Of a stretch of 64,000 nt of DNA, positions 1 to 64,000 are shown piece by piece; the first letter of the stretch is position 1; each line of letters starts with the position of its first letter. This stretch comes from Haliclona indistincta (lineage: Eukaryota > Porifera > Demospongiae > Haplosclerida > Chalinidae). The notes beneath the pieces were generated by a model. It was not told where the DNA came from and ran no database searches. It was given only the letters and a program-made list of their open reading frames with translations. The stretch covers positions 4,918,458-4,982,457 of the forward strand of contig OZ024790.1 in assembly GCA_964017065.1 (NCBI GenBank). Direction: 5' to 3'. A program made the translations under genes and the position numbers.

Positions 1-705
1 GGATTGCTCCAGTTAGGATCTACTCCTATAGCAACTGTTGAAGAATGAAAGGTTTTAATTTTGATGATCTGGCTCACTCGGTACTTTAAAGGCATATTCG
101 TATTGAGTGACGTCACCTGAATCAAGGCACTGAAGCAAACAATTTGATCTTTTGGGGTTGGTTCCTCTGTATCGAACCTGTTATACTTTAAAGCGCTCCA
201 CAAAATGTTGATCAGTCTGTTCGTCCCCAGCAAGAGTAATTGTCTGAATGTCTGTAGCTGTCATCAATGAAAAGAAGACTAATTATGATTTAATAATAAT
301 GATTCAAAACCAATCTTTAAAGCAATTGCTTTGCCAACATGATTTGAAAGTGCCTCATCAACCTCATCGGCTGCTTTAGTGAAAGACAAGACTGCAGTGT
401 ACTGCACCACTTCATAGACTTGTATATTTTGTTACGTATTTGACATTATTGTCCTTAAACCGTTAAGGTTTCAGAACAGTAAATGCGTCTACAAATTTGT
501 ACAATATTCCTAATGTATAATGGTTTACCCACAGTATAGTCTTAAATCGGAAAGACGCACATCAAGTGTTGCCTGATAGACTAAAGGATTTTTTCCGGCA
601 TGGTTCAGAAAGAGTTTTCTCTTGGCTAACCGGGACGCCCTCCAAAACAATTCGAATAATCTATTAATTCTTTTATCACTAAATGCTTGAGGTATTTCCT
701 GTTGA

Positions 706-933
706 CAATGATGCTCGATCAGGACTTCTTTTAACCTGAGTCATTTTGATTGGTTCTTCACTAAGATTACCACAGGTCTTTACTGGAAGCAAGGTGGTGT
801 CGAAGTCTTCAATTTTCACAAAGACATCAACACCTTGTTGTCAACAATTTTAAAAGCTGACAAGCTTCTGTGGTCAGAGGAATTGAACAAAAATAGTGTT
901 ATATACACAATAAAGATATTGATTGTTCATTAG
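706..933 (+). pseudogene. Unrecognised coding scrap
   Basis: An ATG-less open frame of about 75 codons ends at TAG 931-933. It includes the peptide pieces TGLYWKQGGVEVFNFHKD and ADKLLWSEELNKN. Its last third is copied into each 161 bp tandem repeat that follows, where it is degraded. It may be a fragment of a repeat-borne or dead gene. No family is recognised. Confidence 0.3.
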
Positions 934-1004
934 TATCATGGCAGTGCACTATATTAGCTGATGATGATGCGATGGCTTTCTTCTTAGGTGGTTTGCGCAA
1001 ATAT

Positions 1005-1620
1005 AAACCTAGATTGTGGTGTGACTTGTATTGAAAGGATTGCTCCACTTAGCATCTACTCCTACCTTGTTGTCAGCAATTTTAAAAGTTGACAAGCTTC
1101 TTGTGGTCAGAGGAGTTGAACAAAAATAGTGTTATAAACACAATAAAGATATTGATTGCAGATATAAACCTAGACTGTGGTGTGACTTGTATTGAAAGGA
1201 TTGCTCCACTTAGCATCTACTCCTACCTTGTTGTCAACAATTTTAAAAGTTGACAAGCTTCTTGTGGTCAGAGGAGTTGAACAAAAATAGTGTTATAAAC
1301 ACAATAAAGATATTGATTGCAGATATAAACCTAGACTGTGGGGTGACTTGTATTGAAAGGATTGCTCCACTTAGCATCTACTCCTATAGCAACTGTTGAA
1401 GAAGCTTTTAATTGATCATCTCAATACCTTGTTGTCAACAACTTTAAAAGCTGACAAGCTTCTCGTGGTCAGAGGAGTTGAACAAAAATAGTGTTATATA
1501 CACAATATAGATATTGATTGCAGATATAAACCTAGACTGTGGGGTGACTTGTATTGATTGGATTGCTCCACTTAGCATCTACTCCTATAGCAACTGTTGA
1601 ACAAGCTTTTTAATTGATCA
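1005..1620. repeat. 161 bp tandem repeat, about 3.5 copies
   Basis: The landmark AAACCTAGA(C/T)TGTGG starts at 1005, 1166, 1327 and 1528, giving periods of 161, 161 and 201 bp. The last interval is longer because of a 40 bp piece (ATAGCAACTGTTGAAG...) that also occurs at position 28. Copies are nearly identical, so the array is young or homogenised. Confidence 0.85.
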
Positions 1621-2484
1621 TCTGACTCACTCAGTACTTTAAAGGTGTATTCTTATCACCTGAATCAAGGTACTGAAGCAAACAGCTTTGGGGTTGGTTC
1701 CTCTGTATCGAACCTGTTACTTTAAAACGCTGCACAAAATGTTGATCAGTCTGTTCGTCCCCAGCAAGAGTAATTGTCTGTAGCTTTCATCAATGAAAAG
1801 AAGACTAATAATGAAATACTTATAATGGATACCAATCTTTAAAGCAATTGCTTTGACAACATGATTTGAAAGTGCTTTACCTCATCGGCTGCTTTAGTGA
1901 AAGACAAGACTGCACCATTTCATAGATTTACCAGCTCCTGTTTGCGCGATGGCACTTCTTCTTAATATGTTTATCGAAGCCCGAATATATTCTTGTCGAG
2001 GTTGATCATGAGATTTCTTAGAGAAGTCACACTAGTACTGGTGCTCTCTTTCAGAACATGATCAACTGGTCTTAGCTCGGGTGGAGTTGAGAATGGTGGT
2101 GCTGGTGGCTTTGTAGATGATGACGGCTTAAATGCAAGAAAGAGGTGTCGTGAGTACGATAGAGGATGAGAAAGATGATGTACGAATCTTCATCTGTGGT
2201 GAAGCCATCCTAAAAGCTGTTATCCGATAAGAGATCGTCAATGGTTTCATCAAGACTAGCCTGGGAGTGGTAGCTTGAGCAGGGCACAGACAGTACAGTG
2301 GACAGGGTAGCTGAGAGAACTCATCGGAGGAGTAGGAGTTGATGGTAGTTGTGACGAGAATATTTGCGACTGTAATCAGTGTAGTGGAAAATGCGGAGGT
2401 GGCTTTAGAGGATTTACTGATGGAGGTGGCGAATGAGCTGGTCTGTTACTAGATAATATCACCCAGTAGCTGGGTCATGGTCGT

Positions 2485-2754
2485 CTACTCCACCACCACA
2501 CTGTCTTGCCTCCTTCCCCATCCAGGCATTTCAATAGCACTGCAGGTCCTGCTCACATACCACACACCGTCCTCTGCTGTGATAACCATCCCATCCCATC
2601 TCTTGCTGTTGTTGCCCTCGTATCTAACATAGTACTGCTGCACAGCAGAGACAGTGGCTGGAAATGTAGCGCCAGGAGATGCGGTGTTTGTAGCGCCAGG
2701 AGATTCTGAAGTATGTTGCTGCTGCTGTATACTGCTCGCTACTGTTCCTTCCAC
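2485..2754 (-). other. Open frame of 89 codons, doubtful
   Basis: This frame starts with MEGTVASSIQQQQ, carries a duplicated SPGAT motif and ends in VVVE. No domain is recognised. It lies in the repeat-rich stretch upstream of the first visible dynein exon and has no clear splice partners. It could be an exon of an unknown minus-strand gene or chance. Confidence 0.2.
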
Positions 2755-3080
2755 GTGGGCTGCGATTTATACAGCGTCCTCCTCTGGTTCGCGACTCGCT
2801 CACTCGTAAATCGCATGCCGCATTACGAATCGTGCGCCTCGATGTGGGTGGGTCACACTGTGGGTGTGATTGCGAATTAATTGTGAAGTCAGTGTTGTGA
2901 GTAAGTCACCTAAAGTTATGAATAATTGATTCACGAAAAATCCTAAGCAAGTCGCAAACTTTTTTATCCAATGTACTGACATAATGTGATCTGGGGGATA
3001 AGGGGTGTCCGCTAAGAGGGGCTCCATTGTAATAGTTATAAATGTATGATCATGATATGTATTATGTTATATTCTTACAG

Positions 3081-6000
3081 GTTACCAACCAGATGGTGTC
3101 CGCCTGCAAGTCCTATATCACTGCCAGGGACACCATGAGGGTGTGGGAGGTGCCTTTCAATGAGCTACTCGACAAGTTCAAGACATGTCACGAACTGTTC
3201 CAACACTATCAGACGTGTTTCCAGAATGCTAAAGAACGAGCTACCAAGTCCTCGAGAACATTTGAAGTTTCTGACATGTACGTCTTCGGCAAGTTCTCCT
3301 CGTTCTGCCGACGATTGTCTCAGATACAAGAAGTAGTTGAGATCATCCAGCAATTCTCAGTGCTGAGGAAGTCACGCATTGAGGGAATCGATGCTTTGAA
3401 CACTAGATTCGGTCACATGGCGTCCTCTATCAAGAAGAAGCCTTACAACCCTCTGGACCATCGTAAGATGGAGTTCCAAGGGGACTATGATGAGTTTGTG
3501 CGGCAGGTATCTGAGCTGCAGGATGTCCTGTGCTCCTTTATGAGAACAACATTCAGTAAGGTGCGATCCTGCCTTCAGTCACTGCACCTGCTCAAGAGGT
3601 TAGCAATAAGATTGTATTGTAATTTTGTGCATGAAAAACTTTCCCATTTTTGTGGATGCCCTCAAAGTGCAAAAAGTTGTGTAATCCCAATACCTTTTAT
3701 ATTAAAGCAACAAAGTTTTACCTATTAAAATTTAAAAATGGTCTTCTGCGGAAATTTTACATGACTAAAATTTCCTTTACAGCTTCACTGTTTTTGTATT
3801 GCTCATTCCTGTTGCTGTGTCACTGGTGTAGCCGTTGTTGTTACACATGTGTGTTGCTGTTTATTGTTCGTGTTGCTGTGCAGATTTGAGATACTTCAGT
3901 TGAAGTGTTTGGAAGCTCCTCTCAAGGACAAGCTGAAAGAGATAGTGGTCATCTTCTCATCTGACATCGAACATGTCCAGAATGTGAGCACTCGTGTATA
4001 TGTACATGTGTAGCTTAGTGTCAACTGTTAGCTACACATAATTTACCATCAGTGTTGGAACTATAGTGAAAATAAACAAGTTATGAATAAAAATGAGATA
4101 TCTCTTCTCTGTACAGGTGTATACAGAACAGCACCAGTCACCTCCCATTGGTAACAACATGCCTCCGATATCAGGCAAGATATGCTGGGCTCGACAGCTG
4201 CTGCACCATCTCGAGAAGTCCATGGACGTGCTCAAGAACTACAAGCAGACCATACTATCATTTGGTAACTGCCGTCATGTGTTCCGCAAATACAACAAGA
4301 CAGCTCTGATCCTGACGGAGTATGAGCTGACCCACTACAAGGCATGGGTTAGGATAGTGGAGCTGAGCTCCAAGAGTCTGCAGGTACTGAACTTACAATA
4401 GAGGACAAAATTTAGATTCTGTTTCATATTTGTACAACGATCGTACTACGAGTGTTTGTTCCTTTGGGTACTTTCTAAAAATTGGTGATTGTGGTATATT
4501 GCTCAAAGCTGCCTCTTGTCGTACTAGCATAGTACACTAAGAACATTTCCAAGAGAGGTAGCTTCGAGCTATCCGATCGTATGACAAGCACCATTTAGTG
4601 TGCCTGAAGGTATGAACATTAGTAGTGCGATCATTGTACAAATACGAAACAAACCACACTCGAGAAATGTTATTTATTTTTACTGATGAGTAGTGTATTT
4701 TCTCAAATATTTACTAAAACTGCTACATGATGTACATACAGTAGCATTTTAAAGCTTGTTCTATTCTCACTACTGAAGCAATGTACCTGCTATAATTTTG
4801 TCTAGGCGCCTGTTCTGTGTAAGCAGGATAGTTTGATCAAGGTCAATCTCCATCGCACTATCGTGAACATGATGGAGGAGGCTAAGTGGATGAGACGGCT
4901 TGGCTATGAGATGCCAGCTGACCTGCATCGCATCACACTAGCTAATGTGAAGTCCAACTATGACCAACTGAAGGTAAAAATTAATAGTTGTAGCAAATTT
5001 ACCATGTAAAATTTATCTTTTTTTGTGAAAAATTTTGATGAGAATCGTATAAATTTTGAACTTAAAAAAAAATTATGGTCGCTGATGGTTTCGGTCAAAT
5101 TTTTGTTTTATTCCACTACAGATGATACTTGAGGAGCGGGAGACAGTGTGTAGTGAGATACCTGACATCCTATTGAACACAATGAACTACCATACTAGAA
5201 AGGTACTGTGACACACATGTTATGCTTACAGCAACCCGCTCACTCTCTGCTAGGTGGATAAGGTACTGCTAGCCGGCCTGGGTCAGATCACATGGTCTTC
5301 TCTCAACATCGGAACATTCATCGCGCAAGCTACTGATGCAGTCAATGACTTCAAAATCTTCCTGAAACAGGTGAGAAGAATCGGACGGTGTTTGGGGTTT
5401 GGTGGAGTTTGAAATGGTCATTAACGTCTTTTTGTTCAATCTTTCAGGTTCAAGATATCTATGAGTACCGGATCCTAGCTCAACTAGATGCCATGAGCAC
5501 ATACTGTCTACTCAACATCCCCATCTCAGTCACTTACTCTACTGAAGAGTTCATCACCAGTGCTAAGGTGAACAATAATACAATGCAGGCCTCATGAAAC
5601 ACAAAATGTTACTTTTTAGGCATCAACCAGAGATGGAGGCAAGAATCTGCAGCTCATGAGTCAGAAAGTGGAGGATGCTGTTGTTGAGCTAATCTCTCTG
5701 CTCCAGGAGACTGCCCTGCTCCCTAGAGTGCATACATCAGACAGCACTGATGTAGCACAGACAAAGAAAGGTGAGTGAGTGAGTGAGTGGGTGGGCGGGT
5801 GAGTGAGTGAGTGAGTGAGTGGGTGGGTGAGTGAGTGAGTGGGTGGGTGGGCGGGTGAGTGAGTGAGTGGGTGGGTGGGCGGGTGAGTGAGTGAGTGAGT
5901 GAGTCTATGGGTGAGTGAGTGAGTGAGTGAGTGAGTGAGTGAGTGAGTGAGTGAGTGGTGTATCTGGTTCTGAGCAAACAAGTTTTCATGAAAAATTGCA

Positions 6001-8165
6001 GATGACCTCCAGCAGTTCAGTAGTGAGTGTAAAGATCTCTACTTCCACTTTCAACACCGCAATCTCGAGGCTCTGCTGAGTGCAGTCAAGGGCTCAATAG
6101 ATGTGTTGCGCCGAAGAATCACAGCAAGGTTACTCTTTCTTGTAATCAGTAACTTTTTGAAAATAACTTCCTTTCTTCAGTAACACGTCCAGAGTCAAGC
6201 AGGCTGATGACAGTAGTAAGGCAATGCCTTGTTTTTCAGCTGACGTAGTTCTTTCTCTACCCAACATAGTAAGATCTTGTGTGTGCTTGATGAAGGAGTT
6301 GTTTTATTTTTCTCTCCTAGGTCATCCACCCGTCTCTTGAAGATGTACAGAATGCAGTCAATGCTGCTGTACAGTATATGATTGATGTAGGAGAGCATGT
6401 GCAGCAGTGGTCCTCACAGGACCAGTCCTCGCTTTCCTCCACTCCTAGAAGCAACGACAGTAAGCACAATTCAGCAGCATAAACTGTCATAATACTAATT
6501 TTATGCCTACTATCCTCTAACTCGCTTGCTGAATAGTAATTACATGTAAACTCACTAAAAATGGTAAGTACCAAAGCATCCAAACTGCTCATAAGTGAAT
6601 AAGTTCTGTTCATGAGTCATGCCGTGATTTACTCACCTCGATGGTTGATCCGAACAAACTAAACTTAGTGTATTCAGTACAAAATTGTCGTCCATAGCCG
6701 GCTTGCAAATTGCGGTCTTAAACAGTAATCCCAATGAGGCATCAGCTCTTTGCATTTTGTTATGTATTATCTGGTCCGTATTTGCTGTGTGAGTAGTTTA
6801 TTTTCTTATGACTTTTTACTGGAATTATTATTTCTGGCTCTGTCTGTAGCTCCTCGACGTCAACCTAAGAGTGTTAGTCATGCTACCTACCAGAAGGCTA
6901 TCCAAGAGAGCAAGGATGTCCTCAAGTTGATGCATCTCCTCTCATCAGCTGTGCTGTCATGCCGTCACGACCTTGCTAAGGTCAGCAGCACAAGATATAC
7001 TAACAATTGTGAAATCTGCTCATTTGTTTCCAGGCTCTGGCTCAGTTTTCTTCATACGAGCACTTGTACAGTAAAGACAGAGAGAAGACCATCGCTGAGT
7101 TCCTGACCACCAACTCGCACCTGTCTGATGTAGAAATGGAGATAGAATGGTATGAGCACTTCGAGGCAGAGATTGCTGAACTACCGGCACAGCTCAGGAT
7201 CGGCAGTACAGCTCTATTATCAACAGGTACGATTTAGTCACTCACTGGGCACTCGCAATATATTACCATTGCACAGAGCCATTGAAGATAGCACTGGTGG
7301 TAGAGGCTAAGGCATGGAAGACGGCGTATGGACGAAGCTTGAATTCACGTTACCGTGCTAGTATGGATCACATAGTGCAGTTCATAGCTGACTATGATAA
7401 GAAACTGGCTCGCCCAGTCAAGGTAAAAAATGTCTGAAGCTTGTTTCGGTGTTTAGTGTTTGTGTGTAGGATCTCGAAGATGTTAGATGCATGATGCAAG
7501 CGCTGGAGGAGGTCAGACAGGCTGAGATTGAGATGGACATGGAGCTTGCTCCCATAGAGGAGTGCTATGTGTTCCTGCAGCGATGTGGTGTGTCTGTGGT
7601 ACGAGAGGAGATGGAGAGAGTTGACAGCTTGCGATACTCCTTCAAAAAACTGCTCAGCCAAGCTGTACGTGAATCAATACACTTATCATGTATAATACTG
7701 TTATACTGGTTTCTCTACAGAGTGTAGTCCAGAGCCGTCTTGTCACTATACAACCTCAGTTCAAAACCAGTCTGATGGAGAGTGTGCAGTCGTACAAACA
7801 GAACCTATCCAAGTTCAATGACTCCTATACTACCGTAAGCAGTCCACACCGTTTGTTGCGACAATTTGACCTTTGTGTCTATAGTCTGGTCCAATGGTCC
7901 CTGGGCTGCACCCTCGTGAAGCTAGTGAACGCTTGACCACGTTCCAAGCTCAGTTTGATGAGCTATGGACCAAGTATCAGACCTACTCTGGTGGAGAGAA
8001 GCTGTTTGGGATGGCGATCACTGACTACCCAGCACTGGTTAATGTACGCAAGGAACTAGGTCTACTGCAGAAGCTGTACGGCCTTTACAACACTGTCATT
8101 GACACTGTAGACAGCTACTATGATATACTGTGGACTGAGGTTAGACACACGCACACACACACACG

Positions 8166-8215
<50 letters not shown>

Positions 8216-11200
8216 ACATTCAATTTTGCTTTTGTGCACAGGTGAATATTGAGAAGATCAATACTGACTTGATTGAGTTCCAGAGTCGCTGTCGTAAGCT
8301 GCCCAAGGGACTGAAGGAGTGGCAGGCTTTCATTGACCTGAAGAGAAAGATCGATGACTTCAATGAGACTTGTCCTCTTCTGGAGCTCATGGCTAACAAG
8401 GCAATGAAGGACCGTCACTGGGAGAGAATATCAACCGTCACAGGTACTGTATTCTATAGTGGCTCGTGTTACTGTGTGGATGTGTTCAGGTCAACCATTT
8501 GATGTCAATAGCGAGCATTTCCAGTTGAGGAACTTGATGGAAGCTCCTCTGCTGAAGCATAAAGACGATATCGAGGACATCTGTATCTCGGCTGTGAAGG
8601 AGAAGGATATCGAAGCCAAGCTGAAGCAGGTAAATGCACTACACTGTATGACGATTATAGTGGTATGTGTTCTGCCTGTGTAGGTCATTGCTGATTGGAG
8701 TGTGCAGTCGCTGAGTTTCTCTCAGTTCAAGACTCGTGGAGAGCTGCTACTGAAGGGGACAGAGACGTCTGAGATCGTCGGTCTAATGGAGGACTCTCTT
8801 ATGTTGCTTGGCTCTCTCATGTCTAACCGCTACAATGCTCCATTCAAAAAAGAGATTGCCTTGTGGGTGCAAAAACTATCCAACACATCAGACATCATCG
8901 AGAACTGGCTGACGGTACAGAACCTGTGGGTCTACCTAGAGGCAGTGTTTGTTGGTGGAGACATTGCTAAACAACTGCCCAAGGCTAGTAATTTTTAGTT
9001 GTAAAATCTTATGCAATTGTTGTTGTTTTTTCATTGTAGGAAGCTAAGCGTTTCCAGAGCATTGACAAGTCATGGGTTAAGATACTGACCAAGGCGCATG
9101 AGACTCCCAATGTAGTCCAGTGCTGTGTTGGTGACGAGACTCTTGGGCAACTGCTACCACATCTCTTAGAGCAGCTTGAGCTCTGCCAGAAATCCCTCAC
9201 TGGGTACCTCGAGAAGAAAAGACTGGTGTTCCCTCGCTTCTTCTTTGTATCTGATCCAGCATTGCTAGAGATCCTCGGTCAAGCCTCTGACTCGCATACC
9301 ATTCAGGTACTGTTACTTATGCTACTATATAGTATGTGACTTTCTATAAACAGGCTCACTTGCTGGGTATATTTGATAACGTCAAATCGGTTGCTTTCCA
9401 TGAGAAGGACTATGATCGTATTCTTTCCATCAGCTCTCGTGAAGGTGAGTCTGTGACTCTGGAGAGCAACGTGAAGGCTCAGGGCAATGTGGAGGTGTGG
9501 CTAGGAGAGCTACTGCACCAAGCACAGATATCACTCCACGCGGTGATACGCGAGGCAGCACTGGGCATTCAATCTCCCTCATTCCAACTGCTAGGTAAGT
9601 TCAAATAGATAAGCCCTTGCACCTTCTGTGAGTCACTGTTTTTGTGAGCATACTGTGCATCTATGTTTGACCTCTGCATTTGTTCTGCAGAGTTCATTGG
9701 GAGCTTCCCTGCTCAAGTTGGTTTGCTTGGTATTCAAATGATCTGGACTAAAGATTCTGAACAAGCTCTCAAGAATGCTCGATCGGACAAGAAGATTATG
9801 GCGGCAACTAACGCACTGTTCCTTGAGATGCTGAACACCCTGATTGATGTGACCACGCAGGAGCTCACTAAAGTGGAGAGAGTCAAGTACGAGACCTTGA
9901 TCACAATACACGTCCATCAACGCGACATCTTCAATGATCTGGTGAGTTGTACATGTACCCATGCAGGGTTTCATACTAGACATTCCATTGTAAGACTTAC
10001 AAGGTGGGGGGTCTGGGGCATACTCCAGAAATTTTGAAATTTGGAGTTTTCTGATGGACTGTCTATAAAGTTGTGTTTGTGTCAAAAATAAAATGTTTGT
10101 TTGAAATTCTGGGTAGGGAAACTTGTTACTGGTGGAGGAATCCTAGGGGGCCCTACCTCTTTTGTAAAAAAATTCACATTGAGTAAAAATGGAAGGGTCT
10201 CTTTTACAAAAATCAGGAATTTGCGAAATTTTAGACATTAATCAACAACCTAATATTTTTACGATCTCTTTTAAGCTGTAACTTTCTTTATGTTAGGTTC
10301 GAATGCACATCAAGTCTGTGACAGATTTTGAATGGTTGAAGCAGAGCAGGTTTTATTTTGACGAGGACAGTGACCAGACCGTCATATCCATCACTGATGT
10401 TAACTTTATCTATCAGAATGAGTTCCTCGGCTGCACCGATCGTCTCGTCATCACTCCACTCACTGATCGCTGCTACATCACTCTAGCTCAGGCCCTGGGG
10501 ATGTCAATGGGCGGAGCTCCGGCAGGACCAGCTGGTGAGTACCAAGTAAAATTACGTTTTGTTCAATTTTTTGTTTAATATTTTTCTTGTTTTTATGCTG
10601 GTGTTTGTGCTTTAAATTTATTTTTTTCGGGCACGGATTTTTCTCTACATTTGTACTTTATATTGTGTGCTGTGTAGCAGTATTTCATACTTTTTGGTAA
10701 TTTCATTGCAGGAACTGGGAAGACTGAAACCACCAAGGATATGGGCAAGGCGCTGGGCAAGTACGTGGTTGTATTCAACTGCTCCGATCAGATGGACTTC
10801 CGCGGGCTAGGCAGGATCTACAAGGGACTGGCCCAGTCTGGTTCGTGGGGCTGCTTCGATGAATTCAACAGGATTGAGTTACCAGTGCTGTCTGTGGCTG
10901 CGCAACAGATCTACATTGTGCTAACCTGCAAGAAAGAACGCAAGCAGCAGTTCATATTCACTGATGGCGACGTCGTAAACATGAATCCAGAATTCGGTAT
11001 TTTCCTCACCATGAACCCTGGCTATGCCGGCCGACAGGAGCTACCCGAGAACCTCAAGATCCAGTTCCGTACCGTTGCAATGATGGTGCCCGATAGGCAG
11101 ATCATCATGAGGGTCAAACTCGCCTCGTGTGGTTTCCTCGAGAACGTCCTTTTAGCTCAGAAATTCTTCACTCTTTACAAGCTATGTGAAGAGCAGTTGA

Positions 11201-14200
11201 CAAAACAGGTCCACTATGACTTTGGTTTGAGGAACATCTTGTCAGTGCTGCGTACTCTGGGGTCAGTCAAGCGTGCTAATCCTCAGGACAGCGAGAGCAC
11301 AATCGTCATGAGAGTGCTGCGTGATATGAACCTCTCTAAGCTAGTGGACGAGGATGAACCCCTGTTCCTCAGTCTCATCAACGACCTGTTTCCTGGTATT
11401 CAGCTTGAGAAGGCAGGCTATCCTGACCTTGAGGCAGCTATTGATGCTCAGGTTAAAGCAGCTAGCCTCATCAATCACCCGCAATGGACACTGAAACTGA
11501 TCCAGTTGTTCGAGACCCAACGTGTTCGTCACGGCATGATGGTGCTTGGTCCAAGTGGAGCCGGCAAGTCAAAGTGTATCTACTGCTTGATGAAGGCTAT
11601 GGGCGACTGTGGGAACCCTCACAGAGAGATGAGGATGAATCCGAAAGCCATCACTGCTCCTCAGATGTTTGGTCGTCTTGACGTAGCCACCAATGACTGG
11701 ACTGATGGAATCTTCTCCACACTCTGGCGCCGAACGCACAAGTCCAAGAAAGGAGAGCACATATGGCTGGTACTTGATGGTCCTGTGGATGCTATCTGGA
11801 TTGAGAATCTCAACAGTGTACTGGACGATAACAAGACCCTGACGCTAGCTAATGGCGATCGTATCCCCATGGCTCCTGACTGCAAGATCGTCTTTGAACC
11901 TCACAACATTGACAATGCCTCGCCCGCCACTGTATCTCGTAATGGAATGGTTTACATGAGCTCTTCTGCCCTTGACTGGCGACCAATCTTGCAGGGCTGG
12001 CTGACGGGACGCTCTGAAATAGAGAAACAGATTCTATGGGAAAAGTTCGACGCTACATTCGATTCAATACTGACGTACGTGACCCTAAACCTTGAGAACA
12101 AGATGAATGTGCTGGAATGCAACTACATCAAACAGGTAAAAAGACATTGTCGTGTATACTATGCTCCCTTTGAAATTATTGTGTCTATTGTAGGCAATAG
12201 ATCTCTTGGAAGGACTGATCCCATCTCCTGACAATGATAGTGGTCAATTGACTGACAGCTATTTGGAGAAGCTGTATATCTTTGCGCTTATGTGGAGTGT
12301 CGGGGCTCTGCTAGAGCTTGACGGCAGAGCTAAGATGGAGGAGTTCCTTATGCAGCAGGGTCAGCTCAAGCTACCTCCAGTGAACGCAGGAGAGACGATA
12401 TTTGAGTATCTAGTTGACGATAAGGGCGCCTGGCAGCATTGGTCGACTCGTGTACAGCAGTACACATACCCACCAGACAGTGTGCCTGAGTATGCCTCCA
12501 TCCTGGTGCCTAACGTAGACAATGTTCGAACTACCTTCCTGGTCGATACCATATCGAAGCAAAACAAAGCTGTTCTACTGATAGGAGAGCAAGGTACAGC
12601 CAAGACCGTCATGATAAAGGGCTATGCATCCGGCTACGACCCTGAGAAGCACCTATTTAAGAGCTTCAACTTCTCCAGCGCCTCTACTCCTCTGCTGTTT
12701 CAGGTAAGTGTGTTATATTGTTAAATCAAATCTTACATGATTTCTATACAGCGAACCATTGAGAGTTTTGTTGATAAGAGAGTTGGTAGCACATATGGAC
12801 CGCCTGCTGGACGTAAGATGACGGTGTTTGTTGATGATATCAATATGCCTGTTATCAATGAGTGGGGAGACCAGGTATTTCAAGGACTGTGTGTCGAAAA
12901 GTGCGGATTACAATTGTTACACCTTAATGTAGGTTACTAATGAGATTGTGCGTCAACTGATGGAGATGGATGGGTTCTATAATCTTGAGAAACCTGGTGA
13001 TTTCACACATATTGTTGATATCCAATTCCTGGCTGCTATGATCCATCCCGGAGGTGGTCGGAATGACATCCCATCTCGCCTCAAGCGTCAATTCACAATT
13101 TTCAACTGTACTCTACCATCTAACACGTCCATTGACATGATATTCAGTGTGATCGGGTCTGGGTACTATTGCGAGGAGAGAGGGTTTTCCGCTGAAGTGT
13201 GCGAGACAGTTAAACAACTTGTCCATACCACACGCATCCTATGGCAGAAGACAAAGGTATGTTAACCGTTGGACATTTTGACATTTTGGAAACTTTTTCT
13301 CCTCAGATCAAGATGCTGCCCACTCCAGCCAAGTTCCACTACATCTTCAACCTGCGTGACCTCTCACGTATCTGGGAGGGGATGCTGCATGTGGCGGCGG
13401 CTGACTGCAAGAATGTGACTGACCTGCTAGGCCTATGGTGTCACGAGTGCACTCGTGTGATCGCCGATCGATTCACTAATGCTGCAGATTGTCAGTGGTT
13501 TGACAAGGTCAGTGAAAAAAACCCAGCTGTCTCATAATGTCTTATACTCTACAGGCTGCAGCTAGAGTGCTGGAGGAGGAGCTGACCATCAGTGAACCAG
13601 TCAAAGAGGTGTTCTACGTTGATTTTCTCCGTGATGCTCCTGAACCAACTGGAGACGAGGCTGAAGATGCTGACCTTGATGCTCCCAAGATATATGAACA
13701 AGTAAAATTCATACCAACTGCCTTATACACACTATTTTATACTGTGATTGTTCTGTAGGTGCCTTCGGTTGAGTTCCTTGCCGAGAAGCTCAATTTCTAC
13801 ATGACCCAGTACAATGAAATGATTCGAGGCGCCAATATGGATATGGTATTCTTCAGAGACGCTATGATCCATCTCGTCAAGATCTCTCGCATCATCCGTA
13901 CCGACAGAGGCAACGCTCTACTAGTAGGTGTGGGCGGTTCCGGAAAGCAGAGTCTGACTCGTCTGGCGTCTTTCATAGCTGGTTACAAAACATTCCAGAT
14001 CACTCTAACGCGTACTTACAATGCCAGCAATCTTATGGACGACCTCAAGTACCTGTATCGCACCGCTGGGCTTGAAGGGAAGGGTATTACGTTCATCTTC
14101 ACTGACAATGAAGTGAAAGACGAGGGCTTTCTGGAGTATCTGAACAACGTGCTGTCATCGGGTGAAGTGTCTAACTTATTCGCTCGGGATGAACTGGATG

Positions 14201-17200
14201 AGATCACGGGAGAGCTGATACCAGTTATGAAGAGGCAGTATCCTCGTCGACCACCCACACAGGAGAACCTGTACGACTACTTTATATCAAGAGCTTGCAG
14301 GAATCTTCATGTTGTCCTCTGCTTCTCACCAGTAAGTACATACAGATCATTATACATTTGCTTGCTTGCACTTATTGGGGTGAGCCTGAGCGACCCCGAC
14401 ATTGATCGTGACAACGTCCCAAAAACTATGTTTTTCCGTATGTATCTATCTGTCACGGGGTTCGTTTGTCACTCCAATGTTCCCAAGAACACGTAGTGCA
14501 TGTGCTCAGCTCGATAACAGTAACGCCCATTACTGCACGCGGCCGGGAGCGTGAATGCAGTCAACGATATCTCTGGAGCTTGCTCGGTAACGTAGGAGCT
14601 TGAACAACTCTTGATACATGAGTTAAAGCTGGCTTCTTGCGCAACAGACTAAGACAGAGATGTTTCAGCTTGGCTACTTTGCTCTCAGTAAGCCAGGCGT
14701 GACCATGTGCACATGCGTGTGCAATATGTCTATGCTCAGGCTCATCCCTACTCTAGTATAATTATTATTCCTATCATGTTGTATTCTTTGCTCATATTTT
14801 TAGGTTGGAGAGAAATTTCGTAATCGTGCTCTGAAGTTCCCTGGTCTCATCAGTGGTTGTACTATGGACTGGTTCAGTCGCTGGCCGAAAGACGCTCTGA
14901 TTGCAGTAGCAGAACACTTTCTATCATCCTTTGAGCTGTCTTGCTCTCCTCAAGTGAAGAACGAAGTGGTACAAGCAATGGGAGTGTTCCAGGATTATGT
15001 AGCCGAGACATGTGTCCGCTACTTTGATCGGTATCGTCGCTCAGTCCATGTCACTCCGAAGTCCTACCTGTCGTTCATCGGCAGCTATAAGACGGTCTAC
15101 AAAGAGAAGAGAACAGAGATAGGAGAGCTTGCCGATCGTATGAACACTGGTCTTGATAAGTTGGTTGAGGCGAGTGAGTCCATTGCCCAGCTCTCCAAGG
15201 AACTAGTAGTCAAAGAGAAGGAGCTAGCCATAGCCTCGGCTAAAGCTGACAAGGTGCTTGCTGAGGTCACTGTGAAGGCACAGGCTGCCGAGAAGGTCAA
15301 GGCATCCGTACAGAAAGTGAAAGACAAAGCTCAGGCTCTTGTTGACGACATTGAGGTTCGCTTAGTATAATCCTGTTATCTTGTAAAATTTGATGTAGTA
15401 AAATAATTTTTACAGATTACCAAATTTTATGTACAACTCTCATAAATTGTGTGACGAATATCAGTAAATTTTGTACTTTTATTAAACTAACGTTCAACAG
15501 AGAATTTCTACATTTACGGTATTGGGATTGCTTTTTTCTTACAGGCTGACAAAACTGTAGCAGAGGGTAAGCTGGAGGCAGCTCGTCCTGCTCTAGAGGA
15601 GGCCGAGGCAGCTCTACAGACCATCAAAGCATCCGATATATCCACAGTGAGGAAGCTAGGCAAACCACCTCATCTCATCATGAGGATCATGGACTGTTGT
15701 ATGCTGCTCTTCCAGCGACGTCTCGAAAACCTTGCCCTTGACCCAGAGCGACCCAGCCCCAAACCATCCTGGGGAGAATCACTGAAAGTTCGTAAACCCA
15801 AAGATTATACATGTAGATCACATGTAAATCTTATACATTTTCTTATAATTTCTAAATTTCGTTGTGTCATTGCAAGCACGCAAAAATTTCATCTTATTCA
15901 CAAAATGCAAGAATTTTCATGTTCATTTTTTGATTTTGGAACTATTAATACTGTACTAACTTACGATTTTATGGTTTGTATTTTGTGTAGATGATGAGTC
16001 AACAAGGCTTTATGCAAGCACTACAAACCTTCCCAAAGGACAGTATCAATGAGGAAACTGTTGAGCTGCTGTCACCGTACCTACAAATGGAGGACTACAA
16101 CATTGAAACAGCCAAGAAAGTGTGTGGCAACGTTGCTGGTCTCTTGTCCTGGACAAAGGCAATGTCTTTCTTCTATGGCATTAACAAGGAGGTTCTACCA
16201 TTGAAGGCTGGTCTGGTGATCCAAGAGGGTAGACTGACAGTCGCTATGGGGAATCTACAAGAGGCTCAAGCTCAACTAGATGAGAAACAGAGAGAGCTGG
16301 ACGTTGTTCAGGCTCAGTACGACGCTGCTATGACTGAGAAACAGACTTTGCTGGACGACGCTGAGTCTTGCAGGAAGAAGATGAATGCAGCTACTGCGCT
16401 GATCGAAGGTCTCTCCGGAGAGAAGGCTCGCTGGACTCAACAGAGCAAGGAGTTTGAGCAGCAGATTGGACGGCTGGTGGGAGATGTTCTACTAGCAACT
16501 GGGTTCCTCTCGTACTCAGGGCCTTTCAATCAAGAGTTCCGTTTCCAGCTAACCTCAGGATGGGAGACTGAGCTCTCCAAGCGCAAGATACCATTCACTC
16601 AGGAGCTCAATATTGTCAGTATGCTGGTAGACAATGCTACTATCGGAGAGTGGAATCTACAGGGCCTACCGAATGACGATCTATCGATACAGAACGGTCT
16701 GATATCCACCAAGGCTACCCGCTATCCCTTACTGGTCGACCCTCAGGGACAAGGAAAGATATGGATCAAGAATCGCGAGAAGCAGAATGAGCTCCAGTTG
16801 ACGACACTCAATCACAAGTTCTTCCGAACACACCTCGAGGACGCTCTATCGCTAGGCAGGCCTCTGCTGATAGAGGACATTGGAGAAGAGTTAGACCCTG
16901 CTCTGGACAATGTCTTGGAGAAGAACTTCATCAAGTCCGGATCGACCTTTAAGGTCAAAGTCGGAGACAAGGAGGTTGACGTGATGTCAGGATTCACACT
17001 GTACATAACAACCAAGCTAGCTAACCCTTCTTACACTCCTGAGGTACTGTACAGTACATTTCACACACCGTATTCCTCTATTAAATGATGGGTGTTTATT
17101 TTTTCAAGAGCCTTTTGGTAGAAAAAAATTTTCCGTAAAAGTAAAAAGAACTTGTCAAGCAGGACTTGATCCTACAACCTTTGCATTGCTAGACAACTGC

Positions 17201-20200
17201 TCAACGCAAATACGCCATTTTGCACCACTTTCAATTTTTGCATTGCTTACTTTTTCATACCTGACGTTTAATATAGGCAACATGTAATATTCTTTTAAAA
17301 TTTTGTGCATTTTTATTGTTCTTTTGATCTTTTTTTTCCAGGTCAGTGCCCGGTGTGGTATCATTGATTTCACTGTGACAATGAAAGGTCTTGAGGACCA
17401 GCTTCTGGGCAGAGTGATACTGACCGAGAAACAAGAGCTAGAGTCAGAGAGAGTGCATCTGATTGAAGAGGTCACTTGTAACAAACGCAAGATGAAGGAA
17501 CTGGAAGACAACTTGCTATTCCGTTTGACATCGACCAAAGTAAGCTAGGTACCGTAAACATAAAAATTGCCAACATTTTGTGAGTGCCCTCAAAAATGTT
17601 GAAAATATTGGAGATACGAAGTTTTGCCCATGAAAATTTCAATCTTGACAAATTAAAAAATTTTAATGGTGAAAAATTCTGCTAGTTGGTAAGCAATTTT
17701 TTGCAAATTAATTTTGGTTACACAGTATACACACATTTTACAGTACCTGTTACATGCATGAGTATTTGTAATCTCTGTTCTTGTTTATAGGGGTCACTGG
17801 TAGAGGATGAGTCTCTTATTGATGTGCTCCGTATCACTAAGCGGACTGCTGTAGAGGTCAATGAGAAGCTCAATGTAGCTGCTGAGACAGAGATCAAGAT
17901 CAACACGGCTCGTGAAGAGTACCGTCCTGTGGCAGCTCGTGGCTCTATACTGTACTTCCTTATCGTGGAGATGTCAATGGTCAACATCATGTACCAAACA
18001 TCACTTCGCCAGTTTCTGGGACTGTTCGATCAGTCCATGGAAAGGTAAAAATAGTACTTAACATTTTCAGTGTTCTTGTTTAAAAAAGTACACCCTCACT
18101 CTTGACACCCCTTGAATACGGACACCCTGTAATGTGGTCACTGCATGTGATCCCAAGCCAATGCTTTGTATATGTGTCCACCCCTGAAATCAGGACTCTA
18201 TTGTGGGTGTCCGGATTAGAGGGTTCTACTGTATAGTTGTGACTAGTACTAACTGCCTGTTATACAATTAGGTCTGACAAGTCTCCGATTGCTAGCAAGA
18301 GGATCAATAACATTATCGACTATTTGACGTTCTATGTGTTCAAGTACGCATGCAGAGGTCTCTATGAGACACACAAGTTCCTGTTCACACTGCTGCTACC
18401 ACTCAAGATTAGCCTCCAGAGCGGATACATCAAGCACGAAGAAATGCAGACCTTCATCAAAGGTCTGGTGTGCTGATTTTTTACATTTTTAGTTATTTTG
18501 TGTGTGTGTGTGTGTGTACAGGTGGAGCAGCTCTAGATCTGAAAGCTGTTACTCCTAAGCCTGCGAAGTGGATCGCTGACATTATCTGGTTGAACCTAGT
18601 GTCACTCAGTCACTTGCCCCAGTTCTCACAGATTCTTGATCAGGTACACTTCATACCATCCTTGCTTGTGCATATGTTTGGTTCTTTATGAGTAGGTGAC
18701 CAGGAACGAGCGAAGCTGGAAGATGTGGTTTGACAAAGAGGCACCAGAAGAGGCTCAGATCCCTGACGGATACCAAACATCATTGGACTCTTTCCGCAAG
18801 CTACTCCTCATCAGGTGAAGACAGAAGAGAGATTCTAAACATGACCGTCACTTATTTTGTTATTTCAGGTGCTGGTGCCCAGACCGTACTCTGGCGCAGG
18901 CTAGGAAATTTGTCCATGAGGCAATGGGAGAGAAATATGCTGAGGGAGTGATCCTGGACCTTGAGAAGACCTATGAGGAGAGTGATCCAGTCACTCCATT
19001 GATCTGCTTGCTGTCCATGGGCTCTGACCCCACTAACAACATTGAGATACTTGCCAAGAAGCTGAAGCTAGACTGTCGAGCTATATCCATGGGTCAGGGA
19101 CAAGAAGTGCATGCTCGTCGCCTCCTTCAGCAAAGCATGACCAACGTAAGACACACTATACCTGCTCAAACATGCAAAAAAATTCAGAGCTTTTTCAAAA
19201 ATTGACTTATTTTAGCTTATGATACTAGTCGCAGGGTTTTGACGTCTTCCTTTTTTTTACAGGGAGGCTGGCTGCTGCTGCAGAACTGTCATCTTGGTCT
19301 CGGCTTTCTAGACGAGCTGTTGGAGACTCTGAATGATGCCGAACACATTCATGAGATGTGTCGAGTGTGGATCACCACTGAAGTGCACCCAAAGTTCCCA
19401 ATATCACTACTACAAGTTAGTAATACACATTCAATCAAGCCTAGACTTCATTGGTGTATAAATGTTATGATCAAGCATGTGTGATGTTAGCATGCTCCAA
19501 ATCACCAATCAGACCGTAAATCTCTTATTCCCACCTTTTTTCTACTCATCTACTGTGTTCATTGAATAATTCACCAATCCAAATCACCAATCGCATTAGA
19601 AATCTCCTTTGTTCTACTCACCTACTGTGTTCATTTTTGATTTTATTCCCAGACCAGTATAAAGTTCACCAATGAGCCGCCACAAGGTGTCAAGGCTGGT
19701 CTGAAGAGGACCTATGCTGCTATAACACAGGAGCAGCTTGACATCACGACCCTGTACCAGTGGAAGCCCATGCTGTACGCTGTAGCATTCCTCCACACCA
19801 CAGTCCAGGAGAGAAGGAAGTATGGACCGCTCGGATGGAACATACCCTACGAGTTCAACCAAGCTGACTTTACAGCCAGTGTCCAGTTTGTGCAGAACCA
19901 TCTAGACGACATAGACCCAAAGAAGGTAACAGAATACAGCAGTATATCGAATGTGTGGTTACGTTGTGCTGTCATCTTTCAGGGTGTGTGTTGGAATACG
20001 GTGCGTTATATGCTGGGTGAGGTACAGTATGGAGGGCGTGTCACTGATGACTATGACAAGAGACTGCTCAACACCTACGCTAAGGTAAACACTGAATAAC
20101 TATTGCGATACTTGCACATGCAACTGTCTGCACGTTTGTGTTGTTTTTCACAGGTGTGGTTTGGTGACCACATGTTCCCGGACACGTTCTCGTTCTACAA

Positions 20201-22018
20201 GGGCTATAGTATACCTCAGTGCCGTACAGTGGAGCAGGTCAGAGAGGCTATTGAACTGCTTCCATTGGTGGATACCCCAGAAGTGTTCGGCCTACACCCG
20301 AATGCCGACATCACGTGAGTTGCGCAGGATATAGACACCATCATTCTGTGTGATTCCAAACTGTCTGTTACATAGCGTTTCATGACAGGTGTATAATTAT
20401 TCACATTTTGCTCAGATAACCCAACAATTTAACTTGTGTAAAATTTCTACCTCCTAAAACGTCGGAAATATGTGCATTTTTTTTCTTAACAGCCTTGGTT
20501 ATGGTATTTTCCCATGGTTAAGTTCATACTTTAGCTGTTTCTTTGCTGTAGGTATCAGAGCAACATGGCTAAGGATATCCTGGAGACCATCATGAGTATA
20601 CAGCCCAAGGACAGCAGTGGAGGCAGTGGGGAGACAAGAGAGGCTGTCGTGTTCCGTCTAGCAGACGACATGCTCGGGAAGCTGCCTCCTGACTATATTC
20701 CTCATGAAGTGCGAGCTCGGCTACAGAAGATGGGAGCCATGTCCTCTATGAATATATTCTTGCGTCAGGAGATCGATCGTATGCAGCGAGTGATTGCTCT
20801 AGTGCGTCAAACACTACAGGACCTCAAGCTAGCTATTGAGGGCACCATCATCATGAGTGAGGTAATGCACCATCCATCATTCCTACTATACTCAACTGAC
20901 CTCTCTTACCACAGAACCTTAGAGATGCTCTGGACTGCATGTTTGATGCTAAGGTGCCAAACGTGTGGCAGAAAGTGAGACTCAGCCTTAACATGTACAT
21001 GTTTTGGACAATAAATACCGTATAGCGGGAAATTTTTATGGGAGAAAATTTTCGCAAATTTTGCGAATTACAGGCTATTCACGAAAATATTATCCACGAA
21101 GGTCTTGTTTTTGTTGACGAAGATCAGGGCAATAGCGCTGATTCGCGAAAATATTATTCACAAAATCCTCTATCTTGCGCATTCACGAAAATCTTCTCTC
21201 GCGAAAATTTCCTGCTCTACAGTAGTAGTGACGTAGTGTTGGATTAATCATCATGTACGTCTGTTATTATAGTGTACATGTTATTGACTAATATACACAC
21301 ATAGACCATATGTACCATCTCCTTCTTCTTGCTTATTTTCGACACTTCTATAATTTTTTGCTGCACAAGTCACATGTTAAGGGCGTGTGTTATGTATTCA
21401 GGTGTCCTGGGAGTCCTCCACTCTTGGGTTCTGGTTCACTGAGCTGCTGGAGAGGAACACACAGTTCTCATCATGGATATACAATGGACGACCTAATGTA
21501 TTCTGGATGACTGGATTCTTCAACCCACAGGGTTTCCTCACTGCTATGCGACAAGAGGTACAACCTTTACTTTATTCAGTAGACAACTGTTTACAATGTG
21601 GTATTCCTGACAGGTGACTAGAGCACACAAGGGCTGGGCTCTTGATTCGGTGATTCTTGAAAATGACCTAACAAGAATGCTGAAGGAGGACGTCCAGCAA
21701 CCACCTCCCGAGGGGGTCTATATCTACGGCCTCTTCCTTGACGGTGCAGGCTGGGATAGGAGGGGCTGCAAGCTAACAGAGCCTCCAGCCAAAGCGTTGT
21801 TCTGTCCTTTGCCAGTTGCTCATGTGTACGCCATCAATTCTGCCGACCAAGCTAAAGACAGCAAAGCTTACATGTGCCCAGTGTACAAGAAGCCGCGTCG
21901 CACAGACCTGACATACATCACTGCCCTCAAGCTACGTACTCCTGTTGCTCCCGCACATGCTGCAAACCCTGACTACTGGACACTGAGAGGAGTGGCTCTA
22001 CTCTGTGACATAAAGTGA
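3081..22018 (+). CDS. DNAH5/DNAH8: Axonemal dynein heavy chain, DNAH5/DNAH8 type (5'-partial)
   Basis: This is the force-generating ATPase of the ciliary outer dynein arm. I traced 48 exons whose phases all agree, giving 4159 residues plus a TGA stop. Family members are about 4500-4700 residues, so roughly the first 400-500 are missing and must lie left of the window. Exons: 3081-3598, 3884-3983, 4117-4383, 4806-4973, 5122-5202, 5254-5370, 5448-5567, 5620-5770, 6002-6128, 6181-6268, 6321-6459, 6850-6980, 7034-7226, 7277-7422, 7470-7664, 7721-7834, 7885-8139, 8242-8443, 8490-8629, 8684-8983, 9040-9306, 9354-9594, 9691-9941, 10297-10534, 10712-12135, 12194-12703, 12752-12874, 12933-13256, 13307-13507, 13555-13701, 13759-14331, 14804-15355, 15545-15787, 15991-17043, 17342-17539, 17791-18044, 18272-18462, 18522-18643, 18696-18814, 18869-19145, 19263-19415, 19653-19925, 19983-20084, 20154-20314, 20552-20861, 20915-20974, 21402-21557, 21614-22018. 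The tail and linker precede six AAA modules. The protein appears intact. Assignment to the DNAH5/8 group rests on recalled AAA1-AAA2 similarity. Confidence 0.95.
5771..5957 (+). repeat. GTGA/GGTG minisatellite in dynein intron 8
   Basis: About 187 bp of GTGAGTGA and GTGGGTGGGCGG units begin exactly at the splice donor of exon 8. The intron ends at 6001. The array is therefore a run of sequences that each resemble a 5' splice site. Confidence 0.9.
8142..8213. repeat. (AC)n microsatellite in dynein intron 17
   Basis: Alternating CA/AC dinucleotides with a few CACG interruptions occupy most of the 102 bp intron 8140-8241. It is likely polymorphic in length. Apparent open frames through it are not coding. 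Confidence 0.95.
14375..14750. mobile_element. MITE-like insert in dynein intron 31
   Basis: The ends are inverted: GGGGTGAGCCTGAGC on the left (14377) and GCTCAGGCTCATCCCTA on the right (to 14750). The element fills most of an intron that is unusually long (14332-14803) for this gene. No coding capacity was seen. Confidence 0.6.
17150..17235 (-). repeat. Possible tRNA-derived SINE fragment
   Basis: On the minus strand this intronic stretch reads like the 3' half of a tRNA, with GGATCAAGTCC near 17170 resembling the Pol III B box (GGTTCGANNCC). No A box or full cloverleaf was found, so it is not called a tRNA gene. It lies in dynein intron 34. Confidence 0.3.
21016..21224. mobile_element. 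TA-flanked MITE in dynein intron 46
   Basis: Terminal inverted repeats read TACCGTATAGCGGGAAATTT on the left and, as reverse complement, TACTGTAGAGCAGGAAATTT on the right. The outermost TA on each side fits a Tc1/mariner-type target duplication. The interior is rich in TTCGCGAAAAT motifs and is non-coding. Confidence 0.7.
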
Positions 22019-22734
22019 CCCATATAGCTAACATAGAAAGCAACTATAGACAGATCCCCTCTATCAGTCACTTATCATATACACACAAGGCAATCAGTCA
22101 CTTATCATGTAGCTTATCATCAGTCACTTATCATTAAACATAGTCAACGGCACTGAATGTCGCTACATGACTTCTTGTTTGCTTCTTATTATTGCATATA
22201 GGTTACAAAACGCTCTACTCATTCGTTCCCTGTCAGTCTGAGCACAGATGTGTCCCATTAAATTTTACTAGTGCTTACACATGTTTGAAAACATGTATGG
22301 TTGCATGCTGTGTACGCTGCTGACTAATAAACTACCTAGTGGCTACAGTGTTGGAACTTGGACCACTCCACAGAGCCCAGCCAAATGGCCCACAGTTGTC
22401 GCTGTGCTACGATCTAATCATAGATAATGGATACCAGTACTGGCGCCTCATGGCAAACAGGAGATTTGTAATTGTCAAGGCGGATTACAGATCTGTATCT
22501 TAGTGTATTCATTGCATTAGTCTACCCTGCAATTTTAGGATTATCGATAATCATAAGTCATACTTTTATTATTGTTTCTCATTACATGTGTACATGCATA
22601 TCCTGACTACTACTGAACAAGAGGAGTGGCTCTATAATTATACTCCATGATAATAAGGCAACGAGCATATGAAGTGGCAGAAAGATCCCAATTATGCGTA
22701 GCTCTAGCTGCTTCAAAAACAATAAGTTATGTCA
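22019..22734. other. Convergent intergenic spacer with gene-end fragments
   Basis: The spacer between the dynein and ROCO-A ends holds three things. One is a short TCAGTCACTTATCAT repeat (22062-22137). The second is a plus-strand scrap of the Death exon (about 22352-22425), opposite in orientation to the real exon. The third is a decayed copy of the dynein final codons (about 22600-22635). A minus-strand AATAAA (TTTATT at 22565) could serve ROCO-A. Confidence 0.6.
22326..22331 (+). terminator. Candidate dynein poly(A) signal
   Basis: AATAAA lies 308 bp after the dynein stop codon and is the first clean match downstream. Its use is inferred. Confidence 0.4.
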
Positions 22735-25700
22735 TCACATAAATGTGTTTTCAATGTAGTCACCTAGAGCATCTTCTCCTACATAGTTAGATCGTAGCAC
22801 AGTCACAAGAGTAGCCCAGTTGGCTGGGCTCTGTGGAGTAGACTGCTGCTGCCAGTATGTGAACACATCACTAAAGCACTCAAGGAGATTCCCTCTGTGA
22901 TTCCTCTTGATACTATCAAGAATATCCACAGTGATTCCCAGAGATGCACCAACTCTCCTCCACTTAGTAGGTATCTTGCTGGCTACTGCTTCAATAAACT
23001 GGAAACGTGATACTGTGTCAGTATCTGTATTTGTGCAGAAAAGCATGCATTCATCTTAGTACAACAACTAGTTTGACTGCTGACCAGTATGAGATGAGAA
23101 TAGAGTCTTACTAGCATCTATACCTGATGGTTCAGTAGTGCCTGCAATTAGATAAAAGACACTCTGTAAAATAATAATGAAATGATAATAGTAATCACTC
23201 ACCATCTGGTGTAGCCAGCCATGCCAGCATGCTTTCATTGCAGGGACCAAAAGCAATATCAGGTTTAACAGTACAGGCGAGCTGCTTTGTCTCAATGTTT
23301 ACTGTGCACAGATGAGCAATGCGTTGTGCACACTTCTTGAATGGGCAAATGAACCCATCAGTGAAAACAACCTTGTTGGTGTCTAGCTGACGCTGCCTGC
23401 AGACTGTGACTATTTCACTGTGGATGGCGGCTCTGATACGAGGAGCAGCTGACGGGTGCCCATTGAAGTGAACTGTAAGCCAAGCATGGCGCTCTACTAG
23501 TAGCACTACTCCTCCAAACTTGTACTTGAGACTCACTGCATTAGAACCAAAAATATCTTCGATAGTAAACGGCTGATTACTAAGCAAAGCCACTACTAAT
23601 GCAGAGAACATACCAAGGGGTATTACCCTGGTGCGACAGAGAAGAACAAGAGGAGCAAGCTTTCCAGTAAGAGGGGAAATTTTCTTGCAGGTAGGAAGGA
23701 TGGAGAGAATGAAAAACAGCTCCTCTCCATCGATGCACACAGGTGCTATGATTAGAGATTTCTGCAGAATTGCAAGGAAATCATCTACAGAGTATGCACA
23801 CACTCCCTCCTCATTCACTCGATACTTGGAGCATACAATATCCACTAGCTTCTTGTTGAACAATCCTTGTTTCCGAAGCCTTTGTACCATCGCCATGTGT
23901 GCAGAAAGAAGAGGATACAAAGAAGAAATGAGATGGAGGTCAACGATGCCAATATTCATTATCTCGGTCACTTCATCGAGAATGGCCTGAGAGTCAGTGA
24001 ATACTAGGTGAGGGGCGGCATCTCGGAAATACAAGCAGAGAGCAGTGCCATTAAGAAACACTAGTGCTGCAATGATATCCTCCTCTTCCATACAGAGATT
24101 CTTTCCTATCTCTATACACTCTGCCAGGCTAAGAACACTACGACTCTTCTTCTTTGCCATGCTAGTGAGTTCAAGTTCGAATACGTACCAACGAGTAGGT
24201 ATGTCTGTTCCTTCTTTATAATAGGCATTTATGATCTTTTGCCGTATAGAAGATGCTATCTTGCTACGATGTTCTTTGACTTGAGTATTGACTGGAAAAA
24301 GAATGTCTCCATCTGAACTAGCTTCTATGCACATTGACTTCAGTTCTCCAAGACTTTCTTTTAGGCAATGATTTTTACGACCCAAAGTCTCATCAAATAG
24401 TGATGAGTGCTTGTCAGCATGAGTGCCAATTAAAAGCATCTTTGGCTCAGAAGAAGGCCTGTCTTCGCACTTAAAAGACGAAAGAGTATGAACAACTTGT
24501 TCAATACCCTCTAGTTGTGACTGTCCAAGATGTGCTGGCTTGTGAAGATGTTGATTGTTCTTCATGTACTTGTACTTGAGCTTATCACTGAGAGAGTGGT
24601 TGAGCTTTGAGGCTACTATGCTAACCGTGTTACCCCTGACAAATGCAGGTACGAGGCTGATTAACGATGGATGTCCACCAGAGTCGATTAAGTGGACAAA
24701 AGTGTTTGATTTGTTCGAAAGCTTCGAATTAGTGACAAGTTTATCAACAATTTTAGAAACTGTGCCATTCGAAAGAACATGCGTGGTGGCATTATTGACA
24801 GCTATTTGGAATGCACTAGTGACTAGCGGAGCTGCTGGTGCTAGTTTTGCAGTTGAGGTGTCTAGCAATGGTAAGGAGTGTGACCTCCACCGGTGGCCTT
24901 TCTGAATCTCTGGATCCTGTGTAGCTGCTACAGGATCAGTACGAGACGGAATGTACTCAAGTAACTTCACTTTTTCTGCAACGTATTCGAGGTAGGTATC
25001 ATCATCAAGCTCTGCCCATATAACATCTCGGCTGCCATCAGGTTTAACATGGTAAAAAGATATGGCTCTGGTTGGTCGCGTTGCCAACGGTGTGCTGGTC
25101 CTCTCAGGAGGAGGTGGTAGGTCAAGCAAGAGATATCGGATGCTTGTCTTGCCCACACCAGGATGACCAATGATTAAAGCTTTAATGATGAAAATTTTGA
25201 TGACACCTTCCTGCATAGCCCTTTTTACTAGCTTGGTGTAGTGTGAGATCTCTGTTAACAGAAAATTAAAATAGTATTTTAGTGGAGCATAATAGTTGCA
25301 GTATTATGAATGCATAGGTCGCCACCAGCTACCATGAAACTCATAAAATATTTTTTCAGTTTACTTTGCTCTGCTTCTCTTGGCCCAATAATTAATATAA
25401 AGTTAATCCTAGTATGCCTACGTGTATTATGCCACGCGGTAGTCGTGGCATATTTAGGGTTGGGCGGAATACAAGATGGCGGCTACACTTAGGCTAAACG
25501 CAATAATTCGCGTATATCTTGGCTGTTGACGACATCAGGGGTATTTTAACTACCTAGGGGCTATCCTAAGAGGTAAGCGCTTACAATGAGTCTACTATTA
25601 AAGACTATAAGGCCAGTTGGTACGGGCATGAAAAGATGGCGTCTCGCCTGGAGGCACTACTACGGCACTGCCATATCTTCGCCGTACGGGCGTTTCAAGC

Positions 25701-28700
25701 TAATCCAACGTTCTGAAGCTCCTTACACGATTTGTGCGATTACAATGAGACCTTCAGAAGCACAAGAAACCAGGTCTAAGGTGGTAAACCAGAGTTCACG
25801 TGGTCACCCGTTTGTTCATCTCTTCTTCTTCTTCTTCTTCTTCTTCTTCTTCTTCTTCTTCTTCAGAGAGCCTAGCGCCGTGGCTAGTGAGCTATTCAAG
25901 ACAAAACCTACACAGAAACTACACTAGTCGTTGGGAGCAGTGCACCTGATATCTATTTAAGCCTAAAACACTAGCAGAAGCGAGTATTTTCAAGAAAACA
26001 GCGATTTTTGGTCCATAATCAGACTCCATTCCATCATTCTTTTGAACTCCGTTACTAGGTTACGCCTACTCGCGCACGCCCGTGTATGCAATTATTCTAA
26101 TACAAGCGCACCTTAGTACAAATTGCATGCTTGGAACGCGAGTGCTGCTGCCACTAGCAGTGTTCACAGCAGCAGTGGCGGATCCAGAAAAAGTAGATCG
26201 GGTGGGCCAATGTGCGGCGCGAAGCGCAGGCGAAAAATTTTAGCTAATTAATATTCATGAGAGGCGTAAATAATTGACTCTGACACGCTTCAACGCGATA
26301 GTCGAGCTAGAAGGTTATACAGCGCAGCGAACGCGCTAGTCAGTAGTGAGAACTCTGCTCAGAACGGTAAGAATTTTGCACTATAGTTAAAACTTTAAAA
26401 TTTTAGGTGGGCTAGTTTGGGTGGGCCAGGCCCTACCTGGCCCACCCCTGGATCCGCCACTGCACAGCAGACAACGAGCAAATCGTCACTGTTACACCGG
26501 ATTTGTCTGTTCAGGCTTGTAAGAATGCTAGCTTAAGCTTAGCTAATGTTGCATGGTACGTGTTGCATTCAGTGCAGACTTAACGACTGCAGAGCCGCAT
26601 TGCGGAGCTGCCCGGCACTTAGTTCTCTTTATACACTGTATTAACATAAGTGCCAACTAAGTCATTAATAAAAAAATAAAAGAAACAAGTAATAAAAACA
26701 TTTTAACCAAAATGGAAGAGATTTAGGGTTGGTACATTTATCGAAAAAGTATGGAAACAAGATTTGAAATGAAAAGGATTGTAACAATAGCAGTGTAATG
26801 CTACCTCCCTAAATTAACTGCTTTCGATAGTTGTGGTTACACTGCTATTGTTACAATCCTTTTCATTTCAAATCTTGTTTCCATACTTTTTCGATAAATG
26901 TACCAACCCTAAATCTCTTCCATTTTGGTTAAAATGTTTTTATTACTTGTATAATAATTATTTGGATGGATCTATAAGCAATTGACTCTGCATGATTGTG
27001 ACATACATGTAATACAGTACACGCTGTAACTTGATACTCACCAGCTTCCATGAAATAGTCGACGATAGTCTGTCTACCTAGCTTCCTTGCTACCTCCAGT
27101 GGGGTCTTCCCATCCTATCAGTGGGATACACAAAATGAACATGATCTTTTATATGCTTTATGACGTATACTGTTTATGACATAATTGCAATGCCGTCATG
27201 AGCACAAACAGTTGTATTATATATAAATACCAACCGTATTTCTACAGTATCGGTTGGTTCCATTGTCTACTAACAGTTTCACCACCTCCAAGTGACCATA
27301 ACAAGCGGCCCAGTGACAGGAAGTCCATAAGTCCTAAAAGAGATGCACTTAACATAATAATTATAATTATAACAAGATACTACAGCCTAGTACACAGCCA
27401 GCATATAAAGTACAGGTCATGGTTACCACTATAGCTCTATTAAACCCCTTCATACAGATCTGATAAAGTACACATATGCATGGTAGTCATCATGCAGGCT
27501 CTATGATTTCAGAGTTTTGGCTCCCTAGTTAACATTACTGTCCATTATGCAATCGAACTTATAAGTGAGGGAAATCGTGGTACCTCATGCACTAATGTGT
27601 GAAGTCTGTGTTATCTTATGATGGAAGATGATCAAAGACTTAACACATTAGTGCATAAAGTGACACTTTACGGTCTATGCTTTACTATTGCAAGAAGTAG
27701 GAAATCGTGGTACAAAAACAAACTTATTAAGTTGAGTTCAAATGTTAAGTGACTCACAATGTCTCTGTCATTGACACGTTGCTTTGTGTTCTCAAATAAA
27801 TACTTTACAATGTCTGTGTGACCTTTCCTAGCAGCAAACATCAAAGGAGTCCATTTGTACTGCAGATACAGAAAGCGGATCAAACTACATAATTATTATA
27901 CTAGACAGTTGGCAGCCATGTTTATAATCCGACAATTCTGTGAATTGTATACCAGTACGTGACAACACCTTGTAGACAGGGAAGATTATAGTATTCCATG
28001 AATCAGAGTTGGGGTGAAGTAATTTTTAAGTAAAAAATTAAGTACAAGTACTTTCAGAAGTACAAGTACAAGTACAAGATTTAAATATAAGTACAAGTAC
28101 TAAGATTTGTACTTAAATACAAGTACAATTACTAAGATTTGTACTTAAAATAATATACAAGTACAATTACTAAGATTTGTACTTAAAATAATATACAAGT
28201 ACAATTACTAAGATTTGTACTTAAATACAAGTACAAGTACAACTAATTTTATAAACCCAGAGTCTAAAACTATGTTTAAAATGGCTAATACATACTGTCA
28301 CTTATTGTCTGTTTTGAAAGTACTTCAAGTACTTGTAAGTATATTAAATCCATAAAACTGATATAGTTAAGGCTCACAATATTTTGTACAGTGACATCAG
28401 CTGTTGTGTTCTCTACTAGATATTTCACAACCTCAATGGAACCTCTCCTGGCTGCTGCTATCATAGCAGTTTCTTCATCTTGTTCCTGAGAATGGTACAG
28501 GTATACAACACAATGTGCGGACACACATGACTAAGTAGTAATTCACAACATCAAGAGCTGGAATGCATAATTGAAAGCTGAACGACTAACCTCGTGTCTC
28601 CAATTGGGATCAGCTCCTTTATCCAAAGCAGCTTTGACATCTTTAAGACTACCATCACTGCAAGCCCAAAACAATTCCTCACCCTGCAGGCATTAAATCA

Positions 28701-29400
28701 TGTACATCATTAATTTTATGTCAATACCCACAGACTATAACACAGACTACCAGCAACATGACAGTCAATACATTGTTGGCTGCTTGTCCTAGCTATTGCT
28801 TAACACTGCCAAATAAGAGCATGACTTCCTTAATTGTCTGCTTTATTAACCACATAGTGTCTGTCATTCTAGACATATCTCATGATTTCATACTATAATT
28901 ATGTATTATTAGCTATACTGTAGGTCCACCGCAATTGCAGCAGCTGACATAATATCATAGTTTTAAACCACTATACTTGTGCACTATAACAACTCTTTAG
29001 GTGATAAAGTCAGTTTTGTGTCAGTAGTATACAGTGGAACCCTGGCTTAGCGGGCATCCCTCATCCCTCTATAATGGATACTTACTGAATCCCAAATACA
29101 TAATGTATAATAAACCCCTGACCAGAGGACACCCGTCTCCATAATGTACAATTTGCCGCATGGTTTGAGTGCTGCTAAAATATTGTTTCTAAAAAATATA
29201 GGTAGCCAGCTTACTAGCTTACAACCATACTGATGCAAGACACTATTATTATAGTTACATTAAAATAAGCAAGACAGAATTAGGGAATCTAAGCAACATA
29301 ATTATGCATTTATAGTTGGGAACAACCAATGCACAGTAGTGGATTGCAGTAAATTACTTGCAAGTTACGGTAAACTTCATACCGGCTTCGTCCAGTTCAT
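22735..29400 (-). CDS. ROCO-A: ankyrin-ROC-COR-Death protein
   Basis: This is a predicted signalling GTPase of the ROCO family, resembling the C-terminal half of DAPK1 without its kinase. Exons in transcription order: 29383-29400 (MNWTKP, tentative start), ankyrin exons 28591-28683, 28378-28485, 27758-27859, 27235-27333 and 27042-27114, the ROC-COR exon 25251-23203, an 18 nt microexon 23141-23124, and the Death exon 23024-22735. Phases agree throughout, for about 949 residues. The ROC GTPase shows G1 GHPGVGKTS (25168-25142), G3 DSGGHP and G4 GTHADKH. The last exon (IEAVASKIPTKWRRVGASLG) fits a Death fold. COR would mediate dimerisation, and the ankyrins and Death domain binding to partners. 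The first exon is the least certain part. Confidence 0.85.
26173..26462. mobile_element. hAT-type MITE with 8 bp target duplication
   Basis: Termini are CAGTGGCGGATCCAG on the left and CTGGATCCGCCACTG on the right, perfect inverts. The flanks CACAGCAG at 26165-26172 and 26463-26470 are identical 8 bp target-site duplications, the hAT hallmark. The 290 bp element is non-coding and must be moved by a transposase made elsewhere. Confidence 0.92.
26685..26950. repeat. 114 bp near-perfect inverted repeat (foldback)
   Basis: The arms 26685-26798 and 26837-26950 are reverse complements over 114 bp, separated by a 38 bp loop. Such identity implies a recent foldback element. If transcribed within ROCO-A pre-mRNA, it would form a long dsRNA hairpin. 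The flanks give no clear target duplication. Confidence 0.9.
28020..28245. repeat. ACAAGT/AAGTAC low-complexity array
   Basis: AAGTACAAGTAC units alternate with TTACTAAGATTTGTACTTAAA units. The array lies in the ROCO-A intron between ankyrin exons 2 and 3. A related AGTACAAGTA-rich patch occurs near 29880-30000. Non-coding. Confidence 0.8.
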
Positions 29401-30930
29401 TATGTTCGTATCGTGTCAGCTTGGACTAAGGTCAAAGAAGAAGAGTTCTGCGATTCTGGTGCGAATCACTGAATCGGCAGCGTAATAAATAAGAATTCTG
29501 GATTGATGCCCCGCCCCTTTTGAGGAATGATGGAAGGGAGGAAACCGGGGATGAACAAACCTCGCCGGGAAAACTCTGACGAGAACAAGGGAAGGACGAC
29601 ACCGATGACTATCAGAATATGCGATCATGTGCTAAGTCTCTTTTCTTCTTTAAATAATCATGAACATCGCCAGAGACACGTGCTTCCGCATGATTCGGAT
29701 GTAAGTCTCATCTGTTTTCCTATTTATTATAATTTATATTAGTCTATTTCGAATTACCTTCCTTTGTGCATGTTTGGTTAGCCTCTCAATCCATCTCATT
29801 CCTTTTAATTTGGTTCAACTGCTTGTACAGTTGTAGTTGCTTTTGGTTGTTGTCTTGTGCCAGAGATGGAGTGAAGCACTTTTGAAAGTGCTTGGGTACA
29901 TTCCAAGCACTTTAGATAGATTATGAGTATGAGTACGAGTACCTCTTCAGGCTAGCTTGTAATCAGTACAAGTATTTGACCTCAGTACTTCAGCACAACT
30001 CACACTTTATAATTGTTTTTAACTACAGTGTTCCACACAAAGAGAGTAAAAAAATAGTTTTTACACATTTTGGTTCATATCTCAGTAACTAATTATCCTA
30101 CTGGCATGTTGCATGTATCATAATGATCCTCTATCCTTACTCGTCTGAACACCCTGATTCATATGGCTTCGAGTCACGTGACACGGGCGTGGCACAACAT
30201 TGCGGGATATCAGATCGGACCCTTTGGTAGGACAAGGTTAGGCAGAGAACTTTTGAATAACTGGTAGTTAAGATTTCTTAACGCTGCATTAAAACCCTCA
30301 CCCAGGGTGCCTACCTGTGGGCTGAGTGTTTTGCCTTACGTTTCACTAGTTCGGCGTCAGGGAGCAAATAATAGCGTCCTCGACCGACCAAAAGCTTAGG
30401 CACAAGAAATCCGATTCTCTGGGAGTTAAGGTCCAAGATTAAGAAATTGCATTGCCAATAATTACATTGATCTTTACTTTAGCACTTGTGCAGAGTCTGT
30501 AGAAATATGCACATCGACAAACACGACTGTTCTCTGCTAGAGAGCTGTTTTCTGACCACCATCTTGCTAGTTAATGGATTTTTTCTTGCATGTTAGGCAT
30601 AAATCAATGCATCCATTTGCAAATAAGCGTAAAAGCGTACCCATAGTTTTGCACATTTTCGTGCTAAAATAAGGTATCTATGCATAACCTTTCCACCCGG
30701 GTATGGCTTTCTATAATGGTTATAAGAGCACTGTGATTCGTGTCGTTTACTGTTCCCTTATTTTTTGGATCTAGTAGAAGTGCAAATGCTAGTAGAAATC
30801 TCAATTACTATCATTATAGTATAAAAATTATAAGAGTCAGCTTAATAAAAATAATTTATTATTATGTAGGTTTGCTGCTTTAAAGTTCAGTAGTAACAGA
30901 CTAGTGTCACTAACACACTTAGTTCTTGTG
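29401..30930. other. Spacer upstream of ROCO-A
   Basis: This contains the presumed ROCO-A promoter just right of 29400, a GC-richer stretch at 29400-29640 and a decayed microsatellite near 29880-30000. No supported gene was found. Short open frames at 29416-29742 overlap on both strands and lack splice partners. Confidence 0.5.
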
Positions 30931-30933
30931 AAA

Positions 30934-31153
30934 CTATCGTGATCGAAAATAATTCAACAGCCAAAATAGTATTACTGCTGCTATAGGTATAGCTGCCTTA
31001 ACAAGCAAGTTGCTACTGGCGCCATCATTGCCACCACCAGTCTTTTTAGATTTACCACCAGTGTCTTCATTAGTACTACCACCATCACCTTTGTCCTATA
31101 ATATACAACCAGTGTTGAACATTAATTTGCTAGCTATAGTATAGGCTTACCAT
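30934..31153 (-). CDS. Small tail-anchored peptide TA1 (54 aa)
   Basis: Exon 1 contributes only the start codon (31151-31153), directly followed by the donor GTAAG. Exon 2 is 31095-30934. The peptide begins M-DKGDGGSTNEDTGG, is Gly/Ser/Asp-rich, and ends in a hydrophobic span (LLVKAAIPIAAVILFWLL) followed by NYFRSR. That is the layout of a C-terminal membrane anchor with a basic end. The start, intron position and N-terminal composition match TA2 at 33982-34184. Function is unknown. Homology with the CaaX peptides is suggested by the shared GDGG(S/N)T start and the array context. Confidence 0.65.
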
Positions 31154-31760
31154 TCTTTTCTATAGCGGAATAGCTGTACAAGAGCTGTCTAACTTTTCAC
31201 CCACAAATAGTGTCGTATTTTCCGCCCATCGGTTGATGATTGTGATACGATGGACATCACGTCATTGTACAGTGTAAAAATGTGTTTCTGCAGGAGGAGG
31301 AGCTTACCAGTAGTATTGACAAGCTTGAGTTGATGCATGTCATTTATTTCCCACAGCATGCTATCATGGATTGTACATACTTTCCCCATTGTTAATCATG
31401 GATGCTGCAGTATTCTGTACATTGTTGGTAAATACTGCTTGCAAATCTAAGTCATTCTATCTCTATTATAAATTTGCAAGTTAGCCCTATTAATATTGCA
31501 GTATACAGCCTAGCTACCACCAACTTTATCATTGCAGCAGTAGTACTTACTTTTCTCTGTTCTCATGCACTTTTACAACACTCATTATGTTCTAGCTTTA
31601 GCTTACAGTAAATTTAAGTTTGCAAACACCTTATGTGATTTTTTAATTATTAAAAGCTGTTTGTGCAGGTGGTGGAGCTACTGTTATTTACAGACTTCAG
31701 TTGGTGTATTTGTTAGACATGTTTCAGGAGTCATAACACCAGCAACACTCCACCACCATC

Positions 31761-31868
31761 TCAACCACCACCGTCACCTTCACCCTGTGATACAGCAGAT
31801 GATTCAGTTTACGGAATGGACCTGGTTGCTCTAGTATAGTGCCTTACTTCTTCTGCTATTCTTTTCAT
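31761..31868 (-). pseudogene. Decayed MKRTAE-type peptide gene
   Basis: Exon 1 (31868-31848) reads MKRIAEE and is followed by GTAAG. Exon 2 starts at 31784 with GEGDGGG and then meets TGA at 31763-31761, where the intact paralogues continue to a CTIL end. The CaaX box is lost. It is a dead or drastically shortened copy of the genes at 36964 and 38644. Confidence 0.6.
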
Positions 31869-32375
31869 TATTTTTCTCTCCAATAACTAAGAAGGGCTTT
31901 ACAATAGAGCTACCCTTAGAGATCGCAAGACCCTTAGAGATCACAAGACACTTAGAGATCACAAGACGGTAAACTACCTTATCTCTCGTGATCCTCTCGT
32001 GTACAAAGTGCTGTTTGTGCAGAAGGTGGGGCTACCGAGTAGTATTGATAAGATGCGGTTCATATCTTAATAATAATTTGTTTCTATACTTCAACAAGCA
32101 AATTACTTACCTTTTGACACTGATAATTTCTTCATGTTGTACTCATGTGCAAAAAGTACGGGTATAGCTATCAAGCTGTCGATTAAAACCATGATAAGAT
32201 GATAATTATTTGTTGCTATCTTCACCTTGCTCTGATTAGCTTTACATTTGTTTACTAGTTCAATTTGCTAACCGTTTTGGATTATGGAACTTGGTGAAAT
32301 ATTGACATGTTTGTTGATTTTGTATACAGTAGGTAGAGCACTACTGTTGGATTATCTGTTTCCACAGATTTGTTA

Positions 32376-32694
32376 CAGGGTTTTGCAGGTCACTTGTCGC
32401 AGAGAAAATGACAAATCAACGAGACCACGCCCACTTATCCAGCACCGTACCACAGAAAGTTGGTGAAAAGAAACGCTTGTAGTACCGTGTAAGGTATAGC
32501 GCCTTGCCGTTATTTTTCTCAAATCACCAAGTATAGTCTGTGCTCTGACTGCAACGGTCAAAGTTCACCCAGCAAAAGCAGCGTACACGATACTACAAGC
32601 ATTTCTTTTCGCCAACTTTCTGTGGTGCTGGATAAGTGGGCGTGGCCCCATCGATTTGTCATTTTCACTGCGACAAGTGACCTGCAAAACCCTG
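32376..32694. mobile_element. TA-inserted MITE with empty site in the window
   Basis: Arms begin CAGGGTTTTGCAGGTCACTT and end with its reverse complement, and they extend inward about 100 bp. TA flanks both ends (32374-32375 and 32695-32696). The sister repeats at about 35809 and 39513 read TTTGTTACATTCAACG without the insert, which defines the element and its TA duplication exactly. It is Tc1/mariner-like and non-coding. Open frames at 32284-32561 overlapping it are not genes. Confidence 0.93.
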
Positions 32695-33059
32695 TACATT
32701 CAACGATCACTGCAATTCACCAATCAACATAATCCGTCTCTTCCTCCTGCCTTCTCTCTGACCTAGTGGAGCTTACCAACACATTGAGTGTGTGATATAC
32801 CGTTAACATGATGTGTTTGAGGTATACACATCATAGCTAGCTAGCAATAATAACTTCATGTTCCTGGAAAACTGCTTCGTAGTATTTTTCACTCTTGTGG
32901 TTGTGATATGTGATATATATACCTTACAGGTAAACCTTATATCATGCAGTGTTAAACACATTCTCCCTATCTGTGTCTTAACATACGTGTACAATCAGCA
33001 TTGTTTTAAAACAGTACAATCACTGGTGTCACTATCACGCACGGTATTAAGGTACACTG

Positions 33060-33237
33060 TTACATTATGGTGCAGCGCTTCCACCATGGTTTTTTAGTAG
33101 TGCCACCAGTGCCAGGAGTATGACCACCGTCACCATAGCTTTGTGGTATCACATATGGAAACCCGTCATTGCTCTGAGTCTGTGATACACACAATGACAG
33201 ATATTGTTAGCTAGTAATAACTCACTTGACCATCCAT
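33060..33237 (-). CDS. MDGQ peptide gene 1 (43 aa, CaaX CTIM)
   Basis: Exon 1 (33237-33226) encodes MDGQ. The intron is only 46 bp (donor GTGAG, acceptor CACAG). Exon 2 (33179-33060) opens with TQSNDGFPYVIPQSYGDGG and closes with KRCTIM and a stop. The C-terminal CTIM fits a CaaX prenylation signal, with Met at the last position favouring farnesylation in known systems. This is the most divergent MDGQ copy (PYVI instead of VFVK). Gly/Thr-rich middle, no signal peptide. Function unknown. Confidence 0.65.
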
Positions 33238-33350
33238 TATTTAGCAGAAGTGTTTTACGACAAAGGATTCCAACTTTGCTTCACAAAAGAGCTTTGTAAT
33301 ATTTTTTACGCCCCTTTGTTTGTGAGACGAGAGAGCACTTTAAATATTCT

Positions 33351-33380
33351 CACATGATCCTCGCGTGACCTCACGTGTGT
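33351..33380 (-). promoter_or_regulatory. Conserved upstream box of MDGQ gene 1
   Basis: About 115 bp upstream of the start codon the minus strand carries CACGTGAGGTCACGCGAG, containing the E-box core CACGTG. The same box stands at matching distance before gene 2 (36496-36525) and gene 3 (38172-38202), with diverged forms before genes 5 and 6 (41228-41255, 42263-42300). Confidence 0.45.
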
Positions 33381-33981
33381 TTGTGCGGTAGGCTGGGCTA
33401 ATGAGTGGTATGAATGATGGATTCATTACACCTGCCACTCACCACATAGTGACACTTAGTTCTACTAACTTTGGTTGCTAAGTGCATCGATCATTAAGTG
33501 GTTTTATTACTAATAATAGGCTTTTGGAGCAGATTCTGCATAGCAAATAGTTGACAAGATAGAACGCTTGATCCTAGTAGTGATCAATTATTATGGTATT
33601 GAAGGACCATGTGTCTAAAGCGTTTAGGATTTTTTATCAATTCAACCTCATAGAACTTGTCTCAGACGCCTCTTCTAAGTACGCAATGAACCACCTTTTC
33701 AAGTTTAATTAAATATAATTTATTTGAGCTTAAAATACAGTCTACAGAAGTGTGCACTAAATACTACAATAAGTCAGCGTTATTCAGTGAGCAGCATCAC
33801 AATGTGATTCATGTCTTTTACTGTTCCCTTATTTTTTTGATCTTGCGGAAATGCAAATGCGAGTAAAAATCTCATTATAGCATTAAAATTTTAATAGAGT
33901 TAGCACAATTATTATTTATTATTATTATGTAGGTTTGCTGCTTTAAAGTTCTGTAGTAACAGACTAGTGTCACTAACACAC

Positions 33982-34184
33982 TTAGTTCTTGTGAAACAAA
34001 TAATGCCACAGCTTTATTCCTACTCCTACAACTATAGCTGTAGCTACTGTTCCTATAACAAGCAGCCAGTTACTATGGTCACCATCATTGCCACCACCAG
34101 TCCTTTTAGTTACACCACCAGTGCCTTCAGTATTACCACCATCACCATTGCCCTAATTTGCTAGCTATAGTATAGGCTTACCAT
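33982..34184 (-). CDS. Small tail-anchored peptide TA2 (57 aa)
   Basis: The start codon is the last coding triplet of exon 1 (34184-34182). Exon 2 is 34152-33982. It begins M-GNGDGGNTEGTGG and ends with a hydrophobic span (WLLVIGTVATAIVVGVGI) followed by KLWHYLFHKN. This is a paralogue of TA1: the same exon layout, flanking sequence and Gly-rich head, while the membrane span has diverged in sequence but kept its hydrophobicity. That pattern argues the protein is real. Function unknown. Confidence 0.65.
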
Positions 34185-35019
34185 TCTTTTCTATAGCGGA
34201 ATAGCTGTACAAGAGCTGTCTAACTTTTCGCCCACAAAATAGTTTTGTATTTTCCGCCCATCGGTTGATGATTGTGATACAATGGACATCACGTCATTTT
34301 ACAGTGTGAAAATGTGTTTCTGCAGGAGGAGGAGCTTACCAGTAGTATTGACAAGCTTGAGTTGATGCATGTCATTTATTTCCCACTGCAGATTCGCTAG
34401 TAAAATAAACTGCTTTCCTACCTATTGGGAGCATGCTATCACAGTTTGTGCTTACTTTCATTGTTAATCATGCATGCTGTGAATTTGCAGTACTCTGGTA
34501 AAATTGGTTGCAAATCTAAGTCATTCTATCTTTGCAAGTTAGCCCTAGTAATATTGCAGTATGCAGCCTAGCTATCACCAACTTCACCATTACAACAAAT
34601 AGTACTTACTTTTCTCTTTCTCATGTACTTTACAACATCCATTGTGTTTTTAGCTTACAGTAAATTTGAGTTTGCAAACACCTTATGTGATTTTCTAATT
34701 ACCAAAAGCTGTTTGTGCAGGTGGTGGGGCTAATAGTGACTGTTATTTACAGGCTTCAGTTGGTGTGTTTATTGTACATGTTTCAGGAGACGTAACGCCA
34801 GCAACTTACCACACACTGACACTTTGTTATACTAACTTCATGGAACTTGCCAGCTATTTACTGTAGATGCAGTTATCATAACAAATCAATGAAGTAATCT
34901 GTCTTTTTGTGTAGGGACTCTTGGCACTGGATTCTGGTAATTGTTGTTCTATCAGATGAGATGTAAGTAGCACGTCAATTATGCATAATCGGATAGTTAA
35001 TATTTCTGCGGTTCATATC

Positions 35020-35505
35020 ATAACTCTTTAATCCCTATTGTCGCCATTTGGCGACATGCATACTTCAGACACCATAACTTTATCAAAAGTGTTAAAATAT
35101 CCCAAAATTAAGCTAAATCGAAGAATACAAATAACCGTAAAAATCCAGTGGTTTTCGGTGCGCGCCCTCCGCTAAATGTTATGGCACCAGCATTTCTATG
35201 GCTTCAGTGCAAATTCTGCACTCACCAAAACCACTGCTATTTGTATGTACTTTTCAGTAGCCAGCCCCAAAGTACTGACTTTGAGCAAAATTTGACGAGG
35301 TCATTGCACTTTATTGGCTTCACTTTCGAAGTGGGTGGGGCTTATCGACCGACTTGAGTGTGGGCAATTGCGGCTACTCACTGGCGTAAAAGGACGCAAA
35401 TTTGAGACCATTAGCACAAAAGACACACGAGATATTCACGAGAGAAGTGGTCAGCATTTACGAGGTTAAAATTTTAGCAAGATAATTTAGTAGTTAAAGG
35501 GTTAA
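35020..35505. mobile_element. TTAA MITE copy 1 (piggyBac-like)
   Basis: This is inserted in the peptide array. It starts with a mutated TTAA followed by CTCTTTA and ends TAAAGGG-TTAA. The sister repeat at 39206 shows the uninterrupted site (GGTTCATATCTTAATAATG). The interior shares CTCACCAAAACCACTGC and a GACGAGGTC motif with the copies at 50337 and 51595. Non-coding. Confidence 0.8.
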
Positions 35506-36209
35506 TAACGATTTGTTTCTATAATTCAACAAAGACTACAAATGACTTAACTTTTGACATTAATAGTTTCTTCATGTTGTACTCATGTGCAAAATGTAAG
35601 GATATAGCTCTCAATTTGTCAATTTAGATTGATAATTATTTGTTGCTATCTTCACCTTGCTCTGATTAGCTTTACATTTGTTTACTAGTTTATTTTGGCA
35701 GCCGTTGTGGATTATGGAACTTGGTGAAATAAATGACATGTATGTTGATTTTGTATACTGTAGGTAGAGCACTACTGTTGGATTGTCTGTTTCCACAGAT
35801 TTGTTACATTCAACGATCACTGCAATTCATCGATCAACATAATCTGTCTCTTCCTCCTGCCTTCTCTCTGACCTAGTGGAGCTTGCCGACACAGTGAGTG
35901 TGTGATATACTGTTGACATGCAATATCAGTGTTTCGCATACTAAGATCATGTTTGAGGTATTCACATCATAGCTAACAATAATAACTTCATGTTCCTGGA
36001 AAGCTGCTTCGTAGTATTTTCACTCTTGTGGTTGTGATATGTGATATATACCTTACAGATAAACCTTATATCATGCAGCGTTAGACATGTTCTCGCTATC
36101 TGTGTCTTAACATACGTGTACAATCAGCATTGTGTTAAATCAGCATTGTGTTGTGTACAATCAGTACAATCACTGGTGTCACTATCACGCACGGTACTAA
36201 GGTACACTG

Positions 36210-36384
36210 TTACAATATGGTGCAGCTCTTCCACCATGGTTTAGAAGTGCCACCAGTGCCAGGAGTAGGACCACCATCACCATAGCTTTGTGGTTTCACG
36301 AACACAAACCCGTCATTGCTCTGAGACTGTGATACACACAATAACAGATATTGTTAGCTAGTAATAACTCACTTGACCGTCCAT
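36210..36384 (-). CDS. MDGQ peptide gene 2 (42 aa, CaaX CTIL)
   Basis: Exon 1 (36384-36373) encodes MDGQ. Exon 2 (36326-36210) starts SQSNDGFVFVKPQSYGDGG, continues through PTPGTGG and ends PWWKSCTIL. The 46 bp intron keeps donor and acceptor. Final Leu in the CaaX box favours geranylgeranylation in known enzymes. It is closest to gene 1 in its C-terminal half (the PTPGTGG and PWWK elements). Cytosolic and membrane-tethered by inference. Confidence 0.7.
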
Positions 36385-36963
36385 AGTTTAGCAAGAGTGT
36401 TTTATGACAAAAGATTCCAACTTTGCTTCGCAAAAGAGCTTTGTAATATTTTTACGCCCCTTTGTTTGTGAGACGAGGGCACACTTTAAATATTCTCACA
36501 TGATTCTCGCGTGACCTCACGTGTGAGGTAGGTTGGGCTAATGAGTGGTATGAATGTTAGATTCATTACGCCTGCCACTCACCACATAGTGACACTTAGT
36601 TCTACTAACTTTGGTTGCTAAGTGCATCGATCATTAAGTGGTTTTATTACTAATAATAGGTTTTTAGAACAGATTTTGCATAGGAAATAGTTGATAAGAT
36701 AGAACGCTTGTTCCTAGTAGTGATCAATTATTATGGTGATTCCTCTTAAGTTTACTACTGAAGAAGGACCATGTGTCTAAAGCGTTTAGGATTTCTTATC
36801 AATTCAACCTCATAGAACTTGTCTCAGACTCCTACGTTAAGTACGCAATGAACCACCTTTTCAAGTTTAATGTTTGAGCTTAAAATACAGTCTACAGAAG
36901 TGTGCACTAAATGCTACAACACGTCAGCGTTATCCAGTGAGCAGCAGCACACTGGTACTCTCT

Positions 36964-37103
36964 CTACAGTATGGTACACCAACCACCAGAGTCACCCCCA
37001 GTGCTTGTGGTACTACCACCATCATCATCATCACCCTGTGACATGACCAGGAACTCATTATAGTAATAAATAAGATCTGACTTACTTCGGCTGTTCTGTT
37101 CAT
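36964..37103 (-). CDS. MNRTAE peptide gene (29 aa, CaaX CTIL)
   Basis: Exon 1 (37103-37086) encodes MNRTAE, donor GTAAG. Exon 2 (37035-36964) has an acidic start GDDDDGG, then STTSTGG, and ends GGWCTIL. It is one of the smallest spliced coding genes in the window. It is nearly identical in design to the gene at 38644, with changes in the acidic run (DDDD versus DDD) and D/S swaps. Both end in the same prenylation box as the MDGQ peptides, despite different first exons. Confidence 0.65.
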
Positions 37104-37218
37104 TGTGTGAGTGCCTTACAGTAGAGCTTAGTAGAGTAGCAATGTTACGCCTTTACAATAGAGCTTAGTAGAGTAGCTATGTTACGCCTTTAGGGATCGC
37201 AAAGTGAGTAAACAACCT

Positions 37219-37226
37219 TACGTCAT
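37219..37226 (-). promoter_or_regulatory. TGACGTAA (CRE/ATF-like) box
   Basis: TGACGTAA on the minus strand lies about 115 bp upstream of the MNRTAE start, inside a conserved stretch GATCACGAGAG-ATGACGTAAGG. The same octamer occurs at 39123-39130, 40399-40406 and 43807-43814 (upstream of the MAVK gene). Resemblance to bZIP sites is established knowledge; use here is inferred. Confidence 0.4.
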
Positions 37227-37897
37227 CTCTCGTGATCCTCTCGTATGCAAAGTGCTGTTTGAGCAGAATACTCTCTTACCGAGTAGTATTCATAAGGTGC
37301 GTATCTTAATGACTATAATTCAAATTAGTTAACTTTTGACACTGATAATTTCTTCATGTTGTACTCAATATGTGCAAAAAGTACGAGTATAGAATTTAGA
37401 CGATGATGATTATTTGTTGCTATCTTCACCTTTGCTCTGATTAGCTTTACATTTGTTTACTAGTTCAATTTGCCACCCCTTGTGGATTATGGAATAAATG
37501 ACATGTATATTGATTTTGTATGCATTAGGTAATGCACTGCAATTCACTGATCAATATAACCCGTCTCTTACCCTTGCCTTCTCTCTGACCTACCAACACA
37601 GTGAGTGTGTGATATACTGTTGACATGATGTATTGCAATATCAGTGTTTCGCATACTAAGATCATGTTTGAGGTATACACATCATAGCTAGCAATAATAA
37701 CTTTATGTTCCTGGAAAACTGCTTCGTATTATTTTTCACTCTTGTGGTTGTGATATGTGATATATACCTTACAACACCTTATATCATGCAGCATTAAACA
37801 CGTTCTCCCTATCTGTGTCTTAACATACGTGTACAATCAGCATTGTGTTAAAACAGTATAATCACTTGTGTCACTATCACGGTACTAAAGTACACTG

Positions 37898-38069
37898 TTA
37901 CAATATGGTGCAGCTCCATCCTTTAGATTCGCCACCAGAGCCATTAGAAGAACCACCGTCGCCATTATAGCTATGTGGTTTCACGAACACAAACCCGTCA
38001 TTGCTCTGATTCTGTGATACACACAATAACGGATATCATTAGCTAGTAATAACTCACTTGACCATCCAT
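37898..38069 (-). CDS. MDGQ peptide gene 3 (41 aa, CaaX CTIL)
   Basis: Exon 1 (38069-38058) encodes MDGQ and exon 2 (38011-37898) NQSNDGFVFVKPHSY, then NGDGGSSNGSGG and ESKGWSCTIL. The intron is 46 bp. It carries the full upstream box at 38172-38202. It differs from gene 4 by only two residues (N/G and E/K), so the pair is a recent duplication. Confidence 0.7.
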
Positions 38070-38643
38070 TGTTTAGCAGAAGTGTTTTATGACAAAGGAT
38101 TCCAACTTTGCTTCACAAAAAAGCTTTTTTACGCTCCTTTGTTTGTGAGACGAGTAAGCACTATACGTATTCTCACATGATCCTCGCGTGACCTCACGTG
38201 TGAGGTAGGTTGGGCTAATGAGTGGTATGAGTGATGGATTCATTACGCCTGCCACTCACCACATAGTGACACTTAGTTCTACTAACTTTGGTTGCTAAGT
38301 GCATCGATCATTAAGTGGGTTTTTAAAAACTAATACTAGGCTTTTGGAGCAGATTCTGCGTAGCAAATAGTTGACAAGATAGAACACTTGATCCTAATTA
38401 TTATGGTGATTCCTCTTAAGTTTACTATTGAAGAAGGACCATGTGTCAAAAGCGTTTAGGATTTCTTATCAATTCAACCTCATAGAACTTGTCTCAGACG
38501 CCTATTGTAAGTACGCAATGAACCACCTTTTCAAGTTTAATCAAAATAATTATGTTTGAGCTTAAAATACAGTCTACAGAAGTGTGCACTAAATACTACT
38601 ACAAGTCAGCGTTATCCAGTGAGCAGTATCACATTGGTACTCT

Positions 38644-38784
38644 CTACAGTATGGTACACCAACCACCAGAGCTGCCTCCAGTGCTTGTGGTGCTACCACC
38701 ACCATCATCATCACCCTGTGACACAAGCAGGGAACTCATTATGGTAATAAATAAGACCTGACTTACTTCTGCTGTTCTTTTCAT
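38644..38784 (-). CDS. MKRTAE peptide gene (29 aa, CaaX CTIL)
   Basis: Exon 1 (38784-38767) encodes MKRTAE. Exon 2 (38715-38644) has GDDDGGG, STTSTGG and a C-terminal GGWCTIL. Splice sites GTAAG and CACAG are intact. It is the sister of the gene at 36964 and of the dead copy at 31761. Longer open frames crossing this locus on the plus strand are shadows. Confidence 0.65.
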   Translation of the reverse strand: MKRTAEVSQVLFITIMSSLLVSQGDDDGGGSTTSTGGSSGGWCTIL

Positions 38785-39853
38785 TGTTTGTACTTTACAA
38801 TAGAGCTTAGTAGAGTAGCAATGTTACGCCTTTACAATAGAGCTTAGTAGAGTCAGAATTCAAGAACTGTCTTATTGGCAAACACACGCATTTAAATAGA
38901 ACTAGGCTAACAATGAACTATAAGTGGAGACACTATGATTACAACCCTAGACACATAAGTCCGTGCAGGACACAGCGATAAACAGCAATGTACAAATAAA
39001 TGTTCAATCACGAACAGCTCAGATTGTTAAACACAATAAGTAGTAATGTTACGCCTTTACAATAGAGCTTAGTAGAGTAGCTATGTTACGCCTTTAGGGA
39101 TCACAAGAGTGAGTAAACAACCTTACGTCATAGCTCTTGTGATCGTCTCGTATGGAAAGTGCTGTTTGAGCAGAAGGTGGGGCTACCGAGTAGTATTGAC
39201 AAGGTTCATATCTTAATAATGATTTGTTTCTATAATTCAACAAACACTACAAATTAGTTAACTTTTGACACTAATAGTTTCTTCATGTTGTACTCATGTG
39301 CAGAATGTAAGGGTACGGCTCTCAATTTTGACCATGATAAGAAGATTGTTGCTATCTTCACCTTTGCTCTGATTAGCTTTACATTTGTGTACTAGTTCAT
39401 TTTGGCAGCCGTTGTGGATTATGGAACTTGGTGAAATAAATGACATGTATGTTGATTTTGTATGCAGTAGGTAGAGCACTACTGTTGGATTATCTGTTTC
39501 CACAGATTTGTTACATTCAACGATCACTGCAATTCACCCATCAACATAATCCGTCTCTTCCTCCTGCCTTCTCTCTGGCCTAGTGGAGCTTACCAACACA
39601 GTGAGTGTGTGATATACCGTTAACATGATGTGTTTGAGGTATACACATCATAGCTAGCAATAATAACTGTATGTTCCTGTTAAACTGCTTTTCACTCTTG
39701 TGGTTGTGATATGTGATATATACCTTGCAACACCTTATATCATGCAGCATTAAACACGTTCTCGCTATCTGTGTCTTAACATACGTGTACAATCAGCATT
39801 GCTTTAAAACAGTACAATCACTGGTGTCACTATCACGGTACTAAGGTACACTG

Positions 39854-40025
39854 TTACAATATGGTACAGCTCCATCCTTTAGATTTGCCACCAGAGCCAC
39901 CAGAAGAACCACCGTCGCCATTATAGCTATGTGGTTTCACGAACACAAACCCGTCATTGCTCTGATTCTGTGATACACACAATAACGGATATCATTAGCT
40001 AGTAATAACTCACTTGACCATCCAT
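39854..40025 (-). CDS. MDGQ peptide gene 4 (41 aa, CaaX CTIL), promoter lost
   Basis: Exon 1 (40025-40014) encodes MDGQ and exon 2 (39967-39854) has NQSNDGFVFVKPHSY, a Gly/Ser middle and KSKGWSCTIL. Coding sequence and splice sites are intact. However, homology to the upstream region of genes 1-3 stops at about 40070, where a duplicated GAGCTTAGTAGAGT segment begins, so the conserved CACGTG box is absent. It may be silent or driven by another element. Confidence 0.65.
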
Positions 40026-40074
40026 TGTTTAGCAGAAGTGTTTTACGACAAAGGATTCCAACTTTGCTACTCTA

Positions 40075-40435
40075 ATAGAGCTTAGTAGAGTAGCAATGTT
40101 ACGCCTTTACAGTAGAGCTTAGTAGAGTCAGAATTCAAGAACTGTCTTATTGGCAAACACACGCATTTAAATAGAACTAGGCTAACAATGAACTACAAGT
40201 GGAGACACTATGATTACAACCCTAGACACATAAGGCCGTGCAGGACACAGCGACAAACAACAATGTTCAAATCAATGTACAATCACGAACAGCTCAGATT
40301 GTTAAACACAATAAGTAGTAATGTTACGCCTTTACAATAGAGCTTAGTAGAGTAGCTATGTTACGCCTTTAGGGATCACAAGAGTGAGTAAACAACCTTA
40401 CGTCATCTCTCGTGATCCTCTCGTATGCAAAGTGC
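40075..40435. repeat. Segmental duplication within the array
   Basis: The block with CAGAATTCAAGAACTG... and TGACGTAA on the minus strand is almost the same as 38808-39170, including a 190 bp insert missing from the equivalent place near 37140. It records a tandem duplication of about 1.27 kb whose junction lies at about 40070. Confidence 0.75.
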
Positions 40436-40960
40436 TGTCTGTGCAAAAGGTGAGGCTACCGATTTTTTTTTCTTACACTGAGCAGTACAATGAGGTAATC
40501 AGTTGTATTGACAAGCTTCAAATCATGATTGTTTACTGTAATTCAAATTTTGACTCTGAAGGTACTTACACGCAATCCAGCATACTTCTCAAATTTTTGT
40601 CCCAGAAACTATTTTTATCATTATTTTTTCTGTCACACGTTGCATATCCACATCCTTCCTGCATTCAAGGAATTATTTGTGCAGTAGGTGGAGCCAATCT
40701 TGTGGTTATCATAAACTAAAGCCGCCATGATGCGTATTGGTCACAGAGTTGATACGATATGCACCCATCAGTGCAAAAATGATGTCTTCTCGCTCTTGTG
40801 TGAAAGTCGATTTACGCCAAATCTACATGTTTGTTAAAATCGTAGCTGTGTCTCTTGTCATGTGAAATCAGTCAAGTCTTAAACAGTAAAACAACTAAGT
40901 CAGTATGATCAGTATATTGCTGGTGTCACCATAATAATCTGTATGGAGCTAGCTACAGTG

Positions 40961-41134
40961 TTATAATATGGTGCAGCTACATTTTCCAGAAGAGCCCCCG
41001 CAGCCAACAGTACAGCCACCATCACCATAGCTTTGTGGTTTTACGAACACAAACCCATCGTTGCTCTGAGTCTGTAATACACACAACTTAATGTGAATTA
41101 TTGCTAGCTAGTAATGACTCACTTGACCGTCCAT
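40961..41134 (-). CDS. MDGQ peptide gene 5 (40 aa, Cys-rich, CaaX CTIL)
   Basis: Exon 1 (41134-41123) encodes MDGQ. Exon 2 (41071-40961) has TQSNDGFVFVKPQSYGDGG, then CTVGCGG and GKCSCTIL. Compared with genes 1-4, two cysteines appear in the Gly-rich middle and one just before the CaaX box. The extra cysteines could be palmitoylated or bind metal. The upstream box is diverged (41228-41255). Confidence 0.68.
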
Positions 41135-41982
41135 TGTTTAATAGATGCTTTACGATAAAAAGATGTTCCCACAAACGCTTTGTGATAAGTTATTTGCGCC
41201 CCTTGGTTTGTGAGTGGGTAACTACTTTACGTAATCTCACACGTGACCTCAAATGGGACTAGGTAGGGCTAGTAAGTAGCGTGTATATGATTATTGTTGT
41301 GTACAATTTCTAATTGTTTCCATGGAATTCACCGGTGATGTTTGTGTCCTGTGACTCACTAATAGTAACCTGTTTCTCACCAAACCCTTCTTCTACCTTG
41401 TGAAGCTTGTCAAGCACGGCAAGACTTTGTACAGTGTATAGCACAATTGTCGTCCTTAGCTTCACTAAAGTTGCTTAATATCACTACATGCACTGTTACC
41501 ATTGTTCTGTGAGAAATATCACAGGTTCTGTGAAGCACACAAAACAATGACCAGCTTTGCTGCTAGGAAGACTCATCATTGATACCAATACAGTTTTTGC
41601 TCTGTGATGATTGCTAAAGCACCTCATGTGAATAATACATTGTTGCTGTAGTAGTGAATTCCTTTTGGGAGTTGGGATTATCAGACAGTGAACACCTCAT
41701 GCCTCCTTATGCATGATTTTCTCACACGAAGTGTTGTTTATTTAGAGGGAGGGGCTAACCAGTGGCTACTGTATTGGATTGTTTATGCATAGTTAGTACA
41801 CTAACTCATCAATCATTGACTGACTAACTCACCAATCAGCACGTTTGTCTCTTTTATATGTCTTACTCAATGTGCATGCATGTGCATATGATATTCAATT
41901 ACAACAGTACATGTATAGCAGCAGTCCTACTGTATGCTATTGTCACTATCACAGCACAGGTAGTCTTATTAAAGCTACGTTG

Positions 41983-42160
41983 TTACAGTATGGTGCATTT
42001 GTCGCAGTTGCAGCTTCCAGATGATCCGCCAGAGCCAACAGTCCCTCCACCGTCACCATAGCTGTGTGGTTTCACGAACACAAACCCGTCATTGCTCTGA
42101 GACTGTGATACACACAATGACGAATATTGTTAGCTAGTAATAACTCACTTGACCGTCCAT
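41983..42160 (-). CDS. MDGQ peptide gene 6 (43 aa, Cys-rich, CaaX CTIL)
   Basis: Exon 1 (42160-42149) encodes MDGQ. Exon 2 (42102-41983) has SQSNDGFVFVKPHSYGDGG, a GTVGSGG middle and the end SCNCDKCTIL. Upstream cysteines next to a CaaX box are typical of dual lipidation in Ras and Rho proteins. A plus-strand 67-codon frame at 41858-42061 overlaps it and is rejected. Confidence 0.68.
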
Positions 42161-42639
42161 AGTTTAGAAGTAGCCCAAAAATTCTGCTAGACAAAGATGA
42201 CCTTGTGGTTCACAAAAAGCTTAAGTTGTTTGGTTACGCTGTGAGTCGGGGGGGAACTACTTTACGTAATGTCACATGATTCTTGCGTGACTTCAAATGG
42301 GTGTAGGTTGGGCTAATGAGTGGTACGTATTCATGAGTTGGTTGTCGTGTATTATGTTTTCACAGATTCACTGATGATGGTTAGAGAGCACCATCGCAAC
42401 TCAACTATCAACACTTTCACTGACCCCTCCTTCTGATAGCATGAAACTAGCCGGTATACTTACAGGCAAGTTCTAAGAGTGTAAAATGTTGGTAAAAATA
42501 TTGTATTCTGCAGTTGTTGTAAAAATGTTTTTTTTTGCAGTACACAACATTTCTTAAAGGCTAATAGTTCGAAGATGGCAGGGCTCTGTACTGTGCTACA
42601 TTATAGCACAAGGGTTGTTGTCTCGCCACCTGTATTTCA

Positions 42640-42915
42640 CCATCACCATAGCTCTATTAGGGAAGTCAGACATTATTTGTTGATCAGTATTGGCTTACAT
42701 TGCGACTAGTTATTGGTGTTATCAGTCTGTAATATAAATCAATGACAGTGATAAATTTCTATAGCAATGACCCACATTGCTACTGGTGCTTGCCCTAGAC
42801 TCATCACTGGTGCGAATACAGTGGTTACCATCGCTCTGTGATGATTGCTAAAAGCATGCTCAAGTAAGTAAGAATTTTGTTGCTATCCTAGTGACTCACT
42901 TAGTTGCCCATTCTT
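42640..42915 (-). pseudogene. Decayed peptide-gene remnants
   Basis: Minus-strand scraps include SYGDGE near 42640. A CACAG acceptor is followed by SDGNHCIRTSDES near 42835, and an upstream ATGGGCAAC has a broken donor near 42910. A similar acceptor with SKNCIGINDESS lies near 41590. They look like old, eroded members of the MDGQ family. Confidence 0.35.
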
Positions 42916-43467
42916 CTCTAAGTGCTTACAATTAGACCTCTCAAAATTTTTCCCTCTGTTGTTGCAGCAGATTCCGCCCTCACAGATTGTCAGACGATAG
43001 CTGTACTATGTCACCTTGCATGTTTTATTCACATATAAAGTGTTGTTTGTGCAGGAGGTGGAGCTAGTAAGTGGCGTTCACTAGCATCGCTATCTAACTG
43101 TTTCTACATATTCGTATTGGTGCACAACTTACCGATCAATATGCCTCTCACTGACCTCTCTCTCTCTCTAATATTGTCGTGCTAAGGTATGTACATTTAT
43201 TATTCATAACATTTGTTAATGACGCACGTTTAGTTGAAAAATTATGAATACTGTGTTTCCAAATATTTGCAACCTCATTTTATACACAGTCAGCAGTTAG
43301 AATATAAACTAGCGCAACCTCACATTATACATAGTCAGCAGTTAGGATATAAACTAGCACTATCTAGCACATTTGTGTGACCTGCACACACACAAAGCAA
43401 GACAACTATCAAATATTCACATAATTATGCATGTAATACATGCTGCAGCGAAGTACAAGTATAGCTT

Positions 43468-43669
43468 TCATTTTGAGGTACCACCATTGGTAGTAGTGTT
43501 GCCACCGTTACCAGTGGAATTACCGGTCCCATGCTAAAAGGACAATGATTATTATAACAGTTTCTTATTTGCCGTTATACTTACGTGATCAGTGCCCTGT
43601 TATACAAGCAGACGAGCAAGTAACTATAAGATACGCCTATATCCAATAATGACTTACCTTAACAGCCAT
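43468..43669 (-). CDS. MAVK peptide gene (29 aa, no CaaX)
   Basis: There are three exons: 43669-43658 (MAVK), 43596-43585 (GTDH) and 43533-43468. The last is Gly/Asn/Thr-rich and ends GGTSK. Donors GTAAG and acceptors AACAG and TTTAG are good. Composition and layout resemble the array peptides, but translation stops before any cysteine. TGACGTAA lies about 140 bp upstream (43807-43814). It could be a diverged member or a copy truncated by a frameshift. Confidence 0.45.
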
Positions 43670-45392
43670 TTTGATAGAAACCAAAAAGTGCTCTTACAGA
43701 GTAAGAAGGTTAGAACAGGCAACAATTCTCTAGTTCTCAGCCTCGAAAAACAGCTTTTTAGTAGTACGGCCCTCGGTGTTCAGAGGACCACAACAGGGTA
43801 AACACCTTACGTCATCATTTCACGTGCAAGCCGGCCAAAATGATATTCAACTTATTCACAATGCTACGTAGCCTTTCTTTAAAATATTGTTTAGATAGAT
43901 TACTGTTGATCATGTTTAGCGCAACAGACCAATCAATATACCCTCCTCAAACCCTCCTCCTTCTGCAGAACTTGTCAGCTCTCAGGGATGGAGAGAATGA
44001 TAACACTTGTAATGGACTGTGATGAATAACTACTTCAAGTCCCACCCTCTTGAGTCTGCCGGCAGACATCTAATCCTCATTTCAGCATTCCAGGATAATC
44101 ACAACCACAAGGGAAACCGTAGAGAGCTCTCCCAAACTGACATATATTGTCATGTAAATTTCTAATTTAGTACATGTACAACAAAGATTACTGTGAGAAA
44201 CATAAATCTTTGTTAGAAATAAGCAGGCAATGCTTAAATCTATATAGTTTCTGTTATAAAGGTGTAATATAAACTTCCAAAAACTTTTTCTAAAGTTGCT
44301 GAATTGTTATAACTAGTGCATGTTTATGGTCTTTAATGAGATGTAGAGTATGCATTTGTCTGACGTAGTATGTGAGACCACGTGAGCTTGGAATACTGAG
44401 GTCCAGTCTTGCAATGCATTTGCTTACAGACTGACTTGTTTGAAGCCCTCTGTGACGTTTACATACAGTGGAGCTCATGACTTTGTACTGGACAGGTTTC
44501 TGCGATTATAACTTCTACTCCTGTCAACAGGACACTGAAAAATATGTGCTTGTTAGTCATCATCTAATGCACTTCAAGATCATAAGGTCAAGATAAAGTG
44601 CTTGACAGTGTTTTCTCATCCTTGTATTCTAGCACACATCTTGAATGTGCTAACCATGCACTGCATGCTGTATTGAGTAATTATTGTTAGCAACACAACA
44701 AAATTCTATAGTATATTAGCAATGGATGCATGCAGTGTAAGTAAACTAAACTAATCGGAGACATACCTACAACTTTATAATCTGTGAAAACTGATTATTA
44801 AGTGCTTGTTCTAGTATTAATTTGCTATGCATTTGTGAGCGCTGTATAAATTATAATAACACTGTACATAGCTATCAAGTCTACTTTTATGTGTTCCAAC
44901 AATTGCAAGGTTTTAACTTTTCACAGATTTATTCTCTGCATGCATGAAGTCTCTCATAATAGGAGTTAAAACTGAAGTGAGACAGAGCTATAATAAAAAT
45001 TATTAGAAACCTGATTGTGGTAAAAGAAAGTGATCAAGGAAGAGTGATTTAGTGCTCAATCGTTACCTCTATATATTATAGTTCACATTAATTTGTAAAT
45101 ATCGATATTGCTTTGATCTAGCTACCCTGTTTTGATGACTAGGCATGGTCTTTCTACTACAGTATATCTTATCAAAATTCTGTTACAGTATACACAATAT
45201 ATTATGTGCATTTTGCAGCCAGCCCTTGAATTGCTGGGCTGGTGATCTTGGGCTGCAGTTATAACACATGCTACCTTGGCCTCAATTAATATGATTTTTA
45301 TTTTAAATTAAAAACTGGAGAGATTTCATGTGATAGAAAAGGTACAAATAATAAGAATAACAATGTTGATACTAAGAAAAAAATGGGCAAGA
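43670..45392. other. Spacer between peptide array and TRAF-like gene A
   Basis: No supported gene. AT-rich sequence with short unsupported frames. A minus-strand AATAAA (TTTATT at 45297-45302), about 90 bp beyond the gene A stop, is a reasonable poly(A) signal. Confidence 0.5.
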
Positions 45393-47489
45393 TTAGTTGA
45401 CTGTGACTTGCACTCTTACACAAATACAGTCCTGGTAAAGGTATTGTGTATTTCTGGATGAGTTGAGCGATAAAGAGGAGTGGGCGATGAATTTGTATAA
45501 GCCATAGTCAGCTCCATACTCTCCTTCAGAAACTCTATCAATGTTACTGTTTCTATAAATCGATAGTGCGTGCTTGCAGTGTTCTTTGTCTTCTAACCAG
45601 TTTAGCACCTCAGTAATGATAGTACCAGTAAAAGGCCACTTGAGGTCGTCATCATTTGGACCTTTCATGATCACAGCTGTGATTGTTAGGTGAATGCCTG
45701 TACTACTACCATAACCATTGGCATACATTTTGAGGCAAAAATTATAACCACGTGGACCGGTAGTGAAAGGTGGAGTGAAGTAGATATTGTCAAATTTCTT
45801 CCGTTTGGAGTATTCTGATATCGTGAACTGACTGACCACTGACTCGGAAGAGACAAGAAGAGACCCAGCTTGCCATGCTGGGGTTAGGGGGAGAGGAGGT
45901 GTAGAGTAGACTGCCACACTAACTCTTAGTTTGAAGTAGTCATTCAGCAAGTAATCCGTGTCGGGAGTTGGTTTAAGGTCGTGGTATGGTAAATATTTGG
46001 GATGGCCAAGGCTAGTAGCAGTTTCCTGATTTTTGACACGATAAGAATTGAAGCAGCTATTAGTATGGTTGTATCTGTTGTAGCAGATTGTATCGGAATA
46101 GTGGTTCTTGTCTTCTTTCCAATTTAGTAATTCTATTCGGATGTCTCCCTCAAATGGCCATACTAAGTCATCATCATACTCTCCCCTCATCAGTTGAGCA
46201 AATACTGAAAGATGAGATCCTTCACCAGCACCATAACCATTGGGGTGCACATTGAGACGAAACTTGTAACCTTTGTTGTGTGTATAAAATGACGGACTAA
46301 TCCACTCATAATCAACTCGTTTCTTCTCACTGAAGTCATCAATAGTGAACACTATTGGTACTTGGTTATACAGGTATTCTGGCGACGAAGTGATTTCTGT
46401 TGAAGATCTAGATGGCGGACATATTGAGTAGTGTTTCTCTGTGACTATAGTGTACGTGTTGTAATAACCACATTTCTCACATGAGATCATTCGTTTGGAG
46501 CATTGACGCCGTGTGTGTTCTCTCATATCACATAAACGAATATTTTTATCACAGCCAAATGGACAAGCAATGCCACACTTCCCTTTACTAGGATCAAGGT
46601 GGTCATGAAGATCTCTTAGTTCACCGACCCATTCACATCCTTCCTTATAATCTGAGCAACGTACTTCGAGATTTTTGACTTTTCTTTGGTGATTTCTGTC
46701 GAGTACAGCACTCGTAAGTGCGTCTTGCTCACTACATGAAGGGCACTCTGATTTACCGATACTGATAAGGCCGTCACGACATTGCCGGCAAAGATGGTGT
46801 CCACATTTGATGAATAGATACGGCTCTGTAAGAGGCTCAGTGCAAACAGGACATTGGTAGTCAATATCTGTTTCTTTTGCTAAGCAAACAACTGGTTTCT
46901 GAGGAGCTGTGAAAAGGTAGTAATAAGGAATGAAAAAGGAATGTTGTGTTGAAAAATAACATTCATGCAACTGAACTAGCTATAGTTGTTATACAATTAA
47001 GAAGCTCAAATTGCTTCACCAAAGCACACAACTTCCTATACCATATGTACAGAATTTGACTATTAGTGACGTAGAGACTGCTATGATCTATGGTAAACAA
47101 TAAAACTAAAATTGCTTCTGGCTATGGGCAGGGCTTGTGAGAAAAACAGCAGTACATTTGCAACCGAGTAGTACAACAACATGTAAAAGCTAACCACGAA
47201 GACGAGACGCGATGTGTGTTTGACCAGTTTCTTCAAGAATCCGTATGAAAATTTGGAAGTTGTCAGAGTTACCGTTCACTGCTTGCTCGATGTAACGAAC
47301 AAACGTCTCCGCCTTCTTTTTCGGGTCGATCTCACTATCGCATTCAGCTCTCTGTCGGCTCGTTATGAGTTTTTGGTCCAGAGCAGCTGGGAGGAGAGCA
47401 GTAGTGTCGATACTGTTAACCAAGTAACTGAACGAGCGTTTTAGAGCCTCGCCGGGGTCTGACTGCAACTCTGCACCAGTAGTGGCCAT
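45393..47489 (-). CDS. CARD-RING-TRAF zinc finger-2xMATH protein (gene A)
   Basis: This two-exon gene encodes 602 residues: 47489-47195 and 46906-45393, joined in phase 1. Exon 1 is a CARD-like death fold (about residues 10-97; LITSRQRAECDSE, FQIFIRILEETGQTHIASRL). Exon 2 holds a C3HC4 RING (CPVC ... CGHHLCRQC ... CPSC, residues 117-160) and TRAF-type zinc fingers (CSDYKEGCEW ... CPFGC ... CEKCGYY). Two MATH domains follow, each with a WPF(E/T)G element and an LLNWKEDK or LNWLEDK motif. It lacks an obvious coiled coil. A role as a ubiquitin-ligase adaptor linking CARD partners to downstream signalling is inferred. Two MATH domains in one TRAF-like protein is unusual. Confidence 0.88.
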
Positions 47490-48510
47490 TGACTGGGGCG
47501 TATCATAAAAAAACAGTACTAATAATAATTTTAAAAGATAAATTTTTAAAAGCCATAATTTTTTTAAAGGTAGTTACATTTTTTGATAATACCAACACAG
47601 AAATTTTGATAATACCAACACAGAAATTGCAGTAGTTACGTAATATATAAACCATGGCTTGGAGGTGTGTATGCCGAATATACCACCCGAGGTCGAGGTC
47701 AGAGGAAGTTTGCAGCCGAGATAAACCCCGAGCGAAGCGAGGGGTTTATCGAGGCTGCAAACTTCCGATGACCGAGACCGAGGGTGGTATATTCGGCATA
47801 CACACCGACAAGCCATGGTTCATATGTTATATACCTTAGTGTGTGGGCGTCGCTTCTTGCTCGCGTTCGCGTGGATCTCGATTTAGCGGTGAGTCACGGG
47901 CCGAGAGGAGGCCCCAAGTGTGTACGCGTACCTGAGTAGAGTGTGTAGCAAAGACTTGGACAGCTTTGTGCTTCTAGAGCGAAAGAGCGATCGCCAAGTT
48001 TTGTTGTATTCATTGCAATATTCAACATGACTTGGGCGGGGTTTACCACTTGCTTGCCAATTTAATACCCACTAGTGTCAGGATGATTGTACACTATAAA
48101 TCTCAGCCACTTCTGTGCATCTTTGCCCTGCAACTGGGTGCTGCTAGTTGCAAGGTGAACAACTGTCCGAGGATGCCCTCGCGCAACCTCAACCTGGTCA
48201 CGTGACCAGGGCACACCTCTTGGTTAACCCCTTGAGGAGTGTATTTCTCATATACCACCATGGTGGTATATATCGCATAATCTCCATGGTGGATTATGCG
48301 ATATATACCACCATGGTGGAATATGAGAAATATACCACCTGTGCCTTGTATGGGGACGCCCACACACTATGGTATATAGTTGTATTATGTATCCAATGAG
48401 AAATAACTAAGTAAAATAACTATCACAACAACTAAGACGTGTTATAGAAAGTGAGTTAGCATTACAGTGTCAGTGTCTATAAGGTAATACATTAACCACT
48501 GACAGTATAA
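47490..48510. other. Intergenic spacer filled with foldback elements
   Basis: Between the two TRAF-like genes lies a palindrome at 47650-47820 (arms sharing GTGTATGCCGAATATACCAC) and a TIR element at 47828-48378. Open frames here on both strands mirror each other because of the palindrome and are not genes. Confidence 0.75.
47828..48378. mobile_element. MITE with inverted ends and internal palindrome
   Basis: The left end TATATACCTTAGTGTGTGGG is matched in reverse by CCCACACACTATGGTATATA on the right. Inside, 48242-48332 is an almost perfect palindrome built of CCACCATGGTGG and TATATCGCATAATC. Non-coding. Confidence 0.75.
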
Positions 48511-51500
48511 TTATGAATTACGCACTCTTACACAAATACAGTCCTGATTATTAAGATACTGCGTGTTGTTGGATGAGTTAAGTGGCAGAGAAGACTGAGA
48601 GATGAAGTCGTGTAGGCCATAATCTTCTCCATATTCTCCTATGGTAACTTGATCGATGCGATCATTTGTATCAATCGACAGTATTTCCTTGTGGTGTCCC
48701 TTATCTTCTAGCCAATTTAGTACTTCCACGATAATAGTTCCAGAAAAAGGCCACTTGAGTTGGTCATCTTGCTGACCTTTCATAATGACAGCTGTGATCT
48801 TTACGTGACTACCTTTATTACTACCATAACCGTTGGAATACATCTTGAGGCAAAATTTATAACAGCTGGTGGTGAACGGTGGACTGTAGTATATGTTGTT
48901 GAACTGCTTGCGTTTGGAGTATCCTGATATCGTGAACTGACCAATCACAGACTCAGAAGAGACAAGAGAGCCAGCTTGCCATGCTGGGGTTAGGGGGAGA
49001 GGAGGTGTAGAGTAGACTGCCACACTAACTCTTAGTTTGAAGTAGCCATTCAGCAAGTATCTTGTGTCAGTAGTGGGTTCAAGGTCACAGTGTGACATGT
49101 ATGTTGGATTTCCAAGACTAATAGCAGCTGCAGTCTCCTGAATGTTGAGATGAAAAGAGTGCAGGCGACTGTATCTGTTGAAGTAGATTGTATCAGAGTG
49201 GTGGTTCTTATCTTCTTTCCAGTTTAGTAATTCAATTCGGATGTCTCCTTCGAACGGCCATTCTAAATTATTGTCATACTCTCCTTTCATCAGTTGAGCA
49301 TATACTGAAAGATGAGATCCTTCACCAGCACCATAACCATTGGGGTGCACATTGAGATGAAACTTGTAGCCATTGCTGTGGGTATAAAATGGTAGACAAA
49401 CCCACTCTCCTTTATTTCCACCGAAATCACCTATTATAGTGAAATCTATAGGTGATTGGCTGTACAAGTATTCTGGTGCTACAGTAGCAGAAGTCTTGGC
49501 TTCCAAAGACGTGAGGCATATTGGGTAGTGCTTTTTTGTGACAATAGTATGCGTGTTGTAGTAACCACATCTCTCGCATGAGATCATTCGCTTTTGGCAC
49601 TCGGATGTGTGTTTTCGCATTTTTCTCCAATGAGTATATTCACCACAGCCAAAGGGACAAGGAATGCTACACTCTCCCTTATCAGGATCGAGGTGGTCGT
49701 GGAGGTCACCTAGTTTACCGATCCATTCGCATCCTTCCTTGTAATCTGAGCAGCGTACCTTTAGACTTTTGACTATTCGTTGGTGATTTTTGTCAAATAC
49801 AGCATGCTTAAGTGCATGTTCCTCACGACAAACAGGGCATGTTGCTAATTTATCTAAGCTAAGTATTTTGTCACGACATTGCTGACAAAGATGGTGTCCA
49901 CATTTAATTGGAAGATATGGCTCTGTAAGAGGCTCATCGCAAACTGGACATTGATAGTCAATATCTGTTTCCTGTGCTAAGTTGATAGTGATTGATTTGC
50001 GAGACTCTGTAATTGAAAGTAAGAGATAATAATAAATAATATTGTCATCAAAATTATCGCACTTAAAATTAATAAATGTAGGCAATTGTTACACTCATGC
50101 TGGCATGCAGAGATGCAAATTGTTTTTTAAAGTCGCACTGCATGACTTTACATGAAACTATTAAGTACACCCACCTGGGTAAAATCAATGCTTATAACCA
50201 ATGCTTATACTAAGTCTATTCTGATTATGTAATCATTCGTCAGATTGCAGTATTCGAGATTGTAACATGGCACATAGTGGAATGCTGTATAACAGAGCGC
50301 TAAGCCCGTTTAACCCATAGCACCCTGTTAACACTGTTAACCCTTTAAGATCTGGTGTCATACCTACATGTACTTCAAACACCACAACTTTAAAAATTAA
50401 TAATGAAAAATACCAAGAACCTGGTGAGTTTTCAGCATCCCCCACAAAACATACTGGTATCAGTAAATTGAGTTTGAGCATTTTTCTACATGGTGTATAT
50501 CTTTACTATTTTAAATAGCTATACCGAGAACATTTTCCACTCACCAAAACCACTGCTAAATAGCAGTTAGCGGTGGCTTTGGTGAGTGGAAATGCATGCA
50601 AATGCATGTGTTTTTCAGTATCCAGCCCCAACAAGCTAACTTTCAGCAAAGTTTTGATGAGGTCGCTGCTCTTTATCGGCTTTACTTCTGCAGTTAGAGG
50701 GGCATTGGGACAAGTGCGGCTATACTCACTGGCGAGAAGGACGCAAGTTTGAGAGCAATAGCTCACGAAATACTCGCGAGAGAATTAATCAACATCTAGG
50801 AAGTTAAAATTCTAGCAAAGTAATTAAAGGGTTAAGTATTCAAAGTGTGCCCTAGCTGTACTGTGCATGTCATAATGTCCGCTGACATAGGAATAGCCTG
50901 CACTCACCAGTCGATTGTGGCTGTAAAACACTGCTCTGTACGTCATCTTCAATTAGTTGCTTGACATTTAATACTTCTGTTTAAAGAAAATGGAAAAGAT
51001 TTCATAGATATGGTAGGCAATAATGCAAACCAACAAGGAGAATGGTAACACGTGCAGCAGGCTAATACACCATGCATCAAGGCCTAAATTTTGAGTATTA
51101 AATTATGAGTCTCACAAGTTAGAATGTATGAAAACAACTAAATACAAGTATATACCTGGGGCAGAGAAACATTCCAGCACAACTTCCTCTCCGATGAATA
51201 CCTGCAACACTCCCATAGTTTGGAGTGAGTCAGCAGCTTCAAATATGGCTATCTTTAGTTGCTTGACTTTACTAGTAGAACACAGCCAGGTGATTGCAAT
51301 GCAACCATCTTCAACTTTGTTGAGGTGGAGATAGTTACTGGAAACACCAAATCTACAAACAAGCTTGGTCAGATCATTTAAAGTTTCATCACCCCACTCA
51401 TTTTCGAGCTTCAACTTGATAAGAAGCTTGTTTTGCAACAGTTCTGAGGGTTTTGTAGATACTGGAAATAGTTGTTTAAACTGGTTCACAGTTGCTCCAT

Positions 51501-54052
51501 TCATAAAATGTTCAAGTTTTTGTTTGTACTTATGAACAAGCGCTTTAGTAGCAGCACTGTAAAATGAAATATTAAATCAGCATTATACGGATTATTAACC
51601 CTTTAGGGCCTGTAGCGGATTTAGCCGTCATAATTGACTCCACCTACTGTAGACGTCATAAATAGTGTGAAAAGTGCTCTAGAAAGGTCAAATAAAGTTT
51701 AATTGCAAAAGCTAACTTTACCTGAAAAAACCCACTGTTTTTCGCCGCGCCCTCCCCACTAAAATATATAGAATGGGGGGATTTTTAAAGGGGGGTGTCC
51801 CCCCTTTAACCCGGGGTTCGAAGGGGCAGAGCCCCTCGCCGCTTTCGGCATTTTTGGGGCTTCAGGATGCCCGTAAATGCATACTTGGGCATAGAATATG
51901 GTCTAAACTACGCTATTTGCTCACCTGGACACCACCAGGTTTTTGTATCAGTCACCAGGGCTAAACGAAGACCAAAATTGGCTGAAAAATGACGAGGTCG
52001 CAGCACTTAAGCGGCTTTAGTTCCGAATTGGGAGTGGCCAACTCAGATTTTAGTACATGGTCGTAAACTTTGACATGCCAGGAAAAAACAGTGCTAGTTT
52101 GGAACAGCTAGCGTACTGCATGTTGTAGAAATCGCAAGACAAACTGTCAGTTTAGAGCAAGCCGAATTTTCGTCAAAATAATTCAGTCACTAAAGAGTTA
52201 ACTTACGAGATATTTTTAGGAAATATTTCACAAAATTCTTCAAGATAGTGAGTGTTGAAAAGTGAAACTTCTTGTTTAACAAACTGGTCAAATACTGACT
52301 GGAAAGTATGCTCTGAACTGCTGTTGATCCTACTATCAGATAGTCGCCGCTGATATTCAACAAACTTCTTTTGTGCTTTAGGACTACGCCGAAGTTCCTT
52401 TTCATAATTGCATAGTAGTTTAACAAAAGCAAATCGTAGAGAGGCAAGTTCCTCTACTAGTTCATCAGGTACATTGACACGTTCTATAGGAAAAGTGAGC
52501 AAACAAAAAAATTTAACGGGAGCCTATACAAACAGTTACACTGTACATGTATAATAATTTTGTGAAGGAAATAATAATATTTCGTACAATTATTCTCAAA
52601 ATAATTATCATTGCCGCTTGGCAATGATGTGTGGGGTGACTGAATTATTTATATTTTCTTCATTGTATGCCAACAATAATAATGAGGGTAATAGAATGTT
52701 ATCTTGATTGATTGTATACATGTAGCTTTGCTAGACCGCACGATCATGCAGTATAGCTGCTGTGCATGCTTGCTACTGATGCATGCATGTTTGCAGACTG
52801 CTGTCCTTGCACTATAAGTGGTCTATTAGCCGTACAAAATCATTTGTGCATGTTACCATTCTTTGTTGGCCAATGTACATTGTTCATCAGTTACTGTATT
52901 AGATTTCTTTATTATAAGCATGACCTATCGCACTATTGCTTTCATGTTCATGTTATTCGGTGTATGTTGAAATGCCACAACATACACATAGCACTGATAC
53001 TTTCAGTATAAGCATGTGAGCTTTACAACTACTGCTAGCATGCATTGTCAATTTTACGATATTTGCTGCATGCATCATATTAAGTGCATGGCAATAATTG
53101 TAACTATGCATGGGATACAAAAAAGCATACAGAATGTGTATCAAGTTTGTGCCATTATGTAAAATAATATTTACCTGCAGCTGAGCGACGAGGTTGAAAA
53201 AATTCTAAAACACTCTCTTCTCCAACCAATACCTGCATCACTCCACTGCTCTGCAGCGAATCATTAGCATCTAATATGGCCATTGTTAACTGCTTAAGTT
53301 CAGTTGTAGAACATAACCAGATGACTGTGGAGCAACTATCTTCAATTTTGAAAAGGTGGAAATGGTTACCAGAGACACCAAATAAGCCAACTAGTTTAAT
53401 CAGGTCTTCAATGGTATCTTCACCTCTGTAGCTTTTGAACTTCAGTGTGACAGTTTCCTTTTCTGCTAGTAGCTTGGAAGATGTAGCAGATACTGGAAAT
53501 AGTAGATTAAACTGGCTCAAAGTTGTACTGACCATGTATTTTTGGCATTGTTGCTCATATCTGTCTATCAGATGTCTTGTGACACTACATGCATGAGAGA
53601 GAACAATTAAATTATTGTGAATATAACCTGAGGCACAATAGCCGTTATACTTACCAGACATCTTCAGGAAATTTTCTGCAAACTTGTTTTAGGTAGTAGA
53701 TATTAAAAAGGGAGATTTCTTTATCTACAAGAATCTGGAAGTGTGCCTGAAAGCTGAAATCCTCATTGACATGAACTTTACAAAACAGAGAAAGGAATTC
53801 AATTAAATTTTCTTGAGCTTTAGCACTAGAAAGAAGCTCATTTTTGTAACCGTGTAGCAATTCGTCTAAAGCAGTACACAGTTCAGCCAGATTTTTATCC
53901 TGTAAGTCAGGAGTGGCAACAACTCGCACTATATAAATCAAGAAAATGTTACATTATTCAGAGCGTTCAGTTTAATGTTAGTATACCTTCGACAGTATTG
54001 CTTGATGCTGACGACTGCGATGGCCTGATAGACTGTTCCAGTTCATATGCAT
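48511..54052 (-). CDS. 2x unnamed domain-RING-TRAF zinc finger-2xMATH protein (gene B)
   Basis: Exons in order: 54052-53987, 53928-53655, 53584-53175, 52483-52207, 51556-51156, 50976-50908, 50006-48511. Phases agree for about 997 residues excluding the CARD. The last exon parallels gene A: RING (CPVC ... CGHHLCQQC ... CPVC), TRAF fingers, two MATH domains. The middle holds a module repeated twice. Each repeat is a helical exon (KELL/KELR-S-KAQ, Q..VDKE(I/V)SLFN) plus an exon with IEDLIKLVGLFGVS, WLCST, DSLQ and V.VGEE.VLE. Pairing of the first exon with the damaged CARD exon at 54084-54417 leaves the true N terminus unclear. Confidence 0.8.
50337..50835. mobile_element. TTAA MITE copy 2 (piggyBac-like)
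   Basis: Intact ends read TTAA-CCCTTTAA at 50337 and TTAAAGGG-TTAA to 50835. An internal hairpin ACCACTGCTAAATAGCAGT lies near 50545. It sits in the intron before the RING exon of gene B. Open frames inside (50506-50766) are rejected. Confidence 0.85.
51595..52201. mobile_element. TTAA MITE copy 3 (piggyBac-like)
   Basis: The ends TTAA-CCCTTTAG at 51595 and CTAAAGAG-TTAA to 52201 are inverted. The right TTAA lies five bases beyond the splice donor of the exon ending at 52207, so the insertion narrowly missed the splice site. The interior is GC-rich with a CCCGGGGTTCGAAGGGG patch that is not a tRNA. Confidence 0.85.
52530..53160. other. Gene B intron, no feature
   Basis: AT-rich intron with many TGCATG motifs (for example near 52750-52790 and 53040-53075). 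TGCATG is the Fox/RBFOX core in animals, but the density may just be base composition. Open frames here are short and lack support. Confidence 0.4.
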
Positions 54053-54083
54053 CTATAAAAGGAAAAGAGGAAAATTGTATAGC

Positions 54084-54417
54084 CTATAAGACGAGACTGC
54101 GCGATTTGTGTTTGACCAATTTCTTTAAGAATTTGTAAGAAACTGTGCAACTTATCACCGACTTAACTTATCACCGACAGAGCGTTCACTGATCGCTCTA
54201 TGTCTAATTATAACCGACAAAATCTCCGCTTTCTTGTACGGATCAGGCTCACTGGCCCCTTCAGATTCAGCTCTGTCGTCTTGTAATGATATTTCTACTC
54301 AGTGGGACTGGGAGGCCGGAGAGCAGTAGCGTCAATGCTGTCAACTACTGGTAAATAACTAAATGAGTCTTTCAGAGCCTCAGACTCAGCGGAGTCCGCG
54401 CCACCGGCCGTGGCCAT
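54084..54417 (-). pseudogene. Broken CARD exon at the head of gene B
   Basis: It starts MATAGGADSAESEALKDSF, matching the gene A CARD exon, then loses frame (stop TAG after RPPSPTE at about 54295) through a net 2 nt deletion. It regains CARD-like sequence (PYKKAEILSV), and is shifted again by a 16 nt tandem duplication (ACTTATCACCGACTTA twice, about 54153-54178). The end is recognisable as LKEIGQTQIA. The donor is GC instead of GT. In this assembly the CARD cannot be translated. Confidence 0.75.
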
Positions 54418-54745
54418 GATATCAGTTGGGCGCAGCTCAGAATTTCGTACAGGGCGTATTTTGTTGTTGGGTGCACAATAGATTCCTCGTGTAGAGCCTG
54501 TATGCAAGATAGAATGCTTGAGATGTGCCACATGATGTGATCAAAATTATACATAGCGTATGTGGTCAAGTCCGAGAGCAGTGTCATGGTAGCTAAAAAA
54601 CTAGCAACAAAATTTGTAATTTTTACTAATTATTGAACAAAGTGTTATTCATAACCATTAACATTAATGAGATTCACAAAAATATGTTCATGCAGCAGTA
54701 CAACGTTTCACAGGTCTGTGTAACTATAATAATATAACAAAATTA

Positions 54746-57700
54746 TCACATACATGTATTCTGAATAGTGTCACTCAGTTCCTCTTCTCCTACAGAGTTA
54801 GATCGTAGCACATTGACAAGAGCGGTCCAGTTGGCTGGGCTCTGTGGAGTAGACTGCTGCTGCCAGCAAGTGAACACGTCACTAAAGCACTCAAGGCAGT
54901 TTCCTCTACGATGCTTCTCAATACCATCTAGAATACTCGTACTTATCCCAAGAGACACGCCCACTATCCTCCATTTGGCAGGTATCTTGCTAGCTACTGC
55001 TTCCATAAACTGGAACAGTGATACAGTAGTACCCATGCCTGCACATAGCACAAGGATGTATGATACATGAGCATAAGTTTTTGCTTACCAGTTGAAGGAG
55101 ATGGCAAATTAAACAAAGACTGAACTGTTCCTGAAGAAGAGTCAGAAAATGTTCCTACATGAAAGGTTTCAAATTAGTTCACAATGAAATTATAGCTCAC
55201 GAATTGGAGTAAACTGTTGTGGTGTATTTACAGTTGATGACTCATGATCAGAGGTAAAGACTGTGGTGAGATAATAAATATGCTACAGTAATGATCATCA
55301 TCAATACCACTTACCACCTGGCGCTTTCAGCCATGACAGCATCCTTTCATCGGTGCAAGGACCAGATGCTATCTTAGGCTTTATAGAACATGTAAGCCAA
55401 TAAGGAGAAACCCTGGCCTCACAATGATGAGGAATGGATTCACATGACTTAAAAGGACAGAAGAACCCATCAGTGAACACAATCTGCTTAGTATCAAGGT
55501 GACGCTTCTCGCAAACTAGAGCTATGGCTACATGAATGGCAACCTTAATATGAGGAGCAGCTGACGGGTGCCCATTGAAGTGAACTGTAAGCCAAGCATG
55601 GCACTCTACTAGTAGCACTACTCCTCCGAGCGTGCACTTAAGACTGACTGCGTTACAACCAAGGATTTCTTCTAAAGCAAACAAACGATTGTGCAGTAAA
55701 GCCACAACGACGGCAGAAAACAAACCAAGAGGCACCACCCTAGTGCGACAGAGAAGAACAAGAGGAGCAAGCTTTCCAATAAGAGGGGAAATGTTTTTGT
55801 TAGTAGGAAGAATAGAAGGCATGAAAAATAACTCTTCTTCATTGATGCGCACGCGTGCTATAATTAGGAGATTTTTCAGAATAGCAAGGAAGTCATCCGC
55901 TGAGTAACTACATTTTCCCTCCTCACGATATGTGGAGCACACAATATCTATCAAAATCTTATTGAACAATCCTTGGTCCCGTAACCTTCGTACCAATGCC
56001 ATACGCTCAGATAAAAGAGGATACTGAGAGGGAATGAGGTAAAGGTCGATGATGCCAAGATTCAATATCTCAGTAACTTCACTGAGAATGGCCTGTGGGT
56101 TAGTGAAGACCAGGTGAGGAGCGGCATCTTTGAAATACAAGCAGAGGGCAGCATCATCAAGAAATATTAATGCTGCAATAACCTTTTTTCTTTTCATACG
56201 GAGATTCTTTCCTATCTCTATACACTCTTCTAGGCTGAGAACACTCCGACCCTCCTTCTTTGCCTTGCTAGTCACCTCCAGTTCAAATACATACCATCTA
56301 GTGGGTATATCTACTCCTGCATCACTACAAGCATTCATGATCTTCTGCCTTAATAAAGATGCCAACTCATCACGACCTTTTTTTATTTGAGTGTTGATTG
56401 GGAAGAGAATATCACCATCAGGACTAGCCTCAATGCACATTGACTTCAGCTCGCCAAGACTCTTCTTCAGCCATCGATTCTTACCAGATAGTGTCTGGTC
56501 AAATAGTCTCCAGTGCTTGTCAGCGTGAGTGCCGATGAGAAGGAACTTTGGGTTTGATGAGCCTAGAGCACCGCTTTTCTTTGAATGCTTTACGGATGTG
56601 ATGGTACGAACAAGTTCTTCGATACTCTCTAGCTGAGATTTGTTGAGTTGTGTTGGTTTGCGAAGATGTTGATCGTTCTTCACGTATTCAAACTGGAGCT
56701 TGTCATGAACAGAGTGATTGAACTTTGAGGCTACTATGTTGACCGTGCTACCCCTGACAAATGCAGGTACGAGGCTGATGAATGATGGCTGCCCACCAGA
56801 GTCGATTATATGGACAAAAGTCTTCTTTGTCTCTGGTTCTTTCGTGGGTTCAGGATCAGTGACTATTTTGTGAGCAATGTTAAAAACAGTGCCCTCTGTT
56901 TGTGGAGGATCTGAAGTGATAGCAGGATCTTCGTTTTCTTCTGATGGCGAATTTGAGACCATTGGAGTAGCTGGTAATAGCATTGGAGAAGTGTAATCCA
57001 CATCAGATGGTTCCTGTGCACTGCTCCTCGTGGCTTCAGGAGGTTGTGCAGTGGTGCTGGTGGCTGGTTGAGATGGATCAACACGAGATTGATTGAGCTC
57101 AAACATTTTTACCTCCTCTGCAATGAATTTGAGGTAGGTATCGTTATCGAGCTCTGTCCATGTAACATCTTCACTGCCATCGGCTTTGATGCGGTAGAAA
57201 GAAATGGCTCTGGTTGCTCGTGTTGCTAACGGTGTGCTGGTCCTTCTAGGAGGAGGTGGCAGGCCAAGTAGGAGACATCTGATGCAAGTCTTGCCCACAC
57301 CAGGAGGACCAATGATTAAAGCTTTAATGATAAAAACTTTAATTGTACCATCTTGCATGGCTCTTTGTACTAGTTTCATATAAGAGGTAGAAGCTTCTAT
57401 GTTATCTACAGAGAAGAGGAATATAAGATTAAAAACAATAAATTTAGTTCACCAAAAATATACCAAATTAGGAGTGCATAACAGGGAGCCAGAAGCTCAA
57501 CCTGCTTAAGGTGGCGGGTACCCTAGTTAAAATTCACAGCCGTGTCGCTTGCATGCATGGTAGTATACCATTGTAAACTACCCAAAACCCGTAACCTTAA
57601 GGTGGCGGTATACCCGTTTTTATGAATATTAATTAGCAACTTTCTTTTATTTGCAGCTCGTGACAGAGCAACGCTAGCAGCGTGAAACTCGCTCTGATGC

Positions 57701-60700
57701 ATCAATGAGTGTGTCTCAATGTATAATGCAGCTTGAAAGGTTGCACAATATTCTACACAAGGAATAATGTAGGAACAATCGACATCGTATGGATACGCAT
57801 TTTTCTAGCCAAAAATCTCTCCTGATTAACCGTGCAGCAAAGCTTACCAGCTGAAATTCGACTCTTATAAACCATTTGTAGGTGCTGACGAAGAGTTTTC
57901 TGCATTTACTTTTTCTGATTTTAAGAAAAACACTTTTACATTCTAAATCATGGCTGATTTTGCAGTGACGTCCATGTTTTTTGATGCATAGAACAGCTAC
58001 GTTCAGCGTGGGTCAACAAAACTCTTCGTCAGCACCTAGAAATGGTTTATAAGAGTCGAATTTCAGCTGGTAACCTTTGCTGCACGGTTATTCAGGAGAG
58101 ATTTTTGGCTAGAAAAATGCGTATCCGTACGATGTCGATTGTTCCTACATTATTCCTTGGTGTAGAATATTGTGCAACGTTTCAAGCTGCATTATACATT
58201 TAGACACACTCATTGATGCATCAGAGCGAGTTTCACGCTGCTAGCGTTGCTCTGTCACGAGCTGCAGATAAAAGAAAGTCGCTTATTAATATTCATAAAA
58301 ACGGGTAAACCGCCACCTTAAGGTGGTGGGATACCAGAATCAATGATATTCATGACTTTTGCAAGTAGCTGTATTTTCCTAGCCATGGGTATTTGTGCAG
58401 ACAGAGTCGCTGCGTGTAGTTTGCTTGCCTATCGATAGGCATCAAATATAGCAAATTTCAGCAATGCAGTGTTAGCCATCGCAGAGCTACGAGCTCACCC
58501 TGTGAAGACTAAGCACGATCAATTGTAAACACTCTTTCTTTAGTTGTGCGAATGGCATGAAGCTAAAACTGCTCAAGCATGCTCATCTGCCATCTGTGCA
58601 GGAATTTTTGCGATGTTTTCGCCGAGCACTGCTCATACGCGATATTACAGCTATGTGGTGCCAGACAGCACAGCCTGCGTTGCTGTAAAATCGCGTACGA
58701 GCAGCGCTCAGCGAAAACATCGCATAGATTCCTGCACAGATGGCAGATGAGCATGCTCGAGCAGTTTTGTAGCTTCGTGCCTTTCGCGCAACTAAAGAAA
58801 GAGTGTTTACAATTGATCGTGCTTAGTCTTCACAGGGTGAGCTCGTAGCTCTGCGATGGCTAACACTGCATTGCTGAAATTTGCTATATTCAATGCCTAT
58901 ATCAATAGGCAAGCAAATTGCACGTAGTGACTCTGTCTGCACGTAAAAAATGACAACTAAATTATGGTAGCTGCTGAAAAAGGGTGTCGCATAACTTGCA
59001 AACAAACTCCATGAAGGCAAAAATTTTCTCAATAGGATCATTAATTTGATTTTACTTCTTAATTTTTAAGTGTGCTAATGTCTAAACCGTACAGTATACT
59101 ACTAATAATAGTTACACTATAAGTATTGTCCTAACTCCTGTGATCGCAGCGATGCGCTTACCGATGTTCTGTAGGTAGTCCACAACAGAATGTCTAGAAT
59201 ACTTCTTTGCTAATTCAAGTGGAGTCGCCCCTGCCTGTAATAATTCATGTGATAAAAACATAATTGAAGTCGCATAGTACAATAAAAACACAATACACCA
59301 ACACAAATTTAAATTTGTGAAATTTTACACTGATGCATAATTTTAATGTAACATGTACATGCAGAGCATGTAGTACAGACTTTACCTTAGACTTTAGCTG
59401 CCTATTAGCTCCATGGGTTACTAATAGCTCCACTACCTCAAGGTGGCCATTAACAGCAGCGCAGTGACAAGCAGTTTGCAAGTACTACAATGAGAAGAGA
59501 GCACGGAATAAGTATGGTTGGAGTGCTATAATTATAGAAGATAAAGCATGAAAGCCAAACCCAGCTGCTGGGTTTGGTTTTACTTATTTCATCACTAATG
59601 CTTTACTCTTTTCATGCTTTAACAAAAACAAATGCTTCAAAGTTGTATATGACATTCAAATAAGGGAATTTTTTTATTAAGCCGCCAATTTAGGGATACT
59701 TGGCACTTTTAAATTTTAATCCCTCTACTATTGCAAGCATCATCTCATCTCCAGTTTTGTTCTTTTACAAAGTCATCCCTATACCTTTTATTTTTGTTAA
59801 AACTTTACTTGTTCCTATGCTTTTTGATCACCATACATTCCAGCATATACTATACATACATCGGTTTCTGTGGTGCTCTAAATCCTCAATTCGTCGTCTA
59901 ACCTATATTAGAGTCTACTAATTTGAAATACTGTAATTTGATTGGTCAACAGCGTGACTCTAATTCCTGTAGAGTCACGGTAGCGAAGCTCTAAGTGTAT
60001 CCTCGGGCGTTCAGACATAAACAAAGAATGGAGTGTGTGTTTGCTGTAATGGGCTCAGTAACTGTATACGTGCGTTTCTTACAGCATCGAAGTCGAAGGA
60101 CACTGCATTAGTCCAGAGACGCTCACTAAAAGTACGGAATGCTAACCAAACAGCGCTGAACGCTGATGTTCCAGGTACCGTAGTATTCCTTGACGGTGTT
60201 ACTCGCAGGTCACTGCCATATTGCCACAAGCTCCACCCTAGCCTGGCGCTCCTCTCCTACCATGCTGCTAGCTCGAGCGCGGCGACCGTCCATCGTTCTG
60301 GTCGATCTTTTCTCGACGACGCTTGCTGGTTGCAGGTCAGTGGTACTGCTGTTCGTCCTACATCGAACTAGAAGCTTTGTTTATGTTGAATCAGCTAGTT
60401 CGCCGCACAGACAGAGCAGTCAGCATCGTGCTCTAGTCAGACATGTTGACTTGCAAGTGTGTTTACAAAACAGGTAACCTAGTAGACTCTAAATAAGTTA
60501 GACAGCTCGTCCAATCGGATCCACGCGGTTTAGAAACCCTCGGCCCGCTGGAATAGTGTCCTCGCTACGCTCGGACACCATAGCAATGGGCCTCGGGTCT
60601 CTAAATCGCGTAGATCCTCGGACTCGCTGTCTAACTATTATTTATACCATACTAAGACTATTCTGACCAATCAGATTGTGCTATTTGAGGGATATATTTC

Positions 60701-61120
60701 CGTCCGCATCACGTGCCCAAGATCAGAACAGCCTTTAGCATGGAACAAGTAAGTTATATCACATGTTGGCAGGACGTATGACCCGTTATATCCCTCGGGA
60801 AAGGGCTAGGCCTCTCGTAAAGTCTCGGAAGCGCCTTGACTTCACTTGAGCGCACCCTTTCCCGCAGGATATAACGGGTCATATGGATATAACCTACACT
60901 AACAGCACACCACATATACTAATTAAATGTTAATAAACTTTTAAGGTATAAATTACACTTTGAAATACAAGAAAAAAATCTGTTCATTAGAACATATTAG
61001 TACAGTAAGTTTACTTACTTCATCTGTGGCATTAATTTGAGTTAAGGTCTCTTTAACCAGGTACTGTACAATGGCTATGTGGTTCATTCGGGCGGCCCAT
61101 ATCAGAGCTGTATTTCCATA
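54746..61120 (-). CDS. ROCO-B: ankyrin-ROC-COR-Death protein (5'-partial)
   Basis: Exons in order: ankyrin exons 61120-61019, 59484-59386 and 59234-59162, ROC-COR exon 57405-55315, linker exons 55260-55201 and 55154-55089, Death exon 55038-54746. Phases agree. The GTPase motifs are G1 GPPGVGKTC, G3 DSGGQP and G4 GTHADKH. The Death exon keeps KIPAKWRIVGVSLGIS and WQQQSTPQSPANW as in ROCO-A. It differs from ROCO-A by a longer Ser/Thr/Pro-rich insert between the early ROC motifs and by two linker exons in place of an 18 nt microexon. The first ankyrin exons and start codon were not found; a copia fragment lies just upstream. Confidence 0.82.
57594..58325. mobile_element. 732 bp foldback element in ROCO-B intron
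   Basis: Arms 57594-57900 and 58018-58325 are inverted copies of about 307 bp around a 117 bp loop. The ends carry ACCTTAAGGTGGCGG. A similar GGTGGCGGGTACCC lies outside at 57511. Non-coding; apparent frames (57523-57705) are shadows. Confidence 0.85.
58395..58942. mobile_element. 548 bp foldback element in ROCO-B intron
   Basis: Ends GTGCAGACAGAGTCGCTGCG and its inverted partner define arms of about 260 bp each, close to full-length inversion. Mirror open frames on both strands (58544-58848) share the peptide LICHLCRN because of the palindrome. They are not genes. Confidence 0.85.
59925..60690. mobile_element. Probable TIR element in ROCO-B intron
   Basis: The ends ATTTGATTGGTCAA (about 59936) and TGACCAATCAGAT (about 60664) are inverted. 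Inside is a smaller hairpin at 60497-60635 (GTTAGACAG ... CTGTCTAAC) with CTCGGCCC/GGGCCTCGG arms. Open frames at 60011-60477 lie on both strands and are not accepted as genes. Confidence 0.5.
60777..60883. repeat. Inverted repeat around TATGACCCGTTATATCC
   Basis: Arms of about 32 bp (TATGACCCGTTATATCC ... GGATATAACGGGTCATA) enclose GGGAAAGGG and CCCTTTCCC inner stems. This is likely the remains of another foldback element. Confidence 0.7.
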
Positions 61121-61274
61121 CTGCATGTAAGAACAATTGATCAATTACCAAAAAAAGATAAAAACCGTTATTAATTTTACACGTAGTTAATATACAATAT
61201 TACAGCAGTAAAGAGAATTCTATGGTATTTAAAAGGAACAAGCAACATTGAACAAGCAACTTTGGACAACAACT

Positions 61275-61644
61275 GTGGCATTATCGATGGCATGCAGAGG
61301 CAGAATACATTGCTTTGTCAGCTGCTAGTCAAGAAGCAGTGTGGCTCCAGCAACTCTTCAGTGATTTGTTGAATGAAAAAGTCCAAGAAACAGTCATATT
61401 TGAAGACAACCAGTCGGTGATAATATGTCTGGCAAAGAATCAACAAGTTCATGGACGGTCCAAACATACCGACATCAAATATCAAATATATATTCGTGAA
61501 CTGGTAGAAGCTGGAAAATTGAAGTTATTGTACTGTGCCTCAGAGGATATGACAGCTGATATCATGACAAAGCCGTTACGTACAGCTACATTTGAGAAAC
61601 TGAGAAACTTAGCAGGATTTGTCGAATTTGCTCCCAAAGAGTGA
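61275..61644 (+). pseudogene. Ty1/copia RNase H fragment
   Basis: The frame reads HAEAEYIALSAASQEAVWL, then FEDNQSVIICLAKN, KHTDIKYQ and MTADIMTKPL, ending at TGA 61642-61644. These are the conserved C-terminal RNase H blocks of copia-type Pol. Reverse transcriptase, integrase, gag and LTRs were not found nearby, so this is a truncated remnant, in reverse orientation to ROCO-B. Confidence 0.85.
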
Positions 61645-61875
61645 GAAGGAGTGTTGGAAATATCCATTATTTCATCCACTCTGTGTGAGCTTGACTCATT
61701 ATATTATTCTATTATTTATCATTGTATATTCATCCTGATGCTATTATATTAGTTTATTGATTCGTTTATTCTGTGATTATAATATTGGGCGTGGTTTATT
61801 CTTTTTGTAACCTTGCTCACAGTAATTAAAAATCTGACAGAACAGCCATAGAATGTGTGTACAGTTAGACCATAG

Positions 61876-62190
61876 ATATGGTTAGACATACGATGGACAG
61901 GGTCTTATGAGGTGATTAGTGAGTGTGGCAAAATGCGGTATGAGGTGAAGTGTTTGAAAATCAACAAGGCACTCAAGCGAAGAGTGCACTGCAGCAGACT
62001 GAAGCAACCAAATTATGACCTTAGTTTAGTGGAGGTCAAACTTGTAATTGAAGGTAGACTAAGTGCATATGACGTGTCTGTGTTTAATAATAATGATAAT
62101 AATTTATCTGTAATTATGCAGGAGCATTTGACAGCAATTTATACAGGGAAAAGCAGTCTGACAAAGGGACCTCGTTATGAGCCACAGTAG
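61876..62190 (+). pseudogene. Retroelement integrase-tail-like fragment
   Basis: The frame has SYEVISECGKMRYEVKC followed by RRVHCSRLKQPN, which resembles the C-terminal tail of LTR-retrotransposon integrases (GPY-V ... VHVDRLKP pattern). There is no catalytic core upstream. Moderate confidence because the motif is short. Confidence 0.4.
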
Positions 62191-62309
62191 CACCACAGCC
62201 AAAAAACTCCAGCAACTGAAGGCAGGGGCAATTATAACGGTCTGACATCGGACATTTGTCTCGGCGTTCATTCATAGCGGCCGCCCATTTGTATTGGTGA
62301 GCGGACATA

Positions 62310-62622
62310 ATGGCCGGTCCAAAACGTGCAGTTTATTTAGTCTCTTCCAGTGGCAGTAAAGCCGCCAAGCGACAGGTTACTAACTCTAAATTCGAAAAGT
62401 AGGCAGTTCGATCGCGAGTATCAGACACTCTCATGGTTACGTTGCAATCTCAATCGCGACAAAGTCCACGTGGCTACGTTATGGTGCGAGGTCTGTAAGA
62501 AGCACGAGCGCTCTGTTGAGTCTGTTCAATCTCTGAAGAACTTCTCTAGAGCCTGGATTACTGGATCCACCAAGCAGAAGGTCAGCAACGTTGTCGACCA
62601 TGCCATCAGCAAAGTTCACTAG
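62310..62622 (+). pseudogene. hAT-related zinc-finger fragment, frameshifted
   Basis: It begins MAGPKRAVYLVSSSGSKAAK at 62310 and hits TAG near 62400. A +1 shift restores REYQTLSWLRC, LWCEVCKKHE, NFSRAWITGS and NVVDHAISKVH. The C-x2-C ... H-x4-H pattern matches the zinc finger found in ZNF862/KIAA1586-like hAT-derived proteins. No transposase catalytic region follows. Confidence 0.55.
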
Positions 62623-62649
62623 GCATCTATCGCGCGAGAATCAGTTTCA

Positions 62650-63660
62650 TATTCAATTTTGTACTCAATAAAAGTAATGATAATGTCTGTTCAAATAATG
62701 TACATGTCAGTGCAAAAATTGTTTTGTTCTGACAAGTTGTCAGGACAGTTTGAAAAATTATAATTGCCCCTGGAAGGAGCCCTGTAAGAGGAGGTAGGCA
62801 TATTATATGCACAGTAAATGTAACAAGATTTTTATATACTTTTATTCATAATAGTTGCGTGAGTTGGATTATGACCTCATGTCATTTGTGGAAGCACTGA
62901 AAATATAAAATATGAATTAAACACTACTATTTCGTTTAGCTCTTGATGTGCTGTTTGAAGGTTGGTACAGTATGATTTGAGTACTAAACATTTCCTTTCA
63001 CTCCAGGTAATGACTCTAGCCTTGACACGCAAGAATCCAAATATTTCAATAGAAGATGTAATAATTATATTAATAATTATAGTGAAATTGACAAAAAGTG
63101 TGCACAAATTAACACACAGTACGACAGTAGTATAAGGCCTAATATTAGCTTGTTGAAAGAGACATGTAAGCACCGTACACACGTTACAGATGCTATAGAG
63201 AATCCAAGAAAGTGGATAGTTGTTCTAGCTACTGTGGAGAGATTATCACAGAGAATTGATACTGTCTATAAGTAGGACTGATGCAGAACACGGCACAGTG
63301 GGATACGAAATTCCCCCAGGGATACACAATTGACTAGTGAATACTGTATCCAGGATACACCATTCATGGGAAATAATGTATCTGGGATACTTGATTCACT
63401 GGGATACACAATTCACTATCACACTGGCACACTGAGGAATTTCCCATTTATCTAAAAATACTTCAACTTATCACCAACAGGAAATTTGATGTACTTTGGC
63501 AACAATACTGTTACTATGGCCCTACATGTGTCCTGCACTATAACACACAATGCATTTCGACAAATGAGAACAGTTCTGCACTCACAAGGACTAGCAATAA
63601 TCTATAAAGTAATTGCCACTCGTTGACGAACAGACACTGCCTTCCTGAAATGTGTATCTT
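62650..63660. other. No gene seen
   Basis: AT-rich sequence. It includes a short GGGATACACAATT-type repeat at about 63300-63420 (GGATAC recurring five times or more). A 101-codon minus-strand frame at 62877-63182 is hydrophobic and low-complexity and is not accepted. Confidence 0.5.
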
Positions 63661-63669
63661 TAATTCCTA

Positions 63670-63902
63670 CCAACAGTGCCCTTTAGCTGGTCACAAATAT
63701 ACAGGAATGTCTCTCGACTAACCCTAAAGTTTTCAATCCAATCACGAGGAGAGAAAGACCCACATACAATGTCTTCCCAACACGTGGACGACTGCCTGAA
63801 ACTGGTCAATTTCTGTAGGCGGTGAAACCTGCAAACAGTCTTTTCAAATATTTGCCATGTCTTGAAAAGAAGACATACAGGCGGCTTCAAAAGCGATAGC
63901 AA
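63670..63902 (-). pseudogene. Harbinger (PIF)-like transposase N-terminal fragment
   Basis: The frame contains CWEDIVCGSFSPRDWIENF and RVSRETFLYICDQLKGTVGR, the segment preceding the DDE core in PIF/Harbinger (HARBI1-like) proteins. A GTAGG donor-like site follows. The nuclease core was not found to the left, so this is a fragment or a single exon. Confidence 0.6.
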
Positions 63903-63981
63903 AGATGGAATGGGCGTTCGATGCGCAGCAAAGACATTTGGCGTTCCCTATAGCACTCTAAGAGACCATTCTTCTGGTTAG
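63881..63981 (+). pseudogene. Pipsqueak-type HTH fragment
   Basis: The plus-strand frame GVRCAAKTFGVPYSTLRDH ends in a TAG at 63979-63981. The AAKTFGVPxSTLRD core is the helix-turn-helix of pipsqueak/CENP-B/Tigger-type DNA-binding domains. It overlaps the Harbinger fragment on the other strand and is probably a remnant of a pogo-like element. Confidence 0.5.
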
Positions 63982-64000
63982 CAAATTAATTTTAGTTTAC

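Follow-up and report, generated by a model that had tools for sequence, protein, structure and literature searches.

Heterotrimeric G-protein gamma subunits are short, CaaX-tethered proteins of the cytosolic membrane face, and for the CaaX enzymes a CTIL end predicts geranylgeranylation and a CTIM end farnesylation. Conotoxins are encoded by tandem peptide families with a conserved front and a variable back. Among fungal CaaX pheromone precursors, one locus of Pleurotus eryngii is described, in the available part of the source, as holding four precursors of 57–61 aa (PMC4136793). Among the literature matches listed, none described a tandem family of animal CaaX peptides of ~40 residues that includes tail-anchored sisters, most subscription papers lying outside the scope of the search.

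The window analysed here, a stretch of 64,000 nucleotides from the sponge Haliclona indistincta, had been read from its sequence only as carrying eleven tiny spliced genes on one strand within 13 kb. On rechecking exon coordinates and translations, all eleven candidate ORFs were located on the minus strand between positions 30,934 and 43,669 (six MDGQ, two M(K/N)RTAE, two tail-anchored and one MAVK), and the predicted peptides have the lengths of 29–57 aa originally given. All 12 introns have the GT...AG ends that had been reported. Judging from these gene structures, the array genes are presumably transcribed and spliced. We hold it about an even chance that they make up a genuine and so far undescribed family of very small protein-coding genes, whose products would be short, cytosolic, Gly-rich peptides, mostly tethered to the membrane by a prenyl group or a C-terminal helix.

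The MDGQ intron is 46 nt long in five of the six copies, consistent with the several 46-bp introns noticed before, and 51 nt in the sixth. Gene u1 (33060..33237, on the minus strand like all features below; exon 1 33226–33237, intron 33180–33225, 46 nt, exon 2 33060–33179) would encode 43 aa ending in CTIM. The other five copies end in CTIL: u2 (36210..36384; exon 1 36373–36384, intron 36327–36372, 46 nt, exon 2 36210–36326; 42 aa), u3 (37898..38069; intron 38012–38057, 46 nt; 41 aa), u4 (39854..40025; intron 39968–40013, 46 nt; 41 aa), u5 (40961..41134; intron 41072–41122, 51 nt; 40 aa) and u6 (41983..42160; intron 42103–42148, 46 nt; 43 aa), the tails of u5 and u6 containing Cys. The MNRTAE gene k1 (36964..37103; exon 1 37086–37103, intron 50 nt, exon 2 36964–37035) and the MKRTAE gene k2 (38644..38784; exon 1 38767–38784, intron 51 nt, exon 2 38644–38715) each predict 29 aa with a CTIL end, and their introns differ in length by 1 nt. 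The MAVK gene (43468..43669) has three exons (43658–43669, 43585–43596 and 43468–43533), the second of 12 nt, separated by introns of 61 and 51 nt, and predicts 29 aa without a CaaX box. In the tail-anchored ta1 (30934..31153; 54 aa), exon 1 is the ATG alone, followed by a 55-nt intron and exon 2 (30934–31095). The second tail-anchored copy, ta2 (33982..34184), has an open exon 2 (33982–34152), but its intron is only 29 nt, compared to 55 nt in ta1, and it may therefore not be spliced; of the eleven candidates described as intact, ten are thus well formed and ta2 is doubtful. When read unspliced, the frame breaks or shifts in 10 of the 11 candidates, the exception being k2, which can also be read without splicing because its 51-nt intron stays open and keeps the frame. 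The array also includes at least two broken copies, an MKRIAEE copy (31720..31868) whose body is interrupted by an in-frame stop, and another (42596..42911) which starts MGN-stop and has a separate open frame ending in CAIM.

The first exons differ between gene types and most candidates share a prenylation box, as had been observed: CaaX ends occur in 8 of the 11 (CTIL in seven, CTIM in one), namely the six MDGQ and two M(K/N)RTAE members, and prenylation is predicted there from the motif. The two tail-anchored peptides each have a C-terminal hydrophobic stretch, with a best 19-residue window starting at residue 31 in both (mean hydropathy 2.16 for ta1 and 2.26 for ta2), which is kept despite sequence difference in this region. 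No signal-peptide-like start was apparent by eye in the array peptides. The GDGG motif ascribed to the bodies of the candidates is lacking in the MAVK peptide.

To compare the array with chance expectation, a single fixed splice model was applied to its minus strand and to both strands of 165,143 bases of control DNA. The array gave 10 Gly-rich starts and 10 CaaX starts, of which 9 had both properties (seven genes plus two alternative starts), compared to 6, 4 and 0 in the control; two of the six control Gly-rich starts fall in L037, the stretch with the relative on contig C5 described below. Tandem Repeats Finder reported six short arrays within 30.9–43.7 kb, none of which covers an MDGQ or K gene, and one of which (34087–34141) lies within the Gly-rich exon of ta2.

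The MDGQ copies share the conserved core MDGQ-x-QSNDGFVFVKP-x-SYGDGG, and dN/dS, the check proposed by the sequence-only reading, was estimated on a single tree with a single grid-based codon model. The N-terminal core is constrained (omega ~0.2, p = 0.0008 against 1). The linker preceding the conserved CaaX box changes fast, with an omega of ~1.5 that is indistinguishable from 1 (p = 0.22), and separate omegas for core and tail are favoured over a shared one (2dlnL ~11.6, from codon-model profiles). Gaps in exon 2 of the six-copy alignment are multiples of three, compared to a 5-nt gap in the u5 intron. Between u5/u6 and u1–u4, identity in aligned columns is 38–61% in the flanks, 69–82% in exon 2 and 76–96% in the introns. 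In 14 of 15 MDGQ pairs, introns are less diverged than synonymous sites of the core, and the fifteenth pair has zero differences in both. This complicates the comparison of rates, and hints at gene conversion or constraint on the introns. The core constraint and the exon gaps in threes led us to reject ORFs of simple repeats or mobile elements as the main reading.

Additional support for a family comes from upstream DNA. The element TGACGTAAGGT(N1-2)TTTAC has 5 matches in the 144-Mb genome, all five upstream of members (the reversed pattern has 1), including those upstream of k1 (37208..37225), k2 (39113..39130) and MAVK (43798..43814) and one ~360 nt upstream of u4 (40388..40405). The five matches of TTTGTGCAGNNGGTGGRGCYA all lie inside the array, and both elements remain family-specific; some element copies stand without an intact gene. 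The upstream flank of u4 matches that of k2 with a local score of 650, so u4 looks chimeric. Similarity of upstream regions joins the gene types in chains, with some pairs below the background maximum of 33 (ta1–u3 scores 19) and with u5/u6 exceeding 33 only with other MDGQ genes. The block TTCTGCAGAAGGAGGAGGGTTTGAGG (≤3 mismatches) has eight matches, at MAVK, at the C5 gene, at two further places in C5 and at four on contig C6 without a recognised member. One of the C6 places was read; it shares longer upstream DNA with MAVK and u6, but the small Cys-rich ORF that comes next is of another kind. The C6 matches weaken a single common promoter as proof of the family.

One relative was found elsewhere in the genome, on C5 (180.4–180.7 kb). 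It begins MDGQ, and its first and second exons are 12 nt each, the same layout as in MAVK. Genome searches by exon returned six matches for MDGQ exon 2, two for K exon 2, two for the tail-anchored exon 2, and for C5 exon 3 only itself. The MDGQ-plus-donor pattern has 8 genome matches (the six array genes, C5 and a simple repeat on C7), and the 12-nt-exon pattern has 4 (MAVK, C5 and two places that lack a similar gene; reversed control, 2). Plain MDGQ starts number 160 (94 forward, 66 reverse) compared to 93 for the control; ten regions were taken, four of these being the C5 neighbourhood, and no similar gene besides C5 was seen in nine regions on C1, C3, C4 and C5 around some of the first 100 of the 160 matches. 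Overall, the earlier description of a diversifying, locally duplicated system holds for the duplicated family, given constraint, in-frame gaps, upstream DNA and the C5 relative, but only in part for diversification, the omega of the tail showing no significant excess over 1.

Both MAVK and the C5 relative stop before an anchor is reached, and tethering would thus not extend to all members. Past its TGA stop, the MAVK frame stays open and ends in CIIM, for which the chance per gene is ~0.2%, or 0.1% if the motif is made stricter. The frame past the TGA of the C5 gene is also open, with an end that is not CaaX. Uncorrected P values for similarity of the post-stop tails are 0.44 (MAVK–C5 gene), 0.16 (MAVK–C5 relic) and 0.01 (C5 gene–C5 relic), and those for homology of MAVK/C5 3' ends with CaaX coding ends lie between 0.0015 and 0.68 in the 12 pairs compared. 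These sequences give a hint of possible stop-codon readthrough in both genes.

No significant homologue of the array peptides was found in Pfam, the PDB or 5.8 billion proteins. Neither u2 alone nor a 12-row family alignment (1180 candidates, zero at E ≤ 10) retrieved one, and hmmscan against Pfam-A (E ≤ 1) left the eight CaaX members, ta1, MAVK and the C5 peptide without a match; ta2 had a sub-cut-off match only (E 0.13), to a family other than the gamma-subunit domain. The missing relatives fit an orphan family, and also non-genes absent from databases. It is quite unlikely that the array is non-functional, a young repeat array whose ORFs are carried by descent and mostly decaying: the broken copies, the doubtful intron, the element copies lacking an intact gene and the upstream block on C6 would agree with decay, but the constraint on the core and the exon gaps in threes argue against it, as do u5/u6 exons that outlast their flanks and a C5 relative that retains the exon layout. 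We think it improbable that the peptides are lipopeptide signals, prenylated precursors that would be cleaved on their N-terminal side before export, like yeast a-factor and mushroom mating pheromones, with the variable Cys-adjacent tail as the message. Eight tandem precursor genes of 29–43 aa with CaaX ends, variable residues adjacent to the Cys and Trp in 6 of 8 tails would suit this, in parallel with the four precursors of the P. eryngii locus; but the strongest constraint is in the N-terminal core, not the tail, two members replace CaaX with a hydrophobic tail, and no receptor gene, STE3-type ones included, was noticed by eye among window ORFs of ≥110 aa, where introns could hide one. By analogy with fungal mating lipopeptides, there is a similarly small likelihood that an animal uses multi-gene prenylated-peptide signals, in which tandem co-regulated precursors with variable tails would convey individual or cell-type identity.

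A role in signalling, self-recognition or defence, as first proposed, is speculation, the sole lead being the position of the array beside CARD-like and RING-MATH genes. A RING + MATH ORF (45393–46979) and a CARD-like ORF (47190–47573) lie upstream of the array, and both family loci sit 3' of such ORFs on the same strand, at 1.7 kb in the window and ~3.2 kb in C5. In the sponge Amphimedon, large expansions of Death-like and TRADD-N proteins, some with MATH domains, are described in the accessible part of one report (PMC8195603). These observations would favour membrane-tethered regulators or decoys of the adjoining innate signalling genes, which we nevertheless consider unlikely, since the adjacency is explicable by duplication of a single block, the CARD matches are under Pfam's curated cut-off, and of the 13 closest RING-MATH stretches only two have a peptide gene within the stretch examined. 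These thirteen are the best-ranked matches, the query and a copy interrupted by a stop among them, and were surveyed for ~4.5 kb downstream in ten cases and over the window and L037/L038 in the others; the count rules out a peptide gene accompanying every RING-MATH gene. Gly-rich models are present in L051 and L052 but are unlike the family. The RING-MATH ORF itself has 324 protein matches at E ≤ 1e-20, with a best identity of 69% among the matches listed. The richness in Gly, the tandem arrangement and the immune-type neighbours could also point to defence peptides against microbes, which is very unlikely, as the peptides have no apparent signal-peptide-like start by eye and the CaaX and tail anchors would put them on the cytosol side.

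A tethering role is preferred because two unlike anchors are found on one kind of body. In the preferred reading of a family of tethered peptides, most products would be short, probably disordered, cytosolic Gly-rich peptides. A prenyl group at CTIL/CTIM, or else a C-terminal transmembrane helix, would hold them at the cytosolic face of a membrane. In the MDGQ type, the conserved core may be the part offered to a putative binding partner, and the variable Gly/Ser/Trp/Cys stretch may serve as linker and membrane-contact zone. If expressed, the array would be compact material for testing how tiny spliced genes that annotation overlooks come into being and swap membrane anchors, and whether animals signal with prenylated peptides; since it adjoins expanded RING-MATH genes, a connection with innate immunity or self-recognition could be tested as well.

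Compared to the known systems, the array resembles G-protein gamma subunits in short length, CaaX ends and predicted tethering at the cytosolic face, but its CaaX members are ~40 aa or less, Gly-rich and without a Pfam match (E ≤ 1). Fungal CaaX pheromone precursors (a-factor, mushroom B mating loci) are likewise short, with several variants per locus and a CaaX end with cysteine four residues from the stop. No homology to known precursors was found with u2, the 12-row alignment or Pfam, a weak test because such precursors are short and fast-diverging. The array differs from them in that constraint lies in the N-terminal core, 7 of 8 boxes end in Leu, hydrophobic-tail sister genes are present and a receptor gene was not noticed nearby by eye. 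As in conotoxins, the first exon, intron and front are conserved and the back changes faster; in contrast to conotoxins, the array peptides have no apparent secretion signal, and a conserved CaaX box closes their back part.

The window (C8:4918458-4982457, from an assembly of 144 Mb in 46 contigs) carries on its minus strand, between 30.9 and 43.7 kb, six genes beginning with MDGQ (u1–u6), two with M(K/N)RTAE (k1 and k2), one with MAVK, and two with a hydrophobic C terminus (ta1 and ta2). The predicted peptides are 29–57 aa long and 8 of the 11 end in the prenylation box CTI[LM] (CTIL in seven, CTIM in one), in agreement with the sequence-only reading. MDGQ introns start with GTGAGT and end with ACAG, with a possible alternative acceptor 6 nt downstream of the first; the 46-bp length noted for several introns holds in five of the six copies, the other having 51 nt. 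The introns of k1 and k2 measure 50 and 51 nt, and the MAVK exons 12, 12 and 66 nt. Two 45-bp direct repeats lie immediately 3′ of MAVK (window 43269-43358). If the introns are retained, the k2 reading frame runs on uninterrupted, that of k1 shifts, and the other nine hit a stop within ten codons. Eleven intact candidates had been proposed; since the ta2 intron is only 29 nt, versus 55 nt in ta1, we regard ten of the genes as well formed and ta2 as doubtful, and two more copies, near 31868 and 42911, are broken.

We scanned the array, the remainder of the window and a further 18 loci with a fixed splice model that required a canonical donor after a short first exon, an intron of at most ~120 nt and a peptide of 24–75 aa; Gly-rich was defined as at least 20% Gly, a threshold set after the genes had been seen. 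On the minus strand of the array, 26 starts were returned, 10 Gly-rich, 10 with a CaaX end and 9 with both; the plus strand gave 14 starts and none of either kind or both. The controls (165,143 bases, both strands) yielded six Gly-rich starts, two each at L037 (the locus of a relative on contig C5), L051 and L052, and four CaaX starts, with none combining the two. Of the nine array starts with both features, two are alternative starts and the rest represent seven genes. The CaaX end is present in u1, which at 19% Gly falls below the threshold, and u2 qualifies only through the alternative acceptor.

Eleven of the 12 peptides (the eleven candidates and the C5 relative) had no Pfam match at E up to 1, and the sole match, of ta2 to NADH_dh_m_C1 (E 0.13), covers the hydrophobic tail and is far below the cut-off. 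Searches with u2 returned two insignificant PDB matches (E 1.2 and 1.5) and no protein homologue, and a protein search with a 12-row family alignment left none of 1180 candidates at E up to 10. Nothing similar appeared among the literature matches listed for prenylated peptides, CaaX micropeptides and tail-anchored, CaaX or Gly-rich arrays.

The MDGQ-plus-donor pattern has eight matches in the genome: the six array genes, one simple repeat and C5:180683. The last has three exons, encoding MDGQ, DTKQ and a 35-residue Gly-rich stretch with a Cys cluster ending in STKK; exons 1 and 2 each measure 12 nt, as in MAVK, and these two genes make up two of the four genome matches to a second-exon and splice-site pattern (reversed control, 2). 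The best local match between their upstream DNAs is an identical 30-nt block that precedes each ATG by ~300 nt (score 60; maximum 32 in 200 shuffles). In C5, a short way upstream, this block recurs twice more, and one of these copies precedes a decayed Gly-rich body. In a decayed relative at ~C5:181.8-182.6 kb (in L038, C5:181001-191000), the block found upstream of family members is present, together with a Gly-rich body, NGNGSKSGGNDAGK, and a tail that contains Cys. The MAVK frame past its TGA stop (window 43468-43470, on to 43417) runs 16 codons to CIIM, a CaaX ending with a chance of ~0.2%. The C5 frame is also open past its stop (RLSLYRQYCTV) and lacks a CaaX box, and the L038 relative has TGG at the position of that stop; backing from relatives is weak, and the CIIM frame is noted only.

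An element, TGACGTAAGGT(N1-2)TTTAC, which we take to be similar to a CRE/bZIP site, is found upstream of k1, k2, MAVK and the C5 gene. All five of its genome matches lie upstream of family members, one being ~360 nt upstream of u4; the reversed control gave one match. Sites at about -100 to -112 read TTACGTAA in u5/u6 and TGACGTGA in ta1/ta2, and none of the three kinds of site was matched within 350 nt of u1–u4 or either broken copy. A second element, TTTGTGCAGNNGGTGGRGCYA, has five genome matches, all within the array (control, 0). At three of these (window 31660, 34712 and 40676, plus-strand coordinates) no intact gene was noticed at the usual distance; they are probably relics of lost members. 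A longer upstream block, allowing three mismatches, also occurs at four places on contig C6 (1762317 onward in L075/L076, 1772152, 1779851 and 1838824), so shared upstream DNA should not be over-read as a family mark. At the one place inspected, the block is followed by an unrelated ORF of 49 codons, rich in Cys and His (MTKCEKKGGCC...), which may represent a further type of tiny gene.

The sequence-only reading had proposed dN/dS between copies as a check. Summed over the 15 non-independent pairs of MDGQ copies, pN/pS is 0.17 in the core (to GDGG) and 1.64 in the tail before the CaaX box. A codon model (parameter grid, one fixed tree, equal codon frequencies; 24 core and 16 tail codon columns) gave omega 0.2 for the core (2dlnL 11.36, p=0.0008 against 1), 1.5 for the tail (p=0.22) and 0.5 for the whole gene (p=0.052), and separate omegas beat a shared one by 2dlnL ~11.6. 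Thus, the core is under constraint and the tail is changing fast, at a rate statistically compatible with 1; the suggested diversification stands as to a fast tail but not as to positive selection. Gaps in exon 2 across the six copies are multiples of three, and u5 has a 5-nt intron gap. Between u5/u6 and u1–u4, the flanks contain many gaps and match at 38–61% of aligned columns, while identity is 69–82% in exon 2 and 76–96% in the intron. Intron divergence is below core synonymous divergence in 14 of the 15 pairs, both being zero in the other, which could be explained by constraint on such short introns or by gene conversion.

We conclude that the array is a real and apparently undescribed family of tiny genes, as judged from one genome. 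Gly-rich bodies of similar kind carry three types of end: CaaX, a hydrophobic tail, or neither. With either anchor the N terminus would remain cytosolic, which makes membrane tethering of a Gly-rich peptide in the cytosol the simplest common role; the conserved core would then be the functional face and the fast tail a linker and membrane contact. A bold alternative, by analogy with fungi, is that the peptides are exported as lipopeptides; the pattern of constraint and the tail-anchored members make this reading less likely. Membrane tethering is the likely mechanism predicted from sequence.

RING-MATH ORFs and a CARD-like ORF lie on the array's own strand, upstream of it, and the C5 locus shows the same order of CARD-like ORF, RING-MATH ORF and small gene; CARD scores are under the Pfam cut-off at both loci. 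Elsewhere in the window, an ORF at 61252-61644 has no Pfam match and resembles the terminal RNase H part of a copia-type retrotransposon. The RING-MATH query matched at least 217 genome stretches, chiefly on contig C6, a large expansion; within the stretch examined, small genes lie beside 2 of the 13 closest, those of the window and C5. In the sponge Amphimedon, a published account describes large expansions of proteins with Death-like plus TRADD-N domains, some with MATH (PMC8195603), which gives context for this neighbourhood and does not identify the present genome.
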